Below are positions 1-64,000 of a stretch of DNA of 64,000 bases, piece after piece. The stretch is from positions 1 through 64,000 of the forward strand of contig JAUSPT010000100.1 of NCBI GenBank assembly GCA_030652805.1. The letters are read 5' to 3'. The DNA comes from a bacterium. GTDB taxonomy: Bacteria > JAHJDO01. The notes under the pieces are model-generated. The model saw only the letters and a list, made by a program, of their open reading frames with translations, searched no databases and was not told the DNA's origin. A program made the translations under genes and the position numbers. Position 1 is the stretch's first letter. Each line of letters begins with the position of its first letter.

Positions 1-131
1 AAAAAATGATACTATATATCAATATCAATCAAGCTGGAAAGGAGGTGGCAGAGAGCTTGAATTGTCGTGGCGTTTCTACGTATAAAGTAAAAATGCAAAA
101 AAAGTTGAAAAGATCAACTTTTTATAACTAA
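1..131 (+). CDS. 3' end of an unidentified gene, open at the left edge
   Basis: One frame is open from the left edge to a TAA at 129-131, giving about 42 residues rich in Lys, Asn and Ser and ending in STFYN. It lies directly before the glycosyltransferase gene with a 9-base gap, so it may be the tail of an upstream cassette member. A strong Shine-Dalgarno-like AAAGGAGGTG at 38-47 lies inside it without a well-placed start codon after it. No family could be recognised. It could be a chance frame. Confidence 0.3.
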   Translation, partial: KMILYININQAGKEVAESLNCRGVSTYKVKMQKKLKRSTFYN

Positions 132-140
132 ACTATAACA

Positions 141-1283
141 ATGAAAGTATTGCTTTTATATGATTACCCTCCCTCGCCGGCAGGTCTTGCGACACAAGGA
201 CATTTGCTGCATAGAGGGCTGGAGGAAATGGGGGTTGATGTTTATTCTGTAAACTTTGAGTCTGCTCAAGAGAAAGAGTGGTACTACAGATGGTTTGAAC
301 CAGATATTGTTGTAGGCATTGGATACTGGGGGCATACACCTCATTTAGTCCTTCATCCCCAAAGATACGGGTTAACAACTGTTCCTTGGCTGGTCGCTGA
401 TGGTTATATGGCGAACTATAGTGAGATACTTGATAATTTGCCTTTAGTGCTTGTTACTTCCAATTGGGTTAAAAAAGTGTATATGCGTGATGGTCTTAAT
501 GGTAAAAACATTGAGGTTTTGCCCGTAGGTTGTGATACGGATGCTTTTATTCCTCGTGATAAGAAAGAGCCAAAGGTTATCGCTGTGCGTGAAGCTTTAG
601 GTATAGCAGACGACCAAATAATGGTGTTAACTATAGGCGGTGATGCAGCCTCAAAAGGCGCACAGGAAGTTATGCAGGCTTTAGCGATAAACGACACTAA
701 GGCTCCTGATTGGAAATATGTTTGTAAGGTTTGGCCGCAACCGCGTACATATCGGCAGAATCTAGACGATTTACAATTAGCCACCCATTTAGGGATAGAT
801 AAAAATGTAGTTTATACCACAAACACTGTTTCCAGAAATTTTATGCCCTATTTATTATCTGCCTGTGATATTTATGCCGCTCCATCTCGTTTGGAAGGAT
901 TTGGTATGATTCAAATAGAAGCAAATGCATGCGGGAAACCGATTATAGGAATAAAAGCAATGGGAATGTTGGATACCTTGGTTCATGGGAAAACGGCTTT
1001 TTTAGCTGATGTTGCTCAGGAAATTAAACTTAGAGAAACAATTCTTGGAGATGAATCCGGATACGAGGATGGACATATACATACTTTTAAAAGACCAAGG
1101 ACGGTAGATTACAGAGCTAGTGTCAATGATATTGCTAAATATCTTATGGATTTAATGCAAGACGCTGACTTGAGAGAAAAAATGGGTAAAGAGGGAAGAA
1201 AGAGGGTCGTTAAAAATTTTGATTATCGACTTATAGCTAAAAAGTTTGTTCAAATAGTATCAAAGCGTTTGGGGATTTCGTAG
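141..1283 (+). CDS. Glycosyltransferase family 4 protein (GT-B fold)
   Basis: Retaining glycosyltransferase expected to move a sugar from an activated donor onto a carbohydrate or lipid acceptor in the cytoplasm. The 380 residues have GT-B layout: an N-terminal acceptor domain beginning with a hydrophobic strand and PPSPAG turn, and a C-terminal donor domain with the GT4 signature SRLEGFGM-x5-EA near residues 247-260, whose glutamates bind the donor. Length is normal for the family. The gene starts a tight three-gene run: one base separates it from the GH100-like gene, which itself abuts the GC-rich fusion gene. Donor and acceptor cannot be told from sequence; the neighbours suggest synthesis or turnover of a short oligosaccharide or storage glucan. 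Confidence 0.8.
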   Translation: MKVLLLYDYPPSPAGLATQGHLLHRGLEEMGVDVYSVNFESAQEKEWYYRWFEPDIVVGIGYWGHTPHLVLHPQRYGLTTVPWLVADGYMANYSEILDNLPLVLVTSNWVKKVYMRDGLNGKNIEVLPVGCDTDAFIPRDKKEPKVIAVREALGIADDQIMVLTIGGDAASKGAQEVMQALAINDTKAPDWKYVCKVWPQPRTYRQNLDDLQLATHLGIDKNVVYTTNTVSRNFMPYLLSACDIYAAPSRLEGFGMIQIEANACGKPIIGIKAMGMLDTLVHGKTAFLADVAQEIKLRETILGDESGYEDGHIHTFKRPRTVDYRASVNDIAKYLMDLMQDADLREKMGKEGRKRVVKNFDYRLIAKKFVQIVSKRLGIS

Positions 1284-1284
1284 T

Positions 1285-2451
1285 ATGAAAAAGAAAGATA
1301 AAGAATTTTTGGAAAAAGCGAAGCATGCTGCTTTAGAAGTTTTATTACATAATAACCATGGTCCATATCGTGGTTTGCCGAGAGCTGCAGGCTGGGGTTA
1401 TCCTGAACCGTATACAAGGGATTTGCTGATTAGTTCCTTTGGGATTCTTGCGACAAAAAATGAAAAGTTGATTAAATCAATGAAGCGTGTTCTTGAAACA
1501 TTAGCGAAAAACCAATCTCCTTTGGGCCATATTCCTTCTTTAGTTCACGATTCTGAAGACCGTGGCTCTAGTGATTGCACACCTCTATTTTTAATTGGTG
1601 TGGGGCTGTGGAGGAAGGTTATGAATGAACCGGATTTTCTTGAAGATGCTGTTCGAAAGTCTATTACATGGATGGAATATCGCAGCCCTACTAATCGCAT
1701 TATGGTTTCACAATTACCAACCAGCGACTGGCGTGATGAGCAGTGGGTTTTAGGATATGGATTATTTGTGAACACACTTGTTTATATTTATCTTAAATTG
1801 TTTGGATTAAATGAACGGGCTGGAATTCTTAAAAAGCATATGACTCGTTTTACTGTAAAAGATGACAAGCAGAACCGCCATGTCCATGAAGGATTAGTGC
1901 TGCGGTCTAAACCTTATTATGCAATATGGTCCTATAAAATATATAGAAGTGAACGCTTTGATTTGCTAGGCAACAGCCTTGCAATCTTATCCGGAATAGC
2001 GCAACCTTCCAGAGCAAAAAAACTCATTAGCTGGATAGAGACTGAGTGCAAAGCGATGACGGATAGAGGAGAATTGGCTGTTGATTTACCCCCTAATTTT
2101 TTCCCTTATATCAAAGAAGAAGATCCTGATTGGTTGCCACGTTATAAGAAATACAATCAGCCGGGAGAATATCATAATGGTGGTATCTGGCCTTTTGTTT
2201 GTGGGTTTTATATCGCAGCTTTAGTTTCTGCGGGGATGTTGAATCTGGCAAAAAGAAAATTACTATCTTTGGCAAAACTTGTTAAACAGACAAGAGAAGC
2301 AAAAACCGAGTTCGGATTTAACGAATGGCATCGCGCACAAGACGGTACACCTCGGGGACAGAATTGGCAAAGTTGGTCTGCTGCTATGTATCTTTATGCT
2401 GCTGAGTGTGTAGAAAAAAAGAAAACTCCCTTTTTTGAAGAAATTAAATAA
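1285..2451 (+). CDS. Six-hairpin glycosidase-like protein, GH100-like
   Basis: Predicted (alpha/alpha)6-barrel protein of 388 residues resembling neutral/alkaline invertase (GH100) and amylo-1,6-glucosidase-type barrels. Supporting motifs are EPYTRDLL at residues 41-48, where the Asp sits where the barrel's catalytic acid is expected, a GSSDCTPLFL segment near 95, and YHNGGIWPF near 295, the counterpart of the HNGGSWP loop of GH100 enzymes. No signal peptide is seen, so it should be cytoplasmic. Cleavage of sucrose or another short glucoside is possible, but substrate assignment is inference. It ends exactly where the GC-rich fusion gene begins, which suggests translational coupling. Confidence 0.65.
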   Translation: MKKKDKEFLEKAKHAALEVLLHNNHGPYRGLPRAAGWGYPEPYTRDLLISSFGILATKNEKLIKSMKRVLETLAKNQSPLGHIPSLVHDSEDRGSSDCTPLFLIGVGLWRKVMNEPDFLEDAVRKSITWMEYRSPTNRIMVSQLPTSDWRDEQWVLGYGLFVNTLVYIYLKLFGLNERAGILKKHMTRFTVKDDKQNRHVHEGLVLRSKPYYAIWSYKIYRSERFDLLGNSLAILSGIAQPSRAKKLISWIETECKAMTDRGELAVDLPPNFFPYIKEEDPDWLPRYKKYNQPGEYHNGGIWPFVCGFYIAALVSAGMLNLAKRKLLSLAKLVKQTREAKTEFGFNEWHRAQDGTPRGQNWQSWSAAMYLYAAECVEKKKTPFFEEIK

Positions 2452-4734
2452 ATGAGTCACAATTCAATACTTAATCGCATTGCGTTCATCGGCAACTACT
2501 TGCCGCGTCAGTGCGGTATCGCCACATTTACCACTGATTTGTGTGAGGCCATTGCCGCCCAATATAGTCAAACAGCCTGCATTGCCCTGCCGGTCAATGA
2601 TATCAAGGCCGGCTATGCCTATCCGCTCCGCGTTCGGTTTGAGCTCACGGAGAAGGATATTGATTCCTATCGCCGTGCTGCTGACTTCCTGAATATCAAC
2701 AACGTAGACCTCGTCTCTCTGCAGCATGAGTATGGCATTTTCGGCGGACGCGCAGGCAGCCACATCCTAGAGCTCTTGCGCGAATTGCGGATGCCTATCG
2801 TCACGACACTACACACCATTCTGCGCGACCCCGACCCCGATCAGAAGCGGGTGTTGGAAGAAGTCGCGGCCCTGTCTGATCGGCTGGTTGTTATGAGTAA
2901 GCGCGGCGCAGAATTCCTGCATGAGGTCTATGGCGTGCTGCCGGATAAGATTGATCTGATCCCGCACGGCATCCCTGATGTGCCCTTTGTAGACCCAAGT
3001 TTTCACAAAGACCTGTTTGGGGTCGAGGGCAAAATCGTCTTGCTCAGCTTTGGTTTGCTTTCGGCGAGTAAAGGTATCGAAAATGTCATAGCTGCCCTGC
3101 CCGCCATTTTAGCCCGACACCCGAACGTGGTGTACATCGTCCTTGGCGCGACCCACCCTCATGTCGTGCAGAATGAAGGCGAAACATATCGGCTGTCCCT
3201 GCAACGGTTGGCTCAGGAGAAAGGCATGGAAGGTCGGGTGATCTTTTACAACCGCTTTGTAAGTTTGGAAGAACTTGTTAAATTCATCAGCGCAGCAGAT
3301 ATTTACATCACGCCCTATCTCAATGTAGCGCAAATCGCCTCCGGCACACTCGCCTACACCCTGGGAGCGGGCAAGGCGGTGATTTCGACACCGTATTGGT
3401 ATGCGGAAGAGATGCTGGCCGAAGGACGGGGAGTGCTGGTGCCGTTCCGGGATCCGGCAGCGCTGGCCGATCAGGTGATTGACCTTTTAGACAACGAGTC
3501 CCAGCGCCACGCCATGCGCAAACGGGCCTATGTGTTTGGGCGAGAGATGATCTGGCCGCAGGTAGCAAGCCGTTATATGGAGTGTTTTGAACGTGCGCGC
3601 GCGGAACGCCGTCATTTTGTTCACCCCGACTTTGCGGTTAAACCCCTGGACAAACGCCCGGGCGAATTGCCGCCTCTCAAACTGGATCACCTATATCATA
3701 TGACGGACAAAACCGGCATCATGCAACACGCCATTTTCACGGTGCCCAACTATCACGAGGGCTACACTACCGATGACAACGCCCGCGCGCTGATGGTAAG
3801 CGCCCTTATGGAAGACATGGGCAACGAAGAGGCCTTGGCACTAGGCTCCCGTTATCTGGCCTTTATATGGTATGCCTTCAATACGAAAACCGGACGCCTC
3901 CGTAACTTTATGGATTACCAGCGCAACTGGCTGGAAGAGAGCGGTTCCGACGACAGCCACGGCCGAACATTGCGGGCGTTAGGCACCGTGTTGGGTCGAT
4001 CGAATATGCTAACCTTACACAATATGGCGGGCTGGGTGTTCGAGCAGACTTTACCCGCTATTCTTAACACACCTAGCCCGCGCGCTTGGGCTTTCGCGAT
4101 CATTGGCATACAAGAATACCTACAGCGGTTTGCCGGTGACCGCCAGGCTGGCCAGGTCCGCGAGGAATTGTCCACGCGGATGCTGACGTTGTATAAAAAC
4201 CACCACTCAGATGAATGGTGCTGGTATGAAGACCGGCTGACCTATTGCAATGCCGCGTTGCCGCACGCCTTGCTCCTGTGTGGCCAAGCGATGTCCAATG
4301 CCGCCATGACCGAAACCGGATTGGAGTCGCTGAATTGGCTGGCCGACTTGCAACGCGCAGACGCAGGGCATTTTGTTCCTATTGGATCCAATGGTTTTTA
4401 TCCGCAAGGTGGTGAACGGGCCCGGTTCGATCAACAGCCGGTGGAGGCGCAGGCGATGGTCTCCGCCTGTCTCGAAGCCTACCGAATCACGCTCGATGAA
4501 CGCTGGCGCAAGGAAGCCCGCCGCGCCTTTGAATGGTTCCTTGGGCGCAATGATCTTAATCTGCCCCTTTACGATCCGACGACAGGCGGTTGTCGGGACG
4601 GCCTGCATCCCGACCGCGTGAACGAGAATCAGGGCGCAGAGTCGACGCTGTCCTTCCTCCAAGCCCTGCTGGAACTGCGGCTGGCTGAGAATATTATTAT
4701 TGAGTCAGCCTTGTCTCCTCAATCTAGTGGGTAA
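2452..4734 (+). CDS. GT4 glycosyltransferase fused to a six-hairpin domain; GC-rich
   Basis: Two-domain protein of 760 residues. Residues 1 to about 375 form a GT4 glycosyltransferase (N-terminal GNYLPRQCGIATFT loop, LQHEYGIFGG near 90, donor-binding segment from about 200 on). Residues from about 400 on form an (alpha/alpha)6 region with the motif YTTDDNARAL near 437-446 and GSDDSHGRTLRALG near 500. It is cytoplasmic, with no signal or membrane segment. The start ATG follows the upstream stop directly. By eye the gene is far richer in G+C than the flanking genes, with GC-ending codons and long antisense open frames, unlike its two cassette partners. That suggests recent acquisition from a GC-rich donor. 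Substrate unknown; the second domain may act on or sense the product of the first. Confidence 0.75.
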   Translation: MSHNSILNRIAFIGNYLPRQCGIATFTTDLCEAIAAQYSQTACIALPVNDIKAGYAYPLRVRFELTEKDIDSYRRAADFLNINNVDLVSLQHEYGIFGGRAGSHILELLRELRMPIVTTLHTILRDPDPDQKRVLEEVAALSDRLVVMSKRGAEFLHEVYGVLPDKIDLIPHGIPDVPFVDPSFHKDLFGVEGKIVLLSFGLLSASKGIENVIAALPAILARHPNVVYIVLGATHPHVVQNEGETYRLSLQRLAQEKGMEGRVIFYNRFVSLEELVKFISAADIYITPYLNVAQIASGTLAYTLGAGKAVISTPYWYAEEMLAEGRGVLVPFRDPAALADQVIDLLDNESQRHAMRKRAYVFGREMIWPQVASRYMECFERARAERRHFVHPDFAVKPLDKRPGELPPLKLDHLYHMTDKTGIMQHAIFTVPNYHEGYTTDDNARALMVSALMEDMGNEEALALGSRYLAFIWYAFNTKTGRLRNFMDYQRNWLEESGSDDSHGRTLRALGTVLGRSNMLTLHNMAGWVFEQTLPAILNTPSPRAWAFAIIGIQEYLQRFAGDRQAGQVREELSTRMLTLYKNHHSDEWCWYEDRLTYCNAALPHALLLCGQAMSNAAMTETGLESLNWLADLQRADAGHFVPIGSNGFYPQGGERARFDQQPVEAQAMVSACLEAYRITLDERWRKEARRAFEWFLGRNDLNLPLYDPTTGGCRDGLHPDRVNENQGAESTLSFLQALLELRLAENIIIESALSPQSSG

Positions 4735-4775
4735 TGATGTATCTTACCATTTCCAAAGCATAAAGAATTTTTTTG

Positions 4776-4839
4776 TTGACAGGATTTTTTGTGTTTTATA
4801 TACTTCCATAGAAAGTTTATATTAGGAAACTTCTATGGA
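4776..4839 (+). promoter_or_regulatory. Consensus sigma70 promoter and dyad operator of the polyamine operon
   Basis: TTGACA (4776-4781), a 17-base spacer and TATACT (4799-4804) make a near-perfect housekeeping promoter. Directly after it lies an imperfect inverted repeat, TCCATAGAAAGTTT (4805-4818) against AAACTTCTATGGA (4827-4839), with one base missing in the right arm. The dyad covers the predicted transcription start and the ATG of the regulator, and AGGA at 4824-4827 is the Shine-Dalgarno. The placement suggests autorepression by the first gene of the operon, perhaps responding to polyamine level. A hairpin in the mRNA acting on translation is an alternative. Confidence 0.7.
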
Positions 4840-5380
4840 TATAAAGATTGGACAAAAGATAAAAAGATTACGTGTAGAAAGCGGACTGACTTTGCAGGAG
4901 CTTGCTTCCAGGTCAAATCTTACAAAAGGATTTCTTTCACAACTGGAAAGAGATTTAACATCCCCAAGCATTGCAACCTTAACTCAAGTATTAGAGGTGT
5001 TAGATGAAGATTTATCCTCTTTTTTCAGTAAGTTAGAAAGAAATAAAATCATATACAATAAGAGTGATAGAGTTGCCATCTCAGAAGGGGAAGGGGTTCC
5101 GAAAGTTGAAGTCCTGGTTCCAGGGGCTCAAAACAGAAATATGGATGTTTTGTTAGTGGATTTGGATGTCGGGCAAACAACCTCAAAAGATAAAATTCAT
5201 GAAGGTGAGGAGTTTGGTTTTGTTGTGACAGGTAAAATTGCTCTTCATCTGGATAAGAAAGTTATGAAAATATTTAGCGGGCAGTGTTTTTATTTCCGGT
5301 CAGAGGCAAGTCATTATATAGAAAATGTCGGGAAAAAGAGAGCAAGGCTTCTCTGGGTTTCATCCCCGCCAACTTTTTAG
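4835..5380 (+). CDS. XRE-family transcriptional regulator with cupin domain
   Basis: DNA-binding regulator of 181 residues: a lambda-repressor-like helix-turn-helix (about residues 5-60, with [14 protein letters not shown] as the recognition part) followed by a cupin barrel (about 105-178, with HEGEEFGFV and the SGQCFYF strand). This HTH-cupin plan is shared with PuuR and similar regulators of small-molecule pathways, where the cupin senses a metabolite. It is the first gene of the polyamine operon, with speD 14 bases downstream, and its start lies inside a dyad next to the promoter. Regulation of polyamine synthesis with autoregulation is inferred. AGGA seven bases before the ATG supports the start. 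Confidence 0.85.
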
Positions 5381-5394
5381 AAAGGAGGTATGAG

Positions 5395-5763
5395 ATGGAT
5401 GCTTTAAGCAAACATATTTTAGGGGAACTATATGATTGCGACAAGACTCTTTTAAACGATCCATATATGATAGAGAAAATTATGAATGAAGCGGCTAATG
5501 TTTGCGGCGCGACAGTAATTAAAAGTGTATTTCATCTTTTTAATCCCCACGGCGTGAGCGGTGTAGTAGTGATAGCTGAGTCTCATCTTGCAATTCATAC
5601 ATGGCCTGAACATTGTTTTGCATCAGTGGATGTTTTTACATGCGGCAACACAGTAGCCCCGTGGAAAGCATATGACTTCTTGAAGAAGAAGCTAAAATCT
5701 AAACGTTCTACGGTATTTGAGATGAAAAGAGGGCAGGGGATAAAAGAGGGGCAGTATAAATGA
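5395..5763 (+). CDS. speD: S-adenosylmethionine decarboxylase proenzyme
   Basis: Makes decarboxylated AdoMet, the aminopropyl donor for spermidine. The 122-residue protein is a prokaryotic class 1B proenzyme of normal size. [12 protein letters not shown] starts at residue 61; self-cleavage is expected between Glu62 and Ser63, turning the serine into the pyruvoyl cofactor. His68 and Cys83 (in FTCG) are the expected processing and catalytic residues. An excellent Shine-Dalgarno, AAAGGAGGT, precedes the chosen ATG; a longer in-frame extension runs into the upstream regulator gene and is unlikely. Its stop overlaps the next start as ATGA, so translation is coupled to the arginine decarboxylase gene. 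Confidence 0.93.
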
Positions 5764-6239
5764 TTATTAAAACTCCAACCTGTTTTTTTCTTGTTTCAGG
5801 AGAAGGAGAGGGGAAGACTCCTTTAAATGCTTTTGACATGGCATTGCTTAATTCCGGAATAGGAAATACAAATCTTGTTAGAATGAGCAGCATAGTTCCT
5901 CCTGCTTGTAAAAAAATAAAACCTATTAATCTTCCTCTTGGAGCGTTAGTGCCAGTAGCGTATGCATCTATTAGTTCTGATATTCCGGGGGAGATTATTT
6001 CTTCAGCAGTTGCCGTGGCAATACCGGAGGATGATTCTAAATCCGGCTTAATAATGGAATATTCAGCCAGGGGTCATAAGGAAGATATTGAGAATATTGT
6101 AAAAAGAATGTCCGAAGAGGGAATGGCTTCCAGAGGAGAAAAAATAAAGAAGATTACTTCTAAAAGCATGGAGCATAAAGTAAAAAACATAGGTACTGCG
6201 TTTGCTGCAGTTGTCTTATGGTATGATGGAGAGATATAG
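5760..6239 (+). CDS. pdaD: Pyruvoyl-dependent arginine decarboxylase
   Basis: Converts arginine to agmatine, the first step of this operon's route to putrescine. The 159-residue protein matches the PvlArgDC family in length and motifs: RMSSIVPP at 41-48 holds the Ser43-Ser44 self-cleavage site that creates the pyruvoyl group, and LIMEYSARG (98-106) carries the conserved catalytic Glu. It overlaps speD by four bases and abuts speE. This family is common in archaea, Chlamydiae and anaerobes, in contrast to the PLP enzymes SpeA/AdiA. The operon therefore makes two successive self-processing pyruvoyl enzymes. Confidence 0.92.
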
Positions 6240-7076
6240 ATGGAACTATGGTTTACTGAGAAACACACAAAAAATTTAGGGATTAAGCTGAAAATAAAAA
6301 CAGCTTTATTTCATGGCAAAAGTGAATATCAAGTGATTGATGTTCTAGATACGTTTGAATTTGGTCGCATGCTTCTTTTGGACGGGCTTGTTATGATTAC
6401 TGAACGTGATGAATTTGTTTATCATGAAATGATTACTCATACTCCAATATGTGTTCACCCAAATCCGTCAAATATTCTAGTTATCGGAGGAGGAGATGGT
6501 GGAACTATCAGAGAAATCCTGAGGCACTCTGAAGTTAAAAAAGTAGATTTGGTTGAAATAGATAAGATGGTGATAGAAAAAAGCATGGAGTTTTTTCCAA
6601 ATGTCAGCAGCAAGCTTAAAGATCCAAAAGTTGATATTATTGTTAAAGATGGGATAGAGTATATTAAGAAGCATAGAAATGAGTATGACATTGTAATTAT
6701 AGATTCAACCGACCCAATTGGTCCGGGAGAGGGCTTAGTCAGAAAAGAATTTTACGAATCAGTTTTTGATAGTTTGAAAGAGGGTGGTATTATGGTTGCT
6801 CAAACTGAATCACCATTTATTAGCGGCAATTTAGTTGCGAATATATTTAAAAACATTAAAGCTGTTTTCCCGATAGCCAAAATGTATACTGCTTTTATTC
6901 CTACCTATCCGAGCGGATACTGGAGTTTTTCTTTTGGTTCCAAGAAGTATGATCCAATAGAGGATTTTAATCAGAAAAGGGCAGGAGATATTCAGACTCA
7001 ACTAAAGTATTACAACTCTGGAATTCACAAGGCCAGTTTTGCCCTGCCAAACTTTGTGCAAAAATTATGCAGTTAA
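6240..7076 (+). CDS. speE: Polyamine aminopropyltransferase (spermidine synthase)
   Basis: Transfers the aminopropyl group from decarboxylated AdoMet to putrescine. The 278-residue protein shows the family hallmarks: LWFTEKHT at the N-terminus, GRMLLLDG, ERDEFVYHEM, the nucleotide-binding loop VIGGGDGGT near residue 80, and the catalytic-loop signature IIDSTDPIGPGEGL near 155. It starts directly after the arginine decarboxylase stop and overlaps the agmatinase start by ten bases, so all four enzymes appear to be made from one mRNA. Length and motif order are normal. Confidence 0.95.
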   Translation: MELWFTEKHTKNLGIKLKIKTALFHGKSEYQVIDVLDTFEFGRMLLLDGLVMITERDEFVYHEMITHTPICVHPNPSNILVIGGGDGGTIREILRHSEVKKVDLVEIDKMVIEKSMEFFPNVSSKLKDPKVDIIVKDGIEYIKKHRNEYDIVIIDSTDPIGPGEGLVRKEFYESVFDSLKEGGIMVAQTESPFISGNLVANIFKNIKAVFPIAKMYTAFIPTYPSGYWSFSFGSKKYDPIEDFNQKRAGDIQTQLKYYNSGIHKASFALPNFVQKLCS

Positions 7077-7909
7077 GCACTAACCAATACATCTGCGCTA
7101 ATAAAAAATATGAAGAAGCAGACATAGTAATTTTTGGCGCTCCTTTTGATGGAACATCCTCATATCGCAGCGGTTCGAGATTTGCTCCAGACGCTATAAG
7201 GGAAGCATCCAGAAGCATAGAAACTTATAGTCCCTTACAGTTAAAAGATACGGAAGATTTAAAAATTGCTGATATTGGGGATCTGGAACTTCCATTTGGA
7301 GAGAAAATACGTGCTCTTAATCAAGTAAAAAAACTAGTTAAGGATATTTTGCGAGACGGGAAAGTTCCTGTAGCAATTGGCGGGGAACATTTAATTTCTG
7401 TGGCGACAATAGAAGAATGTTATAAAAAATACAAAAACCTAAATGTAGTACAGCTTGATGCACATGCTGATTTGAGAGATCAATATATGGGGGAAAGGTT
7501 ATCTCATGCTACAGTCATGAGAAGAATATCTGAGCTTATTGGTTTTCAAAATATATATCAATTTGGTATCAGGTCAGGATTGAAGGAAGAGTTATCTCTT
7601 TGTAAAAAGAACAATATTATTTACCAATTCAGTAAAAAGGATTTTGAAAGGCTCATAAAGGCGGTTGCGAAGAAACCAACTTATATAACATTAGATATAG
7701 ATGTTTTTGATCCATCCTTTGTTCCGGGAGTGGGCAATCCAGAAGCAGGAGGTATTTGTTTTAACACTGTTATGACATTCTTGGAATACGCAAAAAAGCT
7801 GCATATAGTTGGACTTGATTTGGTTGAACTTTCCCCACATTGTGACCCGTCAAATATATCTTCTTTTCTTGCTGCAAAACTATTACGTGAAATGCTTCTT
7901 GTAATCTAA
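7067..7909 (+). CDS. speB: Agmatinase (agmatine ureohydrolase)
   Basis: Hydrolyses agmatine to putrescine and urea, closing the arginine-agmatine-putrescine-spermidine route. It is a ureohydrolase of 280 residues with the dimanganese ligands in order: GGEHL near 105, DAHADLRD near 133, SHATVMRR near 147, and DIDVFDPSFVPG near 213. The substrate-loop sequence and the pathway neighbours favour agmatinase over arginase. The start overlaps speE. It is the last gene of the operon; no convincing terminator is visible in the 61 bases before the next gene. Confidence 0.92.
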   Translation: MQLSTNQYICANKKYEEADIVIFGAPFDGTSSYRSGSRFAPDAIREASRSIETYSPLQLKDTEDLKIADIGDLELPFGEKIRALNQVKKLVKDILRDGKVPVAIGGEHLISVATIEECYKKYKNLNVVQLDAHADLRDQYMGERLSHATVMRRISELIGFQNIYQFGIRSGLKEELSLCKKNNIIYQFSKKDFERLIKAVAKKPTYITLDIDVFDPSFVPGVGNPEAGGICFNTVMTFLEYAKKLHIVGLDLVELSPHCDPSNISSFLAAKLLREMLLVI

Positions 7910-7970
7910 TTACAAAGCTTCGAGTATGTTTGAACTTGTAGACGGATGTTAAATATGATAAAAATGCAAA

Positions 7971-8834
7971 ATGATTCGTTATTTATGTTATCTTATTGCT
8001 CAGTTTCTTACCATTCATCTTTCTAGAAAATGGGTATATTGTGTGGCAAGGATAGTCAGCAGATTATATTACTACTTTTCATGGCAAAGCAGGCGTGCTG
8101 TTAGAGACAACCTATCTCATGTCGTCAAGAGAAAGTTAACCAAGAAAGAGTTTCGCAGATTAATATGGCTGACCTATTTAAATTTTGGGAAATATCTGGC
8201 GGATTTTTTGTTTTTTCCAAAAATAGATGCAAGTAACATTGATAAAATTGTGAGAATAAAAAATAGGCATTACATAGATGAAGCTTTTAGCTATAAGCGG
8301 GGAGTAATCGCACTGAGCGCACATCTTGGTAACTGGGAAATAGGAGGGATAGCGCTTTCTCTTAAAGGTTATCCTATAAATGCAATTGTATTAAGTCACG
8401 ATAACCCGAGAGTTAATCAGTTTTTTATTAAACAAAGAAAACAAAAAAATATGAATATAATTCCTGTGGGGTCTGCGTTTAGAAAGGCTCTCCGTATATT
8501 AAGAAAAGGAGAGGCAATAGCTGTTTTGGGAGATAGGGATATATTTAGAAAAGGAATTAAACTGGATTTCTTTGATAAAGAGACAATTGTACCAAAAGGG
8601 CCGGCAATGATGGCTGTTGAGACAGGAGCGGCTGTACTGCCTGTTTTTGCTATCAGACAATCAGATGAGACGTATAAACTAATTTTCGAGAAGCCTTTTT
8701 TTGCAAAAAGTGGGAAAAATAGAAATGAAAGCATACAAAAAACAGCTTTACAAATTGCGGGGATTATAGAAGAATACATAAGCTTTTATCCTGGACAATG
8801 GTTGCTTTTTCATCACATGTGGGAGGGAGAATAA
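7971..8834 (+). CDS. LpxL/HtrB-family lysophospholipid (lipid A) acyltransferase
   Basis: Inner-membrane acyltransferase expected to add a secondary acyl chain to lipid A or a related glycolipid. The 287-residue protein has a hydrophobic N-terminal anchor (about residues 3-18), the catalytic HLGNWE (His118 and Glu123, the HX4D/E motif), and the later VLGDRD and VPKGPAMMA blocks typical of LpxL/HtrB. It supports a Gram-negative envelope. No clear Shine-Dalgarno precedes the start. The following GT2 gene continues in the same reading frame immediately after the TAA stop. Confidence 0.85.
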   Translation: MIRYLCYLIAQFLTIHLSRKWVYCVARIVSRLYYYFSWQSRRAVRDNLSHVVKRKLTKKEFRRLIWLTYLNFGKYLADFLFFPKIDASNIDKIVRIKNRHYIDEAFSYKRGVIALSAHLGNWEIGGIALSLKGYPINAIVLSHDNPRVNQFFIKQRKQKNMNIIPVGSAFRKALRILRKGEAIAVLGDRDIFRKGIKLDFFDKETIVPKGPAMMAVETGAAVLPVFAIRQSDETYKLIFEKPFFAKSGKNRNESIQKTALQIAGIIEEYISFYPGQWLLFHHMWEGE

Positions 8835-9533
8835 ATTAAACAAATATTAAGTATTAAACCTAGAAGCAATATTTGTGTTTTGGTGCCATGCTTCAATGAG
8901 GAAGAACATATCTGCAATTTGATAAAGGATATTAAAAAAATAGTTAAGGATGTCATGGTAGTGGATGATGGGTCAACAGATGACACCTCTCAAAGAGCAC
9001 TGGATGGCGGAGCTATAGTTATAAAGCATGTAAGCAATCAAGGTAAAGGAGCAGCTCTAAGAACAGGTTTTTCCTATATTGAAAGAAAAAGGTTTAGCGC
9101 TTTAATAACTATGGATGCGGACAGACAGCACGATTATACAGAACTTCCAAAGTTTATAGAGGAATTTAAGAAGAATAGCGCTGATATAGTTGTAGGCAAC
9201 AGGATGAGCGACACAAGAAATATGCCATTTGTACGATTGTGTACAAATAGAATAACATCCTTTTTTACTTCACTATTCCTTTCTTGCAGGATTAGTGATA
9301 CTCAGTCCGGTTATAGGCTTATTAGAACAGAGGTATTGAAAAATATTAATCTATTAACAAGTAATTTTGAAACAGAATCTGAAGTATTGATAAAAGCGGG
9401 CAGAAAAGGATTTAGAATAAAAGAGATTCCCATAAAAACAGTATACTTACCAAACGCCCGGAGCAAAATAAGGCCGCTAAAAGATACTCTGAAATTCATA
9501 AGGCTTATACTATCCAGCATATTTTTCAGGTAA
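8835..9533 (+). CDS. Family 2 glycosyltransferase (dolichol-phosphate mannosyltransferase-like), probable ATT start
   Basis: Inverting GT-A enzyme resembling polyprenyl-phosphate sugar transferases; likely acts at the cytoplasmic face of the inner membrane. Key parts are the first strand NICVLVPCFNEEE, the nucleotide-binding VVDDGSTDDT, MDADRQHDY (acidic metal site) and the SDTQSGYR loop. No ATG or GTG precedes the first strand. The only canonical-type start, TTG at 8880, would cut the strand off after VL. ATT at 8835 directly follows the previous stop and has GGGAGG eight bases upstream, so it is chosen here. Readthrough of the TAA (fusing it to the acyltransferase) or an assembly error are alternatives. 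Confidence 0.7.
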   Translation: MKQILSIKPRSNICVLVPCFNEEEHICNLIKDIKKIVKDVMVVDDGSTDDTSQRALDGGAIVIKHVSNQGKGAALRTGFSYIERKRFSALITMDADRQHDYTELPKFIEEFKKNSADIVVGNRMSDTRNMPFVRLCTNRITSFFTSLFLSCRISDTQSGYRLIRTEVLKNINLLTSNFETESEVLIKAGRKGFRIKEIPIKTVYLPNARSKIRPLKDTLKFIRLILSSIFFR

Positions 9534-9534
9534 G

Positions 9535-10326
9535 ATGAGAAAAAACAAGTTTATCCGACCATGGGTTTTAATTCTCGCTGGGGCTATAGTTGTACTGTTT
9601 GCAGTCATACCAGCACTAAATACAGTAGCATCTAATCTGATGTGCTCTAAAATTAAAAACATATGTAAAGATAGCTTTAACTGCAATATAAAACTAGAGA
9701 AGCCGCGTGTAAATACAATAAAGAGTATGATCGTCTTTGATAATATATCTATTGATAAATATATTGGTGGCAGGAAATTTAACGTTAATGTTGATAAAGT
9801 GTTTATCAAAATAAATATGGCTTCAGCAATAAAGAACATTCTTTATCTTTCTAGCCAGCCAACAAAATTTTTCGCAAGTATTGATTTCAGTTACAAGAAA
9901 CATATTAAGGTGGATTTGAGGGGAAATGTTGATTTCAGAAGTTCAAAAGGAGATTTCTCTCTGGAAACAAAATGTTCCAATATAGATATAGCATATATGG
10001 GACAGTACTATACTGGTACTCCTATCTATTTTAAAAAAGGCACCGCAGATATTTCATCAATTGGAACATGTAGAAAAGGCAAGCTTAACTTTTCCCAACG
10101 TATATTAATCAAAAACCTATTCTTAAGTACAAAAAAAGACAAGGATTTAGATAGGCAGGTTTTTATTGGACTTGATTATGGAGATATCATTAATTATGTA
10201 AATGAGAAAAAGGGGAATATTGACCTGAGCTTCATTATAAAGGGAACATTAAAAGAGCCTGAGATAGACTTAAGCCCAATAATAGAGAATATACTTAGTG
10301 ATATAGTGGCTTTAAAGATATCATGA
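9535..10326 (+). CDS. AsmA-like membrane-anchored periplasmic protein
   Basis: A 263-residue protein with one N-terminal transmembrane segment (about 11-31) and a long beta-rich region with short strands such as MIVFDNISI and NVNVDKVFIKINM. It ends with KGTLKEPEIDLSPIIENIL, a phrase typical of the C-terminus of AsmA/DUF748-type proteins. Members of that superfamily bridge the periplasm and take part in lipid transport or outer-membrane assembly. It starts one base after the glycosyltransferase stop and overlaps pcm by four bases, consistent with an envelope operon. Assignment is by pattern only. Confidence 0.5.
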   Translation: MRKNKFIRPWVLILAGAIVVLFAVIPALNTVASNLMCSKIKNICKDSFNCNIKLEKPRVNTIKSMIVFDNISIDKYIGGRKFNVNVDKVFIKINMASAIKNILYLSSQPTKFFASIDFSYKKHIKVDLRGNVDFRSSKGDFSLETKCSNIDIAYMGQYYTGTPIYFKKGTADISSIGTCRKGKLNFSQRILIKNLFLSTKKDKDLDRQVFIGLDYGDIINYVNEKKGNIDLSFIIKGTLKEPEIDLSPIIENILSDIVALKIS

Positions 10327-10982
10327 AAGATTATACGGACGAACGTCTTAATATGGTAGACATTCAGCTGGCACATAGGGGAATCAAAGATAAGCGTGTT
10401 CTTGATGCTATGAGCAGAGTGCCGAGGCACCTCTTTGTTCCTTCTGATAACATCTCATCTGCATATACTGATCAGCCGCTTTCTATAGGAGAATCTCAAA
10501 CTATATCCCAGCCGTATATGGTTGCTTTGATGAGCGAATGTTTAAAACTTAATGGCAAAGAGAAAATTTTAGAACTGGGCACAGGCTCAGGATATCAGAC
10601 AGCAATCCTTGCAGAATTAGGTTCTTCTGTTTACACAATAGAGAGAATTAGCCCATTATCCATAAGAGCGCAAAGAACACTTAAACATTTAGGGTATGAA
10701 AACATAAAATTTAAGGTGGGAGATGGAACTCTTGGTTGGCATGAGAATGCTCCCTATGATGGAATAATGGTAACAGCTGGAGCTCCTAAAGTTTCGCAAG
10801 TTCTTATAGATCAATTATCAGAGGGTGGTAGAATAGTTATTCCTGTAGGTAATTCCTTTTCTCAAGAACTTGTTGTTACCTCAAAAATCAATAAAAAAAT
10901 AAAAACCCAAAATATCTGTGGATGTATGTTTGTCCCCTTGATAGGTAAGTATGGATGGAATAGTGAGCAGAAATATTATTAG
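10323..10982 (+). CDS. pcm: Protein-L-isoaspartate O-methyltransferase
   Basis: Repairs isomerised Asp/Asn residues by methylating L-isoaspartyl groups with AdoMet. The 219-residue protein carries the family signatures: RVPRHLFVP near 36, the DQPLSIGESQTISQPY block near 57, motif I ILELGTGSGYQTAIL near 81, and the YDGIMVTAGAP motif near 145. Size is normal. It overlaps the AsmA-like gene by four bases, and its 3' end overlaps the DedA gene by 32 bases in another frame. Confidence 0.93.
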   Translation: MKDYTDERLNMVDIQLAHRGIKDKRVLDAMSRVPRHLFVPSDNISSAYTDQPLSIGESQTISQPYMVALMSECLKLNGKEKILELGTGSGYQTAILAELGSSVYTIERISPLSIRAQRTLKHLGYENIKFKVGDGTLGWHENAPYDGIMVTAGAPKVSQVLIDQLSEGGRIVIPVGNSFSQELVVTSKINKKIKTQNICGCMFVPLIGKYGWNSEQKYY

Positions 10983-11574
10983 AAGATTATATAACTGGGT
11001 ATTGAGCTGGGCTCATTCAAGGTATTCAATCGCGGCATTATTTACATTAGCTTTTACAGAATCCTCTTGTTTTCCTGTGCCTCCGGATGTTCTATTAATA
11101 GCTCTTTGTGTATCAAAGCCTAAAAGGGCCTTACTGTATAGTCTCATAACAACAATCGGTTCTGTATTAGGCGGAATATGCGGATATTTTATAGGTATGA
11201 AGATATGGGAGTATACAAGCAATTTCTTTTTTAAATATATTCCTGGATTTACCCCTGAATCTTTTAGCTATGTAAAAGATTTATATAACGATAATGCCTT
11301 TTTGGCGGTATTTGTCTCAGGTTTCACACCTATTCCGTATAAGGTTTTTACAATTGCTGCAGGCGTTTGCAAAATTAGTTTTGTTGTTTTTCTTGTATCA
11401 TCAGTGTTAGGAAGAGGGTTAAGATTTTTTATTGTAGGCGGATTGATAAAGATTTTTGGAGAATCTGTTAAAAATTTCATAAATAAATATTTTAATCTGT
11501 TAACAATTTTGTTTACTATTCTTTTAATAGCCGGATTTTTGATACTTAAATTTGTAATCAAAAATAACCAGTAA
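10951..11574 (+). CDS. DedA/YqaA-family membrane protein
   Basis: Integral inner-membrane protein of 207 residues, YqaA subtype of the DedA (VTT) superfamily, whose members act in lipid-carrier recycling and envelope homeostasis. Typical elements are [13 protein letters not shown] after the first helix and [15 protein letters not shown] near residue 130, the re-entrant loop motifs with conserved Pro and Arg/Lys. About five hydrophobic segments are visible. The ATG start lies inside the pcm gene; an in-frame GTG four codons later is the alternative. Confidence 0.85.
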
Positions 11575-11578
11575 ATAG

Positions 11579-11652
11579 CGGGGCGTAGCGCAGCTTGGTA
11601 GCGCGCCACGTTCGGGACGTGGAGGCCGGTGGTTCGAATCCACTCGCCCCGA
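11579..11652 (+). tRNA. tRNA-Pro (anticodon CGG)
   Basis: Folds as a full cloverleaf. Acceptor arm CGGGGCG (11579-11585) pairs with CGCCCCG (11645-11651), with A as discriminator. The D-loop contains AGCTTGGTAG. Anticodon stem CCACG/CGTGG encloses TTCGGGA, giving anticodon CGG. The T-arm has GGTTCGAATCC. The C1-G72 pair is typical of bacterial tRNA-Pro. CCA is not encoded. Confidence 0.95.
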
Positions 11653-11684
11653 CTACAAGGTTATCTGAGCATTGCGATTTTTTA

Positions 11685-11715
11685 TTTGCATTTTGCAGAA
11701 GATTTGAATTATAAT
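11685..11715 (+). promoter_or_regulatory. Probable promoter of the MC1-like gene
   Basis: A perfect -10 box TATAAT (11710-11715) lies 33 bases before the start codon of the MC1-like gene. Upstream, TTTGCA or TTGCAT (from 11685/11686) is only a weak -35, with 18-19 base spacing. The transcript would have a short leader with a strong Shine-Dalgarno. Confidence 0.5.
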
Positions 11716-11747
11716 ATAGAAAATGGCAAAAACAAGGAGGTGATACA

Positions 11748-12053
11748 ATGGCAAAGAAAGCAGAAGCAAAGCTCTATTCGTTGAGAATAGGCAAAAAGGA
11801 AGCGAATGCATTCAAAGGAAAAGGAGCAAGACAGGCTGCTCTAAAGGCTGCTTCCAGAGGATTGAAAGATAGCGATGGTCTGATCAAACTCAGAGAACAT
11901 GGGCAGAAGAAAGATGGCAAATGGAGACTGCATATATTTAAAGGTTCAGTACAGAAGGTTGCTAAACCTGCTAATGCCCCTGATTGGATGCCGGATAAAA
12001 TTAATAAGCCTACTGTAAAGAAACTTCGTGTTGAGAAATTAGACAAAATATAA
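11748..12053 (+). CDS. MC1-family (archaeal non-histone chromosomal protein) homologue
   Basis: Small basic protein of 101 residues, predicted to bind and bend DNA. It matches the methanogen chromosomal protein MC1 along its length: F-x-GKGARQAALKAASRG (residues 22-37), IKLREHGQKK (46-55), HIFKG (62-66), and the C-terminal PDWMPDKINKP (78-88) followed by VKKLRVEKL. These blocks have the same order and spacing as in Methanosarcina MC1, including the WMP-x-KI-x-KP core of the DNA-binding arm. It stands alone, with its own TATAAT promoter, a strong AAGGAGGTGA ribosome site and a strong terminator, as expected for an abundant nucleoid protein. A bacterial bearer is unusual. Confidence 0.85.
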   Translation: MAKKAEAKLYSLRIGKKEANAFKGKGARQAALKAASRGLKDSDGLIKLREHGQKKDGKWRLHIFKGSVQKVAKPANAPDWMPDKINKPTVKKLRVEKLDKI

Positions 12054-12079
12054 TAGGTTGTTTCTTGCAAAGCAGTAAG

Positions 12080-12115
12080 AAGCCTGCTGTCACTTGGACA
12101 GCAGGCTTTTCTGTT
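12080..12115 (+). terminator. Rho-independent terminator after the MC1-like gene
   Basis: Perfect hairpin with stem AAGCCTGCTGTC (12080-12091) against GACAGCAGGCTT (12097-12108), a 5-base loop, and a TTTT-C-T tail. It separates the MC1-like transcript from comF. Confidence 0.92.
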
Positions 12116-12131
12116 AAGGATAAGATGTAAG

Positions 12132-12854
12132 GTGGAGTTCTCTATAAAACAGTTACAAAAACCAGTTAAATTTATTGTTAATCTTATTTTCCCAATTTAT
12201 TGCCCAATATGCAAAAAACAGCTTTCATATCAGACTGATACCTATCTTTGTGACGCATGCAAGAAAAACATAATACCTATTACTGGAAAGGTTTGCAATA
12301 AATGTGGTAGGCCTTTTATAAATGGTATTTGTGGAATATGCAGAGAGAAGCAGTTTTGTTTCTCAAAAGCACGCGCTAGTGGAATATACGATGGCTCAGT
12401 AAGGGAGTGTATACATTTTTTTAAATATAAGAAAAAGACGTATCTTTTAAACACGTTGTTTGAGGTGTTTTTATTGCCAAATAGTCCTGATTTCCTTAGC
12501 TGCGATTTAATTGTTCCTGTACCCCTCCATTGGATACGAAAATATTCCAGAGGATTTAATCAGGCTGAACTAATAGGGAAAAAAATTAGTAAGAGGTTCA
12601 ATATACCATTGTCAAAAACTAGTTTAAAGAGAACGAAAGCAACTCCTTCACAAACAGGTCTTTCTCTGAAAGAACGTACTAAGAATATTAAAGGAGCGTT
12701 TTCAGTAAGGAATGAACAAAAGCTAGATGGAAAAAGAATTTTACTTGTTGATGATGTTATGACAACAGGTGCAACTGTTAATGAATGCTCCAGAGTCTTA
12801 TTGCAAGCCGGAGCAAGGGAAATTCTTGTATATACCTTAGCAAGAGGGATGTAG
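12132..12854 (+). CDS. comF: ComF family protein (double zinc ribbon phosphoribosyltransferase)
   Basis: ComF/GntX-type protein of 240 residues. The N-terminal part has paired CPIC/CDAC and CNKC/CGIC knuckles (about 22-70) for zinc. The C-terminal phosphoribosyltransferase domain has VPVPLHWIRKYSRGFNQAE near 133 and the PRPP-binding loop RILLVDDVMTTGAT near 202. Homologues are needed for DNA uptake in naturally competent bacteria, where ComF acts on internalised single strands in the cytoplasm. The start is GTG, with AAGGA 11 bases upstream; the spacing is long, so the start is less certain than the rest. Confidence 0.88.
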   Translation: MEFSIKQLQKPVKFIVNLIFPIYCPICKKQLSYQTDTYLCDACKKNIIPITGKVCNKCGRPFINGICGICREKQFCFSKARASGIYDGSVRECIHFFKYKKKTYLLNTLFEVFLLPNSPDFLSCDLIVPVPLHWIRKYSRGFNQAELIGKKISKRFNIPLSKTSLKRTKATPSQTGLSLKERTKNIKGAFSVRNEQKLDGKRILLVDDVMTTGATVNECSRVLLQAGAREILVYTLARGM

Positions 12855-12872
12855 AGAGTTAAGAGTTAAATC

Positions 12873-12900
12873 TTGACTTTATACAATGTTTTTTTATAAT
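12873..12900 (+). promoter_or_regulatory. Promoter of the tRNA-Gln/tRNA-Glu pair
   Basis: TTGACT (12873-12878), a 16-base spacer and TATAAT (12895-12900), placed 13 bases before tRNA-Gln. This is a strong housekeeping promoter in the expected position for a two-tRNA transcript. Confidence 0.8.
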
Positions 12901-12913
12901 TGTCTCAGTATTT

Positions 12914-12984
12914 TGCCCCGTCGTCTAATGGTAGGACGGATGATTCTGGATCATCTAGTCGAGGTTCGAGTCCTTGCGGGGCAA
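12914..12984 (+). tRNA. tRNA-Gln (anticodon CTG)
   Basis: Acceptor TGCCCCG (12914-12920) pairs with CGGGGCA (12977-12983), with A as discriminator. Anticodon stem GATGA/TCATC encloses TTCTGGA, giving anticodon CTG. The T-arm has AGGTTCGAGTCCT. Four bases separate it from the next tRNA, so the pair is co-transcribed. Confidence 0.95.
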
Positions 12985-12988
12985 CTCC

Positions 12989-13064
12989 GGCCCCATCGTC
13001 TAGTGGACCAGGACACGTGGTTCTCAGCCATGGAACAGGGGTTCAATTCCCCTTGGGGCTACCA
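12989..13064 (+). tRNA. tRNA-Glu (anticodon CTC), CCA encoded
   Basis: Acceptor GGCCCCA (12989-12995) pairs with TGGGGCT (13054-13060), followed by A and an encoded CCA. Anticodon stem CGTGG/CCATG encloses TTCTCAG, giving anticodon CTC. The T-arm has GGGGTTCAATTCCCC. The Gln and Glu tRNAs have related bodies and stand in tandem. Confidence 0.95.
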
Positions 13065-13090
13065 AGGTTACAAAGCGGAAGCGTTGGCTA

Positions 13091-14050
13091 CTACTTCTCT
13101 AAAAACATGCCCATTTTTCTATATTTTTCGTATCTTTGATTACTAATTTCTTCAGGAGAAAGTTTAGCTAGTTCACTTAAACAGGTTTTTAATGTATTCT
13201 TAATATTCTCGGTTACTTCGGCTGGATTTCTATGCACTCCGCCAATTGGTTCAGGTATTATTGCGTCAATAACTTTAAACTTTTTCAAATCCGATGCTGT
13301 TATGCAAAGCGCTTCTGCAGCTTCAGGAGCTTTAGTTCTGTCTTTCCAGAGGATTGCGCCGCATGCTTCAGGAGTACACACAAAGTAGACAGCATTCTCC
13401 AGCATAAAAACTTTATTTCCTAATCCAATTGCTAGTGCTCCTCCACTGCCGCCTTCTCCAGTAATTATAACGATCGTAGGTACTTGAAGATGGGCCATTT
13501 CTTTTAAGTTGTGCGCAATTGCCTCTGCCTGTCCTCTTTCTTCTGCTCCAATGCCCGGATAGGCGCCTGGAGTGTCAATAAAAGAAATGATTGGAATGGA
13601 AAATTTTTCAGCTGTTTTCATTAATCTTAACATTTTTCTATAACCCTCAGGATGAGGCATCCCGAAGTTTCTGTTAAGGTTTTCTTTTGTATTTCTGCCT
13701 TTCTGGTGACCAATCACCATAACCGTTTTATCTTGAAAGCTAGCCAATCCTCCTATTATTGCCTGGTCATCAGCAAATGCTCTATCGCCATGAAGCTCAA
13801 TAAAATTTTTCATAAGGGCATTAATATAGTCCAGAGTATACGGCCTGTCAGGGTGACGGGCAATCTGCATTCTCTGCCATGCTGTAAGATTCTGGTATAT
13901 TCTTTTTTTAGTTTCAAGTGTCTTTTTCTCAAGTACTTTTATCTCATCAGAAAAATCTATATTTTCTGTAGAAGCAAAGGCTTTCAACTCTTCTATCCTT
14001 TTCTCCAGCTCTATGATAGGCTTCTCAAATTCAAGACCATTTGTCGTCAC
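13091..14050 (-). CDS. accA: Acetyl-CoA carboxylase carboxyltransferase subunit alpha
   Basis: Alpha subunit of the carboxyltransferase that makes malonyl-CoA for fatty acid synthesis. The 319-residue protein has the usual N-terminal helical region (ELEKRIEEL), the [20 protein letters not shown] block near 70, [10 protein letters not shown] near 125, and the oxyanion-region [12 protein letters not shown] near 205. Length and motif order are normal. accD is not in this window. It overlaps the L,D-transpeptidase gene by four bases at its 5' end, so it is probably the last gene of the minus-strand operon that starts near 17.9 kb. Confidence 0.95.
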
Positions 14051-15210
14051 TTTTTGTCTCCCTGTGTCTTAATTATAGTTACAGGTGTTTCAACGGGCAC
14101 AAGGTCAAACAACTCTTCTACGTCCTTATTATACATTCTTATGCATCCTTCTGTAGATTGTTTTCCGATGCTGTCAGGCTCTATTGTTCCATGTATCCCA
14201 TAGCCTTTTTCTGTTATTCCCATCCAGCGGTTGCCAAGTACATTTTTAGGGCTATCTGCTGAAACAATGGCTCCTGCGGTATACCAAGTAGGATTTTTTA
14301 ATTTATTTACTATTTTAAAATTCCCCAGAGGTGTGCCGTCATGAGCTCCAGTAGCTACTGTATAGGTTTTTAAAATTTTCCCATTATTTTTTAGGATAAG
14401 CTTATTAGACTTTGTGTATACCTCAATAGAAAAGCCGGATCCGGGAGTTATTTTTAATCTCTTCTCAGGTCTTATTACAGTATCTTTCAACTTATTGCTT
14501 TTCATAATCAAATCAACAGTAGTATTAAATTGTTTAGCAATTGAGCTGATGCTATCTCCAGCTTCTACTTTGTAAATCACACTGTCTTTTGTAGGGATAG
14601 GGGAGAAGATAAGTCTTACGTTTATGTCTTCAATCTCTCTGCGCGCTGTATTTTTTAATTCGTCGTCATCTGATTTCAGCATAATCTTCTCGAACAGAGA
14701 GAGAGCATTTAGGAGTTTTCCTTGCAGTTTATAAACGCGAGCTTTGGCATACAGAGCATTAAAAAAGATGTTACTATTAGGATATTCGTTTAATATCCTG
14801 TCATATAGGGTCTCTGCTTTTTTAAGATCATCTTTTGTCTGTGCCAATTCACCCAGTTCAAGTAATGTTTCGTCGATATATTCTGAATTTTTGAATTGGT
14901 CTGTAATTCTGTCGAGAAGAGTCTCAGCATTTTTTAAATTCCCCATTTCTTTGTTGCATATAGCAAGTCTATAAACAAGTTCTGCCTGTTTTTCTTTGGA
15001 TGCAAATTTATGCTTTTGACTTTTATTTAACAGATCAGCATAGATAGTCTTTGCTTTTTCAAAATCACCTTTATTATAAAACATGTCTGCTTTTTTATAC
15101 TGATTAGAAATGTCTTTTTGAAGGAACAAAGAATATGCCTGCCATCCAACGTAAATAGCAATTATTAGTATCATAGTAACTAATATAAATTTCGTATTCT
15201 TTTTTTTCAT
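14047..15210 (-). CDS. TPR - LysM - L,D-transpeptidase (YkuD) cell-wall protein
   Basis: Anchored periplasmic enzyme of 387 residues. A transmembrane segment (about 8-28) precedes a TPR-rich stretch (about 38-195), a LysM peptidoglycan-binding domain (212-256, [13 protein letters not shown]) and a YkuD L,D-transpeptidase domain (260-385). His340 and Cys356 in STEGCIRM are the catalytic pair. It probably makes 3-3 crosslinks or attaches proteins to peptidoglycan, with the TPR part docking a partner. AAGGGAGAC precedes the ATG. The Ser/Thr kinase lies directly upstream, so control by phosphorylation is conceivable but not shown. Confidence 0.88.
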
Positions 15211-15224
15211 ATCTGTCTCCCTTT

Positions 15225-16037
15225 CTAGAATTTACTTCTACTAAAGTCCAAGATCATTTCCGACACCGTTCTATGCCTTTTATTTGGATTCGTTTCTATT
15301 GCCTTCATCACGCAATTTTCAATATTTTTTGGTATGCTGGAATCGTAATAAGAGACTAATCTTGGTCGTATATGTATATCGATGTGAGCTCTCATAATTG
15401 TGTTTTTATCATTAGCTTGATAGGGAACTTTGCCGGTTAACATTTCATATATGGTGATTCCATAAGAATATATGTCTGTTCTCTTGTCTGTGTGTCTTTT
15501 TCTTATCTGTTCGGGAGACATGTACGTAGGTGTGCCGTCAATAAAGCGGTTACGTGTGAAGATACTTAACCTGTTGTAACGCGCCAGACCAAAATCTATA
15601 ATTTTTACTTCATTATTTTTCGAAACCAGAATATTTTCAGGCTTTATGTCACGATGGATTATGTTATTTTCATGGAGATAATCTAGCCCCTTTCCTATCT
15701 GTAAAATGAGATCATATCTCTGAAGTTTTTCAATTTTTTTATAGAGCAGGAGCCTTTTTAGATCTTCCCCATTAATATATTCCATCACCATATAAGGCAT
15801 TCCATCTTCTTTCCCAAAATCCATTACTCGAATTATATTTGGGTGATTTAGCTTTTTTAGCATCTTAGTTTCTTGGATGAATCCTTTTATTGCTCTGCGG
15901 CTTGTGCCGGATTTCCTGAGCATCTTAATTGCTACCATATCATTTGTTATAGGATCACTTGCTTTGTATATGTGAGCAACTCCACCTGACTTAATAATAT
16001 TCTGAATTATATATTTACCAAATTTTTCTTGTGTCAT
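15225..16037 (-). CDS. Hanks-type serine/threonine protein kinase
   Basis: Cytoplasmic protein kinase of 270 residues consisting only of the catalytic domain, with no PASTA or membrane segment. It has the ATP-binding Lys in VAIKML (about residue 38), HRDIKPENIL near 142, the DFGLAR metal-binding triad near 162, and a TYMSPEQ activation-segment end near 182. All catalytic residues are intact. It sits between a secreted protein gene and the L,D-transpeptidase gene with 14-base gaps, suggesting a role in envelope regulation. Substrates are unknown. Confidence 0.92.
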   Translation of the reverse strand: MTQEKFGKYIIQNIIKSGGVAHIYKASDPITNDMVAIKMLRKSGTSRRAIKGFIQETKMLKKLNHPNIIRVMDFGKEDGMPYMVMEYINGEDLKRLLLYKKIEKLQRYDLILQIGKGLDYLHENNIIHRDIKPENILVSKNNEVKIIDFGLARYNRLSIFTRNRFIDGTPTYMSPEQIRKRHTDKRTDIYSYGITIYEMLTGKVPYQANDKNTIMRAHIDIHIRPRLVSYYDSSIPKNIENCVMKAIETNPNKRHRTVSEMILDFSRSKF

Positions 16038-16051
16038 TTTTCCAACGACCT

Positions 16052-17071
16052 TTACTTAATGGGTATTTTTAAGCTATCCCAGTATTTTATCAGATTACTT
16101 AATTCAATATCTATATTAAAATTATCTTTAAGATTATAACTTAAATTAATGTTCTTTTGCATACAAATTCTGCTCAGTAGCTCCGATATAAATTTTATAT
16201 CGTTTTGCAGTATAATTTTACCATGAGGAGTGATGTCAGAAGATATTAGATTAAAGGAGAGCTTTATTCTGTCCTGATCAACAACATCAAACTTTATTTT
16301 GAGGTTTTTTATTTTATTTAGATCAGGAGATGTTGCCAAAGAAAATCCAAGGCTGCTGGAGTATTTATTCAATAGACGAAGCAATAGATTGTTTTTGTTT
16401 TCCAATGTAATATACCCATCAGTTTTATCGTTTAATGTTGCTTGAGTATTTAGATTGTTAAAGTTTCTTTTTGCATATTCAACAATATTTAGTGCAGAAC
16501 CAACGACTACATTATCTTCAATAAAAGTATATGCTGACAACTCTCCTCTTTTCTTTCTGTTTTCATTGTAAACAATACCTGTCTTGCTTTTTACTCCATC
16601 CGCTCCCTTAATATGTTTGTTTAAAAGACCAGATAAAATTGTCTTTCGCAACATTTTGCTGCTTTTTTTGTCTCCAATCCTAAGAGATACTGCTAGATCT
16701 CCTATTTTCATAGAGATATCAGAGGCTTCACTTACTATATGCCCTGTAATAAAATATGTGGTTTCTCCTGTGTCGGATATATATATATTGCCCCAGATTT
16801 TATCAAAAACAGGAAGAGATATATTCGAAATTTTCAGATCTCTGTTCTGAACAATTCTGCTTTGCACAAAGGATTGTATTATTAAATCAGCAGCTGATTT
16901 CAATCCTTTATCATCATAATCAATTCGCAAGAAAAATCTCAGACAATTATCCGGTTCTGTTAATAGATAGCTTTCGTTACCTTCCTGGGCATCAGATATG
17001 CCAGAATAATATCCCATTAAGATGGCAATGATGAGAATTGGCTTTATGATATATTGAGAAAAAAGGTTCAC
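16052..17071 (-). CDS. Secreted protein of unknown function
   Basis: Not recognised. The 339-residue protein has an N-terminal hydrophobic signal (about 8-27, ending near SDAQ), so it should be exported. The rest is mixed alpha/beta with long polar strands and repeated amphipathic segments (for example KIGDLAVSLRIGDKK and LKIKFDVVDQDRIKLSFNL). No cysteines pair obviously and no catalytic motif is visible. It overlaps the upstream lipoprotein gene by one base and lies 14 bases before the kinase gene, so all three are probably co-transcribed. Confidence 0.6.
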   Translation of the reverse strand: MNLFSQYIIKPILIIAILMGYYSGISDAQEGNESYLLTEPDNCLRFFLRIDYDDKGLKSAADLIIQSFVQSRIVQNRDLKISNISLPVFDKIWGNIYISDTGETTYFITGHIVSEASDISMKIGDLAVSLRIGDKKSSKMLRKTILSGLLNKHIKGADGVKSKTGIVYNENRKKRGELSAYTFIEDNVVVGSALNIVEYAKRNFNNLNTQATLNDKTDGYITLENKNNLLLRLLNKYSSSLGFSLATSPDLNKIKNLKIKFDVVDQDRIKLSFNLISSDITPHGKIILQNDIKFISELLSRICMQKNINLSYNLKDNFNIDIELSNLIKYWDSLKIPIK

Positions 17072-17928
17072 TATTTATCCGGCTCCATCAAGTATTTATC
17101 GTAGTTTTTGTTTCTTTTGTGCGCCTTAACTCGACCTGCAACATGTCCTCCCAGTATTGCTCCTAAATACACAGGATAAAATGGAAGCACAAAAAGATTT
17201 GATGCTTCTCGTCCAACATAGGATCCAAAAGCAGGGAAGAGCACTTTATAAGACTCTAGCTCATTGTCTTTCTCTTTTTTGTAGTATGTATATCTTATAG
17301 CATCTTTGGTTGCTCTGTATTCAAATATTTCTGTCCAGATGGGCACCATATACAGGAGGTTGTAGGTCCCTTTTAGCTTTCGCCGTGAAAAATCCTTTGC
17401 ATGACCACATTCATGATAGGCAATGGATGATAGATTAGAATATATATTTACTGTGTCTGTATACGGATTGTAAGAATCTCCTCCAAATAAAATACCAGGG
17501 TATATCATATAATTAATCCATGCTATTATGCCGAAAGTCCATCTGTATCCTGCGCCTACTCTATAGTTTTTTCTTAATCGTCTAAACTCTCTCATTGGAT
17601 TATATTGATTAATTCGAATCTTAACGTCCCATAAATTATTAGTTTTTAGGTATTCTTCAATATCATCAATTACTCTCTGAGAAATCCAGTGCTTATCAAT
17701 ATTCCAGTTCCATAGAATCAACTTTGAAGGCAAAGAGAAGACATAGTGGCCTAATGCATTTATAATTTTTATTTCTTTCCCTATTTCTATCCGAGGGTAT
17801 CTTGAGTCAGAAACAGGCTCATTTCTTTTACCTACATATGGCTTTCCTTTGATATAATGGCCTGGTGGCGTTGCGCAACTTGAGCAAAAGAATATTGAAA
17901 TAAATACTATAATCAGACATCTTTTCAT
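17071..17928 (-). CDS. Lipoprotein with an HExxH zinc-metallopeptidase motif
   Basis: Predicted lipoprotein of 285 residues: signal peptide with lipobox FCSSC, so Cys18 would be lipidated. The motif YHECGHAKDF has His172-Glu173-xx-His176, the zincin core, and ETHR-like downstream acids lie in TEIFEYRATKDA (Glu200/Glu203), where a gluzincin third ligand is expected. Two hydrophobic stretches (about 131-147 and 228-255) may contact the membrane. It could be a protease or a scaffold that has kept the fold. It is the first gene of the minus-strand envelope operon. No exact family was recognised. Confidence 0.6.
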   Translation of the reverse strand: MKRCLIIVFISIFFCSSCATPPGHYIKGKPYVGKRNEPVSDSRYPRIEIGKEIKIINALGHYVFSLPSKLILWNWNIDKHWISQRVIDDIEEYLKTNNLWDVKIRINQYNPMREFRRLRKNYRVGAGYRWTFGIIAWINYMIYPGILFGGDSYNPYTDTVNIYSNLSSIAYHECGHAKDFSRRKLKGTYNLLYMVPIWTEIFEYRATKDAIRYTYYKKEKDNELESYKVLFPAFGSYVGREASNLFVLPFYPVYLGAILGGHVAGRVKAHKRNKNYDKYLMEPDK

Positions 17929-18068
17929 TTTGCTTTTTTTGCCAATTCCAAATCACTTAGAATATATCACAACAGGCTTCAATCGTCAATTCAGGCAAGG
18001 ATTTTTTTAATTGAATAAATAACTAACCAAGGATAAACTAACAAATAAAAATAAGTTGAAGTAAATAT

Positions 18069-18509
18069 ATGAATCCATTAGTAATTAAAAAACACCCTAA
18101 TAAAATTCTCAGAGAAAAATGCACGCAGGTAGAAAAGATTACGAATAGAGAGAAAAAACTTTTTGACAAGATGTTTCTTACAATGAAATATTTCTGTGGC
18201 ATAGGATTAGCTGCGCCTCAAATTGGTATATCTAAAAGATTAATTGTTGCCTGTGTCGAGGAAAGAACTATAAAATTAGCTAACCCTGAGATTATTGATA
18301 TAAGAGGCTCGGATAATATGGTGGAGGGTTGTTTAAGCATTCCTGATATTACAGTTGATATAAAAAGACCTTTTGAGGTTGTTGTAAAAGGATTAAATGA
18401 GAAGGGAAAAAATATAGAAATAAAGGCTAAAGGACTTTTAGCAAGAGTCTTGCAGCATGAAATAGACCATTTAAAAGGCAGATTAATTATTGATTACAGA
18501 GTTGAATAG
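18069..18509 (+). CDS. def: Peptide deformylase
   Basis: Removes the N-formyl group from nascent proteins. The 146-residue protein has all three family motifs: GIGLAAPQIG (44-53), EGCLS (86-90, Cys88 binds the metal) and QHEIDH (129-134, His130 and His134 bind the metal, Glu131 is catalytic). It is slightly shorter than the E. coli enzyme because the C-terminal helix is trimmed. The next gene starts directly at its stop. No clear ribosome site is visible. Confidence 0.95.
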   Translation: MNPLVIKKHPNKILREKCTQVEKITNREKKLFDKMFLTMKYFCGIGLAAPQIGISKRLIVACVEERTIKLANPEIIDIRGSDNMVEGCLSIPDITVDIKRPFEVVVKGLNEKGKNIEIKAKGLLARVLQHEIDHLKGRLIIDYRVE

Positions 18510-19193
18510 ATGCATATAGCAGAAAACTATCAAATAATTAGAGAAGAAATTCCAGACAACGTAACTATAGTTTTAGCAGGTAAGACAAGGACCAGAGAAG
18601 AGATTGAAGAGGTTATAGATGCTGGAGCGACAGACATTGGGGAAAATTATGTGCAGGAAGCTGAAAAAATGTATGATTCTTTGGGTGAAAAAGCAAAAAA
18701 GATTAGATGGCACATGATAGGATATTTACAAAAAAACAAGATCAACAAAGCGCTTAGAATTTTTGATGTTATACAAACAGTTGATTCTTTAGAAAAGGCA
18801 GTAGCTATTGATAAAAGAGCACAAGGGATAGGGAAAACAGTTTCCGTATATTTAGAAATAAACATTGGCAGCGAAGTGACAAAAGCGGGTGTAAAACCGG
18901 AGTATGAAGTTATTAAAAATTTAGTTAGAGAAATTGCAAAACTTGAACATTTGAGTTTAGAAGGCCTGATGACAATGTGCCCTCGATTGGGGGATCCCGA
19001 AGATTCGAGACCTTATTTCAGAAAAATAAAAGATGTTTTTGAAAGGGTAAAAATGATTAGTCTACCAAGAGTTAAAATGGAGACATTATCTATGGGAATG
19101 TCAAATTCTTACAAGATAGCCATAGAAGAAGGAAGTAATATGATTAGATTAGGAACGGTTGTCTTTGGGGAGAGAAATAATGCCCACTTATGA
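18510..19193 (+). CDS. yggS: YggS/PROSC-family PLP homeostasis protein
   Basis: Monomeric alanine-racemase-like PLP-binding protein, thought to keep free pyridoxal phosphate and amino-acid pools in balance. The 227 residues show the family sequence ENYVQEAEKM near 47, RWHMIGYLQKNK near 68, and LSMGMSNSY-x2-AIEEGSNMIRLG at the C-terminal end, which binds the phosphate. The PLP lysine is in VLAGKTR (about residue 27), where most members have VSKT. The start follows the def stop directly, and the FmdB-type gene overlaps its end. Confidence 0.92.
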   Translation: MHIAENYQIIREEIPDNVTIVLAGKTRTREEIEEVIDAGATDIGENYVQEAEKMYDSLGEKAKKIRWHMIGYLQKNKINKALRIFDVIQTVDSLEKAVAIDKRAQGIGKTVSVYLEINIGSEVTKAGVKPEYEVIKNLVREIAKLEHLSLEGLMTMCPRLGDPEDSRPYFRKIKDVFERVKMISLPRVKMETLSMGMSNSYKIAIEEGSNMIRLGTVVFGERNNAHL

Positions 19194-19407
19194 GTATGAG
19201 TGTTTAAAGTGTGGTTATGAATTTGAGAAATTTCAAAACATGAGTGACGAACCAGTTAAGAAATGTTCGAAATGTAAAGGGAATGTTAGAAGACTAATAG
19301 GTGCTGGAGCAGGAATTATATCCAAAGGATCATCACAGGATATACCATGTTGCGGAATGAATGCTGCCTGTGCCAACGCCAAGTATTGCGAAGGATGCAA
19401 AACCTGA
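19180..19407 (+). CDS. FmdB-family zinc ribbon protein
   Basis: Small protein of 75 residues starting MPTYEYECLKCGYEFE, the signature of the FmdB/CxxC-CxxC family, with a second CSKCKG knuckle forming one zinc ribbon. A cysteine-rich tail (CC-x3-AACANAKYCEGC) could bind a second metal. The chosen ATG matches the family start; an in-frame start seven codons earlier is less likely. GGGGAGA lies seven bases upstream. It overlaps yggS by 14 bases and ends one base before the next gene. Confidence 0.88.
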   Translation: MPTYEYECLKCGYEFEKFQNMSDEPVKKCSKCKGNVRRLIGAGAGIISKGSSQDIPCCGMNAACANAKYCEGCKT

Positions 19408-19408
19408 T

Positions 19409-20038
19409 ATGTTAAGACAAATTTCTAAGGAATTAAAAAGGCATGTTCCGTTTACTATGTTTGGAGCCGTTACAGGCATTATCATCATGGTTATAATGGT
19501 TTTTTCCCATGCTTCCAAGGAGGCTTCTAATGCAATTTTTTACACTTTGCATCCCACCCATGTTGTCTTGAGCGCGTTTGCAACAATATCTATGTATAAA
19601 CTGCATGGAAAAGGCAAGCTCTGGGTGGCAATTCTTATTGGTTATACAGGCTCCATTGGAATAGCTACATTAAGTGATGCTGTAATCCCTTACCTTGGAG
19701 GAGGTTTGCTTAATGTTCCAATGGAATTTCATGCGCCATTTATAGAGACTGCAAAGATGCCATTTATTGGAATTGCAAAATGGAAGATTGTGAACTCTGC
19801 AGCAGTACTTGGAATTGTAATCGGTTATTTAAAACCTAAAACTAAATTTCCGCATTTTGGACATGTTTTATTAAGTACATGGGCATCCTTATTTGGTTTC
19901 ACAGCGTTCGGCATAGCAAATTGGATTCCTTTACTTCCTTTTGTTTTTCTGTTTTTATTCCTCGCAGTTTGGCTACCCTGTTGTGTAAGTGATATTATAT
20001 TTCCTCTTTTATTTGTAAAAGAAAATCAAGAAGATTAG
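19409..20038 (+). CDS. Integral membrane protein of unknown function
   Basis: Not recognised. The 209-residue protein, counted from MLRQISKEL, has five or six hydrophobic segments: about 17-36, 40-60, 70-90, 130-150 and 165-195. Polar residues that may bind a ligand or metal occur at membrane edges: HPTHVVLS, MEFHAPF and a late PCCVSD. A longer in-frame start inside the FmdB gene is possible but would add a non-hydrophobic leader. It follows the zinc-ribbon gene by one base, and the shared cysteine and histidine theme hints at metal handling. That is inference. Confidence 0.6.
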   Translation: MLRQISKELKRHVPFTMFGAVTGIIIMVIMVFSHASKEASNAIFYTLHPTHVVLSAFATISMYKLHGKGKLWVAILIGYTGSIGIATLSDAVIPYLGGGLLNVPMEFHAPFIETAKMPFIGIAKWKIVNSAAVLGIVIGYLKPKTKFPHFGHVLLSTWASLFGFTAFGIANWIPLLPFVFLFLFLAVWLPCCVSDIIFPLLFVKENQED

Positions 20039-20046
20039 AAAACGGG

Positions 20047-20199
20047 ATGAAAAGCTTAATTGAGATGGCAGGAGGTAAATAAAAAGTGAATTGCGCTAAT
20101 ACAAAGGGAATATTCCGTATCATTCAGTCTATTCCTTCAAAAAAAGGCTGGTTGGAGCGTGATAAAAAGGAGGTGATAGACGATGTTAGATCAAAATAA
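20047..20199 (+). pseudogene. Remnant of a BRO/DinD-type antirepressor gene
   Basis: One frame reads MKSLIEMAGGK, a TAA at 20080-20082, then KVNCANTKGIFRIIQSIPSKK. The second part matches the conserved core of BRO/DinD-like phage antirepressors, in which DGK-Y precedes a TKGIFRIIQSIPS segment. The TAA stands where a Tyr codon would be expected, so it looks like a nonsense mutation. The rest of the protein is missing and the frame runs out inside the start of the RhuM gene. It marks the left part of the defence island as a site of decayed phage-type genes. Confidence 0.5.
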
Positions 20200-21235
20200 A
20201 TCACAGCTTATTATTTACCAGACCGAAACAGGTGAAACTAAGATTGACGTGAGGTTCCAAGATGAAACGGTATGGCTGTCTCAACAGTTAATGGCAGAAC
20301 TATTTCGGACAACCAAGCAAAACGTAAGTCTTCATATTAGAAATATTTATGAAGAAGAGGAATTGTCGCCTCAAGCAACTGTCAAGGAATTCTTGACAGT
20401 TCAAAAAGAAGGCGAACGAAAAGTTAGACGTAAAGTAGAATTTTATAATCTCGATATGATTATATCTGTTGGGTATCGCATTAAGTCTAGGGTAGCAACT
20501 CATTTCAGACAATGGGCAACACGTCATTTAAGGGAATATATAGTTAAAGGGTTTGTTTTAGATGATGAGCGGCTTAAGAATCCGAATCAGCCGTTTGATT
20601 ATTATGATGAGTTAATTAGACGTATTCAGGATATACGAACATCCGAACGGCGTTTTTATCAAAAAATCACAGATATTTATGCCACAAGCGTTGACTATGA
20701 CCCAACAAATGAAATGAGTATTGATTTTTTTAAGACCGTTCAAAATAAGATGCATTGGGCGATTACAGGGAAAACCGCTGCAGAAATTATTCATAAAAGA
20801 GCAGACAGTAAGAAAGCAAATATGGGATTAACAAGTTGGCGGGGAGTAAAAATTCGCAAAGATGATGTAGAAATTGCGAAAAACTATTTAGACGAAAAAG
20901 AATTGATGGCTTTAAATAATTTAGTTGAACAATATTTGATTTTTGCAGAGGGACAGGCAATGAGACGTATTCCAATGTATATGAGAGGTTGGATTACTAA
21001 GTTGGATTCCTTTCTGCAACTCAACGAAAGAGAAATATTGATGCACGCAGGGAAAATATCGCATCAGATTGCCATGGAAGCCGCAGAGAAGGAATACGAA
21101 AAATATTCTAAAAAAAGACAGATTGCTTATGACAAAAGAGAAAATTCTTTTGATGTATTAGTTAACGAAACGAAGAAAATAGAAAGTAAAAAAGGGACAC
21201 ATACAATGTTAACATCAAAAATGGTCAGGGGATAG
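20183..21235 (+). CDS. rhuM: RhuM family protein
   Basis: The 350-residue protein matches the RhuM (virulence-associated) family: ETKIDVRFQDETVWL-x-QQLMAELF at the start, the VEFYNLDMIISVGYR core near 92 and FRQWATRHLREYIVKGFVLDD near 112. RhuM proteins are widespread in restriction-modification and other defence loci, but their biochemical role is not established; the N-terminal part resembles a KilA-N/BRO-type DNA-binding unit. AAAAGGAGGTGA supports the start. The sequence after it forms a hairpin with a T-run that can end transcription. Its place between a BRO remnant and a restriction system is typical. Confidence 0.88.
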   Translation: MLDQNKSQLIIYQTETGETKIDVRFQDETVWLSQQLMAELFRTTKQNVSLHIRNIYEEEELSPQATVKEFLTVQKEGERKVRRKVEFYNLDMIISVGYRIKSRVATHFRQWATRHLREYIVKGFVLDDERLKNPNQPFDYYDELIRRIQDIRTSERRFYQKITDIYATSVDYDPTNEMSIDFFKTVQNKMHWAITGKTAAEIIHKRADSKKANMGLTSWRGVKIRKDDVEIAKNYLDEKELMALNNLVEQYLIFAEGQAMRRIPMYMRGWITKLDSFLQLNEREILMHAGKISHQIAMEAAEKEYEKYSKKRQIAYDKRENSFDVLVNETKKIESKKGTHTMLTSKMVRG

Positions 21236-21255
21236 ACGCACCTGTTTGGTAATTG

Positions 21256-21284
21256 TTTGTAGGGGCACAATATCTTGTGCCCTT
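21256..21284 (+). repeat. Palindromic repeat, left copy of a perfect 29-bp inverted pair
   Basis: The unit reads TTTGTAGGGGCACAATATC and continues to CTTGTGCCCTT. Its exact reverse complement is at 27840-27868. The internal palindrome GGGCACAA/TTGTGCCC is followed by a T-run (21283-21289), so this copy can also act as the terminator for rhuM. Confidence 0.9.
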
Positions 21285-21291
21285 TTTTTAT

Positions 21292-21325
21292 GTCATTGCG
21301 AAGAGCGAAGCGATGTGGCAATCTC
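21292..21325 (+). repeat. GTCATTGCGA-type interspersed repeat, left copy
   Basis: A 34-bp unit beginning GTCATTGCGAAGAGCGAAG and ending GGCAATCTC. A diverged copy of the same length lies in inverse orientation at 28118-28151. Repeats with these ends are common in many environmental bacterial genomes. It lies in the gap between rhuM and the RadC fusion gene. Confidence 0.8.
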
Positions 21326-21348
21326 TTCGTAATTCTCCGATTTTCATA

Positions 21349-21381
21349 TTGTAGGGGCGGGGCTTGCCCCCGCCCTTTTTT
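21349..21381 (+). repeat. TTGTAGGGGC palindrome, second left copy
   Basis: TTGTAGGGGC followed by a GC-rich hairpin (GGGCGGGG against CCCCGCCC) and TTTTTT. It has the same outer sequence as the 21256 element with a different palindromic core, and is a possible transcription terminator. The rest of the rhuM-RadC gap (21236-21437) holds only these repeats. Confidence 0.75.
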
Positions 21382-21437
21382 CTTTATGATTTTGGGATGG
21401 TGGAGTATAATTGGAGTTTGAAAGAAGAAGAAAGACT

Positions 21438-23246
21438 ATGCCAAGAATAAAAGATATACCAAAAATTGATCGGCCAAGGGAAAAGTTTCTCAAAAAAGGG
21501 CCAGAGGCTCTTTCTAAAAGTGATCTTTTGGCAATCCTTTTAGGTAGTGGGATAAAGGGCAAAAATGTTAAACAGCTTTCAGAAAATATAATAAAAAAAT
21601 TCGGTAAAAACTTTTTAAATATAACTGTTGATGATTTATTAAAAATTTCAGGAATTGGTCAGGCCAAAGCTTTGCAAATCGCTTCTGCTGTTGCTTTAGT
21701 AAAAAGATATTATGACGAAAAAGAGCCAAAAAGAAATCTCGTTTTATCGGTCAATGACGCAATTGCTTTAACCTCTGACTTAAAAGAAAAGAAAAAAGAA
21801 TATTTGATTTGTCTTTACTTGAATGCAAGAAATGCTTTGCTGAAGAAGGATATTATATCAATCGGTACTCTTGATAAAAGCCTAATTCATCCAAGAGAAA
21901 TTTTTGGTCCTGCCGTAGAATTGCGATCAGCAGGTATTATATTGGTTCACAACCATCCCTCAGGCGATCCGTCACCAAGCAAACAGGATATTGATATTTT
22001 TAACAAGATTATTGAAGCTGGCAAGATAATGGGAGTCAATATTATTGATATTATCATTATTGGCGACGATAAAATCTACAGTTTTTTCAAAGATTTACAG
22101 CAGGGTAAAAGCACTGATTATGTTTCAGACGGCATACAGTATTCGCTTTTTGATTTACTAGAAGCAGAAACATCTGCCTACACTCCCGCAACTACTAAAG
22201 TTAATAAAATTTATTTTTCACTAAAAAAAAGAAATATTGTAGGGAAATTTCAAATACAAAATCGACGTTTTCTTGGGAACAAATATAAACTTCTTGGTTT
22301 CATTGAGGATATTGTTAATGAAAAATGCAATGGATTTAATTCCTTTTGCGATATATTTGCTGGTACTGGCGTTGTAGGCGAGCGGTTTAATGAAAAAGAT
22401 ATAAAAGTTATCAGCAATGATTTATTATTTAGCAATTACTTCCCTCTAAAAACTTTTCTTGGCTCTACACAAATAAACTTGGATACTCTCAAAGAAAAAA
22501 TTGATTTATTGAATGACTTAAAAGTCAATCAAGACAATTATTTTTCTATTCACTACGGTGATACTTATTTTACCTTGGAGAATGCAAGAAAAATAGGTGT
22601 CATTAGAGAAAAGATTGAAGAACTTGCAAGCAATAAAGATGAAAAAGCCGCACTTATAACTGCCTTGCTATACGCTACCGATAAAGTTGCAAATACAGTT
22701 GGACACTATGACGCATATAGAAAAAAATTAGATACAATACAGCCAATACAGCTTTTAGTGCCTGACATTGCTTTAGATAGTAACAGCAATAATGAAGTTC
22801 TACGAGAAGATGCGAATTTACTTATTCGAAAAATATCTTGTGATGTTTTATATATGGATCCGCCTTACAATTCGCGCCAGTATTGTGATGCTTATCATTT
22901 GCTAGAGAATCTTGCAACTTGGAAAAAACCGCAGGTGTATGGAAAGGCAAAAAAAATGGATAGGTCTCGTATAAAAAGCGATTACTGTTTGAAAGCCGCC
23001 ATGAGAGCATTTAATGATTTAATTAAAAATGCAAACTGTAAACATATTTTAATTTCGTATAATAATACTGGTGAATCAAAAGACGGAAGATCAAACGCGC
23101 GTATAAAGGATGAAGAGATTATAAATATACTCAAAAATAAAGGGGATGTTGAAATTTTCGAAAGAGATTATAAAGCTTTTACAACAGGCAAAAGTAATGG
23201 TAATGGAAACACTGAACGTGTCTTTTACTGTAAAGCAACAAAATAA
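21438..23246 (+). CDS. RadC (JAMM)-D12-class adenine DNA methyltransferase fusion
   Basis: 602-residue fusion. Residues 1-225 are a complete RadC/UPF0758 protein: N-terminal helical region, helix-hairpin-helix ISGIGQAKAL (70-79), and JAMM site HNHPSGD (171-177) with Asp184, all metal ligands present. After a linker (about 226-265), residues 270-602 form a D12-type N6-adenine methyltransferase: RRFLGNKYKLL, AdoMet motif FAGTG (307-311) and catalytic DPPYN (474-478). No stop, ATG, GTG or TTG occurs in frame at the junction, so it is one protein. The endonuclease gene starts two bases downstream. It should methylate one strand of the site; the RadC role is unknown. The ATG at the family's usual RadC start is preferred over a TTG nine codons earlier. 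Confidence 0.9.
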   Translation: MPRIKDIPKIDRPREKFLKKGPEALSKSDLLAILLGSGIKGKNVKQLSENIIKKFGKNFLNITVDDLLKISGIGQAKALQIASAVALVKRYYDEKEPKRNLVLSVNDAIALTSDLKEKKKEYLICLYLNARNALLKKDIISIGTLDKSLIHPREIFGPAVELRSAGIILVHNHPSGDPSPSKQDIDIFNKIIEAGKIMGVNIIDIIIIGDDKIYSFFKDLQQGKSTDYVSDGIQYSLFDLLEAETSAYTPATTKVNKIYFSLKKRNIVGKFQIQNRRFLGNKYKLLGFIEDIVNEKCNGFNSFCDIFAGTGVVGERFNEKDIKVISNDLLFSNYFPLKTFLGSTQINLDTLKEKIDLLNDLKVNQDNYFSIHYGDTYFTLENARKIGVIREKIEELASNKDEKAALITALLYATDKVANTVGHYDAYRKKLDTIQPIQLLVPDIALDSNSNNEVLREDANLLIRKISCDVLYMDPPYNSRQYCDAYHLLENLATWKKPQVYGKAKKMDRSRIKSDYCLKAAMRAFNDLIKNANCKHILISYNNTGESKDGRSNARIKDEEIINILKNKGDVEIFERDYKAFTTGKSNGNGNTERVFYCKATK

Positions 23247-23248
23247 CT

Positions 23249-25066
23249 ATGAAAAAACCTTGGTCAATAACAACAACACTTCGGAATCCTGAAAGATTAA
23301 GAAATTTCTTAACTGTTTTACAGCAGCTAGAAAATCTTGAATGGAATTTGGAAAATCAAAAGAAATACCAAATTCTCTTAATCAAAAACAGAATTTATGG
23401 ATATGGAAGCGTGCAATTTTATAATGGATTATTCCAAGAACAAATTGATTTGATAGATGATCAAACAAAAGAAATCCCTTTTGGAAAAGCAGAAGAAATT
23501 TTTAATACAAAAAACTATGAAGACTCAGCCATGAGAGGAAGGCAGTCAATAAATCCTCTCAAAAAAATTGGGCTAGTTTCCATAAAAGATAAAAAAATAT
23601 TCATAACAAGTTTGGGGAAGTCATTTTTAAAAGATGATTTCGATTTTGGAGAAATATTTTTTAGAAGTTTTATAAAATGGCAAATCCCGAATCCTGACAG
23701 CAGTGATTATAAACTTGAAGATGGATATGATATAAAACCATTTATAGGAGTTTTGCATCTTATTCAAAAAGTTAATGAAAAGTCTTTAAAGTTAGGGAAA
23801 AAAGCAAAAGGTATTAGTAAAGGGGAATTTTCTTTATTTGCCCCAACTCTCGTAACTTTTTCAAATATAGATTGTTATGCTAAAAAAATTATTAAATTAA
23901 GAAAGAAAATGGAAGAAAAAACCAAACAAGAACAAAAAACGATTTTTAATAATTATAAGAAAGTTTTTGCACAAGAATTTTTGGAATCATCAAATGTGGA
24001 AGAAACAAACAAACTCTTACAAAATCTAAAAGATTATGGAGATAATGCAATAAGGTATTTTCGTTTAACTCGCTACATTTATATTCGTGGTGGCGGATTT
24101 TATATTGATTTAGAACCAAGAAGATCAATTGAAATTGAAAATTTACTCAGCTTTGATAATGGACAATCAAAAACCTTTAAAAATAAAGAAGAATATTTAG
24201 ACTATATTGCTGACATTTCACAACCAAAACTGTCTTGGGAAACAAAAGAAAAATTTATTGAAATTATTTCTAAACTTCTAGAAGACATAAAATCTTACGA
24301 AGAACAATTAAACATAACCTCAAGAGAAATTTTAGATTTTAAAGATTTGGAAGAAGATTGTCTAAAAAACTATATTACAGAACTAAGACAATATAGAAGA
24401 GAATTACAAGACAAAGAAAATCACTTAAAATCACAAGATATTGAACAAATTGATGAATATATAAAGAATCTCGAAAATATTTTTGATTTTGAAGATAGAC
24501 CAATTTTACTGGAAAAATTATCTGCCCTTGGATTAAACGCTTTAAACGATGCTTTAAAAATCAAACCAAATTACCCTGTTGGGGATGACAATGAGCCGAC
24601 TTTTACAGCGCCAGCCAATACGCCAGATATTGAATGTTTTTATGAGAATTTTAACGCAATTTGTGAGGTAACAATGCTTACGAGCAAGGATCAGTGGTAT
24701 AATGAGGGGCAACCAGTAATGAGGCATTTGAGAGATTTTGAAAGCAAACATCAAGACAAAAAATCTTATTGTTTATTTATAGCTCCAAGACTTCATCGGG
24801 ATACAATCAATACGTTTTGGACAGCTATAAAATATGAATACGAAGGAAGTCCACAAAAAATAATTCCGTTATCAATAAATAATTTTGTATTACTCTTAAA
24901 AATCTTAGTTCAAATAAAATTAGAGAATAAGTTTTTAAGACACAATGAACTTGCACGTTTGTATGATGAAATACTGGATTCCTCAAAATTTTTTAATAAC
25001 TCTAATAAGTGGTTAAGAAATATTCCCAACGCCATTTCTTCATGGCAAAAAGGCCTTAGTTTTTAA
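23249..25066 (+). CDS. AlwI-family type IIS restriction endonuclease
   Basis: 605-residue protein starting KPWSITTTLRNPERLRNFL, the characteristic opening of the AlwI family, whose known members cut or nick at a fixed distance from asymmetric 5-bp sites (AlwI GGATC; PleI/BstNBI-type GAGTC). The C-terminal nuclease region has TPDIECFYENF (about 457-467) and AICEVTML (about 469-476), the acidic pair of a PD-(D/E)XK-like site. The middle is helical and charged and may recognise DNA. It lies between two methylase genes with 2-base gaps on each side, so the three should be one transcript. The exact target cannot be read from sequence. Confidence 0.87.
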   Translation: MKKPWSITTTLRNPERLRNFLTVLQQLENLEWNLENQKKYQILLIKNRIYGYGSVQFYNGLFQEQIDLIDDQTKEIPFGKAEEIFNTKNYEDSAMRGRQSINPLKKIGLVSIKDKKIFITSLGKSFLKDDFDFGEIFFRSFIKWQIPNPDSSDYKLEDGYDIKPFIGVLHLIQKVNEKSLKLGKKAKGISKGEFSLFAPTLVTFSNIDCYAKKIIKLRKKMEEKTKQEQKTIFNNYKKVFAQEFLESSNVEETNKLLQNLKDYGDNAIRYFRLTRYIYIRGGGFYIDLEPRRSIEIENLLSFDNGQSKTFKNKEEYLDYIADISQPKLSWETKEKFIEIISKLLEDIKSYEEQLNITSREILDFKDLEEDCLKNYITELRQYRRELQDKENHLKSQDIEQIDEYIKNLENIFDFEDRPILLEKLSALGLNALNDALKIKPNYPVGDDNEPTFTAPANTPDIECFYENFNAICEVTMLTSKDQWYNEGQPVMRHLRDFESKHQDKKSYCLFIAPRLHRDTINTFWTAIKYEYEGSPQKIIPLSINNFVLLLKILVQIKLENKFLRHNELARLYDEILDSSKFFNNSNKWLRNIPNAISSWQKGLSF

Positions 25067-25068
25067 CT

Positions 25069-25857
25069 ATGAGTATGAAAAAAAATATTATTTACAACGA
25101 TGATTGCATAAAAATACTTAATACAAAAATTGATAAAAAATCAATTGATCTTATTTTTGCTGACCCTCCTTATAATCTTTCTGGCAATGGGTTGAAGTGG
25201 GAAGGAAATAAAACGGGTGGGGACTGGTATATGGTAAATGAAGAATGGGACAAAATGACCGCTCCTGAATATATGCAATTTACAAGAAAGTGGATTGGAG
25301 CTTGCCATAAAATTTTAAAAGATACTGGTTCAATTTATATTGCTTGTAGTTATCACAATATTGCTGAAGTAATGATTATTTTAAAACAGCTGGATTTTAA
25401 GATAAATAATATCATTACTTGGTACAAAACAAATGCTATGCCAAATATGACAAGGCGAATCTTTACTCATTCTACAGAATTTATTGTTTGGGCGGTAAAA
25501 GGTAAAAAGTGGATTTTTAATTACGAGGAGCTTAAAAAGATTAATCCGGAAAAACAAAAAGATGGGTCGTTAAAACAAATGCGAGATGTGTGGTCTTTGC
25601 CTTTGGTGCAAGGTAAAGAAAGATTGAGAGGGAAAGATGGTCGAGCTTTGCATCCAACACAAAAACCAGAGGAGGTGCTTAAACGAATTATTGTTGCCTC
25701 TTCTAATAAAGGCGATTTAGTTTTAGATCCATTTTTAGGAAGCGGCACAACTGCGATAATAGCAAAAAAAATGGGAAGAAATTGGATTGGAATTGAGAGA
25801 AGCAAAAAGTATATAGAGATGGCAAAGAAGCGGATTGATGTGAAATTAAAGAAATAA
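25069..25857 (+). CDS. Beta-class DNA (N4-cytosine/N6-adenine) methyltransferase
   Basis: 262-residue site-specific methyltransferase. The catalytic motif DPPYNLSG (about 32-39) comes first and the AdoMet motif DPFLGSGTT (about 222-230) near the end, the order that defines the beta class; HPTQKP before it is typical. It stands directly after the AlwI-type endonuclease. An asymmetric site needs separate methylation of each strand, and this enzyme together with the RadC fusion methylase supplies two activities. Adenine versus cytosine target is not certain, though DPPY favours N6-adenine. Confidence 0.92.
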   Translation: MSMKKNIIYNDDCIKILNTKIDKKSIDLIFADPPYNLSGNGLKWEGNKTGGDWYMVNEEWDKMTAPEYMQFTRKWIGACHKILKDTGSIYIACSYHNIAEVMIILKQLDFKINNIITWYKTNAMPNMTRRIFTHSTEFIVWAVKGKKWIFNYEELKKINPEKQKDGSLKQMRDVWSLPLVQGKERLRGKDGRALHPTQKPEEVLKRIIVASSNKGDLVLDPFLGSGTTAIIAKKMGRNWIGIERSKKYIEMAKKRIDVKLKK

Positions 25858-25873
25858 AACATAGGGGCTAATT

Positions 25874-25942
25874 ATGAACAAAATAAAACTTGATCTTACA
25901 TATTGCTATGGAATAAAAATCGTTGAAAGTGGAATAAATTAA
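25874..25942 (+). pseudogene. Possible N-terminal remnant of an AAA ATPase gene
   Basis: A 22-codon frame reading MNKIKLDLTYCYGIK and then losing similarity. The phrase I-x-L-x3-CYGIK resembles the first strand of a family of large phage-defence-type AAA ATPases. Nothing else of such a gene remains. It fills the gap between the beta-class methylase and the OLD-like gene. Could be chance. Confidence 0.25.
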
Positions 25943-25943
25943 C

Positions 25944-27650
25944 ATGAGAATCAAACAATTAATACTTAAAGATTTCGGCCCTTTCAATCGCTACAAGATA
26001 TCATTTGTAGAAGAAGATGAAATCTGCATGCTGCTGACAGGAAAGAACAATGAAGGAAAATCTAGCATAATAAATGGATTAAAACTCCTTAATGATGCAA
26101 CAAAGGTCATAAACAAGAAAAAACAGGAAATAAAGATTGACGGAGACTACTATTACAAACTTCTTCAACAAGACACAGAAAATTTTCTTGTTGGTAGAAT
26201 GATTCATAACTATAAAGAAAATAGGGCGGAGATTATTGGAATCTTTCAAGGTGGTTTGGAAATTACCGTATACTTAGACCCTATCGAAAATATGATATTT
26301 GCAAATTTTGAAGGTTGCATCCCTGTTGATGTACATAACATTTTCGGTTTCATACCTCCCCTTGGACCACTGAATGAGAACGAAGACATAATTACAAAAT
26401 TATCCTATCTCAAAGCAAGTATTGATACTTCTCTTGCACCTCGACATCTTAGAAACCACTTTTATCAAATTCTCACTAAAGACGAATTGGCTCTTGTTAG
26501 GCAACTTATAAAGAGGTCTTGGGTAGGCATTGAACTACTTGACTATGAGCTTAACTATCAACAAGGGAAAATATATTGCTATTACAAAGAGGGTGGTATT
26601 GGTCGTGAGATTTCTTGGGCAGGTCAAGGGCTTCAAGTTTGGTTCCAAATTATTACTCATGTTGTCAGACTCAGGGAATCTTCAATCCTAATACTTGATG
26701 AGCCAGAAATTAATCTCCATCCAGAAAAGCAAAACGATATTATAAGAATATTAAAAGATTATTATCATGGAAGTATTATAATCGCAACTCATTCCATTGA
26801 ATTAATGAACAATGTTAGTGTTAGCCATATCATTAATGTCCAAAAAAAACACAACAAGCCAAAAATTAAATCAACAAAGGATAGGGTTTACTTAAACTTG
26901 GTACGGTCTCAAATTGGAAGCAATTTTAATCTAATTGCTTCACAATTCGAAGAGTTTGATATTATTGTTTTCACCGAAGATACATTTGATTTTGACATAC
27001 TTCAACAGATAGCATTGGATTATAAAATAAGGAAAAAAGCTTTCAATATTCCAATTTATGGTTTTAGCGAATTTAATAAATGTATCTCCTATAAGCACGC
27101 ATACAAGACACTAATTGGAAAGGACATAGACTATACCCTTGTCCTGGATAGGGACTACTATCCGGAGGAATATCTAAAAAAAGTTACAGAAATCCTTAAA
27201 ACCTCAAGCATTAAGGTCGTTTTTACGCCAGGAAAAGAAATTGAGAACTTATTTCTATCACCGGATATTCTAACTGCGTTAATTCCAGAAACATCTCATA
27301 AAAAATTTTCAAAGATTTGGGATGAAATGTTTGAATCACTTCGTCTGGATTGCTATGGAAGTTATCTCACACTTCATGGCCAATTCTTAGATCCTAAATT
27401 AGACACAAAAACTATTGCAACACGTTACACTCCTGTTTTTGAAAAATGCTGGAGTGATACTAAGAATAGGCACAAGATTGTTTCAGGAAAAGAAGCGTTG
27501 AAGGTGTTAAGAAAATTTTACAGAGATGAGACTAAAAGTAATCTAAGCCAAAATTTACTTATTGAAAAACTTATTCAAATAGAAAATGAAAACATCAAGC
27601 AATTCATTGAAGAAGTTTACCAATTAAGGAAAACCAGGGGACGTTCATAA
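25944..27650 (+). CDS. OLD-like ATPase with TOPRIM-like nuclease domain
   Basis: 568-residue protein. The N-terminal ABC/SMC-like ATPase has Walker A TGKNNEGKSS (32-41), a signature-like SWAGQGLQVW near 228, Walker B SILILDEPEINLHP near 245, and a switch histidine in ATHSIEL near 278. The C-terminal part resembles a TOPRIM nuclease: VFTEDTFD (about 341-348), VLDRDY (about 400-405) and GKEIENLFL near 432 provide the acidic residues. This plan is that of OLD-family nucleases and other ATPase-nuclease defence proteins. No GajB-type helicase or reverse transcriptase is adjacent, so it may be a solitary system or an accessory to the restriction module. Confidence 0.78.
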   Translation: MRIKQLILKDFGPFNRYKISFVEEDEICMLLTGKNNEGKSSIINGLKLLNDATKVINKKKQEIKIDGDYYYKLLQQDTENFLVGRMIHNYKENRAEIIGIFQGGLEITVYLDPIENMIFANFEGCIPVDVHNIFGFIPPLGPLNENEDIITKLSYLKASIDTSLAPRHLRNHFYQILTKDELALVRQLIKRSWVGIELLDYELNYQQGKIYCYYKEGGIGREISWAGQGLQVWFQIITHVVRLRESSILILDEPEINLHPEKQNDIIRILKDYYHGSIIIATHSIELMNNVSVSHIINVQKKHNKPKIKSTKDRVYLNLVRSQIGSNFNLIASQFEEFDIIVFTEDTFDFDILQQIALDYKIRKKAFNIPIYGFSEFNKCISYKHAYKTLIGKDIDYTLVLDRDYYPEEYLKKVTEILKTSSIKVVFTPGKEIENLFLSPDILTALIPETSHKKFSKIWDEMFESLRLDCYGSYLTLHGQFLDPKLDTKTIATRYTPVFEKCWSDTKNRHKIVSGKEALKVLRKFYRDETKSNLSQNLLIEKLIQIENENIKQFIEEVYQLRKTRGRS

Positions 27651-27655
27651 AAAAC

Positions 27656-27745
27656 ATGAAAAACAACCCCAATGCCGACACCAGCGCATTGGAGGCAGAA
27701 ATTGCCCATCCGGGCCTAACCGAGGAAGAGATTGGGGGGTATTAA
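27656..27745 (+). pseudogene. C-terminal remnant of an Eco57I-like type IIG restriction-modification gene
   Basis: A 29-codon frame reads NNPNADTSALEAEI, then a short gap and LTEEEIGGY. This matches the extreme C-terminus of many Eco57I-type proteins (N-x-ADTSALE-x-EID-x2-VYKLYGLTEEEI) with the VYKLYG part lost. The rest of that large gene is absent. It suggests replacement or decay of an older restriction gene at this site. Confidence 0.5.
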
Positions 27746-27839
27746 ATGAGCAAAATAATGGCAGAAAAAAGGAAACCAGGCGACAAGGTAACCGTGACGA
27801 AGTAAAAGGACACAGCACCCTTCCTCCAAAATTCATATT

Positions 27840-27868
27840 AAGGGCACAAGATATTGTGCCCCTACAAA
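27840..27868 (-). repeat. Palindromic repeat, right copy of the perfect 29-bp inverted pair
   Basis: Reverse complement of 21256-21284 with no mismatch over 29 bp. With the left copy it brackets the RadC-methylase, endonuclease, methylase and OLD-like genes. The 606-bp gap (27651-28256) holds the Eco57I remnant, this copy, four other repeats and the trxB promoter; I see no further gene in it. Confidence 0.9.
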
Positions 27869-27964
27869 ACCCCCAATCAACCCAAAGAACGACACAACAA
27901 AGCAAAGGGACAGGCATGCCAGTCCCCTACATAAAAATCACAAAAGAAACCAATCTCTTGGAAT

Positions 27965-27992
27965 GGGCGAATACACGGATTCGCCCCTACAA
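27965..27992 (-). repeat. TTGTAGGGGC palindrome, third family member
   Basis: GGGCGAAT against ATTCGCCC around a short loop, with the outer CCTACAA. It has the same outer sequence as the 21256 and 27840 elements, in the right-hand (minus) orientation. Confidence 0.75.
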
Positions 27993-28047
27993 TCTGGAAA
28001 CAGGGATAATTTTATTTTTCGTAATGACAGAATGGGGATATTCAAAC

Positions 28048-28099
28048 GGGCAGACGCAAGGGCTGCCCCTACAATAACCGCCAGCTAAAGCAGGCGGTT
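28048..28099 (-). repeat. TTGTAGGGGC palindrome plus an AACCGCC hairpin
   Basis: 28048-28075 has GGGCAG/CTGCCC arms with the outer CCTACAA, again in minus orientation. Directly after it, AACCGCC (28076-28082) pairs with GGCGGTT (28093-28099) as a second, unrelated hairpin repeat. Confidence 0.65.
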
Positions 28100-28117
28100 G
28101 AGGGGGAGGGGACAAAC

Positions 28118-28151
28118 GAGATTGTTTCGGGATTTCATCCTTCGCAATGAC
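28118..28151 (-). repeat. GTCATTGCGA-type interspersed repeat, right copy
   Basis: The reverse complement begins GTCATTGCGAAGGATGAAA and ends ACAATCTC. It has the same 34-bp length and the same ends as the copy at 21292-21325, with a diverged middle. Fragments reading AATGACAGAATGGG occur here and near 28022. Confidence 0.7.
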
Positions 28152-28191
28152 AGAATGGGCAAATAGTTTTGAACGAATGCAGATAAATTGT

Positions 28192-28220
28192 TTGTCTAAA
28201 TATTCTGAGTATTCTATAAT
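28192..28220 (+). promoter_or_regulatory. Promoter of the trxB-RACo-trxA operon
   Basis: TTGTCT (28192-28197), a 17-base spacer and TATAAT (28215-28220), placed 36 bases before the trxB start. GGAAAG serves as the ribosome site. Confidence 0.75.
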
Positions 28221-28256
28221 GTAAAAAAGTTTCTAAGGCATACGGAAAGAATAACT

Positions 28257-29234
28257 ATGATAAAATCAAAGAAAGAGACTCCTGTATCTATATATGATGT
28301 AATTATTATAGGAGCTGGGCCGTCCGGTCTGACAGCAGCGATATATACTTCAAGAGCAAGGTTAAAAACTCTATTGCTTGAGGGTCTTTCTGTGTCCAGT
28401 CAAGCTCTTGTGACTGATAAGATAGAAAATTATCCTGGATTTCCCGAAGGAATCAATGGATTTGATCTGATAGATAAGTTCAAAAAACAGGCAAAACTCT
28501 TTGGCGCAGAATTCGCGGCAGAAGATGTGAATAATATCCACGTCTCTAAACAGCAGAATATTAATAATATCTGGCAGGTTGAGGTAAAGGACAAAACATA
28601 TCATTCACTATCAGTGATTATCGCTTCTGGTGCCCGGTTCAGAACATTGGGGATAGAGGGAGAGAAAAGGTTGCTTGGAAAGGGAGTGTCCTATTGCGCT
28701 GTGTGTGATGGAGCATTCTTCAAAGACAAGGATGTTGTTGTGGTCGGAGGAGGTGATGCGTCAGCAGAAGAAGCATTATTCTTAACCAGATTTGCCAAAA
28801 AAATTACCATGGTACACAGAAGAGATAGATTAAGAGCGGCAAAAATTCTGCAAGAAAGGATATTTTCAAATAAGAAGATAAGCATAGTCTGGAATTCAGT
28901 CATAAATGAGATTCTAGGCGAGACTAAGGTTCGGGGAGTTAGAATAACAGATCTCAAAGCAAAGAAAGAGACAGATATTTCTTGCGATGGTGTGTTTATC
29001 TTTGTTGGACTTGTACCAAATACAAATTTTGTCAAAGACATAATTAAGCTGGATGAAAATGGGTATGTTATTGTTGATAGCAAGATGAGAGCATCACGCG
29101 ATGGAATATTTGCGTGTGGCGATTGCCGGCAAACCATCTTGCGGCAAGTAGTAACTGCCTGTGGAGATGGCGCATTTGCCGCATTTTCAGCCCAGCAGTA
29201 CGTGGAGGACTTAAAAGGTACTGCATACAAATGA
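28257..29234 (+). CDS. trxB: Thioredoxin reductase (FAD/NAD(P)-dependent)
   Basis: Reduces thioredoxin with NAD(P)H through FAD and a redox disulfide. The 325-residue protein has the N-terminal FAD loop IIGAGPSGLTAAIY (about 18-31), the redox motif CAVC (Cys147 and Cys150), the NAD(P) loop VVGGGDASAEEA near 162, and the FAD-binding FACGDCRQ near 284. It is the first gene of an operon: the corrinoid activator overlaps its stop by four bases, and trxA follows. Placement with a low-potential iron-sulfur activase may point to a shared reductant, which is inference. Confidence 0.95.
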   Translation: MIKSKKETPVSIYDVIIIGAGPSGLTAAIYTSRARLKTLLLEGLSVSSQALVTDKIENYPGFPEGINGFDLIDKFKKQAKLFGAEFAAEDVNNIHVSKQQNINNIWQVEVKDKTYHSLSVIIASGARFRTLGIEGEKRLLGKGVSYCAVCDGAFFKDKDVVVVGGGDASAEEALFLTRFAKKITMVHRRDRLRAAKILQERIFSNKKISIVWNSVINEILGETKVRGVRITDLKAKKETDISCDGVFIFVGLVPNTNFVKDIIKLDENGYVIVDSKMRASRDGIFACGDCRQTILRQVVTACGDGAFAAFSAQQYVEDLKGTAYK

Positions 29235-31120
29235 GTTCAATAAAAGCTACTTTCAAACCAGGAAATCGTTCGGTTTATGTGCTGTCCAATACTTCAATAC
29301 TGGAAGCTGCGGGCAGAACGGGTATTGTTATTACTTCTCCATGTGGAGGGCAGGGAACATGTGGAAAATGCAGGGTTCATATTATTGAAGGTAATGTTCC
29401 TCCAACCTCTACAGAAGAAAAAATATTATCTAAAGAAGATATATCAAGCGGCGTGAGGCTTGCATGTCAGAGTAAAATAACGTCAAACTGTATTATAGAT
29501 ATTCCTCAGACTTCCATGGAATCCGCTCAGCAGATTCTTACAAAAGGCATACAGAGCAAGAAGGAAATTAAGCCAAGTGTTTGGAAAAAATATGTAGAGT
29601 TACAAAAGCCAACGCTTGCCAGTCCACAAGCCAATCTCAATCTAATAAGGGAAGCCGTTAATACAGATTTTCATGCAGATATATATGTTATTCGCAACCT
29701 TTCAGTAATCTTGAATGAGTCAGATTATAAGGTTACTTGTGTCTTTTCTGATGGAGAATTAATAAGCGTTGAAAAAGGGGATACAACAGGAACGGATTAT
29801 GGAGTGGCATTTGATATTGGTACAACAACGCTTGTAGGCACACTTCTTGACCTCAATACAGGAGAGGAACTTGCGCTTGTCTCAAGAACAAATCCACAGA
29901 TAATTTATGGAGATGATGTTATCTCCCGGATAAACTTTACAATAACAGATAAGGACGGCTTGGATAAGCTTTTTTACAAAATAAGCAGAGAAATGAATGA
30001 TATGATCTCTCAATTATCAAATGAGTCAGGAATAAATATTCACAACATATACAAGGTTGCAATTGCAGGTAATTCTACAATGCAGCACATCTGTCTAAGG
30101 GTTACACCAAAAAGTCTTGCTAAAATTCCGTTTAATCTAGTGATTAGAGAACCTGTAGAAGTTAAAGCAAAGAAAATAGGCATTGATATAAATCCGGACG
30201 CCCTTGTATATGTTTTGCCCAGCATTGCAGGTTTTGTTGGAGGAGACACAGTTGCGTGCATACTGGCAACACAATTACACACAAAAAAAGCCCTTAAATT
30301 AATTATAGATATAGGTACAAATGGAGAAATAGTACTTGGCAATAATAAGAAAATAATTGCTGCTTCTACAGCTGCAGGTCCGGCATTTGAAGGAGCGCGC
30401 ATATCTCAGGGGATGAGAGCAACTATTGGAGCGATAGAAAAGGTAATTATCAATGAGGACGTTGAATACAATGTTATTGGAAATGTAGTACCATTTGGAA
30501 TATGCGGTACCGGTCTAATTGACGGAGTGGCAGAATTATTAAAGGCAGGAGTAATTGATGAGACTGGCAGGATAGTTTCTCAAATCGAATACAAAGGGAA
30601 TGAGAATATCCGAAGACGAATCATAGAGACTGAAAAAGGGAATGACTTCCTGCTTGTTGACGGACATGCTGCCAGAAGCAAGCGCCCTATTTTTATCTCG
30701 CAAAAAGATGTGCGCGAACTTCAGCTTGCAAAAGCGGCTATTGCAGCAGGAATAAAAATACTGCAGAAGGAATTGAATGTTACAGATAAAGATATCTCTG
30801 AAATATATCTTGCGGGAGCGTTTGGCAATTTTATTCGCCGCACAAATGCAAAGAGAATAGGTTTAATCCCAAACATTCCTTCAGAGAAGATTGCTTTTGT
30901 AGGAAATGCGTCATCTTCCGGAGCAAAACTTGTTCTATTATCCTATGATATGGAAAAGGAAGCGGAACATATTTCTACACAAACTAATTATATAGAGTTG
31001 TCTGCCAGAAGCGATTTTAATGAAAACTTTATGAATGAAATAGTGTTTCCCCTTCTCTGTCAAGAGAAGGGGATAGGGGATGAGTTAAAAGAAAGGAGAA
31101 CAAAGTGGAAATCAAAGTAG
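29231..31120 (+). CDS. RACo-type reductive activator of corrinoid proteins
   Basis: 629-residue iron-sulfur ASKHA ATPase that re-reduces inactive Co(II) corrinoid to Co(I). A [2Fe-2S] ferredoxin domain (Cys38, Cys44, Cys47, Cys79) is followed by a linker and middle region and a C-terminal ATPase: [12 protein letters not shown] near 199, [12 protein letters not shown] near 360 and [10 protein letters not shown] near 535. The start chosen overlaps the trxB stop as ATGA; longer frames inside trxB are unlikely. The last 25 or so residues come from a repeat element shared with the 39.2-kb spacer. A corrinoid protein gene lies 4.6 kb downstream, but no methyltransferase is in the window. Confidence 0.88.
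31046..31088 (+). repeat. CCCCTTCTCT repeat unit inside the RACo 3' end
   Basis: TTTCCCCTTCTCTGTCAAG continuing to GAGAAGGGG and GATGAGTTAA. A near-identical copy lies inverted at 39234-39275. It is in frame and supplies the last residues of RACo and part of the trxA leader. Confidence 0.8.
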
Positions 31121-31422
31121 ATGACACAAATTTTAAGCAGGAAGTATTAGAATCAGATATTCCTGTCCTTGTGGATTTTTGGGCAGAGTGGTGCGGCCCC
31201 TGCCGTATGATTGCTCCGGCAGTTAAAGAGATAGCTGAAGAATATGATGGTAAGTTAAAAGTCTGTAAATTAAATGTTGATGAAGCGCCAGGAATATCTT
31301 CAGAATACGGCATTATGAGCATACCTACTTTAGCTATTTTTAAAGATGGTGCTGTAGTAGACAAGGTTGTAGGTGTAGCTTCCAAGACAGAACTTGTTTC
31401 TAAAATTACGCCTTATGTTTAA
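31105..31422 (+). CDS. trxA: Thioredoxin
   Basis: Disulfide reductase of 105 residues with the classic active site WCGPC (Cys30 and Cys33), the FWAEWC lead-in, cis-proline in SIPTLAIF and KVVGV near the end. It starts at GTG with AAAGGAG seven bases upstream and overlaps the RACo gene by 16 bases. Together with trxB it gives a complete thioredoxin system within one operon. Confidence 0.95.
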
Positions 31423-32338
31423 TACTTCTATTTTTGGACCTGTCCCCTCAAGAAGATTGGGATTTTCACTGGGAGTAGATCTGGTCCCTTTCAAGGTATG
31501 CAGTCTTAATTGTATCTATTGCCAGCTTGGGAAAACAACATGCAAGACAGTTGCAAGAAAAGAATATGTATCCTGTGATAAGATCTTAACTGAATTAGAA
31601 AAAGTATTAATAAATTCAAAAACCATTGATTATATTACCTTATCTGGCAGTGGGGAGCCTACACTCAACTCAAAGACGGGCGAAATTATAAGAAAAATAA
31701 AAGAGATGACAACTATCCCTGTAGCAGTTATTACTAATGCTACACTGCTTAGTGATGATGCATTAAAAAAAGACCTGCTGCCTGCGGATTTGGTGGTGCC
31801 TTCTCTTGATGGAGCGACACAAGATGTATTTGAGAAAGTAAATAGGCCCTGTACATCTTTGAAAATAGAAAAGATAATCAGAGGAATGATTGATTTTAGT
31901 AAAGCGTATGAAGGTAAAATATGGCTTGAAATAATGCTTGTTAAAGGCATAAATGAAAATGAGGATGAATTAAATGCTTTAAAGGCTGCAGTAGGTCAAA
32001 TTAAGCCTGATAAAATTCAGCTAAATACTCCTGTTCGTCCTCCGTCCGAAGAATATGTAAGGGTATTAAGCAGCAAAAAGCTTTTTGAAATAAAAGAATT
32101 TTTTGGGAATAAGTGTGAGATTATCGCCAAGTTTACGAAAAAGAGACATAAGGCATATCTCAAGGATGTAGAGGATGAAATTCTTACTCTGATCAATCGT
32201 CGTCCTGTAACGTCTAAGGATATATCGTCTTCCTTGGGTTTGCACATTAATGAGGTTATAAAATATGTAGAAGATTTGGAAAAGCAAAAGAAAATAAGCT
32301 CAAAAATCTATCAGGGAAAGAGATATTTTCAAAAATGA
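31415..32338 (+). CDS. Radical SAM protein (COG0731 type) with C-terminal winged helix
   Basis: 307-residue radical SAM enzyme: [14 protein letters not shown] at the start, the [4Fe-4S] motif CSLNCIYC (about 29-36), SGSGEPTLN near 79 for AdoMet binding, then a C-terminal winged-helix-like region (about 245-300, [27 protein letters not shown]). COG0731 proteins are related to the wybutosine enzyme TYW1, but in bacteria their substrates are unknown. The ATG chosen overlaps the trxA end by eight bases and matches the family start. The next gene overlaps by four bases. Confidence 0.85.
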
Positions 32339-33051
32339 ATCTGATAATAAAGGGATTTATTCAAACCTCGCTTCTTGACTGGGATGCTAAAATCGTCTCC
32401 ACACTTTACACGCCGCACTGCAATTTTCGATGTCCTTACTGTCAAAACACTGGGCTTATTATCAATCCCGAAAAGTTAGAAACCATTTCTTTTAGAGTAA
32501 TTAAGGAGTATTTGCGCAAAAATAATAGATGGATTGATGGAATATGTTTAACAGGCGGCGAGCCATGTATGTATGAAGATTTGCCGAAATTTATTCAAAA
32601 AATACGAGAGCTTGATATAATGGTGAAGCTTGACACTAATGGGGGATTTCCCGATATGCTTGCAGAGGTAATTGAGAGAAAATTAGTGAATTACATAGCT
32701 ATGGATATAAAGGCGGCTCTGGATTTCACGTCATATTCCAAATCTACTGGTATCAAGAATCCCTTGATTTTGGAGAAAGTTAAGAATAGTATTAGATTAA
32801 TAATGAAATCTGATATTGATTATGAGTTCAGGACTACTGTAGTGCCGACTTTACATGAAGAAGAAGATATATTGAGAATAGCTAAATTTATCAAAGAGGC
32901 AAGAAAATATGCTCTGCAAAATTTTTCAGCCCAAGGAGAGATATTAGACCCAAAATTTAAGAAAATTAAACCTTATCCAATAGAAAAACTGAATAAGATC
33001 CAGAAACTGGTTTCTCCTTATGTAGAGAAGTGTGTGGTGAGAGGAAGTTAA
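32335..33051 (+). CDS. Radical SAM activase, anaerobic ribonucleotide reductase type (NrdG2)
   Basis: 238-residue glycyl-radical activase-like protein. It has the fold start IIKGFIQTSLLDWD, cluster motif CNFRCPYC (about 30-37), LTGGEPCMYEDLP near 78 and LDTNGGFPDML near 103. It resembles the NrdG2 group of anaerobic NTP-reductase activating proteins; no nrdD is in the window. A role in activating another glycyl-radical enzyme is possible. It overlaps the previous radical SAM gene by four bases. Confidence 0.87.
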   Translation: MNLIIKGFIQTSLLDWDAKIVSTLYTPHCNFRCPYCQNTGLIINPEKLETISFRVIKEYLRKNNRWIDGICLTGGEPCMYEDLPKFIQKIRELDIMVKLDTNGGFPDMLAEVIERKLVNYIAMDIKAALDFTSYSKSTGIKNPLILEKVKNSIRLIMKSDIDYEFRTTVVPTLHEEEDILRIAKFIKEARKYALQNFSAQGEILDPKFKKIKPYPIEKLNKIQKLVSPYVEKCVVRGS

Positions 33052-33055
33052 AAAT

Positions 33056-33538
33056 ATGAATAAAATAGCGATATATCCAGGTACTTTTGATCCCATAACT
33101 CACGGACATATTGACCTTATCAAAAGAGGTATTAAAACATTTGATAAATTAGTTGTTGCAGTTGCGCATAATCCTGACAAAAATCCCCTTTTTACGGTTT
33201 CTGAAAGAGTGGACATGTTAAAGGAAATCACAAAGGATATGAAGAATGTGAAAGTTGACGATTTTGGAGGGCTTCTTATTGATTATGTACGCATTAAAGG
33301 GGCAAATGTTGTTTTAAGAGGCATTCGTGCCTTTTCTGATTTTGAGTATGAATTTCAGATGGCATTGATTAATCGAAAACTATCTCCGGAAACAGAGACA
33401 ATATTTATGATGCCAAATGAGTCCTTTTCCTATGTCAGTTCCAAGATAATAAAGCAAATTGCATCCATGAACGGAGATATCTCCAAATTTGTTCCAGAAG
33501 TTGTAGAAGAATATCTGAAGAAGAAATTAAATTCCTAA
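33056..33538 (+). CDS. coaD: Phosphopantetheine adenylyltransferase
   Basis: Fourth step of CoA synthesis: transfers AMP from ATP to 4'-phosphopantetheine. The 160-residue protein has the nucleotidyltransferase motif YPGTFDPITHGHIDLI (about 7-22), RGIRAFSDFEYEFQMA near 90, and YVSSKIIKQIA near 124. Normal length. It ends the trxB operon; its 3' end overlaps the convergent BrkB gene by 12 bases. Confidence 0.96.
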   Translation: MNKIAIYPGTFDPITHGHIDLIKRGIKTFDKLVVAVAHNPDKNPLFTVSERVDMLKEITKDMKNVKVDDFGGLLIDYVRIKGANVVLRGIRAFSDFEYEFQMALINRKLSPETETIFMMPNESFSYVSSKIIKQIASMNGDISKFVPEVVEEYLKKKLNS

Positions 33539-34858
33539 CCCATTGCTGGGCAGGCGGTTTATAATATCTTTCAGGGTTAACTTATCAAGGATCTCTGTTT
33601 CAGCTTTCCTTGCATCAGAAAGAATATCTTTTAGATATTTTGTGGTGTTATCCTCTGTAATTTTAGGTATGTTTTCTCCATATCCTCTAAATACATCCAA
33701 AACTTTTCCGGCAGTAATTGCTTCTATAGAGAATGAGGGTTGATATGAAGACTCTCTGCCGCTAACCTCGTTAATCAACCCGCCTTCCGCAAGCTGGAAA
33801 AGGATCTGATTTACAAGTCTTATTGATACATCAAGCTTTTTGGAGAGTTGAGCAGCTGTTAGTGGCTGTTTCGCTTTATAAAAGTTACTGGCTATACTTA
33901 TCATAATTCTTAGTCCAAGAAGTTCTTTGCATTTTGGACTTATAGATAATGATTTTCCTTCTCTTGTGTATGTTCTCACATTTTGATGCGCAAAGGATAT
34001 TTCTGCACCAAATAGGACTATTAGCCAGCTAATGTAAAGCCAGATAAGAAAAACCGGAATAGAAGCAAATGTCCCATAGATTGCACTATACCTTGAAACA
34101 CCTATCTGAAAGTGAATGTGTCCCCATTGAGCAAACTGCCACAAAGTTCCTCCAATAATCCCTGCTGTTAAGGCAGACGAGAATTTCACTTTTGTATTAG
34201 GCATAAACATGTAGATAAAAGTGAACACAAGCCACATAGATAAATATGGAGTCATTCTTAACAGTTGATGCATGAGAACTCCGATGAATTCCATACCAAG
34301 TATTTTGTTGACCAGACTACTATTTGATAGAAAGGCATTTACGCCTGTTGTACAAAGCGCGAGAATCGGACAGATTAAAATTACGCTCAGATAGTCAGTA
34401 AATTTTCTGAATATATTTCTGGATTTTTTAATTCCCCAGATATCGTTAAAGGATCTCTCAATGGTCCCCAACACAATAATTAATGTCCATATTAAAAAGA
34501 CGAGTCCTACTATACCCAGAGTTTTTAGACTAGTTTTACTGGCAAGATCAATAATTTTCGTTACAATCTCTTGTGTTACTGCAGCCTTCTCAAGCACTAT
34601 GCTTTTCACTGCATCAAATGCGCCAAAGGCTTTTGATATAGAAAAGATGAAGGCTAAAAAAGGGATTATAGTCAGAAGCGTTACATAAGTTAGTCCAAAA
34701 GCCCTGAGCTGACATTTATCTGTAATAAATCCTCTTGCAACCATATATCCCATTTTTAGAATATTATATGCCCATTTTTTAAGATAGGACAGGCCTGAGA
34801 GCTCCCTCTCCCACAGATCCTTTAAAATAAAGTTTGTTATTCTTTTTATTATGCTCAT
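33527..34858 (-). CDS. YihY/BrkB-family membrane protein with C-terminal winged helix
   Basis: 443-residue inner-membrane protein of the YihY/UPF0761 family (misnamed RNase BN in old entries). About six transmembrane helices span residues 45-290, with FRAFGLTYVTLL-like and TKVKFSSALTAGIIGG family segments and YGTFASIPVFLIWLYISW near 262. The C-terminal part (about 320-400) forms a winged-helix-like unit (QPLTAAQLSKKLDVSIRLVNQILFQL), found in many bacterial members. Function is unknown. It is transcribed away from the AraC gene from a symmetrical divergent promoter. Confidence 0.85.
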   Translation of the reverse strand: MSIIKRITNFILKDLWERELSGLSYLKKWAYNILKMGYMVARGFITDKCQLRAFGLTYVTLLTIIPFLAFIFSISKAFGAFDAVKSIVLEKAAVTQEIVTKIIDLASKTSLKTLGIVGLVFLIWTLIIVLGTIERSFNDIWGIKKSRNIFRKFTDYLSVILICPILALCTTGVNAFLSNSSLVNKILGMEFIGVLMHQLLRMTPYLSMWLVFTFIYMFMPNTKVKFSSALTAGIIGGTLWQFAQWGHIHFQIGVSRYSAIYGTFASIPVFLIWLYISWLIVLFGAEISFAHQNVRTYTREGKSLSISPKCKELLGLRIMISIASNFYKAKQPLTAAQLSKKLDVSIRLVNQILFQLAEGGLINEVSGRESSYQPSFSIEAITAGKVLDVFRGYGENIPKITEDNTTKYLKDILSDARKAETEILDKLTLKDIINRLPSNGLGI

Positions 34859-34887
34859 AGCTCTACCATCTACTTATTAATATATGT

Positions 34888-34922
34888 TATTATAACAAGT
34901 TATGCAATAATTTGTTATAATA
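34888..34922. promoter_or_regulatory. Symmetrical divergent promoter with perfect 11-bp inverted repeat
   Basis: TATTATAACAA (34888-34898) and TTGTTATAATA (34912-34922) are exact reverse complements, 13 bases apart. The right arm holds TATAAT (34916-34921) reading towards the AraC gene; the left arm holds the same box on the minus strand (34894-34889) reading towards brkB. So one dyad carries both -10 boxes and may also be an operator. Confidence 0.6.
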
Positions 34923-34958
34923 TAGTGGCTTTTTTAAAATTGAATGGGAGAAGCAAAG

Positions 34959-35624
34959 ATGAATCCTCTTTATCCTATGAAGAAGGAAAAGGAATTAGTC
35001 GCAAGGATTAAACTTGGTGATAACACTGGAGCAAAAACCATTCTTAATAAACTAGTTGGAGAGATACTTTTTGCAAATTCAGGGAAAGGAGATGTGCGTA
35101 AAGCACGGATTCTGGAGCTTATTGTTGTAATTTCAAGAGCCGCAGTTGAAGCTGGAGCTAATATGGAGAAGTTATTGGGGCTTAATTATACGTATATAGG
35201 TGAATTATCTGAAATAAATGAAGAAGAAGCATTGTATAAATGGATGATAAAGGTGTTCTCTTCTTTTATGGAGGAAGTGTCCAGATCAAGCAATAAAAAG
35301 AATATGGCGATTGTAGAGCGCGCAATGAAATGCATGAGAACTAATTACAATAAGAATCTGACATTAAGCAAGATAGCAAAGGCAGCGTGTGTTAATACGT
35401 ATTATCTGAGCCATCTTTTCAAGAAAGAGCTAGGTATGACTGTTGTTGACTATCTTACTAAGGTTAGGATTGAAGAGGCAAAGAGCCTTTTGCAGAATGA
35501 TAAAATGAGTATTATTGAAATTGCCTTAGAAGTTGGATATGAAGACCAGAGTTATTTTAGTAAGGTATTTAAGAAGAATGAGCATACAACCCCAATGGTC
35601 TATCGTAAGAGAAATCTGATATAA
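34959..35624 (+). CDS. AraC-family transcriptional regulator
   Basis: 221-residue regulator. The N-terminal half (1-110) is all-helical, like the segment that links sensor and DNA-binding domains in PocR-type AraC proteins; no cupin is present. The C-terminal 100 residues carry the two AraC helix-turn-helix units: LTLSKIAKAACVNTYYLSHLFKKE and MSIIEIALEVGYEDQSYFSKVFKK. GGGAGAAG five bases before the chosen ATG favours it over an ATG five codons earlier. The corrinoid gene follows, with an AraC-type direct repeat next to its -35 region, so it probably activates that gene. Confidence 0.85.
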   Translation: MNPLYPMKKEKELVARIKLGDNTGAKTILNKLVGEILFANSGKGDVRKARILELIVVISRAAVEAGANMEKLLGLNYTYIGELSEINEEEALYKWMIKVFSSFMEEVSRSSNKKNMAIVERAMKCMRTNYNKNLTLSKIAKAACVNTYYLSHLFKKELGMTVVDYLTKVRIEEAKSLLQNDKMSIIEIALEVGYEDQSYFSKVFKKNEHTTPMVYRKRNLI

Positions 35625-35627
35625 AAA

Positions 35628-35687
35628 ACAATATATTCCCAAAAAAGACAATATATGTCGAGACTTAATTAGTGTTATGTGTATAAT
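35628..35687 (+). promoter_or_regulatory. Activator-type promoter of the corrinoid gene
   Basis: ACAATATAT occurs at 35628-35636 and again at 35648-35656, exactly 20 bases apart and in the same direction. A perfect TATAAT lies at 35682-35687, but the -35 position (35659-35664, CGAGAC) is poor. Two directly repeated half-sites ending next to a weak -35 are what an AraC-family activator would use. Confidence 0.55.
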
Positions 35688-35726
35688 TTTAAAATACAAT
35701 AAAAACTTTTGAAAGGAGAACTGGTT

Positions 35727-36359
35727 ATGGCGGATTTACAGGCAATAGCAGACAGCTTAATTAAAGGACAGGCGCAAGCGGTTTCAGATTTGGTTAAAAA
35801 GGCTGTGGATGAAGGTGTTGGTCCTGAAGAAATTCTAACTAAAGGTCTCATTGCAGGTATGAATATAATAGGAGCAAGATTTAAGAAGAACGAGGTCTAT
35901 GTTCCTGAGGTTCTTATAGCTGCCAGAGCAATGCATGCAGGGATGAGTATTTTGGAACCACTGCTTGCAGAAGCTGGAGTAAAGCCTCTTGGTAGGATAG
36001 CAGTAGGAACTGTTAAAGGCGACCTTCACGATATTGGCAAGAATCTGGTAGCTATGATGCTTAAAGGAGCAGGGTTCAATGTGGAAGACCTTGGTGTTGA
36101 TTGCGATGCTCAAAAATTTATTGATTCTGCAAAGGGTGGAGCACAGATAATAGCTATGTCAGCGCTACTAACAACAACAATGCCTTCAATGAAGACTGTG
36201 ATAGATACTCTGAAATCCGCAGGAGTTAATGTTAAAACAATGATTGGAGGAGCGCCTATTACACAGGGATATGCTGATGAGATTAAGGCAGACGGCTACG
36301 CTCCGGACGCTGCCTCAGCAGTTGATACAGCAAAAGAGCTTATAGCAGCGATTAGCTAG
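35727..36359 (+). CDS. Methyltransferase corrinoid (B12-binding) protein
   Basis: 210-residue corrinoid carrier of the MtaC/MtbC/MttC type: an N-terminal four-helix cap (about 1-85, EILTKGLIAGMNIIGARFKKNEVYVPEVL) and a Rossmann B12 domain with GTVKGDLHDIGKNLVAMML, where His is the lower cobalt ligand, followed by the ALLTTTMPSMK and MIGGAPIT segments. It accepts a methyl group from a substrate methyltransferase and passes it on. AAAGGAG precedes the ATG; an upstream TTG is unlikely. No partner methyltransferase is adjacent, but RACo, the reactivator, is 4.6 kb upstream. Confidence 0.92.
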   Translation: MADLQAIADSLIKGQAQAVSDLVKKAVDEGVGPEEILTKGLIAGMNIIGARFKKNEVYVPEVLIAARAMHAGMSILEPLLAEAGVKPLGRIAVGTVKGDLHDIGKNLVAMMLKGAGFNVEDLGVDCDAQKFIDSAKGGAQIIAMSALLTTTMPSMKTVIDTLKSAGVNVKTMIGGAPITQGYADEIKADGYAPDAASAVDTAKELIAAIS

Positions 36360-36576
36360 AAGGTATTTCAACAACCTTTTCTCTTGATTTTGTACCTCTG
36401 ATTATTCTGATATTGTTTTTCTTTATCTTGAAATATTCTGCCAGAACTTTAATCAGAGCTTTATTTGCCTTGCCGTCTACAGCCGGAGCGCTTATGTGCA
36501 CCTTAAGCTTTCCCTGCTGTTCAGAAACATTATTTTTTTTAGCATTTGGAATTACTCTTATATTTATCAGTTTCAT
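36352..36576 (-). CDS. DUF167 (YggU) family protein
   Basis: 74-residue protein with the YggU/DUF167 pattern: IRVIPNAKKNNV at the start, KVHISAPAVDGKANKALIKVLAEYF in the middle, and IIRGTKSREKVVEI at the end. The biochemical role of the family is unknown. It converges on the corrinoid gene with an 8-base overlap and stands alone. Confidence 0.88.
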   Translation of the reverse strand: MKLINIRVIPNAKKNNVSEQQGKLKVHISAPAVDGKANKALIKVLAEYFKIKKNNIRIIRGTKSREKVVEIPSS

Positions 36577-36617
36577 TTTGTCTCCAACTCATCCCCTAGT
36601 TAATTTAATAAAAACTA

Positions 36618-36654
36618 CTTGCAGTATAGCAAAATTGGGTTATCATGCAACAAA
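36618..36654 (+). promoter_or_regulatory. Apparently leaderless promoter of typA
   Basis: TATCAT (36641-36646) ends seven bases before the second ATG of the gene, with a weak TTGCAG (36619-36624) 16 bases upstream. No Shine-Dalgarno is present, so transcription would begin at or next to the ATG. The block AGTATAGCAAAATT-GGTTAT-x5-CAA-AAATGAATAAGAAA recurs before priA. Confidence 0.5.
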
Positions 36655-38489
36655 TGAATAAGAAAATGGAAATTCGAAATATTGCTATTATCGCCCATGT
36701 TGATCATGGAAAAACAACTTTGGTGGATTTTTTACTGAAGGCAGGAGGGGCATTCAGCTCTCATGAAACAGTTGATGAGCGCGTGATGGACAGTAATGAT
36801 CAGGAAAAGGAGCGTGGGATTACGATTTATGCCAAAAATGCAGCAATCCATTATAAGGGGACGAAGATTAACATTGTAGACACACCAGGTCATGCTGATT
36901 TTGGTTCAGAGGTAGAACGTGTTTTGCAAACAGTGGATGCGACCGTTCTTTTGGTGGATGCCTGTGAGGGCCCTATGCCACAGACTAAGTTTGTTCTTTC
37001 TAAGTCATTAGATCTTGGTTTGCCTGTTCTTGTTGTGATCAATAAAATCGATAGGCCCGCTGCAAGGCCGGACAAGGTGGTTGATTTAACCTTTGATTTA
37101 TTTGGCAGACTTGGGGCGTCTGATGAACAAATGGATTTTCCTTATATGTATACAATTGCCCGTAAGGGAATTGCTATTCGAAATTTAAAGGACGAACATA
37201 AAGATATTACTCCTCTTCTGGATTTTATTCTGGAGAATGTTCCGGCTGCGAAAGCAGATACCGAAAAAGATTTTAGAATGCAGCCAGCCACCTTGGCTTA
37301 CGATAACTTTTTAGGCAGAATAGCGGTTGGCCGTGTTTATGAGGGTAAGGTTACCTCAGGTCAAATGGTGACTGTACTGAATTCTGACGGCGAAAGTCGT
37401 TCAGCACGATTAACAAAGATTTTTACATTTCAGGGGCTGAAGAAAGTTGAGGTTTCAGAGGTAGAAGCGGGGGACATTGTTGCAATAGCAGGTATTTCTG
37501 ATATTTATGTAGGGGAAACTATTACAGATAACCCCGATGTTGAGCCGCTTCCTGCTATTCGGGTTGATCCGCCTGCGCTTGCAATGGATTTCATGGTTAA
37601 TACTTCTCCTTTTGCAGGGCGAGAGGGGAAGATATTAACAAGCCGCAATATTCGGGAGCGTCTTTTAAAAGAGCTGGAGACCAATGTTGGATTGTCTGTT
37701 GAAATGACTAATAATACGGATACGTTCAAGGTTTATGGTCGTGGAGAAATGCACCTTTCGGTTTTAATTGAAAGTATGCGTCGGGAAGGTTTTGAGCTTC
37801 AGGTTTCTCAACCGCAGGTGGTGTTACAGGAAATTGATGGCGTTTCTTCTGAGCCGATTGAGTCGGTAATAGTGAATGTACCAAAAAATATGGCTGGAAA
37901 AATCATTGAGATATTGTCCTCTCGAAAAGGGATAATGAAAAACATGTCGAATGAAACTGGCAACACGATTATGGAATTTGAAATTCCGACACGAGGACTG
38001 CTCGGCTTCCGTTCAACCTTTGTTACTTTAACCAGAGGAGAGGGGACTTTATATCACGCTTTTAGTCATTTTGCTCCTCATTGCGGAAAGATTGAAAAGC
38101 GTAAAGTTGGATCAATGGTTTCGGGAGCGACCGGGACAGCAACTGCTTATGCATTATGGAACCTTCAGGAGCGAGGCCCTATCTTTATTCATCCGGTAAC
38201 GGAGGTGTACGAAGGTATGATTATTGGAGAGCATAATCAGGGGACTGATTTAGCGGTCAATCCTGTTAAGGGTAAGAGCCTTACAAATGTTCGCGCTTCT
38301 GGTGCTGATGATGCAATTAACCTGACTCCACCGGTGGAGGTTGAGCTTGAAAAGGCGCTTGAATACATTCAGGATGATGAATATGTGGAGGTAACTCCTA
38401 AGAACATTCGCCTGCGTAAGAAGTATTTAACAGAGAACGACAGACGCCGCCACAAAAGAGCATCTGCATCTCGAAAGAAAGTTAAGTAA
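36654..38489 (+). CDS. typA: Ribosome-associated GTPase TypA/BipA
   Basis: Translational GTPase of about 611 residues that acts on the ribosome during stress and 50S assembly. Domains: GTPase with AHVDHGKTTL (P-loop), RGITI switch I, DTPGHADFG, NKIDRP, then two EF-G-like beta/alpha modules and the TypA-specific C-terminal domain ending in KRASASRKKVK. The second ATG (MNKKMEIRN) is chosen because the matching priA block has ATG only at that place and the -10 spacing fits. The first ATG would add three residues. Confidence 0.96.
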   Translation: MNKKMEIRNIAIIAHVDHGKTTLVDFLLKAGGAFSSHETVDERVMDSNDQEKERGITIYAKNAAIHYKGTKINIVDTPGHADFGSEVERVLQTVDATVLLVDACEGPMPQTKFVLSKSLDLGLPVLVVINKIDRPAARPDKVVDLTFDLFGRLGASDEQMDFPYMYTIARKGIAIRNLKDEHKDITPLLDFILENVPAAKADTEKDFRMQPATLAYDNFLGRIAVGRVYEGKVTSGQMVTVLNSDGESRSARLTKIFTFQGLKKVEVSEVEAGDIVAIAGISDIYVGETITDNPDVEPLPAIRVDPPALAMDFMVNTSPFAGREGKILTSRNIRERLLKELETNVGLSVEMTNNTDTFKVYGRGEMHLSVLIESMRREGFELQVSQPQVVLQEIDGVSSEPIESVIVNVPKNMAGKIIEILSSRKGIMKNMSNETGNTIMEFEIPTRGLLGFRSTFVTLTRGEGTLYHAFSHFAPHCGKIEKRKVGSMVSGATGTATAYALWNLQERGPIFIHPVTEVYEGMIIGEHNQGTDLAVNPVKGKSLTNVRASGADDAINLTPPVEVELEKALEYIQDDEYVEVTPKNIRLRKKYLTENDRRRHKRASASRKKVK

Positions 38490-38494
38490 GAATC

Positions 38495-38926
38495 TCAGGT
38501 TCCTAATCTAGTAGTATCAATCGTATATAATGTCAAGAACGTTTCTATTGCCTTTACAGTTTCTTCTTTGAGTTTTGGAGGGCTGGAAGCTATCCATACA
38601 GTAAAGTTATAAAGTTCTTGAGTATCAACCCTCAGCCACTTTCCTTCTTTGTCGAGAAAAACCAGTAATGTCGTTATTGCAATTCTTTTGTTTCCATTCT
38701 GGAATGGATGATTTTTAATCATGAGATAAAAAAGAATACTTGCTTTTGATATAAGCGTTGGATAAAAGGACTTCTTTGAGAAACTTTGAAATGGAGTAGC
38801 CAGGCAACTTTCTAAAGCATTAGGAAAGCGTGTGGAAAAATCAGGTATTGGTTCATTAAACGACATCATTTCTTTTGCCACTCTAAAAGCAATATATTCT
38901 ACTTCTTTTACAGTAATTGTCTGCAT
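38495..38926 (-). CDS. doc: Doc/Fic-family toxin (death on curing)
   Basis: 143-residue Fic-fold protein with the active-site motif HPFQNGNKRIA (73-83), the Doc form of the Fic loop; Doc of phage P1 phosphorylates EF-Tu, while other Fic proteins AMPylate targets. The catalytic His73, the Asn of GN and Lys80/Arg81 are present, so it should be active. It overlaps the antitoxin gene by one base, with the antitoxin first in transcription. It converges on typA with a five-base gap. Confidence 0.9.
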   Translation of the reverse strand: MQTITVKEVEYIAFRVAKEMMSFNEPIPDFSTRFPNALESCLATPFQSFSKKSFYPTLISKASILFYLMIKNHPFQNGNKRIAITTLLVFLDKEGKWLRVDTQELYNFTVWIASSPPKLKEETVKAIETFLTLYTIDTTRLGT

Positions 38927-39183
38927 TATTCTCTACCAAGAAGTTTGAGAACTTCACCGTATTCTTTCACCGTCTTTTTTACGGCTTTATCAATCTCCGC
39001 TTTGGCTTCCGGGCCTAAGGCAGTTCCCAATATATTATCAACATATTTCCTTGATATAGCGTAATTCCTTCCAATTTTAACAGCTTTTATCTGGCCTTTT
39101 TTGACTTTTGTATAAACCGCAATACGTGTTATGCCTAAAATTTTAGCTAACTCGGGAATAGTAATATATTCACTTTGTTTCAT
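38926..39183 (-). CDS. Antitoxin with excisionase-type helix-turn-helix
   Basis: 85-residue partner of Doc. Residues 5-52 form a MerR/excisionase-like winged helix (ITIPELAKILGITRIAVYTKVKKGQIKAVKIGRNYAISRKYVDNIL). The C-terminal 30 residues are a charged helix (PEAKAEIDKAVKKTVKEYGEVLKLLG) that can occupy the toxin groove, like the tail of Phd. DNA binding for autoregulation and toxin neutralisation by the tail is inferred from the gene order and the sequence. Confidence 0.8.
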   Translation of the reverse strand: MKQSEYITIPELAKILGITRIAVYTKVKKGQIKAVKIGRNYAISRKYVDNILGTALGPEAKAEIDKAVKKTVKEYGEVLKLLGRE

Positions 39184-39203
39184 AGCAACCGTCCTTTTTT
39201 ATT

Positions 39204-39275
39204 CCTCTCTTTTTAAGAGAGGGTTAGGGTGAGTTAACTCATCCCCTGGCCCTTCTCTTGCAAGAGAAGGGGAAA
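39204..39275. repeat. Double CCCCTTCTCT repeat, head to head
   Basis: Two related half-elements meet at the palindrome GAGTTAACTC (39231-39240): a left one with CCTCTCT/AGAGAGG arms and a right one (39234-39275) nearly identical to the unit in the RACo 3' end. The remaining spacer to the next gene (39276-39396) holds no gene that I can see, only an imperfect GTTAAC-rich repeat near 39300-39330. Confidence 0.75.
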
Positions 39276-39396
39276 TATTAAACACTTGGATTTGATTAAC
39301 CTATGTTAACCATGTGCAGGCAGGTTAACATAGAGGTTGTGAGAAGTCAATAGGGAAGCACATATACTGTGTTAGGGGTCGTGTTTTAGTAGTTAA

Positions 39397-39846
39397 TTAT
39401 TTTTTCAATTCATCTATTAGACGTTTCGCTAGTTTTCTGCTTAATTTAGTCGTTTCCTTTAATAAATCCTCATCTATTACATCAAGTGAAATATCTTTCC
39501 CAGTGTCTTTTATTGTAGATGGTCTTATTGTCCTATCGTCTGAATCCATATCCATAATCATAATAAAACCATGATGAGCAAGAATTCGGCGATATTTTTC
39601 GTTAAATTTGTTTAAATCGCCTTCTAAGGAAGGATGTATTAGAAATTTATTTTCTTGTATTTTTTGCCCCAATGTTTGTCCTTGGCATGATTTTTTAAAA
39701 ACCTTTTGTCTCTTTTTTGAACAATCAATGAGAACTCCAAGCAAGTAATCGACTTGGTTGATCCATGCATGAGCTCTACCGTATTCCAATAATAATAGAG
39801 GATTGTCTTCTAGCGGTATTTTTATTTTACAAGTCATTTCACGCAC
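39397..39846 (-). CDS. Uncharacterised protein, possibly HEPN-like
   Basis: 149-residue, helix-rich protein without a signal peptide. The segment YRRILAHHGFIM (about 85-97) has an Arg followed four residues later by His in a small helix, reminiscent of the R-x4-6-H motif of HEPN RNases; the rest shows long charged helices (EDLLKETTKLSRKLAKRLIDEL at the C-terminus). It stands near a toxin-antitoxin pair and between repeats. No family was recognised with certainty, and the HEPN idea is weak. Confidence 0.5.
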   Translation of the reverse strand: MREMTCKIKIPLEDNPLLLLEYGRAHAWINQVDYLLGVLIDCSKKRQKVFKKSCQGQTLGQKIQENKFLIHPSLEGDLNKFNEKYRRILAHHGFIMIMDMDSDDRTIRPSTIKDTGKDISLDVIDEDLLKETTKLSRKLAKRLIDELKK

Positions 39847-39870
39847 ACTAAAGAAAACACATATAAGCTA

Positions 39871-39899
39871 TTTATAGTGTAGCAAAATTAGGTTATTAT
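39871..39899 (+). promoter_or_regulatory. Apparently leaderless promoter of priA
   Basis: TTTATA (39871-39876), a 17-base spacer and TATTAT (39894-39899) end seven bases before the ATG of priA, with no Shine-Dalgarno between. The sequence around it (39876-39917) is almost the same as the block before typA, including the first codons. Confidence 0.55.
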
Positions 39900-39906
39900 A
39901 CAATAA

Positions 39907-42147
39907 ATGAATAAGAAATTTGCAAATGTTGTATTTCCAATAGCGGTTGATAAGGAATTTCAGTATGAAATACCTGAGAGCATTGGATATAGGATTGAGG
40001 TTGGCATGCGGGTGTCTGTGCCGTTCGGCAGACGTAAGAGCATTGGGTATGTTGTAGGTATTACGGATAAGCCCGTTTATAAGAATCTAAAAGCTATAAG
40101 CAGATTGCTGGATAATTTTGCAGTGTTTGATGAAAACATGCTTGAGTTCACAAAGTGGATAAGCAGGTATTATTTTTGCAGCTGGGGAATGGTGCTTGAG
40201 ACAGCTTTGCCGCCAGGTATGAAAAAAGAAGTCATCTCACGTAAAAAGCAGAGAATTGTATCTGTAGCAAAACCTCAAAAGACAATCTGTTCTGACATTG
40301 ATTCCAAAAAGATAAAATCTGCTAAACAGATAAAAGTCCTGAAGATATTATTATCTGCTAAAGGGCTTTGTATGGAATGTAAGGCGTTATGTAATATCGC
40401 AGGCGTAACAGAAGCTGTTGTGAAATCATTGAAGAAGAATGAATATGTTAGTGTAAGTCATAAGATTTTTTACAGAGACCCGTTTGCTAGAGAGACTGTT
40501 ATGAACACTCAACATCTTTCTCTGACCAGTGAGCAGGGCAGAGTTTTTAACAAGGTGATAAGTTCTATTAAAAAAGGAGGGTTCAATACCTTTTTGCTGC
40601 ATGGTATTACAGGCAGTGGAAAAACAGAGATTTATCTTCAGGCAATTGATTTTTGCATAAAAAACAAAAAACAGGCAATTGTACTTGTTCCTGAAATATC
40701 TTTGGCTTCCCAGATTATTCAAATATTCAAATCGCGCTTTGGAGACAGAGTTGCCATATTGCATAGCCGATTATCCAAAGGGGAGAGATATGATGAATGG
40801 GAGAAAATCAAAAGGGGAAAAGTAGATATTGTTGTTGGTGCAAGGTCAGCAATATTTGCACCGTTTGCCAATCCCGGACTGATAATAGTGGATGAATCAC
40901 ATGAACCTGCATATAAACAAGGAGAGGCGCCCAGATATAATGGCAGGGATGTGGCTATAACGCGCGGAAAGCTCGCTAATATAACGGTTTTGCTTGGAAC
41001 AGCCACTCCTTCCCTTGAGACATATTATAATATAGAAGTAGGGAAGTATGAACTTATTGAGTTGAAAGAGCGAATAGATAAAAGAAAGCTGCCTGATGTC
41101 AGGATTGTTGATATGCAGGATCGCAATGTGAAGATTCCTGAGTCTCAGGTTTTCTCAAAGCCACTGCTACTGGCTATCAAGGATAAACTTTCAAAGAAAG
41201 AGCAAATAATATTGTTTTTAAACAGGCGGGGTTTTTCAACATACATTATGTGCTATAAATGCGGCTATGTTGCAAGATGTCCGGAATGTAACGTGTCGCT
41301 GGTTTATCATTCACAACAGGATAAAGTGAGATGCCATTATTGCAATTTTGAGGATAAACCTCCAAATATATGTCCTGAGTGCCAGGCCTTCTATGTGAAA
41401 TACAGTGGTTATGGAACAGAGAAGGTAGAGGAAGAAATATCAAACTTATTTCCTCATGCGAAATATCAGAGAATGGATACGGATACTACAACCCGAAAGA
41501 ATTCTCATCAGGGAATATTAAGGGGATTCAAGCATCATGAATTTGATATACTTATAGGAACGCAGATGATAGCAAAAGGACTGGATTTCCCAAAAGTTAC
41601 ATTGGTAGGTGTTATTTCTGCCGATACAAGTCTTTTTTTCCCGGACTTCCGCTCAGGAGAAAGAACATTCCAGCTTTTAACGCAGATTGCAGGTCGTTCA
41701 GGCAGAGGGCCCGTCCCAGGCGAGGTTATTATTCAAACTTATAATCCAAATCATTTTAGTATTATTGCTTCAAGCACCTATAATTATAATGATTTCTACA
41801 AAAAGGAAATGCTTTTCAGAAAAGGTCTTAACTACCCGCCTTTCAGACACATAGTTCTAATAACCGTCAAAGGACATGACAGCGCAAAGGTTGTAAGAGT
41901 GTCTAATGGTTTGGTTTTCCTGCTGAAGAAAGAATTGAGCGGTCAGGATTGTAAGCTTCTTGGCCCTGCGCCAGCTCCTATGGCAAAAATAAAGAATCAG
42001 TATCGCTGGCATATTCTTATAAAGCATAAGATGCCGGGAAAAATAAACATGTTTATTGAAAGGTCTATGAAGGGACTAAAAAACAGCAAGTTGCAAATGG
42101 GCAAAACTAATATAATAGTGGATATTGATCCGATGAATACGCTATAA
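39907..42147 (+). CDS. priA: Primosomal replication protein N' (PriA helicase)
   Basis: 746-residue 3'-5' helicase that reloads the replisome at stalled forks. It has the N-terminal DNA-binding domain (about 1-105, VGMRVSVPFGRRKSIGYV), Walker A HGITGSGKTEIYL (about 232-244), DESH box, the cysteine-rich zinc insert CYKCGYVARCPECN, CHYC, CPEC, and the C-terminal helicase motifs GTQMIAKGLDFP and QIAGRSGRG. Length is normal. gcvT starts on its last base, so the glycine-cleavage genes are in the same transcript. Confidence 0.96.
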   Translation: MNKKFANVVFPIAVDKEFQYEIPESIGYRIEVGMRVSVPFGRRKSIGYVVGITDKPVYKNLKAISRLLDNFAVFDENMLEFTKWISRYYFCSWGMVLETALPPGMKKEVISRKKQRIVSVAKPQKTICSDIDSKKIKSAKQIKVLKILLSAKGLCMECKALCNIAGVTEAVVKSLKKNEYVSVSHKIFYRDPFARETVMNTQHLSLTSEQGRVFNKVISSIKKGGFNTFLLHGITGSGKTEIYLQAIDFCIKNKKQAIVLVPEISLASQIIQIFKSRFGDRVAILHSRLSKGERYDEWEKIKRGKVDIVVGARSAIFAPFANPGLIIVDESHEPAYKQGEAPRYNGRDVAITRGKLANITVLLGTATPSLETYYNIEVGKYELIELKERIDKRKLPDVRIVDMQDRNVKIPESQVFSKPLLLAIKDKLSKKEQIILFLNRRGFSTYIMCYKCGYVARCPECNVSLVYHSQQDKVRCHYCNFEDKPPNICPECQAFYVKYSGYGTEKVEEEISNLFPHAKYQRMDTDTTTRKNSHQGILRGFKHHEFDILIGTQMIAKGLDFPKVTLVGVISADTSLFFPDFRSGERTFQLLTQIAGRSGRGPVPGEVIIQTYNPNHFSIIASSTYNYNDFYKKEMLFRKGLNYPPFRHIVLITVKGHDSAKVVRVSNGLVFLLKKELSGQDCKLLGPAPAPMAKIKNQYRWHILIKHKMPGKINMFIERSMKGLKNSKLQMGKTNIIVDIDPMNTL

Positions 42148-43220
42148 TGAAAACCCCGTTATATGAGTGGCATGTTGCTAATAAAGCGAGAATGGTTGAA
42201 TTTGGCGGATGGGAAATGCCTGTTTATTATACTACTGTTTCAGATGAACACAATTGTGTCAGAAAAAATGTCGGGCTTTTTGACCTGTGTCATATGGGGC
42301 AGATTAGTGTTTCAGGAGATAATGCATTAGAATTTCTGCAACAGATAGCAACTAACAATATTTCTAAAATTACAATCGGACAGGTTCAGTATTCTCTGGT
42401 TTGTAATGATTTAGGCGGGGTTGTCGATGATATTCTTGTCTATAGAAAGAGCGATAGCTATCTTGTTGTAGTAAACGCGTCTAACACCCGTAAGGATTTT
42501 GAATGGTTTAACGCGCATAAAATTAGAGATGTAGAGATTAGTAATGTATCAAAGAATATTTTAATGTTAGCAGTACAGGGTCCAAGTGCTGAGACGTGTC
42601 TTCAGAAGATCGCAAGTATAGATTTAAAGGAAATAAAGTATTATTATTTCAAAATGGGGGAGATAAACGGGACGAAGTCCCTGATATCACGAACAGGTTA
42701 TACAGGGGAAGACGGGTTTGAAATATATGCAGAATGCGACACGAAGACATGGGAAGCTATACTTGATGCAGGAAGAGAATATGCAATTAAACCAATAGGG
42801 CTTGGAGCACGGGATACTTTGCGTTTAGAAGCAGCAATGCCTCTTTATGGACATGAATTAGATATAGATACTAATCCATTGGAAGCCGGATTAGGACATT
42901 TTGTAGACAGCAATAAAAAAGAGTTCATAGGAAAAGATGCGATTGAAAGGGTAAAGAAAGAAGGAATAAGGAAAAAACTAGTTGCGTTTCGTATGCTCGA
43001 GAGAAGCATACCAAGGCATGGATACAAAATAGTTAAGAATGGTAAAATAGTTGGAAAGGTAACAAGCGGCACAATGTCTCCGACTTTGAAAGAATCAATA
43101 GGATTGGGATATATAGAGAAAGAGTACTCGGATTTAAACACAAAGATAGATATTGTTATAAGAGATAAAGGTTATGAAGCAATTATTATAAAAAAGCCAT
43201 TTTATAAAAGGAAGGAATAG
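42147..43220 (+). CDS. gcvT: Glycine cleavage system T protein (aminomethyltransferase)
   Basis: Passes the methylene group from aminomethyl-lipoyl GcvH to tetrahydrofolate, releasing ammonia. The 357-residue protein has FGGWEMPVYY near 20, the GVVDDILVYR folate-site segment near 92, ISRTGYTGEDGFEIY near 178 and GARDTLRLEAAMPLYGHE near 220. It shares its first base with the priA stop and precedes gcvH by two bases. Confidence 0.95.
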   Translation: MKTPLYEWHVANKARMVEFGGWEMPVYYTTVSDEHNCVRKNVGLFDLCHMGQISVSGDNALEFLQQIATNNISKITIGQVQYSLVCNDLGGVVDDILVYRKSDSYLVVVNASNTRKDFEWFNAHKIRDVEISNVSKNILMLAVQGPSAETCLQKIASIDLKEIKYYYFKMGEINGTKSLISRTGYTGEDGFEIYAECDTKTWEAILDAGREYAIKPIGLGARDTLRLEAAMPLYGHELDIDTNPLEAGLGHFVDSNKKEFIGKDAIERVKKEGIRKKLVAFRMLERSIPRHGYKIVKNGKIVGKVTSGTMSPTLKESIGLGYIEKEYSDLNTKIDIVIRDKGYEAIIIKKPFYKRKE

Positions 43221-43222
43221 TA

Positions 43223-43603
43223 ATGGGAATAGAGAAAAAGGGATTTAAATTCTTAGAAACACATGAATGGATTAATGTCTCAGGAAATATCGGCAGAGTA
43301 GGTCTCTCGAAGCATGCAGTAAAAGAATTAAATGAGGTGATTTTTATTGAACTCCCTGAAGTTGGAGTACAAGTTAGCCAAGGCAAACCATTTGGAACAG
43401 TTGAATCCGTTAAAGCTGTTTTTGATTTGAATTCACCGGTAACAGGGAAGGTTATAAATGTAAATCAATCAATAAAAGACAGTCCTGAAAAGGTTACCTC
43501 AGATCCCTATGAAGAAGGATGGATGATAGAAATAGAATTATCCGATATTTCTGAGCTCAATTCATTAATGGATTATGAAGAATACAATGGTATATATACC
43601 TAA
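43223..43603 (+). CDS. gcvH: Glycine cleavage system H protein
   Basis: Lipoyl carrier protein of 126 residues. ETHEWINV near the N-terminus and GTVESVKAVFDLNSPVTG near 60-77 are diagnostic; Lys in ESVKA is the lipoylated residue. Normal length. The gcvPA start lies within its last 17 bases. Confidence 0.96.
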   Translation: MGIEKKGFKFLETHEWINVSGNIGRVGLSKHAVKELNEVIFIELPEVGVQVSQGKPFGTVESVKAVFDLNSPVTGKVINVNQSIKDSPEKVTSDPYEEGWMIEIELSDISELNSLMDYEEYNGIYT

Positions 43604-44927
43604 TACTTCCAGAGATAAGAAAGAAATGTTTGAGGCTATAGGATGTAAATCTATAGATGATTTATTTATGGAAATAGATCAGAGAGTTAAGTTAAAGGGC
43701 AAATTAAAGCTGCCGAAATCCATGTCTGAAATGGAAGTTGCAGCCCTTATAAAAGAGATAGGGAAGAAAAATGCTAATTTAGAAGATTACATATCGTTTC
43801 TTGGGGGGGGAGCGTATGAACATTTTATTCCGAGTGTCGTAAAGCATATTATAGGCAGGTCAGAGTTTTATACCGCTTATACTCCATATCAGGCTGAAGC
43901 AAGTCAGGGGACATTGCAGGCAATATATGAATATCAGTCTCTTATATGTGAACTTACTGGAATGGATGTTTCAAATGCATCCATGTATGATGGAGCATCA
44001 GCAGTGTCTGAAGCAGCTTTTATGGCATCAAGAATTACAGGACTAAAGAAGATTATTGTCTCAGAAACAGCTCATCCACATTATCTGCAGGTTTTGAAGA
44101 CATATACTAGAGCAGCAGGGTTAGAGTTGTATGAGCTGCAGTCTAAAGAGGGGATAGTGGACATAGATATGCTCAAAGGATTAATAGATGATAATACAGC
44201 GTGTGTAATAATTCAGAATCCAAACTTTTTTGGATGTCTTGAACATGTGGATACTATTGAGCATATTGTCCATTCTAAGAAATCGCTGTTTATTATGTGT
44301 ATTGATCCTTTATCTCTCGGTATTTTAGCTCCACCCGGAGAATATGGAGCGGATATTGTTGTTGGGGAGGGGCAGTCTCTTGGTAATAACCTTGCTTTTG
44401 GAGGTCCTTATTTAGGGCTTTTTTCCTGCAGGAAGGATTTTCTTCGACAGCTGCCTGGAAGAATTGTGGGGAGGACGAAGGATAAAAACGGGAAGACTGG
44501 ATATGTTCTCACTCTGCAAACACGTGAACAGCATATAAGAAGAGCAAGAGCAACCTCGAATATCTGTTCTAACCAGGCTTTAAATGCTCTTGCTTGTACT
44601 GTATATCTTTCGTGTATGGGGAAACAGGGCATTACCGGTGTAGGCAATTTATGTTTGCAGAAAGCTCATTATGCTCAACTACAGATTGAGAAGATAGATG
44701 GATACGAGCTGAAATTCAAGCAGCCGTTCTTTAAGGAATTTCTTATACAATGTCCCGAAAATCCTGAAGAAATTAATAAGAGGTTATTAGAGCACAAGAT
44801 CATTGGCGGTCTCTCAGTTGACAAATTTTATCCTGAATTAAAAGATTGCATGCTTGTGTGTATAACTGAGATGAGAACAAAAGAACAGATTGACAGATTT
44901 GTTAATGTACTGGCTAAGATAAGTTAA
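43587..44927 (+). CDS. gcvPA: Glycine dehydrogenase (decarboxylating) subunit 1
   Basis: Alpha half of the split P protein, a PLP enzyme that decarboxylates glycine. About 446 residues starting MVYIPNT, the usual start of the subunit; it has FLGGGAYEHFIPSV near 70, YTPYQAEASQGTLQAIYEYQ near 95, and GEGQSLGNNLAFGGPYLG near 258. The PLP lysine is on the beta subunit. No gcvPB follows: the next gene converges from the other strand with a three-base gap. Either gcvPB lies elsewhere or the system works differently here. An ATG four codons earlier is also possible. Confidence 0.93.
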   Translation: MVYIPNTSRDKKEMFEAIGCKSIDDLFMEIDQRVKLKGKLKLPKSMSEMEVAALIKEIGKKNANLEDYISFLGGGAYEHFIPSVVKHIIGRSEFYTAYTPYQAEASQGTLQAIYEYQSLICELTGMDVSNASMYDGASAVSEAAFMASRITGLKKIIVSETAHPHYLQVLKTYTRAAGLELYELQSKEGIVDIDMLKGLIDDNTACVIIQNPNFFGCLEHVDTIEHIVHSKKSLFIMCIDPLSLGILAPPGEYGADIVVGEGQSLGNNLAFGGPYLGLFSCRKDFLRQLPGRIVGRTKDKNGKTGYVLTLQTREQHIRRARATSNICSNQALNALACTVYLSCMGKQGITGVGNLCLQKAHYAQLQIEKIDGYELKFKQPFFKEFLIQCPENPEEINKRLLEHKIIGGLSVDKFYPELKDCMLVCITEMRTKEQIDRFVNVLAKIS

Positions 44928-44930
44928 AGC

Positions 44931-45965
44931 TTAAAAAGAGATAAATGCCTTAATCACACCATCTTTGTAATTTGAAACAAGTTCAAAAGCTTCAGCAGCC
45001 TGTTCTGGTTTAAATCTATGCGTTATGAAAGGATCTAATTTTATTCTGTTTTGAGCAATATCTTCTACAACTTCAGGAAGTTCTCTGCGCTGGCGGCGGA
45101 TATTTATAAGTGTTAATTCTTTTCTGCGCATTTTATCAGGGACAAATGATACGGTTTCTGTTTGGGGAATTCCTATCATTATTAATTTTCCGCCAGGTCT
45201 TAATATATCTATTGCCTGATCAAGTGTTTCCTGTTCTCCTGCACATTCAAACACAATATCAATGCCGTCTTGACAGATGCTTTTTATTTTCTCAATAATA
45301 TTTTCTTTGTTTGGATTAAATCCATAGTTTATATTGAGCTTTCTTGCAACATCTAATCTTTCATTAATTAGATCAGTTCCAAATATATTTTCCGGATTTT
45401 TTAATTTTGAAAAGATCAGCACAGATAGCCCTATTGGCCCCATGCCAAGTATTGCGATATTCTGATGTGTTTTTTGTTTACTAATCTTTACAGCATATGA
45501 ACCAATACATAATGGCTCTGTTAGGACTGCTTGTTCAAAGCTCATAGTATCAGGAACTTTACATAGACTAGCCTCAGGCATTAAAATATATTCTGATAGA
45601 CAGCCCTCTGCCTGTCCTGGGCATCCGAGAAATTTGAGGCTTCTGCAGGTGTTTTCTCTGCCTATAAGACACTGGTCACACTTTCCACAGGTAATTGCCG
45701 GGTCTATAGCCACCTTATCTTCAATTTTTATCTTTTTAACTTCAGATCCTATATCTTCAACCATGCCTGAGCATTCATGTCCTAATGTAAAGGGATATTT
45801 AACGACTTGTGAGCCAATTCTTCCAGTCTTATAATAGTGAACATCTGAGCCACAAATGCCTACGGATTTTATTTTAATCAATACATCGTCTGAGTTAACT
45901 ATTTTTGATTTGGGAATATCCAGCACTTCAAGTTTTCTCAAATCTACAAGTTTGATCGCCTTCAT
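44931..45965 (-). CDS. Zinc-dependent medium-chain alcohol (polyol) dehydrogenase
   Basis: 344-residue MDR-family dehydrogenase of the sorbitol/threonine dehydrogenase type. It has the catalytic zinc ligands in GICGSDVHYYKTG (about 37-49) and GHECSGMV, the four-cysteine structural zinc site CGKCDQCLIGRENTC near 93-107, and the NAD(H) loop LGMGPIGLSVLIF near 173. It probably oxidises a sugar alcohol or sugar released by the glycosidases of this locus. It is the last gene of a minus-strand run; one base separates it from the isomerase-like gene. Confidence 0.9.
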   Translation of the reverse strand: MKAIKLVDLRKLEVLDIPKSKIVNSDDVLIKIKSVGICGSDVHYYKTGRIGSQVVKYPFTLGHECSGMVEDIGSEVKKIKIEDKVAIDPAITCGKCDQCLIGRENTCRSLKFLGCPGQAEGCLSEYILMPEASLCKVPDTMSFEQAVLTEPLCIGSYAVKISKQKTHQNIAILGMGPIGLSVLIFSKLKNPENIFGTDLINERLDVARKLNINYGFNPNKENIIEKIKSICQDGIDIVFECAGEQETLDQAIDILRPGGKLIMIGIPQTETVSFVPDKMRRKELTLINIRRQRRELPEVVEDIAQNRIKLDPFITHRFKPEQAAEAFELVSNYKDGVIKAFISF

Positions 45966-45966
45966 T

Positions 45967-47088
45967 CTAGGTTAGTATCCTTTTTACCACATCTATTGTT
46001 TTCCCTGCATCACCTGTTGCCTGAGCTTTCTTTAACTCATCTCGTCTGTCATAAATCATAAGAGCCTTTTTCATTACATTGGCAAACAGCTCTCTGGAAA
46101 GAGACATTGCTTTTACAGGGTCCATCCTATAAGTAAACTGATCTTCACCGAACCATCCCTGATATCCTGTATCAATTGCTGCGTAACAGAAATCTGCAAG
46201 CCTCCAGTTATCTCCCGTTCCGGCAACTCTGTCCTCATCATTGGAATGCAATTTTGCGTTATTAACATGAAAATTGACAACAGGTATGCCAAATTTCTTA
46301 GCTGTGTATAAATTATCTGCCGGCTCATTTCCATACATCTGCTCATGTCCGTAATCTATTGCAACACCCATGTTTTTCCCTCCGCAGGCAGAGTTGACAC
46401 AGTCTGCAACAAGCATTGCCTTTGGAGTTGTTGATATGATCATATTGCCTTCTCTTGGCTCGTGCAGCTTTGCTTCAATTCCGAATTTTAAGCCGAGCTT
46501 TTTAGCTTTTTTATTTATCTCAATACATCCTTGTACAAATCTGTCAAGAAGTACGCCATAGTTGGCCTGAAAGTTATAGTCCCAACCATCAGAACCAGGC
46601 CATAGGGCAACGCTTGCGCATCCAAGCTCCTTTGCTATCTCAATCCCCTGAAGCGCTATCTCAAGTGCGTCTTTTCTTACTGCAGGATTTGCATTTGTTA
46701 TCCCGCCGAGCTTCCACTTTGGATCAGTCCACAGGTTTGTATTCATATTTGTTGGCGTAATTTTATACTTCTTAAGCGCTTTTTTTACTTCATCTATGAG
46801 CTTTTTGTTCTTTCTGTAATTTTTGTCTATAAAAACAGCCTCATGAAATTCTATTCCAGCTATTCCTGCTTCTGCTACTCTTTGTATTTGTGAAACGATA
46901 TCACTTTTGAAATTTTCCTTATTACTGTTATATCCAAGAGGTGCAAACCTGTCGCAGAAGTCCCCTGCGCACCAATGTCCCGCAGCAAACTTTATTTCGT
47001 ATGTTTCAAAAAACGCATCAAGCTTTTTCCCTTCAAGATATCCTTGAAATTTTGGGAGTTGACTCAGGGTATTTTTGTCCGCTTTCAT
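45967..47088 (-). CDS. Xylose isomerase-like TIM-barrel protein
   Basis: 373-residue sugar isomerase/epimerase-like barrel. KFAAGHWCAGDFCDRF near 33, AGIEFHEAVFID near 78, a metal-site EAKLHEP near 207, IDYGHEQM near 246, FHVNNAKLHSNDED near 275 and GWFGEDQF near 316 place the usual His, Glu and Asp metal ligands. It probably isomerises a free aldose or ketose, but the substrate is not known. AGGAGA precedes its ATG at the end of the upstream glycosidase gene, four bases away, indicating co-translation. Confidence 0.75.
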   Translation of the reverse strand: MKADKNTLSQLPKFQGYLEGKKLDAFFETYEIKFAAGHWCAGDFCDRFAPLGYNSNKENFKSDIVSQIQRVAEAGIAGIEFHEAVFIDKNYRKNKKLIDEVKKALKKYKITPTNMNTNLWTDPKWKLGGITNANPAVRKDALEIALQGIEIAKELGCASVALWPGSDGWDYNFQANYGVLLDRFVQGCIEINKKAKKLGLKFGIEAKLHEPREGNMIISTTPKAMLVADCVNSACGGKNMGVAIDYGHEQMYGNEPADNLYTAKKFGIPVVNFHVNNAKLHSNDEDRVAGTGDNWRLADFCYAAIDTGYQGWFGEDQFTYRMDPVKAMSLSRELFANVMKKALMIYDRRDELKKAQATGDAGKTIDVVKRILT

Positions 47089-47092
47089 TCTT

Positions 47093-50014
47093 TCAATCTC
47101 CTGTTTTGTTATATTCGAGAATTTCTACTTTACCAAATATTCCATAAGATACAAACTTATATTTATCTGTCCATTTTTCTTCCTTGCAAAAATGTCCGGG
47201 ACCTACTGATTTTAATTTACCTTTGTAGTGGAGCGGACCCAGCATATTTCTCAGGCTTCCAACAAGCTCAAGACTGATTTTGTTAGTGCCTCTCTTTAGA
47301 AGTTTTGTAATATCCAGTTCATATGGCTCCCAGCACAAAAGACCGGCTTGCCTGTTGTTTATCTTTATATTTATTATCGCTGCCTTATGCTTATTAATCT
47401 TGAGTATATATTTCCTGTTTTTCTTCTTATCGACGGACATATCCTGTTTATACGTTATTGAACCCGGATAAAATGGAAAACCCTGTCCTACCCAATTACC
47501 TGTTTTAAGTTTGTCTTTTGCCTTCTCAAGTACAAGATTATCCTTGTTGACAGTGAAGTCTCCGAGTATATAACAGTTTTCCAGCTCAACATCCTGCTGG
47601 TATTTCTTTGTCACAAGCAGAACTTCATTTTTCCCATTTTTCAGATATTTGGCTATATGAATTAATTTGAAACTTATATCAATGTACCACTCAGGGTTTT
47701 TATACATAACTTTTTTGTTATTAATAAAAATATCAAAGTTTTGCGGCTCTTCAATCAACAAATTAATATTATTAGCAGAATCCAGATTTGATAAGAATTC
47801 AAATTTCAGAGAGACTTTTGCATTGTCTAAGTCTTTCATATTCTTGTATGCTTTCCAGAATTGAACGCCACTGTTACTCTTTATCTCAGGCAATCCGAAG
47901 TGTTCTCTGATCTGTTCCTGAGCTTTCCATACAGGGAGGAGCATTCTGCTCTCTTCTTTATCCTGTATTCTGTATTTACAGAAATCAAGTGTCAGAGCAT
48001 TCATATGAGACAAATCAATATCCCATTTGTCCTCTGAAACTGCTGCTTTTTGTGTCTCCATTTTCTTTCTTTTCACAGCTTTTGGTTTCTTCTCTGGATT
48101 TAATGACAGAAGCAATGAACCTGTCGGATATATATGCTGTTGTGTTTCAGCATATCCTGCTGTGTTTGTAGTTTCAATTTCACATACATCTCCAGCTTCA
48201 GAATCCCATTTTTCAAAAACACCTTTCCCCTTCATCTTTATCGTAAGATCAAGCCCCATTTTTCTGTTCGTATTAACTAAAAACAGAAACTTGTTTCCAT
48301 CTATTTCTCTGAGCTGATAGATAATATCTTTTGTATCATCTTTCTTCTCACCTGAAATTTGGACTTCTTTTTTCAAGACTTTATTGAGTGTTTTTTCTAT
48401 TTTATGCTTATCGTTCTCTATAACAATTGCGTCTTTATCTAAAAACTTGTTTATCTCATTATTCAGGCTTCCGTCTATTCTATTGGGCAGTTTACCTATG
48501 GTTAGAATTTTTCCACCTTGTGCAGTAAAATCCCTTAGTAGCTTAAATGTATTGCTATTCCAGGTGATAGAGTAGGGGATAATTACTAATTTGTATCCAG
48601 CTTTTCCAATTACAAATTCCCCGTCTTTTATTTTACCGTACTTCTCGATTACCATCTCATCCCCATAATCAAAATCCCTGTGAATCTCAAGAAGATTCTT
48701 GGAAAGCTTCAGGAATTCATCATCCAGTTTGCTCAGCGCTTCCGTTCCTTTTGGATGATATACACTCCATGCGCTTCCTATTGGATGAAGAACCAGAATA
48801 TCTCTTATAGCTTTTCCCTGAGACAGAATAAAACTCAGTCTGCCATAATAATCCTCTACTTTCTTATAATACTTCCACCATGGAGATTGATAATGGATTG
48901 AGGCAGGATAATCCCTCTTTCTGCAGCCTTTTAGAGAGTATAAAGATAGGTGCTGGCATCTGAAGTTTACACCAAGCGCATACTGCCAGTCTCCAACCCA
49001 TTTCTGCCCCTCAAAACTGAAATCCCAGCCTGTGCATCCATAAAGTTCTGACAGGACTCTTTTACGCCCAAGTTGATTTGCGACAGAAGAACACTGTTTT
49101 ACTGTAAAAATTTCCGATATTCTTTCACAGAGAATATCTATCCCCGGCTGATGCATATACATATAATGAGGCATTGCTGCTCCAATAACGCGAATTTGGG
49201 ATTCCAAAGTTTGTTCTGCAAGGTAATGTCCTGTTTGCTGAAGATTGTGTTTTTCGCACCAGCTATAAATATTCTCGGAAAAGTTCTTGAGGAATAGTTC
49301 TGTTACGCATTTCCAGTAATTATATCTATGTTTTTTAAAATTGCCCGTTTCATATATTAAAGAGGGAAGTTTATCAATAATACTGTAATTGCATCTTGAG
49401 TTAAAATGTTCCGGAAGTTTATCTGTCCACGGCAATACAGCCTTTACTTCTTTGGGTTTGACTTTAGTGAAACTGGCCCAGTGATGATAATTGGGCTCAT
49501 CAGTAAAAATACCAGGTATTGTTTTACCGAAATCTCCGCCAGCTTCTTTCAAATAAGCTTCATGTGTGCTTTTTATAAAAGCATCAACTGCTTCTTTACT
49601 CATTGTGTCAAGATATGAAGCTCCGTTATACCACGGGCTGTCAGGAGCATACTCAAAGGTTATTGTTTTTTCTCTAAAGACAATTCCTTTATTTCTGTAT
49701 TTCTTATTCTTTGATGTAACAATTCCCCCTGCTGCTCCGCTTGGCCAGCGGTCTTCATCATAGAGCCATGCGTTCATTCCTGTTTTTTTAGCCTCATCAA
49801 CACATGCCTTTATCATCTTCATCCATTCCCGAGACAGGTATTCTGTAATAAGACCAACCCTGGAATGCATGAAAAAACCACCCATGCCGGCTTTTTTCAT
49901 CTCCCTTATCTGTCTTCTAAGTTCAGCTTGTTCCAGCTTATCATTCCAGCTCCAGAACGGTGCTCCTCGCCAATCTTCACCTGGATTTTTAAATGTTTTT
50001 TGTATCTGGTTCAT
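47093..50014 (-). CDS. GH106-like glycoside hydrolase (alpha-L-rhamnosidase-type)
   Basis: 973-residue protein resembling GH106: the start APFWSWNDKLEQAELRRQI and MGGFFMHSRVGLITEYLS correspond to the first strands of the TIM barrel, followed by WLYDEDRWPSGAAGG (about 97-111). The middle has a flavodoxin-like domain (LVIIPYSITWNSNTFKLLRDF) and the C-terminus beta-sandwich domains that may bind sugar. No signal peptide is seen, so it may act in the cytoplasm on imported oligosaccharides. GH106 members cleave alpha-L-rhamnosides; activity here is inference. AGAGGAG precedes the ATG. A TTTGTGCCTCTGCGCC repeat and the AraC-type motif lie upstream. Confidence 0.72.
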   Translation of the reverse strand: MNQIQKTFKNPGEDWRGAPFWSWNDKLEQAELRRQIREMKKAGMGGFFMHSRVGLITEYLSREWMKMIKACVDEAKKTGMNAWLYDEDRWPSGAAGGIVTSKNKKYRNKGIVFREKTITFEYAPDSPWYNGASYLDTMSKEAVDAFIKSTHEAYLKEAGGDFGKTIPGIFTDEPNYHHWASFTKVKPKEVKAVLPWTDKLPEHFNSRCNYSIIDKLPSLIYETGNFKKHRYNYWKCVTELFLKNFSENIYSWCEKHNLQQTGHYLAEQTLESQIRVIGAAMPHYMYMHQPGIDILCERISEIFTVKQCSSVANQLGRKRVLSELYGCTGWDFSFEGQKWVGDWQYALGVNFRCQHLSLYSLKGCRKRDYPASIHYQSPWWKYYKKVEDYYGRLSFILSQGKAIRDILVLHPIGSAWSVYHPKGTEALSKLDDEFLKLSKNLLEIHRDFDYGDEMVIEKYGKIKDGEFVIGKAGYKLVIIPYSITWNSNTFKLLRDFTAQGGKILTIGKLPNRIDGSLNNEINKFLDKDAIVIENDKHKIEKTLNKVLKKEVQISGEKKDDTKDIIYQLREIDGNKFLFLVNTNRKMGLDLTIKMKGKGVFEKWDSEAGDVCEIETTNTAGYAETQQHIYPTGSLLLSLNPEKKPKAVKRKKMETQKAAVSEDKWDIDLSHMNALTLDFCKYRIQDKEESRMLLPVWKAQEQIREHFGLPEIKSNSGVQFWKAYKNMKDLDNAKVSLKFEFLSNLDSANNINLLIEEPQNFDIFINNKKVMYKNPEWYIDISFKLIHIAKYLKNGKNEVLLVTKKYQQDVELENCYILGDFTVNKDNLVLEKAKDKLKTGNWVGQGFPFYPGSITYKQDMSVDKKKNRKYILKINKHKAAIINIKINNRQAGLLCWEPYELDITKLLKRGTNKISLELVGSLRNMLGPLHYKGKLKSVGPGHFCKEEKWTDKYKFVSYGIFGKVEILEYNKTGD

Positions 50015-50096
50015 GATTGCTCCTCTTCTTGGTTATTTGTTATTCTTTGTGCCTCTGCGCCTTTGTTACTTTGTGCCTTATTTGTTCTAATTATGA

Positions 50097-50151
50097 TTTA
50101 TATTAGAAAGATAAGCTATAACAATTTTAAGAAAAGCTAGGAGGATTTTAG
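50097..50151 (-). promoter_or_regulatory. AraC-type operator and promoter of the GH106-like operon
   Basis: On the minus strand CTAAAATCCTCCTAGCTTT continues to CTTAAAATT (50151-50123). TAAAAT half-sites at 50150-50145 and 50129-50124 are 21 bases apart. TTGTTA (50124-50119), 16 bases and TATAAA (50102-50097) follow. The rest of the 184-bp gap holds a short G+C-rich repeat near 50050-50078. Confidence 0.6.
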
Positions 50152-50198
50152 GGCTTGTCAGATAATACTTGTTCTATTTGTTGAATTGGTTGTCCTAT

Positions 50199-52259
50199 TC
50201 ATTTTACTTGAAGAACAATCACAAAATACCTTTTTATGCCTTCCATGGAGAAACTTATTTTGCCATTATTAATTTGTCCTTCTCGTGACTCAATTATGTC
50301 GGGTAAATATAGTAATGCTTTTTGTACAGGAGCAGTAATATTAACATTTCTGTCACCTGTTTTATATCTAATATGTCTTATCAACGGTTGATTATTCATT
50401 CTATTTACATAAACTTTATCTGGGATAATCTCGAAATCATTAGAAAGTCCGTGAACAATAATCTTATTATGCTTTCTGTATATGCGATATAACCAGCCCT
50501 CTGGAACTTCCACAGATATTGCATTATCAGGAATTTGTTCTTTTACCTTATTAATTACACCATTAACAATATTTTTATCCAGACATCTACCTGAAGTCCA
50601 GTAAAATGAGCCTTTGCCTCTTTTTATTTCTATCCACCTAGAGATTATTCTTTTACCTTTGTATTCACCATGGCAGGATAAGGATATATCCCTTTTCGGA
50701 CATTTACGAAGCTCAAAAAAAGCATCTATATCAACATCTCTTTCAGGTTCCTTGATATCTACATTGATACCAAAAGACGAAAGAAAAGTTGTTTTCTCAG
50801 TATGTCCCCTTTCATCTCTTAAGCCTAATGGTCCTGAGCCTATAACTTTCCCGCCTTGCTCAATATATCCGATGATCTTTTCCCGAATATTGTCAGAAAT
50901 GCAGTTAATATCACATAGTATCAAAACAGGATAATCCTTAACTGAAGGGATATCTTCCACTACATCAAATTGCATATTTTTTTCAAAAAGAGTTATAGCA
51001 ACGCTTCTGTAGGAAGTAACATAATCATCTTCAGTGTCCCCATAAAAAACCTGCGTTTCAAAAGAAAAATAAAGAGCAATGTTTGCCATGCTTTCTCCAT
51101 TGAATAATTCAGGATATTTTTCTTCAAAAAGATATCCTTCTTTTACAATATCCGATTCATCAGGAAGCAATTTTAAGTTCTTTTCAGGAATACCTAATCT
51201 CCCCTTCAGAGTAGATATCCATGAACTTGTTCCAACTAGTTTGTTAAATGCCCAGATGAGAAACGCAGCATCAGGAAAATGTGCATAGCCCAATCCAATA
51301 TTGGGAAGATTCTTTTTAGATGAAATTGCCTGATGAAGCATAATATCTGGTATTCTTTCTAAATAACCCTTATTAGACGAAACAAACTCTTTGCACATCT
51401 CCAGCATAAGATGATTTACTGATTTTGACAGAGTTTGAGAGCTTAATCCACTTGCATTCAGGCACTTTCCTGCACTTTTAGAACAACAGGTCATCAATGG
51501 AAAGTCACTTCCTAATTCATCTCTTACTATGGCAAGGAAATCGGCTGAATCATTGTAGCGCATCTCAACCCAGTCTTTGAACGCATCAGACTCATAATTC
51601 CCCCAAAAAGTTTTATCAGCAGCATCAGGAAGTTCTTTTCTATAAAGCGTTTTGTATTTTTCCCGGCAATATGGACAACGACATCCTTCCCATCTAGGAT
51701 AATAAATCACATCATCGCACATAAGCCCATCTATTTTTGTCTCAGCCATTAACTTTTTCAAATATAGTTTATATGCCTCCCTGAATTTTTTATTATTCAT
51801 GCAAAATATCTCTGCCTCATAATCAGGTAAATAGCAGGGTTTTCCTGTTCTTACACTTATCATCCGAAAATCATTTAACTTAGTTCCATTACATATAAGT
51901 GAGTTTGCCATTTCTTTTGAAGGATAAAAAGGCACATGATGCCTGTTTTTGTAGTAAATATTCCATTTCTGCTCCTTGTTTTTTGGCCTATGTACAAGGT
52001 TTGCAGAGTGATGATCAAAAAGCTTTATTCCTTGTTCATGCAGTGTATTTGCAATGAAGTTTAGAAGTTCATGAAGTCTGTCCCAGATATATATATAGTC
52101 CCATCTAAAATGAGCACCAAAAATGATAGCTGTATCGATCCCGGCTGCTTTGAATCGCTCAGCTTTTTTTATAATCTTTTCTTCAATCCCTTTATCAGGA
52201 TATATCAAATCTTCCCATAAGATCCACCAGCTAGCCATTCTGTAAGTATTTTTATTCAT
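50199..52259 (-). CDS. Putative glycoside hydrolase, TIM barrel with GATase-like domain
   Basis: 686-residue protein with an architecture similar to GH42: an N-terminal TIM barrel (about 1-380) and a class I glutamine amidotransferase-like domain (about 395-500, ALYFSFETQVFYGD, PVLILCDINCISD, GGKVIGSGPLGL) and a C-terminal beta domain. KIDGLMCDDVIYYPRWEGC-x-CPYC (about 185-207) has acids at the end of a strand and a cysteine cluster often seen in such barrels. No signal peptide was found. It follows the 1497-residue gene by 24 bases. Substrate and catalytic residues are uncertain. Confidence 0.6.
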   Translation of the reverse strand: MNKNTYRMASWWILWEDLIYPDKGIEEKIIKKAERFKAAGIDTAIIFGAHFRWDYIYIWDRLHELLNFIANTLHEQGIKLFDHHSANLVHRPKNKEQKWNIYYKNRHHVPFYPSKEMANSLICNGTKLNDFRMISVRTGKPCYLPDYEAEIFCMNNKKFREAYKLYLKKLMAETKIDGLMCDDVIYYPRWEGCRCPYCREKYKTLYRKELPDAADKTFWGNYESDAFKDWVEMRYNDSADFLAIVRDELGSDFPLMTCCSKSAGKCLNASGLSSQTLSKSVNHLMLEMCKEFVSSNKGYLERIPDIMLHQAISSKKNLPNIGLGYAHFPDAAFLIWAFNKLVGTSSWISTLKGRLGIPEKNLKLLPDESDIVKEGYLFEEKYPELFNGESMANIALYFSFETQVFYGDTEDDYVTSYRSVAITLFEKNMQFDVVEDIPSVKDYPVLILCDINCISDNIREKIIGYIEQGGKVIGSGPLGLRDERGHTEKTTFLSSFGINVDIKEPERDVDIDAFFELRKCPKRDISLSCHGEYKGKRIISRWIEIKRGKGSFYWTSGRCLDKNIVNGVINKVKEQIPDNAISVEVPEGWLYRIYRKHNKIIVHGLSNDFEIIPDKVYVNRMNNQPLIRHIRYKTGDRNVNITAPVQKALLYLPDIIESREGQINNGKISFSMEGIKRYFVIVLQVK

Positions 52260-52283
52260 AATATCAAATCGAATAACGAATTC

Positions 52284-55200
52284 TTAGTTCGTAAGTTTCT
52301 TATAATCCATAAAGTTTAAAAACTTAGCGCTATCTCCCACAAAAAAGACCTTTGTTCTTTCTTTTGGTATTTCAAATGAAAAGGTGTCAACGTTTTTAAA
52401 TAAAACCTCTCCTTCAAAAATATCTACCACATCGCTTTTTTTATTTAAGCTTATAGTCTTTTGTCCCCCTTGAGCAGAATGGAACATCAAAAATTCTTCA
52501 TTGGCATCAATGAAATCCAAAGAATCGCTGTAAATATGCACTCCCGCCCCTTTCGCTATACTCAATAACAAATCTGGCGATATCTTATTTGAACCACAAA
52601 AGATAGAATTGCTTTTATTGACATTTTTAACAGCAAATGATGGTCTTTTATTCTCTCTGTAAACACCCAATACTTCTGCTTCATTATCACAAACATAAAA
52701 GAGTGGCGCAAAGCTGTATTTCGCACCATATGAAGTATTATTAAAGTTTCCGCTTGTAAACTCATTTGTAAAGTTAACTATATCTGTTAATGGAGAGCTT
52801 TTATCTTTTATCATTCCAAACTCTATGCCAGTCAGATTTTTCATATTATTAAGATCCGCTTTCATGTCATGAATAAAACCAGGCGCATAACACCACATCA
52901 TAGTAACATCTTTTGATTGAATTTTTCTTATAGCATTTAATGTTTTATTATCATACTGAAAACAGTTTAAGAATATGTATAATTTATAATCATAGTCTTT
53001 TTTCAAAAGATCACTGAAAAGGATATAATCAACCGGCGCGCCAACTTGTGCAATTCTGCTTCTTTGATAATAAATAAGGTCTCCTGTTAAAGTATTCACT
53101 TTCCTTTCCGGATAGGTAATACTCCCGTTCCAACAAACATATTTTATTATCTCTCCCGATGGTATTTGTTCTTTATCAAAAGATAGATACTTTACTGAAT
53201 CTTCATCAACTACTACTGCAATCTCTACATTACGCTTGCTCTTATTAAGATTTATATATTCTCCCGCTTTCTTGCTTATCTTCAGGTCTTTTATTGTGCA
53301 TGGATCACTAAAATCAAGTCCACTGATAAGAGGTATAATGCATATGGGACTCTGTCGGCAAAGAGATCTGCCAAAATTCCTTTTTAAAACAGCTGTTGTT
53401 TGAGAAGGATTTATTGTTGGACAATGGCCCGCAGGGCCGGACATATGTGTTCTGGTATCATCATCAACGAATACTAATTTACCTGCGTTTTGAATTGATT
53501 TAAACGCCCACATCCACTCTCCTGAGTCACCAATTGCTCTTACACCATAAGTAGGGGGAGCAGATATAAAATCAATATCTTTTGAATCTAACACTTTTCT
53601 AAAAGCATTGTGTCCGCTCATATGATAAGCCCAATTCATATTTGCATATTCAAGGGTATACCCTCCATAGATTCCAACAATTTTTTTTCTATTAACCGAA
53701 TTCTTAATGACTCCTGCGAAATACACAATTGTATCTGAAACACTTTCTGAATAATATTGGTCATAATCTATTGCCAGAGAGGCTTGCTTCGGATCCCGGA
53801 ATAAACCTATCTCCGATTTTAGCCGGTCCTCTTTGGTCGGTATATTTATCCCACTAAATTTCTGTTTTTCTGTCGAATATTTTGATTTCAAAAATTCACA
53901 AAATCCATTTATAGAAGCATTGCTATAATCCATAAGTTTGTCAGTTCTATGGCATTCATGACATCCCCACCCTTGCCATTCGGCAGAGACCCCTCCTGTA
54001 AACCAATAACCAATTATCTTATCTCTATATGGTGAAGTTTCAAGATGCCCAACAAATTTTTCTATTGCTTTAGAAGCATCTTTCTTCCATTTTTCTGAGG
54101 AAAATGATGCTGTAGCTCTGTAGTAGGGCCAGAAACTTTTGTCATCAAATAATGAAATTTCTGACAGATTATTAGTTTGCCACCATGTCGGAGGCGCAAC
54201 CCAAAACAAAGGCATAATTAAAACTTCCGGATTGTCTTCAATCATCTCATTAATATATTTATCTACTTCAATAAAATTATATCTATTGGGCCCAAGCCAC
54301 CACTCTTTTGCATCCATCATTCCACCAATCCAAAGTGTTTGTATATTAACTTTAGCCTCTTTCATGGCTGGGGCACTATTTTTATGAATCATATTTCCTA
54401 TCAACGGATAGATAACTTTCCCGTTTACATATAACTGCGGAAAGCCATTATCAGATTTGACCTCACTTACCAGATTTTCTGTATCTGATCTATTATTTTT
54501 ATAAACAAAATTTCTTTGAATATTGTCCGGCATAGAAATTTCTCTGCCGTAAATTCCAAAAATAAGTTCAATATTCATATCAGGATAGTATTTATAAAAA
54601 GGTTTTGTGCTCACACTGATATCAAAAGTATTATCGTCTTGTTTTTGACAAATATTTTTTGTTAAATCAAATTCAAATTTTTCAAAGATTACATCGTCAT
54701 GTTTAAATCTTAAATAAAGAACTTCATCTTGACCTACAGGTTTTTGTGATTTAAGCTTGATTTTTAAAACCTGTGCTTCTGCACCGCTAATTACTTCTTT
54801 ATATTCGCATGATAGGCATTCTGTCGGCACCTGATATCTTTTGTCAAAATAAGGTGAAATTTTTGTCCATGGAGCAGCGGGTGGAGGAGACATTTTCTTT
54901 GGTTTGACCCAACTACCGTCATCAAAACTTATTTTTGTCCACCCTTCCTCTAATCTATTAGTACAAACAAAACTACTATCTGATACTACCTTCAGATAAG
55001 ATAAGTCCGTTGAATTAATTGTTAAGTCGAAAAGTAAACCTCCCGGCCCGCCGGCATTTACACTTTCAACAGCAATGACATTCATGCCTTTCTTTAATCT
55101 TGATGATATATTAATAAGTGCCGGGTCAAGCCATGAGTTAGGAGTAAAATTTTCTGCGATTTTATTACCATTAAGATAGAGCTTATAATAATCGTCAACA

Positions 55201-56777
55201 GTTATTTGAACCCATGCTGTTTCAAAATTATCCGGCACAGTAAAAACTCTTCTAAAATAATAGCTGCTATCATCGGTGTTTATAGGCTTATTCATTGCAT
55301 CGGATGAATGGGCAATCATATATCCTGTCCAATAAGGAGCCTTGCCGCGTTTTATAATATTCTTTTTTATATCTGCTGAAACGGTACTTTTCTCGGCTGG
55401 TTCTATTATTGCTTTTTTATCTTTTGGAGATACTTTACCTGTGCAAATTAATAGTGAGTCTAGAGCTATTGATAGTGACTGGGAAAGAACCATTGAGATA
55501 TTTCCTCCTGATGTTTTTCCTATAAGAAACCATTTAAATTCTCCTGTATTACTAAAGGGGGGATTTTTTTTAACCGCTCCTAAAAAAGAAATCTTTTCAG
55601 CGGCGGTTTTTCCTGAGATATCATCCAATGCCCTTGCCCAGATAGAAAAATCACCTTCAGGCAAGACTATATTTCTTTTATATTTCTTCCCATCCAACGA
55701 AGTAAATGAATCTAATGAAATAAAATATCTTTTTACGGAATTAATATCAATTTTTGAAACAGAGTCCAATTTTAATTTTTCCATGGGTGGATACATCCTT
55801 ATATATTCAATTTGTATTTTACCGGGATATTGGTCAACTATATCAAGCCTTAGGCTGTTTATTTTCCCTGAAAGCCAGTCTTTAAAGTTACCGTGAAAAT
55901 CCTTTTCTCTATTTAAAAAAACTTCATGCCAGTTGTTGTCGCTTACTAGCGAAGGAATCTTCCAGTAAAATTTATCGCTAAAGCCATGTTTATTATTTGC
56001 GTAGAATATCTGGCCGGTAGTTTTATCAGGCAGTCCGGAAGCTTTATATTTTATTACTATACCCTGCGCCCTTAAAGGGTCTATGTTTACATCATTGTTG
56101 GCCAGATGAGAATCTGATTTTTGAATATTAAGGCAGAGCAGGCCATTATTTATTTCCCACTCCAGACCTTTCGGGTCATCCCATCCCTGGGCATCATTTG
56201 TTTTGAAGTTCCATGTGTATTTCTCAAGACTACTGCGCTGAAAAAATGGCTGATTACTAAGTTGCACCCAATCAATCTTTATTCCTCTATTTTCTCCATC
56301 GCCAGGGTCTATCCTAAGAACAGAAACCACACCACTTATCCCGCCCCACTTGACTGCGCCTGACCCGGAAGACTCTCTCGCTGACCATCTCACTTTATTA
56401 AGATCTATATGATAAGTCTTCCATCCAGTTTCTATTTTTTGAGAATACCCTAAACACCAGTCTTTATTGGGTGAAGAGTAAAAAATTTGCAATGCGGTAT
56501 CTTTTTCTGAGGAATATAATCGTATGGAAAGAAACGAAACTTCCTTAGCCGTTATTCCTTCATCAGGCAGTTTTAAATACAACCGCGGATCAATCTTTGT
56601 CTTTCCTTCAAATAAACCTTTCTCAACTATATGGTGCTGAAAATTCTCAACCTTACTTATTTCTGATGAACTGTTGAAATTCCATGTAAGTTGTTCCTGC
56701 GAGACAGCATGACACAACACCCCTATCCTGCCGAACAAACAAATACTTAACATAAACAAAATCAACTTTCTAACCAT
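52284..56777 (-). CDS. Giant secreted multidomain glycosidase-like protein
   Basis: 1497 residues with a signal peptide (about 1-24). Two repeated carbohydrate-binding-like beta-sandwich domains follow (about 28-180 and 185-330, each opening YTWNF/LTWNF). A jelly-roll region (about 490-610) has the phrase KLYLNGNKIAENF found in GH2-type sugar-binding domains. A TIM barrel (about 800-1160, IMPLFWVAPPTWW, GYWFTGGVSAEWQGW, GIYGGYTLEYANM) and a GATase-like domain (about 1230-1330) end in beta strands. It probably cleaves a polysaccharide outside the cytoplasm. No exact GH family was recognised. AAGGAGGTG precedes the ATG. Confidence 0.65.
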   Translation of the reverse strand: MVRKLILFMLSICLFGRIGVLCHAVSQEQLTWNFNSSSEISKVENFQHHIVEKGLFEGKTKIDPRLYLKLPDEGITAKEVSFLSIRLYSSEKDTALQIFYSSPNKDWCLGYSQKIETGWKTYHIDLNKVRWSARESSGSGAVKWGGISGVVSVLRIDPGDGENRGIKIDWVQLSNQPFFQRSSLEKYTWNFKTNDAQGWDDPKGLEWEINNGLLCLNIQKSDSHLANNDVNIDPLRAQGIVIKYKASGLPDKTTGQIFYANNKHGFSDKFYWKIPSLVSDNNWHEVFLNREKDFHGNFKDWLSGKINSLRLDIVDQYPGKIQIEYIRMYPPMEKLKLDSVSKIDINSVKRYFISLDSFTSLDGKKYKRNIVLPEGDFSIWARALDDISGKTAAEKISFLGAVKKNPPFSNTGEFKWFLIGKTSGGNISMVLSQSLSIALDSLLICTGKVSPKDKKAIIEPAEKSTVSADIKKNIIKRGKAPYWTGYMIAHSSDAMNKPINTDDSSYYFRRVFTVPDNFETAWVQITVDDYYKLYLNGNKIAENFTPNSWLDPALINISSRLKKGMNVIAVESVNAGGPGGLLFDLTINSTDLSYLKVVSDSSFVCTNRLEEGWTKISFDDGSWVKPKKMSPPPAAPWTKISPYFDKRYQVPTECLSCEYKEVISGAEAQVLKIKLKSQKPVGQDEVLYLRFKHDDVIFEKFEFDLTKNICQKQDDNTFDISVSTKPFYKYYPDMNIELIFGIYGREISMPDNIQRNFVYKNNRSDTENLVSEVKSDNGFPQLYVNGKVIYPLIGNMIHKNSAPAMKEAKVNIQTLWIGGMMDAKEWWLGPNRYNFIEVDKYINEMIEDNPEVLIMPLFWVAPPTWWQTNNLSEISLFDDKSFWPYYRATASFSSEKWKKDASKAIEKFVGHLETSPYRDKIIGYWFTGGVSAEWQGWGCHECHRTDKLMDYSNASINGFCEFLKSKYSTEKQKFSGINIPTKEDRLKSEIGLFRDPKQASLAIDYDQYYSESVSDTIVYFAGVIKNSVNRKKIVGIYGGYTLEYANMNWAYHMSGHNAFRKVLDSKDIDFISAPPTYGVRAIGDSGEWMWAFKSIQNAGKLVFVDDDTRTHMSGPAGHCPTINPSQTTAVLKRNFGRSLCRQSPICIIPLISGLDFSDPCTIKDLKISKKAGEYINLNKSKRNVEIAVVVDEDSVKYLSFDKEQIPSGEIIKYVCWNGSITYPERKVNTLTGDLIYYQRSRIAQVGAPVDYILFSDLLKKDYDYKLYIFLNCFQYDNKTLNAIRKIQSKDVTMMWCYAPGFIHDMKADLNNMKNLTGIEFGMIKDKSSPLTDIVNFTNEFTSGNFNNTSYGAKYSFAPLFYVCDNEAEVLGVYRENKRPSFAVKNVNKSNSIFCGSNKISPDLLLSIAKGAGVHIYSDSLDFIDANEEFLMFHSAQGGQKTISLNKKSDVVDIFEGEVLFKNVDTFSFEIPKERTKVFFVGDSAKFLNFMDYKKLTN

Positions 56778-56890
56778 AACAGCACCTCCTTATCTTGTTT
56801 AGACTTTCGCAACTGACACAACTTGTAGCGACAAGCTGTAGTCTGTTAATTACAACTTTTTTAAGGTATTACCCGACTCTCACGTCTTAA

Positions 56891-57607
56891 TTAATCAGCA
56901 GCAGGCTTCCAATATTTATCAAGACCCTTATAAGTTTCATATGCATTCTTAACATGGCTTACATGCCAATCAGCCCACAAAATATTAACTCCCCCTTGAT
57001 GTCGATCGTCGTCCATTTTATAAGCAGAACTAGATGAATTAGTAATTAGATAGTAGGTAATATTTAGGCTTGCATAGTAAGCATCTGCTAAAACGATCAA
57101 TTCTGCAGGATACTTTATTTTAGAAGTTTTTGTTGGAGTATGAGCTACACCAAGAGTTGCCCCTACACCTGTTTCATTATACCCATAACTTGCTCTTGAA
57201 TACATTCCATCATTGGCAGTGGTGGTTCCAACAAAGCTCTCTGTATCTTTGCGTAGTTTCACAGCAGTTGGACAAACAAACAGCATATCATTAGCTACAT
57301 AGCCATCTTTTCTTAGGGCATAAGGCCAATGGTAACTTGTAGTAGGGGGGAAATAACCATCATAATCCTCTGTATACATAGAAAAGGCAAGCCCTAGTTG
57401 TCTTAGATTAGAGATACATTTTATTCGTCTTCCCATCTCTCTTGCCTGTGATAACGCAGGCAAGAGCAGCGAAGCCAGCAAAGCAATAATAGCTATTACG
57501 ACCAAAAGCTCAATAAGCGTAAAACCTCTGAATAAGCGCAAAGGGCGAAGCGTAGAGGGCAAAGAAGATTTTTTTGACCCCCAAATTTTTCTTATCTTAC
57601 TCATCAT
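56891..57607 (-). CDS. Prepilin-type protein with N-terminal cleavage/methylation motif and H-x9-D tail
   Basis: 238-residue pseudopilin-like protein. After a long positively charged leader (about 27 residues), [26 protein letters not shown] is the class III signal and helix recognised by PilD; cleavage is expected after the Gly. The body has [15 protein letters not shown], and the end has [14 protein letters not shown], the H-x9-D element of the prepilins that are abundant in Lentisphaerota, Planctomycetota and relatives. GGAGGG eight bases upstream fixes the ATG; a longer frame would put this site inside the gene. The leader's bases contain a GC-rich repeat-like stretch (57535-57563). Confidence 0.87.
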
Positions 57608-57636
57608 AATTTGTTCCCTCCAATCTTTTAGAGACA

Positions 57637-57703
57637 ATTATAGCATATAACAAATAGTTTTAACAAACTATAAGGATTTTAAGAAAAACTAGGAGGATTT
57701 TAG
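57637..57703 (-). promoter_or_regulatory. AraC-type operator and promoter of the prepilin gene
   Basis: CTAAAATCCTCCTAGTTTT continues to CTTAAAAT (57703-57676, minus strand). The TAAAAT half-sites are 21 bases apart, and GGATTTTA is doubled at the same period. TTGTTA (57666-57661), an 18-base spacer and TATAAT (57642-57637) follow. The motif begins on the stop codon of the nucleotidyltransferase gene. Confidence 0.65.
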
Positions 57704-58251
57704 GAATTTTTATGGGTTTTTAATAAATTTTCAAATTCAGCAAATTTCATTTCCATCATTTCCTTTTTTGACCATCGTTCAATCTCGCCTAAATTTATTT
57801 TCTGATCTCTTGCAACAAGGATTGCCTGCTCCAATGACTGAGTATCATTCCAGTGGTAATAGGCTGCCAGTCTGTCCTTTATACATTCTGTTGGTGAAAT
57901 AATCTTAAGTTTTAATACCCCTGACTTCAACTCCGATATTTCCTTTATAGGTTCATCTCCTATCGCTAGTGGTCCCGGAGGAAATTCAATAAAATAGTCA
58001 GTACCTTTATGATAGAAACTCTGTCCTTTTTCCAAAAATCCAATTTTTGCTAATATTTTCTCCACATTTACCTTGTTTCTGAAATGTTGAATAATAAAAT
58101 CCAGATCGTAAGACAGATATTTATTGTCAGAATATATTGAAACGCACGCACCGCCTGTTAAAACTGCTTCTATTCCGTTTTTACAAAGGTAGTCTGAAAT
58201 ATAAAAAGCTAATTCTTTCAATGACATATCCTTAATCGGTTTATTTCTCAC
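57700..58251 (-). CDS. Nucleotidyltransferase-like protein (AbiEii/DUF6036 type)
   Basis: 183-residue protein. VLTGGACVSIYSDNKYLSYDLDFI (about 30-53) has the GG-x9-10-S-x-DLD signature of minimal nucleotidyltransferases, as in AbiEii-type toxins and DUF6036 proteins; a third acid may lie in the TDYFIEF strand near 86. It overlaps the winged-helix gene by four bases. Pairs of a winged-helix protein with a nucleotidyltransferase behave as toxin-antitoxin or abortive-infection systems in several families, so the same role is proposed here. Confidence 0.75.
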   Translation of the reverse strand: MRNKPIKDMSLKELAFYISDYLCKNGIEAVLTGGACVSIYSDNKYLSYDLDFIIQHFRNKVNVEKILAKIGFLEKGQSFYHKGTDYFIEFPPGPLAIGDEPIKEISELKSGVLKLKIISPTECIKDRLAAYYHWNDTQSLEQAILVARDQKINLGEIERWSKKEMMEMKFAEFENLLKTHKNS

Positions 58252-58616
58252 AAGGGTTTTCCTGTTCTTCTTGGTCTGAGTCGCGGAGTATAAAGTCGTC
58301 TTTTTTCATCTTCAGGAACAAAAATCAGAGACTTTTTTAATAATTCTTCCATCTCTTTTTTAAATGGATATCTCGGGTTAATTCCAAAAAGTCTGACTTT
58401 TCCCCTTAGCTTACTGTACAAGATACCGCCTCTTTCAAGATTTAACAATTGATTCTGAACAGTATTGAGATTAAAATTGAAAGTTCTTGCAATTTCTCTT
58501 GCATAAGATTCAACATGAGTGAATATAAAAAGCAATATTTTCTCCTTTTTTTCAGATCCTAATAATGACTCTAACATTTCACGTCTCCTTCTTAAATTAC
58601 CAACAATATCAGTCAT
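58248..58616 (-). CDS. Winged-helix transcriptional regulator, partner of the nucleotidyltransferase
   Basis: 122-residue DNA-binding protein. Residues 20-75 form a winged helix (KEKILLFIFTHVESYAREIARTFNFNLNTVQNQLLNLERGGIL), and the basic tail (RRLYTPRLRPRRTG) may bind DNA or the partner. The start chosen is MTDIVG: the -10 TATAAT overlaps the earlier ATG, so transcripts should begin after it. A 7-bp dyad, ATGACCA/TGGTCAT, covers that region and may be its own operator. It is followed by the nucleotidyltransferase gene with a four-base overlap. Confidence 0.72.
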   Translation of the reverse strand: MTDIVGNLRRRREMLESLLGSEKKEKILLFIFTHVESYAREIARTFNFNLNTVQNQLLNLERGGILYSKLRGKVRLFGINPRYPFKKEMEELLKKSLIFVPEDEKRRLYTPRLRPRRTGKPL

Positions 58617-58698
58617 ATGACCATGTTTATTGGTCATTATAGTAAATTGTATTCCTTGAAGTCAAATCAAATTTTAAGAAAAGCTAGGAGGATTTTAG
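58617..58698 (-). promoter_or_regulatory. AraC-type operator, promoter and dyad of the HTH-nucleotidyltransferase pair
   Basis: CTAAAATCCTCCTAGCTTT continues to CTTAAAATT (58698-58670), with TAAAAT half-sites 21 bases apart. TTGACT (58665-58660), an 18-base spacer and TATAAT (58641-58636) follow, then an ATGACCA/TGGTCAT dyad (58637-58631 and 58623-58617). The motif starts on the AraC stop codon. Confidence 0.65.
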
Positions 58699-59603
58699 AA
58701 TTTTCTGTATTCGCTGGGGGAGGTTTTGATAAGCTCTTTGAACATCCTGGCAAAATAACTTGCATCGTGAAAGCCTACTTCAAAACATACATCCGTGACG
58801 GATTTATCGGTATTTGAAAGTAAGTCACACGCTTTTTGTATGCGGTAATTTGTTACATATTCCATTGGTGTCATGCCGCTTATGTCTTTAAATACTTTAC
58901 AGAAATAGTTTGTCTGCAAATAACCAATGTCAGCCAGGTCCTTTAGTCGAATATCCTTATCGTAATTGTCTTCAACATATCTTATAACCCTGAAACAAGT
59001 TTCTCTTTTTGTGGATATATCGTTATAGATATCTTTCTGTCTCTGATACTCTGAATAAAATCTGCAGACATTTACTACAAGTTCAAAAATATATCCCTTA
59101 ACTAAAAGATTATATCCTTCTGATTCTTTTTCTATTTCATTTATAGCTTTATTCAATATAGTCTCTATAAACCTAGATTGTTCGCCGGTAAGATGAAGTT
59201 TATATTTGAAGTTCATTTCTTTTCTATAGAAAGGTTCTATATAAAAAAGGTCGTTAAAGCTGTCTATATCTTTAAGTTTACTTCCAATTTCGTTTTTAAA
59301 TACAGATGAGTCTATCAGGATATTCGCTAATTCTAAATCATCCGCATTTTTATAACCATGCGCTTGTTCTGGAGTAACTACAAAAAAATCACCCATTGCC
59401 ACAGAAAATTCTACATTTTGAGATTCTTTATTTTTGCCTTGCATCTGAATAACATTAATCCCTTTCCCTTTTAATATGTAAACTAACTCCACAAAGTCAT
59501 GTGCATGTAATCTGAGATATGACTGTTTCTGTTTGAAAACATATATATCCAAACATTTTTTAAAATGTTTTCTGGATAATTTCATGATAGGTTTTTCATT
59601 CAT
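58695..59603 (-). CDS. AraC-family regulator with N-terminal cupin domain
   Basis: 302-residue regulator: a cupin-type sugar-sensing domain (about 15-150, LHAHDFVELVYILKGKG and FFVVTPEQAHGY), a helical linker, and two helix-turn-helix units at the C-terminus (DIRLKDLADIGYLQTNYFCKVFKD and KSVTDVCFEVGFHDASYFARMFKE), ending SPSEYRKF. It resembles carbohydrate regulators such as those of rhamnose and arabinose genes. Three copies of a motif with 21-bp-spaced half-sites lie before genes of the adjacent carbohydrate locus, making this the likely binder. Transcribed in the same direction as that locus. Confidence 0.9.
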   Translation of the reverse strand: MNEKPIMKLSRKHFKKCLDIYVFKQKQSYLRLHAHDFVELVYILKGKGINVIQMQGKNKESQNVEFSVAMGDFFVVTPEQAHGYKNADDLELANILIDSSVFKNEIGSKLKDIDSFNDLFYIEPFYRKEMNFKYKLHLTGEQSRFIETILNKAINEIEKESEGYNLLVKGYIFELVVNVCRFYSEYQRQKDIYNDISTKRETCFRVIRYVEDNYDKDIRLKDLADIGYLQTNYFCKVFKDISGMTPMEYVTNYRIQKACDLLSNTDKSVTDVCFEVGFHDASYFARMFKELIKTSPSEYRKF

Positions 59604-59665
59604 ACAATATAAATACTAACACATTTTTAACAAATTTAAAATTTTTTACCCAGTGCTTCCTATTA

Positions 59666-59694
59666 TTGACATTTATTTTGCTAGTTGCTAATCT
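59666..59694 (+). promoter_or_regulatory. Promoter of the DUF47-Pit phosphate operon
   Basis: TTGACA (59666-59671), a 17-base spacer and TAATCT (59689-59694), placed 37 bases before the DUF47 gene. A G-run directly before the ATG serves as the ribosome site. No Pho-box-like repeat was seen. Confidence 0.65.
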
Positions 59695-59731
59695 CCATGT
59701 CTATCAAAACTATTCTATAAGGGGGGGGTAA

Positions 59732-60379
59732 ATGGCTTTATTCTTTTCAAAAACTAATAAGCTTTTAGAAATGATTGAAGAATATTTAGAAAAGGTTACA
59801 GAGTGTATGGAACAGGCAAGAAAAACGCTTTTTCTCTATATTGAGAAAGGTTCCTGTGAGGAATTTGATGGGCTTGTGACTAAAACTCACATGGCTGAAT
59901 CATGCAGTGATGATTTAAGAAGGGAAATTGAAATTTCGCTGTATGAAAAGGCGTTAATACCAGAATCAAGAGGTGATATCCTTGGCTTGTTGGAGACTGT
60001 TGATAAGATCCCGAACAAGGCTGAATCTGTTGCATTTCAAATACAAATAGAGGCAATAAGAATTCCCGATGAGTTCAAATCGGAATTACGTAAAATAATC
60101 AATATAAATTTTGGTATTTTTGAGGACATTAAACGGGCAATTAGAGCTGTATTTAAGAATATTAAAGAGGTAAGGCGCATTACAAATGAGATAGATAAAA
60201 AAGAGAGCAGTTCTGATTCTATGGAAAGGGATTTAATTAGAAAATTGTTCGGCTCAGATATTGACATTGGAGAGAAAATTCTCCTGAAAGAATTAATAAT
60301 TGAGATCGGCAGTATATCAGACAGAGCTGAAGACACTGCAGATCGATTAAACATAATGGCAGTGAAAAGGCTAATTTAA
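59732..60379 (+). CDS. DUF47 (PhoU-like) Pit accessory protein
   Basis: 215-residue all-helical protein of the DUF47/TIGR00153 group, distant from PhoU: FFSKTNKLLEMIEEYLEKV at the start, CDDLRREIEISLYEKALIPESRGDILGLLETVDKIPNKAE in the middle and IEIGSISDRAEDTADRLNIMAVKR at the end, with repeated acidic E-x-x-D/E metal positions. Such proteins are encoded with Pit transporters and are thought to regulate phosphate uptake. Its stop overlaps the pit start by one base. Confidence 0.9.
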   Translation: MALFFSKTNKLLEMIEEYLEKVTECMEQARKTLFLYIEKGSCEEFDGLVTKTHMAESCSDDLRREIEISLYEKALIPESRGDILGLLETVDKIPNKAESVAFQIQIEAIRIPDEFKSELRKIININFGIFEDIKRAIRAVFKNIKEVRRITNEIDKKESSSDSMERDLIRKLFGSDIDIGEKILLKELIIEIGSISDRAEDTADRLNIMAVKRLI

Positions 60380-61326
60380 TGTTTCTCTTCAGCCTTAGTT
60401 ATTTAAAATTACTTGGTGGTATTTATCTTGGCTGGTCACTGGGTGCCAATAACACTGCAAATGTTTTTGGCACTGCAGTTTCTTCGGGGATGGTTAAATT
60501 CCGGACAGCGACAGTTTTTTTTGCAGTGTTTGTAATACTTGGCGCAGTAATTGGAGGTGCGCCAGGGATTAAAACACTTGGAGGACTTACAAGTCAAAAT
60601 ATAAATACAGCTTTTGTTATTTCAGTGGCGTCAGCTGTTGCAGTAACCTTATTAACAATGTTAAAACTTCCTGCTTCTGTCTCTCAGGCAGTTGTGGGAG
60701 CAATACTCGGTATTGGAATTTTACAAAAACAGATCAATTTTGCTGGATTACAGAAGGTTGTAATCTGCTGGATATGCACACCTGTTGGCGCTGCTGTTAT
60801 ATCAGTTTTTCTGTATTTAATTTTGAGCCGGATACTAAGAAGAATAACAATACACTTTCTCGATTTTGACCGCATTGTGCGCATTTTACTAATAATATCA
60901 GGCGCGTATGGGGCTTATGCTCTTGGAGCGAACAATGTTGCAAATATAACAGGTGTTTATTATCAAGCTGGAATACTTACGCCATTTTTGGCTTCATTAA
61001 TAGGAAGTATTAGTATAGCGCTTGGCGCAGTTACATATAGCAGAAATGTTATGATGACAGTAGGTAAAAGTGTGATACCTCTAAATTCTTTTTGCGCCCT
61101 GGTTGTAGTGCTTTCAGAAGCTATAACAGTTGATATATTTGCGCATATTGGAGTTCCTGTTTCCACAGGTCAAGCTGTAATAGGCGGAGTCATTGGGGTA
61201 GGAATTATAAGGAATGTTAACGCGATCAACTTTAAAGCGCTTTATAAAATTTTCTCAGGATGGGTAGTCACTCCTGTTATCAGCTGCGTTCTTTCTTATA
61301 TGCTGTACAAAATATTTTATATGTAA
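60379..61326 (+). CDS. pit: Low-affinity inorganic phosphate transporter, PiT family
   Basis: 315-residue inner-membrane transporter with about ten hydrophobic segments. The PiT signature occurs twice by internal duplication: WSLGANNTANVFGTAVSSG (about 14-32) and YALGANNVANITGVYYQAG (about 181-199), where the Asn residues bind phosphate and cation. Also VPVSTGQAVIGGVIGVGI near 258. It probably imports metal phosphate driven by H+ or Na+, controlled by the DUF47 protein. It converges on murG with a ten-base overlap. Confidence 0.94.
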   Translation: MFLFSLSYLKLLGGIYLGWSLGANNTANVFGTAVSSGMVKFRTATVFFAVFVILGAVIGGAPGIKTLGGLTSQNINTAFVISVASAVAVTLLTMLKLPASVSQAVVGAILGIGILQKQINFAGLQKVVICWICTPVGAAVISVFLYLILSRILRRITIHFLDFDRIVRILLIISGAYGAYALGANNVANITGVYYQAGILTPFLASLIGSISIALGAVTYSRNVMMTVGKSVIPLNSFCALVVVLSEAITVDIFAHIGVPVSTGQAVIGGVIGVGIIRNVNAINFKALYKIFSGWVVTPVISCVLSYMLYKIFYM

Positions 61327-62414
61327 TTTCTTATTATCTCAAAGATTTTCTCTGTAGAATTGATATGAAGCCTGCCAAGTTTCCTGCTGCTCAAAGCCAT
61401 TTGCTCCAGCTTGTATTCGTTTTTAATTAAATCTAGTATTCTTTCACTTAGTGTTACTACACAGAGGTTTTTTTCTTCTATGATTATTCCAGCTCCATTA
61501 TCAGAGAGAAGTTTTCCGTTGTAAAATTGATGATTAGCTGCAGCATGAGGATAGGGGATTAAGATAGCAGGAATACCAAATAAACTAATTTCAGTAATTG
61601 TCATAGCTCCTGCCCTTGATATTACAAGATCAGAGATTGTGTAAATATCTCCGATATGTTCTGTAAAGGGCATTACCTTTACGTCTAAATCAGCTTTTTT
61701 ATATTTGTCCAGAACTAGTTTGTAATCTTTTTCTCCTGTAATGTGTATTATGTGCCAGTGTTTAAGATGTTCTTTTATATTGATGAATGTATCTTGAGAA
61801 ACAATATTGATTTGATGTGCTCCCTGACTGCCTCCAAATACAAGGATTGTTTTCTTTTTTTTTGAAACCAAATTATGCCTTTTGTCAACGGCTTTTAAAA
61901 TATCATTTCTTATAGGATTGCCAACTGCTACAATCCTTCTTTTGCAAGACAGATATTTTTTTGTCTCATCAAATGCCACATCAACCTCTGTAGCTATATT
62001 TGCCAATAATTTATTTGTAGAGCCTGGAACAATATTCTGTTCATGAATTAAGGTAGGGATCCTCATCAGGTATGCAGCTATAACGGGGGAAATGCTCAGA
62101 TAACTACCCATGCCGACAACTAGATCAGGCTTGAATTTTAATATAATAATAAAAGATTGGATTAAGCCCAGAAATGCTTCAGCAAAGCATGGAATAATAC
62201 TGAATGGTTTGTTTCTATTCCATCCTATGCCAAAAATAGCAGCTGTTTGAAAACCAGTTTTTTTAATTTTATCTGAAGAACAGTGTCTTGAAATTAAGAA
62301 TAATATCTCAGGATTTTTGACTCTTATCTTTATACAATCTGCAACTGCAAGTGCGGGATATAAATGCCCTCCTGTCGTTCCTGCGGCAAATATGATCTTT
62401 ATACGCTTCATCAT
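61317..62414 (-). CDS. murG: UDP-GlcNAc:lipid I N-acetylglucosaminyltransferase
   Basis: Last cytoplasmic step of peptidoglycan precursor synthesis: adds GlcNAc to lipid I. The ~365-residue GT-B enzyme has AAGTTGGHLYPALAVAD near the start, HEQNIVPGSTNKLLA near 125, FGGSQGAHQIN near 192 and VISRAGAMTITEISLFGIPAILIPYP near 270. TAAGGA six bases upstream points to the second of three clustered ATGs, which overlaps the ftsW stop. It is the third gene of the murD-ftsW-murG run. Confidence 0.96.
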   Translation of the reverse strand: MMKRIKIIFAAGTTGGHLYPALAVADCIKIRVKNPEILFLISRHCSSDKIKKTGFQTAAIFGIGWNRNKPFSIIPCFAEAFLGLIQSFIIILKFKPDLVVGMGSYLSISPVIAAYLMRIPTLIHEQNIVPGSTNKLLANIATEVDVAFDETKKYLSCKRRIVAVGNPIRNDILKAVDKRHNLVSKKKKTILVFGGSQGAHQINIVSQDTFINIKEHLKHWHIIHITGEKDYKLVLDKYKKADLDVKVMPFTEHIGDIYTISDLVISRAGAMTITEISLFGIPAILIPYPHAAANHQFYNGKLLSDNGAGIIIEEKNLCVVTLSERILDLIKNEYKLEQMALSSRKLGRLHINSTEKIFEIIRNYI

Positions 62415-63493
62415 TCCCATTCCTTACTGACATTAAGTAATAAGCCGATAGCAGTCATGTTAACAATTAGGGAAGAGCCGCCAAAACTAATAAAGGGAAG
62501 GGTTGTTCCCTTTGTCGGAAGAAGTCCTGTAACAACACCAATGTTTATTATAACCTGGTATGCAATCATTACAGTAATCCCAATTGCTAGCAAGTGTCCG
62601 TATAAGTCAGGGGCGTGATATGCTATAATAATACCTCTCCATATTATGTATGTAAATGACAGAATTATTAGCAAAGTTCCTATGAATCCAAGTTCTTCGC
62701 CAATTATTGAAAATATAAAGTCTGTATGTGCCTCCGGCAGGTAGAATAATTTCTGAATCCCTTTGCCAAGTCCTTTTCCCCACCAGCCTCCTGATCCTAA
62801 TGCATAAAAGGATTGGATGATTTGATATCCTTTTCCCAGAGGATCATCCCATGGATTAAGAAAAACCATTATCCTTTTCATACGATAAGGAAAGGTGCGA
62901 ATTGCGATGTAGATAGCTGGTAAGGATGAGAGAAAGAAGATTGCCAGATGCTTCATATTAGCTCCTGATATGAACATCATTGTCAAAACAATTCCTGCAA
63001 TAAGCACACATGATCCAAGATCGTTTTTTATTATTAGAGCTAATACTAAACCCAATACCAGCATTTGAGGGAGAAAACCTTTTATGAATTCTTTAATATT
63101 ATGCTGTTTTCTGGTTAAGAAATTAGAGACATATATAATCATAACAAGTTTCGCAAGCTCTGAAGGCTGCATACTTAACGGTCCGATTCTAATCCATCTT
63201 CTGGCTCCTCCTGCAGCTCTGCCAATGTAGGGAAAATACACAAGGATTAATAGAATAATTGTTAGAACTAAAAGAGGTTTTCCAAGTTTTTTAAGCATTT
63301 CGTAGCGGATATTCATACTTGTAAACATAAATATAAGCCCTATAAAAGCCATGATTAAATGGCGGGCAAGGAAATGAAAGGGATTATTGAATTTCAATAT
63401 AGAAACCATAGCTGCTGTATTGAATACCATTATTATTCCAATACCAATCAGGATGAATATAACAGATAGCAATGCAATATTCTGTTTATGCAT
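62411..63493 (-). CDS. ftsW: Lipid II polymerase / cell division protein FtsW (SEDS family)
   Basis: 360-residue SEDS glycosyltransferase with about ten membrane segments that polymerises septal peptidoglycan with a class B PBP. It has RRWIRIGPLSMQPSELAKLVMIIY (about 94-117), NDLGSCVLIAGIVLTMMF near 155, KGYQIIQSFYALGSGGWWGKGLG near 220, and LPEAHTDFIFSIIGEELGFIG near 250. The gene order murD-ftsW-murG and the sequence favour FtsW over RodA. It overlaps both neighbours. Confidence 0.95.
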   Translation of the reverse strand: MHKQNIALLSVIFILIGIGIIMVFNTAAMVSILKFNNPFHFLARHLIMAFIGLIFMFTSMNIRYEMLKKLGKPLLVLTIILLILVYFPYIGRAAGGARRWIRIGPLSMQPSELAKLVMIIYVSNFLTRKQHNIKEFIKGFLPQMLVLGLVLALIIKNDLGSCVLIAGIVLTMMFISGANMKHLAIFFLSSLPAIYIAIRTFPYRMKRIMVFLNPWDDPLGKGYQIIQSFYALGSGGWWGKGLGKGIQKLFYLPEAHTDFIFSIIGEELGFIGTLLIILSFTYIIWRGIIIAYHAPDLYGHLLAIGITVMIAYQVIINIGVVTGLLPTKGTTLPFISFGGSSLIVNMTAIGLLLNVSKEWE

Positions 63494-64000
63494 GCTCGAT
63501 TCTTGATTTTAGCGTATTAACAGCATTTTTGAAGAGATTGCCTCGTTCTATGTAGTTTTGAAACATATCAAAACTGCTGCATGCAGGGGAAAGTAAGATT
63601 GTATCATTTTGGACAGCTAATGAAAAAGCTTCCTCTACTGCGTCATCCATTGAATAAACGTATGTTAGGGGAACCAGTTCTCCAATGTCCTTTTTTATTA
63701 TATCTTTAGCTTCACCAATTAGAATAAGATGTTTGACTTTATTTCTGATAGCTTGTTCCAAATAGGTGTAGCTGCTCCCCTTATGTTTACCTCCCATAAT
63801 AAGAATAATTGGAGAGAGGGTATTTTCAATTGCTGTTTTAGTAGCGTCGACATTTGTGGCCTTGGAGTCATTAATAAATGCAACATTATTTATCTTATTA
63901 ACAAATTCTGTTTTATGAGGCAATCCAATGAACTTAGCTAAAGTGGTTTTCATTATTCTCGGATCAATTTTGAATATAGATGCTACACATATAGCCGCAA
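63486..64000 (-). CDS. murD: UDP-N-acetylmuramoylalanine-D-glutamate ligase, C-terminal part (cut by window edge)
   Basis: The frame is open through the right edge, so only the C-terminal ~171 residues are seen. They contain FIGLPHKTEFV, NNVAFINDSKATNVDATKTAIEN, the Asn-Asp-Ser-Lys-Ala-Thr motif of Mur ligases, LIMGGKHKGSSY and LLSPACSSFDMFQNYIERG, all typical of MurD domain 3. The enzyme adds D-Glu to UDP-MurNAc-L-Ala. An internal ATG at 63953 is not the true start. Its end overlaps ftsW by eight bases. Confidence 0.94.
   Translation of the reverse strand, partial: AAICVASIFKIDPRIMKTTLAKFIGLPHKTEFVNKINNVAFINDSKATNVDATKTAIENTLSPIILIMGGKHKGSSYTYLEQAIRNKVKHLILIGEAKDIIKKDIGELVPLTYVYSMDDAVEEAFSLAVQNDTILLSPACSSFDMFQNYIERGNLFKNAVNTLKSRIEHA

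What the first reader, a model, noticed from the sequence alone, without database searches (positions are those of the whole stretch)
21438..25857. RadC fused to a DNA methyltransferase inside an AlwI-type type IIS restriction system
A complete RadC/JAMM protein (helix-hairpin-helix, HNHPSGD and the third ligand Asp184) continues without stop or internal start codon into a D12-class adenine methyltransferase with FAGTG and DPPYN. The AlwI-family endonuclease and a beta-class methylase follow with 2-base gaps. RadC proteins are common on mobile and defence loci but their function is unresolved. A covalent link to a restriction methylase suggests that the RadC part works with modification, for example by recognising unusual DNA, removing a regulator or protecting incoming DNA. 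Two methylases fit an asymmetric target.
Basis: partly seen in the sequence, partly recalled or inferred. Interest (0 to 1): 0.82.

Follow-up and report, generated by a model that had tools for sequence, protein, structure and literature searches.

The report
RadC clamp-box module on DNA methylases
A bacterial restriction system carries a methylase permanently joined to a RadC protein and to a short tag that looks like the one used to hold on to the DNA-replication clamp; the same module has been passed between unrelated methylases in many microbes, which suggests that it helps methylases mark new DNA and gives the long-mysterious RadC family a testable job.

Summary
The fusion is real. ORF 21438-23246 (602 aa) is a full RadC (UPF0758_N + JAB, catalytic E154/H171/H173/D184), a linker and a D12 adenine methylase, followed by an AlwI-family endonuclease of the N.BspD6I (GAGTC) branch and a CcrM-like beta methylase. 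It is neither an assembly error nor unique: about 45 further loci carry the same RadC module. It is fused to two D12 methylases of different type IIS systems and to three kinds of C5 methylase. All fused RadCs form one clade with invariant JAMM residues and dN/dS mostly 0.01-0.1. They interleave between systems: one pair is about 91% identical in DNA up to residue ~245 and about 60% beyond. The swapped unit ends with a disordered, conserved segment YVADGxQx[ST]LFDLLE. This matches the beta-clamp motif Q-x-[ST]-L-F (Q 44/45, F 45/45) and the motif in the hosts' own DnaE. Free-standing RadCs lack it. Best explanation: a mobile adaptor that tethers restriction methylases to the replication/repair clamp, with the RadC enzyme acting beside it. 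Module, swap and motif are shown; clamp binding and the RadC reaction are inferred. I found no paper on the fusion.

The parts
21438..22088 (+). RadC domain of the fusion, residues 1-217 (UPF0758_N / helix-hairpin-helix 4-78; JAB 107-218)
   Evidence: Pfam and NCBIfam; PDB 2qlc E 8e-23 and TM-score 0.84-0.86 to 2qlc
21897..21989 (+). JAMM catalytic set: E154 (21897-21899), H171 (21948-21950), H173 (21954-21956), D184 (21987-21989)
   Evidence: each invariant in 38 of 38 aligned fusions
22119..22163 (+). Conserved linker peptide, residues 228-242 YVSDGIQYSLFDLLE, with beta-clamp-like motif QYSLF at 22137-22151
   Evidence: conservation 0.77 between flanks of 0.44 and 0.54; Q 44/45, L/I 45/45, F 45/45; pLDDT <50 for 230-266; consensus QL[S/D]LF in PMC3919608
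22164..22244 (+). Variable remainder of the linker; swap breakpoint at about residue 245 in L058/L075
22245..23243 (+). D12-class N6-adenine DNA methylase M1, residues 270-602 (FAGTG from residue 307, DPPYN from residue 474)
   Evidence: Pfam; PADLOC MTase_II E 3e-115; Dam-like fold
23249..25066 (+). AlwI-family type IIS endonuclease of the N.BspD6I branch
25069..25857 (+). Beta-class N6-adenine methylase M2, CcrM-like
20183..21235 (+). RhuM-family protein upstream (neighbour, not shown to belong)
25944..27650 (+). AAA/OLD-like ATPase downstream (neighbour, not conserved at the other fusion loci)
21256..21284 (+). REP-like repeat, left copy; its 29-nt perfect inverted partner is at 27840-27868
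27840..27868 (-). REP-like repeat, right copy

Best explanation
The RadC part plus the linker peptide is a mobile N-terminal adaptor for restriction-modification methylases. SHOWN: it is one clade of RadC; it is fused to several unrelated methylases; it has been exchanged as a unit that ends just after the peptide YVADGxQx[ST]LFDLLE; its JAMM site is intact and under purifying selection. INFERRED: the disordered peptide binds the beta sliding clamp (DnaN), as the same peptide does in DnaE; the helix-hairpin-helix region binds DNA without strong sequence preference; together they hold the methylase at replication forks and repair patches, so that newly made unmethylated sites are modified before the endonuclease reaches them. 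The JAMM site then acts on a protein or nucleic-acid target at the clamp, for example clearing something that blocks methylation; that target is unknown. M1 and M2 would each modify one strand of a GAGTC-like asymmetric site cut by the AlwI-family enzyme.
For: The fusion (residues 1-600) recurs in 37 of the 80 best methylase relatives. RadC modules are 58-72% identical to the window's, whereas free-standing RadCs in the same genomes and sampled phyla are at most 48%, with no peptide tail. The module is also fused to C5 methylases in L212, L156, L214 and L215. In the RadC tree the fused clade has 100/100 support, with type A and type B systems interleaved and C5 fusions nested. In L058 versus L075, DNA identity is 0.91-0.92 through residue 245, then 0.60-0.63. 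The linker peptide is conserved inside a region AlphaFold2 leaves disordered. Q, L/I and F of the motif occur in 44/45, 45/45 and 45/45 modules; these are the three positions that matter most in clamp motifs, with position 2 variable as in DnaE1 (PMC3919608). Thirteen of 14 host DnaE proteins have the same motif at their clamp site, for example QTSIFDLF beside the linker QETLFDLF in the same genome. Background rate of Q..LF in a 50-residue stretch is 0.6%, of Q.[ST]LF[DGEAN] 0.08%. Sister methylases without a full RadC keep such motifs: L083 QLSLF, L087 QLPLF, L081 QYLLF, L088 QYSLF. dN/dS of the JAB half is 0.014-0.10 in close pairs.
Against: Clamp binding was not tested; no complex prediction was available. 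Residues just before the motif (Y228, V229, G232) are also conserved and are not part of known clamp motifs, so the peptide may bind something else or something more. Three loci are labelled archaeal (L047, L049, L075), where the clamp is PCNA; these are short MAG contigs and may be misbinned, and one paper shows clamp peptides crossing that boundary (PMC4549789). Several close M1 relatives have neither RadC nor the motif (L080, L084, L085, L090, L093), so it is not essential for modification. The JAMM reaction remains unexplained.
Confidence: 0.5

Rival explanations
1. Regulator: the N-terminal module controls expression of its own restriction operon, as helix-turn-helix domains on methylases do, or senses DNA damage, as LexA does. 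RadC would be the local equivalent.
For: At the same N-terminal place sister methylases carry HTH_3 (L085), LexA with its S24 peptidase (L087), and an HTH-like N-terminus in Lactococcus. A lexA gene lies directly upstream in L044 and L083 and about 0.5 kb upstream in L081.
Against: RadC has no sequence-reading domain by Pfam. Upstream regions of type A and B loci with related RadC are mostly 40-50% identical, so no shared operator was seen, though no systematic operator search was made. It does not explain the clamp-like peptide.
Confidence: 0.2
2. Peptidase: the JAMM site cuts the linker (self-processing) or a regulator, releasing or switching the methylase, in parallel with LexA self-cleavage.
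For: All four JAMM residues are invariant; the linker has a conserved peptide with a near-invariant glycine; a published fold comparison of a RadC-like domain found metalloproteases, not nucleases (PMC11981726); LexA, also a peptidase, occupies the same place in L087.
Against: RadC JABs are said to lack the groove for a ubiquitin tail (PMC5512222). No cleavage site was identified. L088 lost the JAB half and kept the HhH-like part and QYSLF.
Confidence: 0.12
3. Nucleic-acid processing or transfer helper: RadC acts on branched or single-stranded DNA during uptake or repair, and its link to methylases protects incoming DNA or spreads the system.
For: RadC is frequent on conjugative elements and was predicted to process nucleic acids (PMC5512222); the system has jumped between distant lineages. 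Nearest free-standing RadCs lie directly 5' of RM genes in 8 of 26 cases against 2 of 33 for more distant ones (Fisher p 0.016).
Against: No copy of the fused module was found in phage, plasmid or viral collections.
Confidence: 0.13
4. Passive or ordinary fusion without function for RadC.
For: RadC and RM genes are often neighbours, so read-through fusion could arise easily.
Against: One clade joined to several methylase kinds, repeated swapping, dN/dS mostly 0.01-0.1 and invariant catalytic residues.
Confidence: 0.03

Closest known systems
AlwI / PleI / MlyI / N.BspD6I (BstNBI) type IIS systems
   Same: Endonuclease family RE_AlwI, closest solved relative N.BspD6I; asymmetric target served by N6-adenine methylases (PMC4081073)
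   Different: M1 carries RadC and the clamp-like peptide. M2 is CcrM-like and separate, whereas MlyI is reported with one GASTC methylase and AlwI with two joined methylases. No gene for the BspD6I small subunit was recognised next to it.
Firmicutes AlwI-family systems (Lactococcus, Enterococcus, Staphylococcus plasmids; MhoVII-related family)
   Same: M1 methylase 40-50% identical, with an AlwI-family endonuclease nearby in most
   Different: N-terminus is short or HTH-like, second methylase is D12/Dam-like and often fused to M1; no RadC
Free-standing RadC (UPF0758)
   Same: Same HhH + JAB domains and catalytic residues
   Different: At most 48% identical, ends soon after the JAB domain, no Q-x-[ST]-L-F tail
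RadC-like DinG and RadC in conjugative polyvalent proteins
   Same: RadC joined to another DNA enzyme (PMC11981726, PMC5512222)
   Different: Partner is a helicase or a multidomain transfer protein, not a DNA methylase
Eukaryotic DNMT1 with its PCNA-binding box (own knowledge)
   Same: A methylase with a sliding-clamp peptide in an N-terminal disordered region
   Different: Unrelated methylase, different clamp and motif; works-like comparison only

Membership tests
RadC / UPF0758 | UPF0758_N helical domain plus JAB domain | tested here: met
   PF20582 6e-23, PF04002 6e-36; NF000642 above its cut-off
RadC / UPF0758 | JAMM residues E, H-x-H, D intact | tested here: met
   E154, H171, H173, D184 in 38/38
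RadC / UPF0758 | Enzymatic activity | not testable with these tools
   no activity is established for any RadC in the papers read
AlwI-family type IIS restriction system | RE_AlwI endonuclease with its acidic catalytic positions | tested here: met
   PF09491 8e-83; the PD..E..E pattern aligns with N.BspD6I
AlwI-family type IIS restriction system | Methylation of both strands of one asymmetric site | not testable with these tools
   two N6-adenine methylases are present; methylome data needed
GAGTC-specific branch (MlyI, PleI, BstNBI) | Recognises GAGTC | tested here: inconclusive
   closest relatives point to GAGTC/GANTC; GAGTC is not depleted in the window (47 seen, 44 expected)
Beta-clamp-binding proteins | Q-x-[SDT]-L-F peptide in a flexible region | tested here: met
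   consensus from PMC3919608 and PMC4549789
Beta-clamp-binding proteins | Physical binding to DnaN | not testable with these tools
   no complex prediction or experiment available
HTH-autoregulated methylases | N-terminal helix-turn-helix on the methylase | tested here: not met
   none in the window protein by Pfam; present in the relative L085

The most novel reading that the evidence does not exclude
A dedicated, horizontally exchanged RadC + clamp-box module converts restriction methylases of unrelated families into enzymes tethered to the replication clamp, a prokaryotic counterpart of DNMT1-PCNA targeting, and reveals that at least one RadC clade works at the sliding clamp with its JAMM site acting there.
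Probability: 0.4. Interest if true: 0.87.

Novelty: new variant of a known kind. Interest (0 to 1): 0.74.

Why it matters
RadC is one of the most widespread bacterial proteins without an agreed function. Here nature has joined one RadC clade, again and again, to enzymes whose activity is easy to measure, and has added a peptide with an obvious candidate partner. That makes a role for RadC testable with simple assays: methylation with and without the module, with point mutants of H171/H173, and with Q234/F238 mutants. If the clamp peptide works, modification in some restriction systems is coupled to replication and repair, which would explain how such systems avoid cutting their own new DNA.

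Tried and rejected
Assembly error or frameshift at the junction: rejected by about 45 independent loci.

Phage or plasmid origin of the fusion: none in INPHARED, PLSDB or IMG/VR at the sensitivity used. Single-protein scans of IMG/VR use exact 8-residue words and are blind to distant relatives.

Clamp motif at the C-terminus of the endonuclease or M2: looked for because the window's R ends in QKGLSF; rejected, the end is variable.

GAGTC avoidance: none in the window, too little sequence to judge.

Conserved operator upstream of the fusions: no systematic search; only L058/L075 and L051/L059 looked alike by eye.

Apparent RadC fusion L143 (422-aa open frame): its RadC stops normally.

Phage MT835522 match through the linker: a short tail only, NFLKDGIKY.

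Full report
WHAT IS THERE. The window lies in a 2.0-Mb genome of 102 contigs whose phylum is represented by five held genomes, all of one genus. ORF 21438-23246 encodes 602 residues: UPF0758_N (4-78), RadC JAB domain (107-218), a linker (about 218-269) and a D12-class N6-adenine methylase. A 605-aa AlwI-family endonuclease (23249-25066) and a 262-aa beta-class methylase (25069-25857) follow, each after 2 bases. The endonuclease is closest to N.BspD6I (2ewf, E 4e-34) and the beta methylase to CcrM (6pbd, E 7e-63), so a GAGTC-like target is likelier than GGATC. This is inference; GAGTC is not depleted in the window.

THE FUSION IS RECURRENT. They come from MAGs labelled Clostridia, many Patescibacteria, Omnitrophota, Atribacteria, Ignavibacteriales, Gammaproteobacteria, Margulisbacteria, Auribacterota, Nautiliales and three archaeal lineages. 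Many are on short contigs, so individual labels may be wrong, but some contigs are long (L071 608 kb, L068 303 kb, L060 150 kb). In sampled phyla the module is rare: 4 clear full-length fusions (plus fragments) in 379 Patescibacteria genomes, 3 in 285 of the Omnitrophota sample, 1 in 395 of the Ignavibacteriales sample, where the only hit was the centre genome itself. None was found in phage, plasmid or viral collections.

TWO TYPE IIS SYSTEMS AND THREE C5 METHYLASES SHARE ONE RADC. Type A (window, L044-L058, L098) has RadC-M1, endonuclease and CcrM-like M2. Type B (L059-L077, L082, L091) has RadC-M1, a Dam-like D12 methylase and a more distant AlwI-family endonuclease. Between A and B the methylase is about 42% identical and the endonuclease about 26%, but the RadC is 62-72% identical. 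RadC of the same clade is also fused to C5 methylases in L212, L156/L214 and L215. Free-standing RadCs are at most 48% identical and lack the tail.

THE MODULE IS SWAPPED AS A UNIT. In a maximum-likelihood tree all fused RadCs form one clade (100/100) on a long stem; A and B are interleaved and C5 fusions nest among the A forms nearest the window. The sharpest case is L058 (type A, labelled Paceibacter) and L075 (type B, labelled Altiarchaeales): DNA identity is 0.91 over RadC, 0.92 over residues 218-245, then 0.63 and 0.60. The breakpoint lies just after the linker peptide. dN/dS is mostly 0.01-0.1 in both RadC halves for close pairs, comparable with the methylase. E154, H171, H173 and D184 are invariant in 38 of 38 aligned sequences.

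THE LINKER PEPTIDE. Residues 228-242 (consensus YVADGxQx[ST]LFDLLE) are conserved (mean 0.77) between stretches of 0.44 and 0.54, yet AlphaFold2 leaves 230-266 below pLDDT 50. This is the profile of a short binding motif. Across 45 modules position 1 is Q in 44, position 4 L or I in 45, position 5 F in 45, position 3 S or T in 39, and position 2 varies. The published bacterial clamp motif is QL[S/D]LF, with positions 1, 4 and 5 most important and position 2 variable in DnaE1; in DnaE it follows the helix-hairpin-helix region (PMC3919608). It often lies in unstructured sequence and can bind clamps across the bacteria-archaea boundary (PMC4549789). Thirteen of 14 host DnaE proteins carry the motif at that place: QTLFFDVF in the window's genome; QTSIFDLF in the genome of L051, whose linker reads QETLFDLF. 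In background ORFs Q..LF occurs with a chance of 0.6% per 50 residues. Methylases of type A without a full RadC also show such motifs before the methylase: L083 QLSLF, L081 QYLLF, L087 QLPLF, L088 QYSLF. Others (L080, L084, L085, L090, L093) do not.

THE N-TERMINUS OF THIS METHYLASE FAMILY IS A SLOT. Besides RadC it holds LexA with DNA-binding and S24 domains (L087; L086 looks like a truncated second case), HTH_3 (L085), an HTH-like N-terminus in Lactococcus, and in L088 a RadC-like helical half without the JAB domain (a weak RadC match, below threshold in Pfam). A lexA gene lies directly upstream in L044 and L083 and about half a kilobase upstream in L081. So RadC sits where DNA-binding, regulatory or damage-sensing domains sit elsewhere; that is the basis of the main rival.

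RADC AND RESTRICTION IN GENERAL. The free-standing RadCs nearest to the module often stand directly 5' of restriction-modification genes: HsdM in L005, L142 and L162; a type I N-terminus in L216; a type III methylase in L159; Sau3AI/MutH-like endonucleases in L168 and L169; a type II methylase in L185. That is 8 of 26 near relatives against 2 of 33 more distant ones (p 0.016, or 0.03 with the sister pair counted once).

HOW IT MOST LIKELY WORKS. I favour a clamp-tethered methylase: the peptide binds DnaN, the HhH region touches DNA, and the methylase modifies sites as they are made. Each methylase of an asymmetric-site system should modify one strand only, so fast maintenance would matter. The reaction of the JAMM site is not explained: the papers read call RadC a predicted nucleic-acid processor (PMC5512222) or liken a RadC-like domain to metalloproteases (PMC11981726). 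The conserved YVADG just before the motif shows that more than a minimal clamp box is under selection.

NOVELTY. Searches of 5.39 million open-access papers found RadC fused to DinG helicases and in conjugative polyvalent proteins, but no RadC-methylase fusion and no clamp motif on a restriction methylase. Subscription papers and REBASE were not searched. The restriction system itself is a known kind; the exchanged RadC + clamp-box module on its methylase is the new variant.

Noticed in passing
window 21256-21284 and 27840-27868; L243, L244, L253: All five exact TTGTAGGGGC repeats of the window flank the 6.5-kb cassette in inverted orientation. The same layout encloses a type I RM system on contig C41 and a type III RM system on C12; 20 copies in the genome, the others mostly single beside ordinary genes. 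A protein that looks like a REP-associated tyrosine transposase (not checked by Pfam) overlaps the copy in L253, which suggests REP elements.
   Followed up: partly
L087:7395-9083; L086:9-1208: LexA (DNA-binding domain plus S24 peptidase) fused in frame to the same D12 methylase, with QLPLF in the linker; L086 appears to be a 5'-truncated second case.
   Followed up: partly
L044:3561-4256; L083:7308-7943; L081:6866-7477: A lexA gene directly upstream (L044, L083) or about 0.5 kb upstream (L081) of the methylase gene of type A systems, hinting at damage-regulated restriction-modification.
   Followed up: partly
L055:14048-16693: A C5 plus Eco57I-type double methylase beside the RadC fusion begins with the first 11 residues of the RadC module and keeps a QSELF peptide, but has lost RadC.
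   Followed up: partly
L088:7938-9338: Methylase fused to what looks like only the helical half of RadC, JAB domain missing, clamp-like QYSLF retained; the RadC likeness is weak (35% over 94 residues) and below Pfam threshold.
   Followed up: partly
L005, L142, L159, L162, L168, L169, L185, L216: Free-standing RadC genes directly 5' of type I, II and III restriction-modification genes, often with overlapping or nearly touching ends.
   Followed up: partly
L023:4926-5999: A 146-kb viral contig encodes a methylase 64% identical to M1 without RadC and without an adjacent AlwI-family endonuclease, possibly a phage counter-defence methylase.
   Followed up: no
window 1-64000: GATTC/GAATC is below its Markov expectation (107 against 141), whereas GAGTC and GGATC are not.
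   Followed up: no
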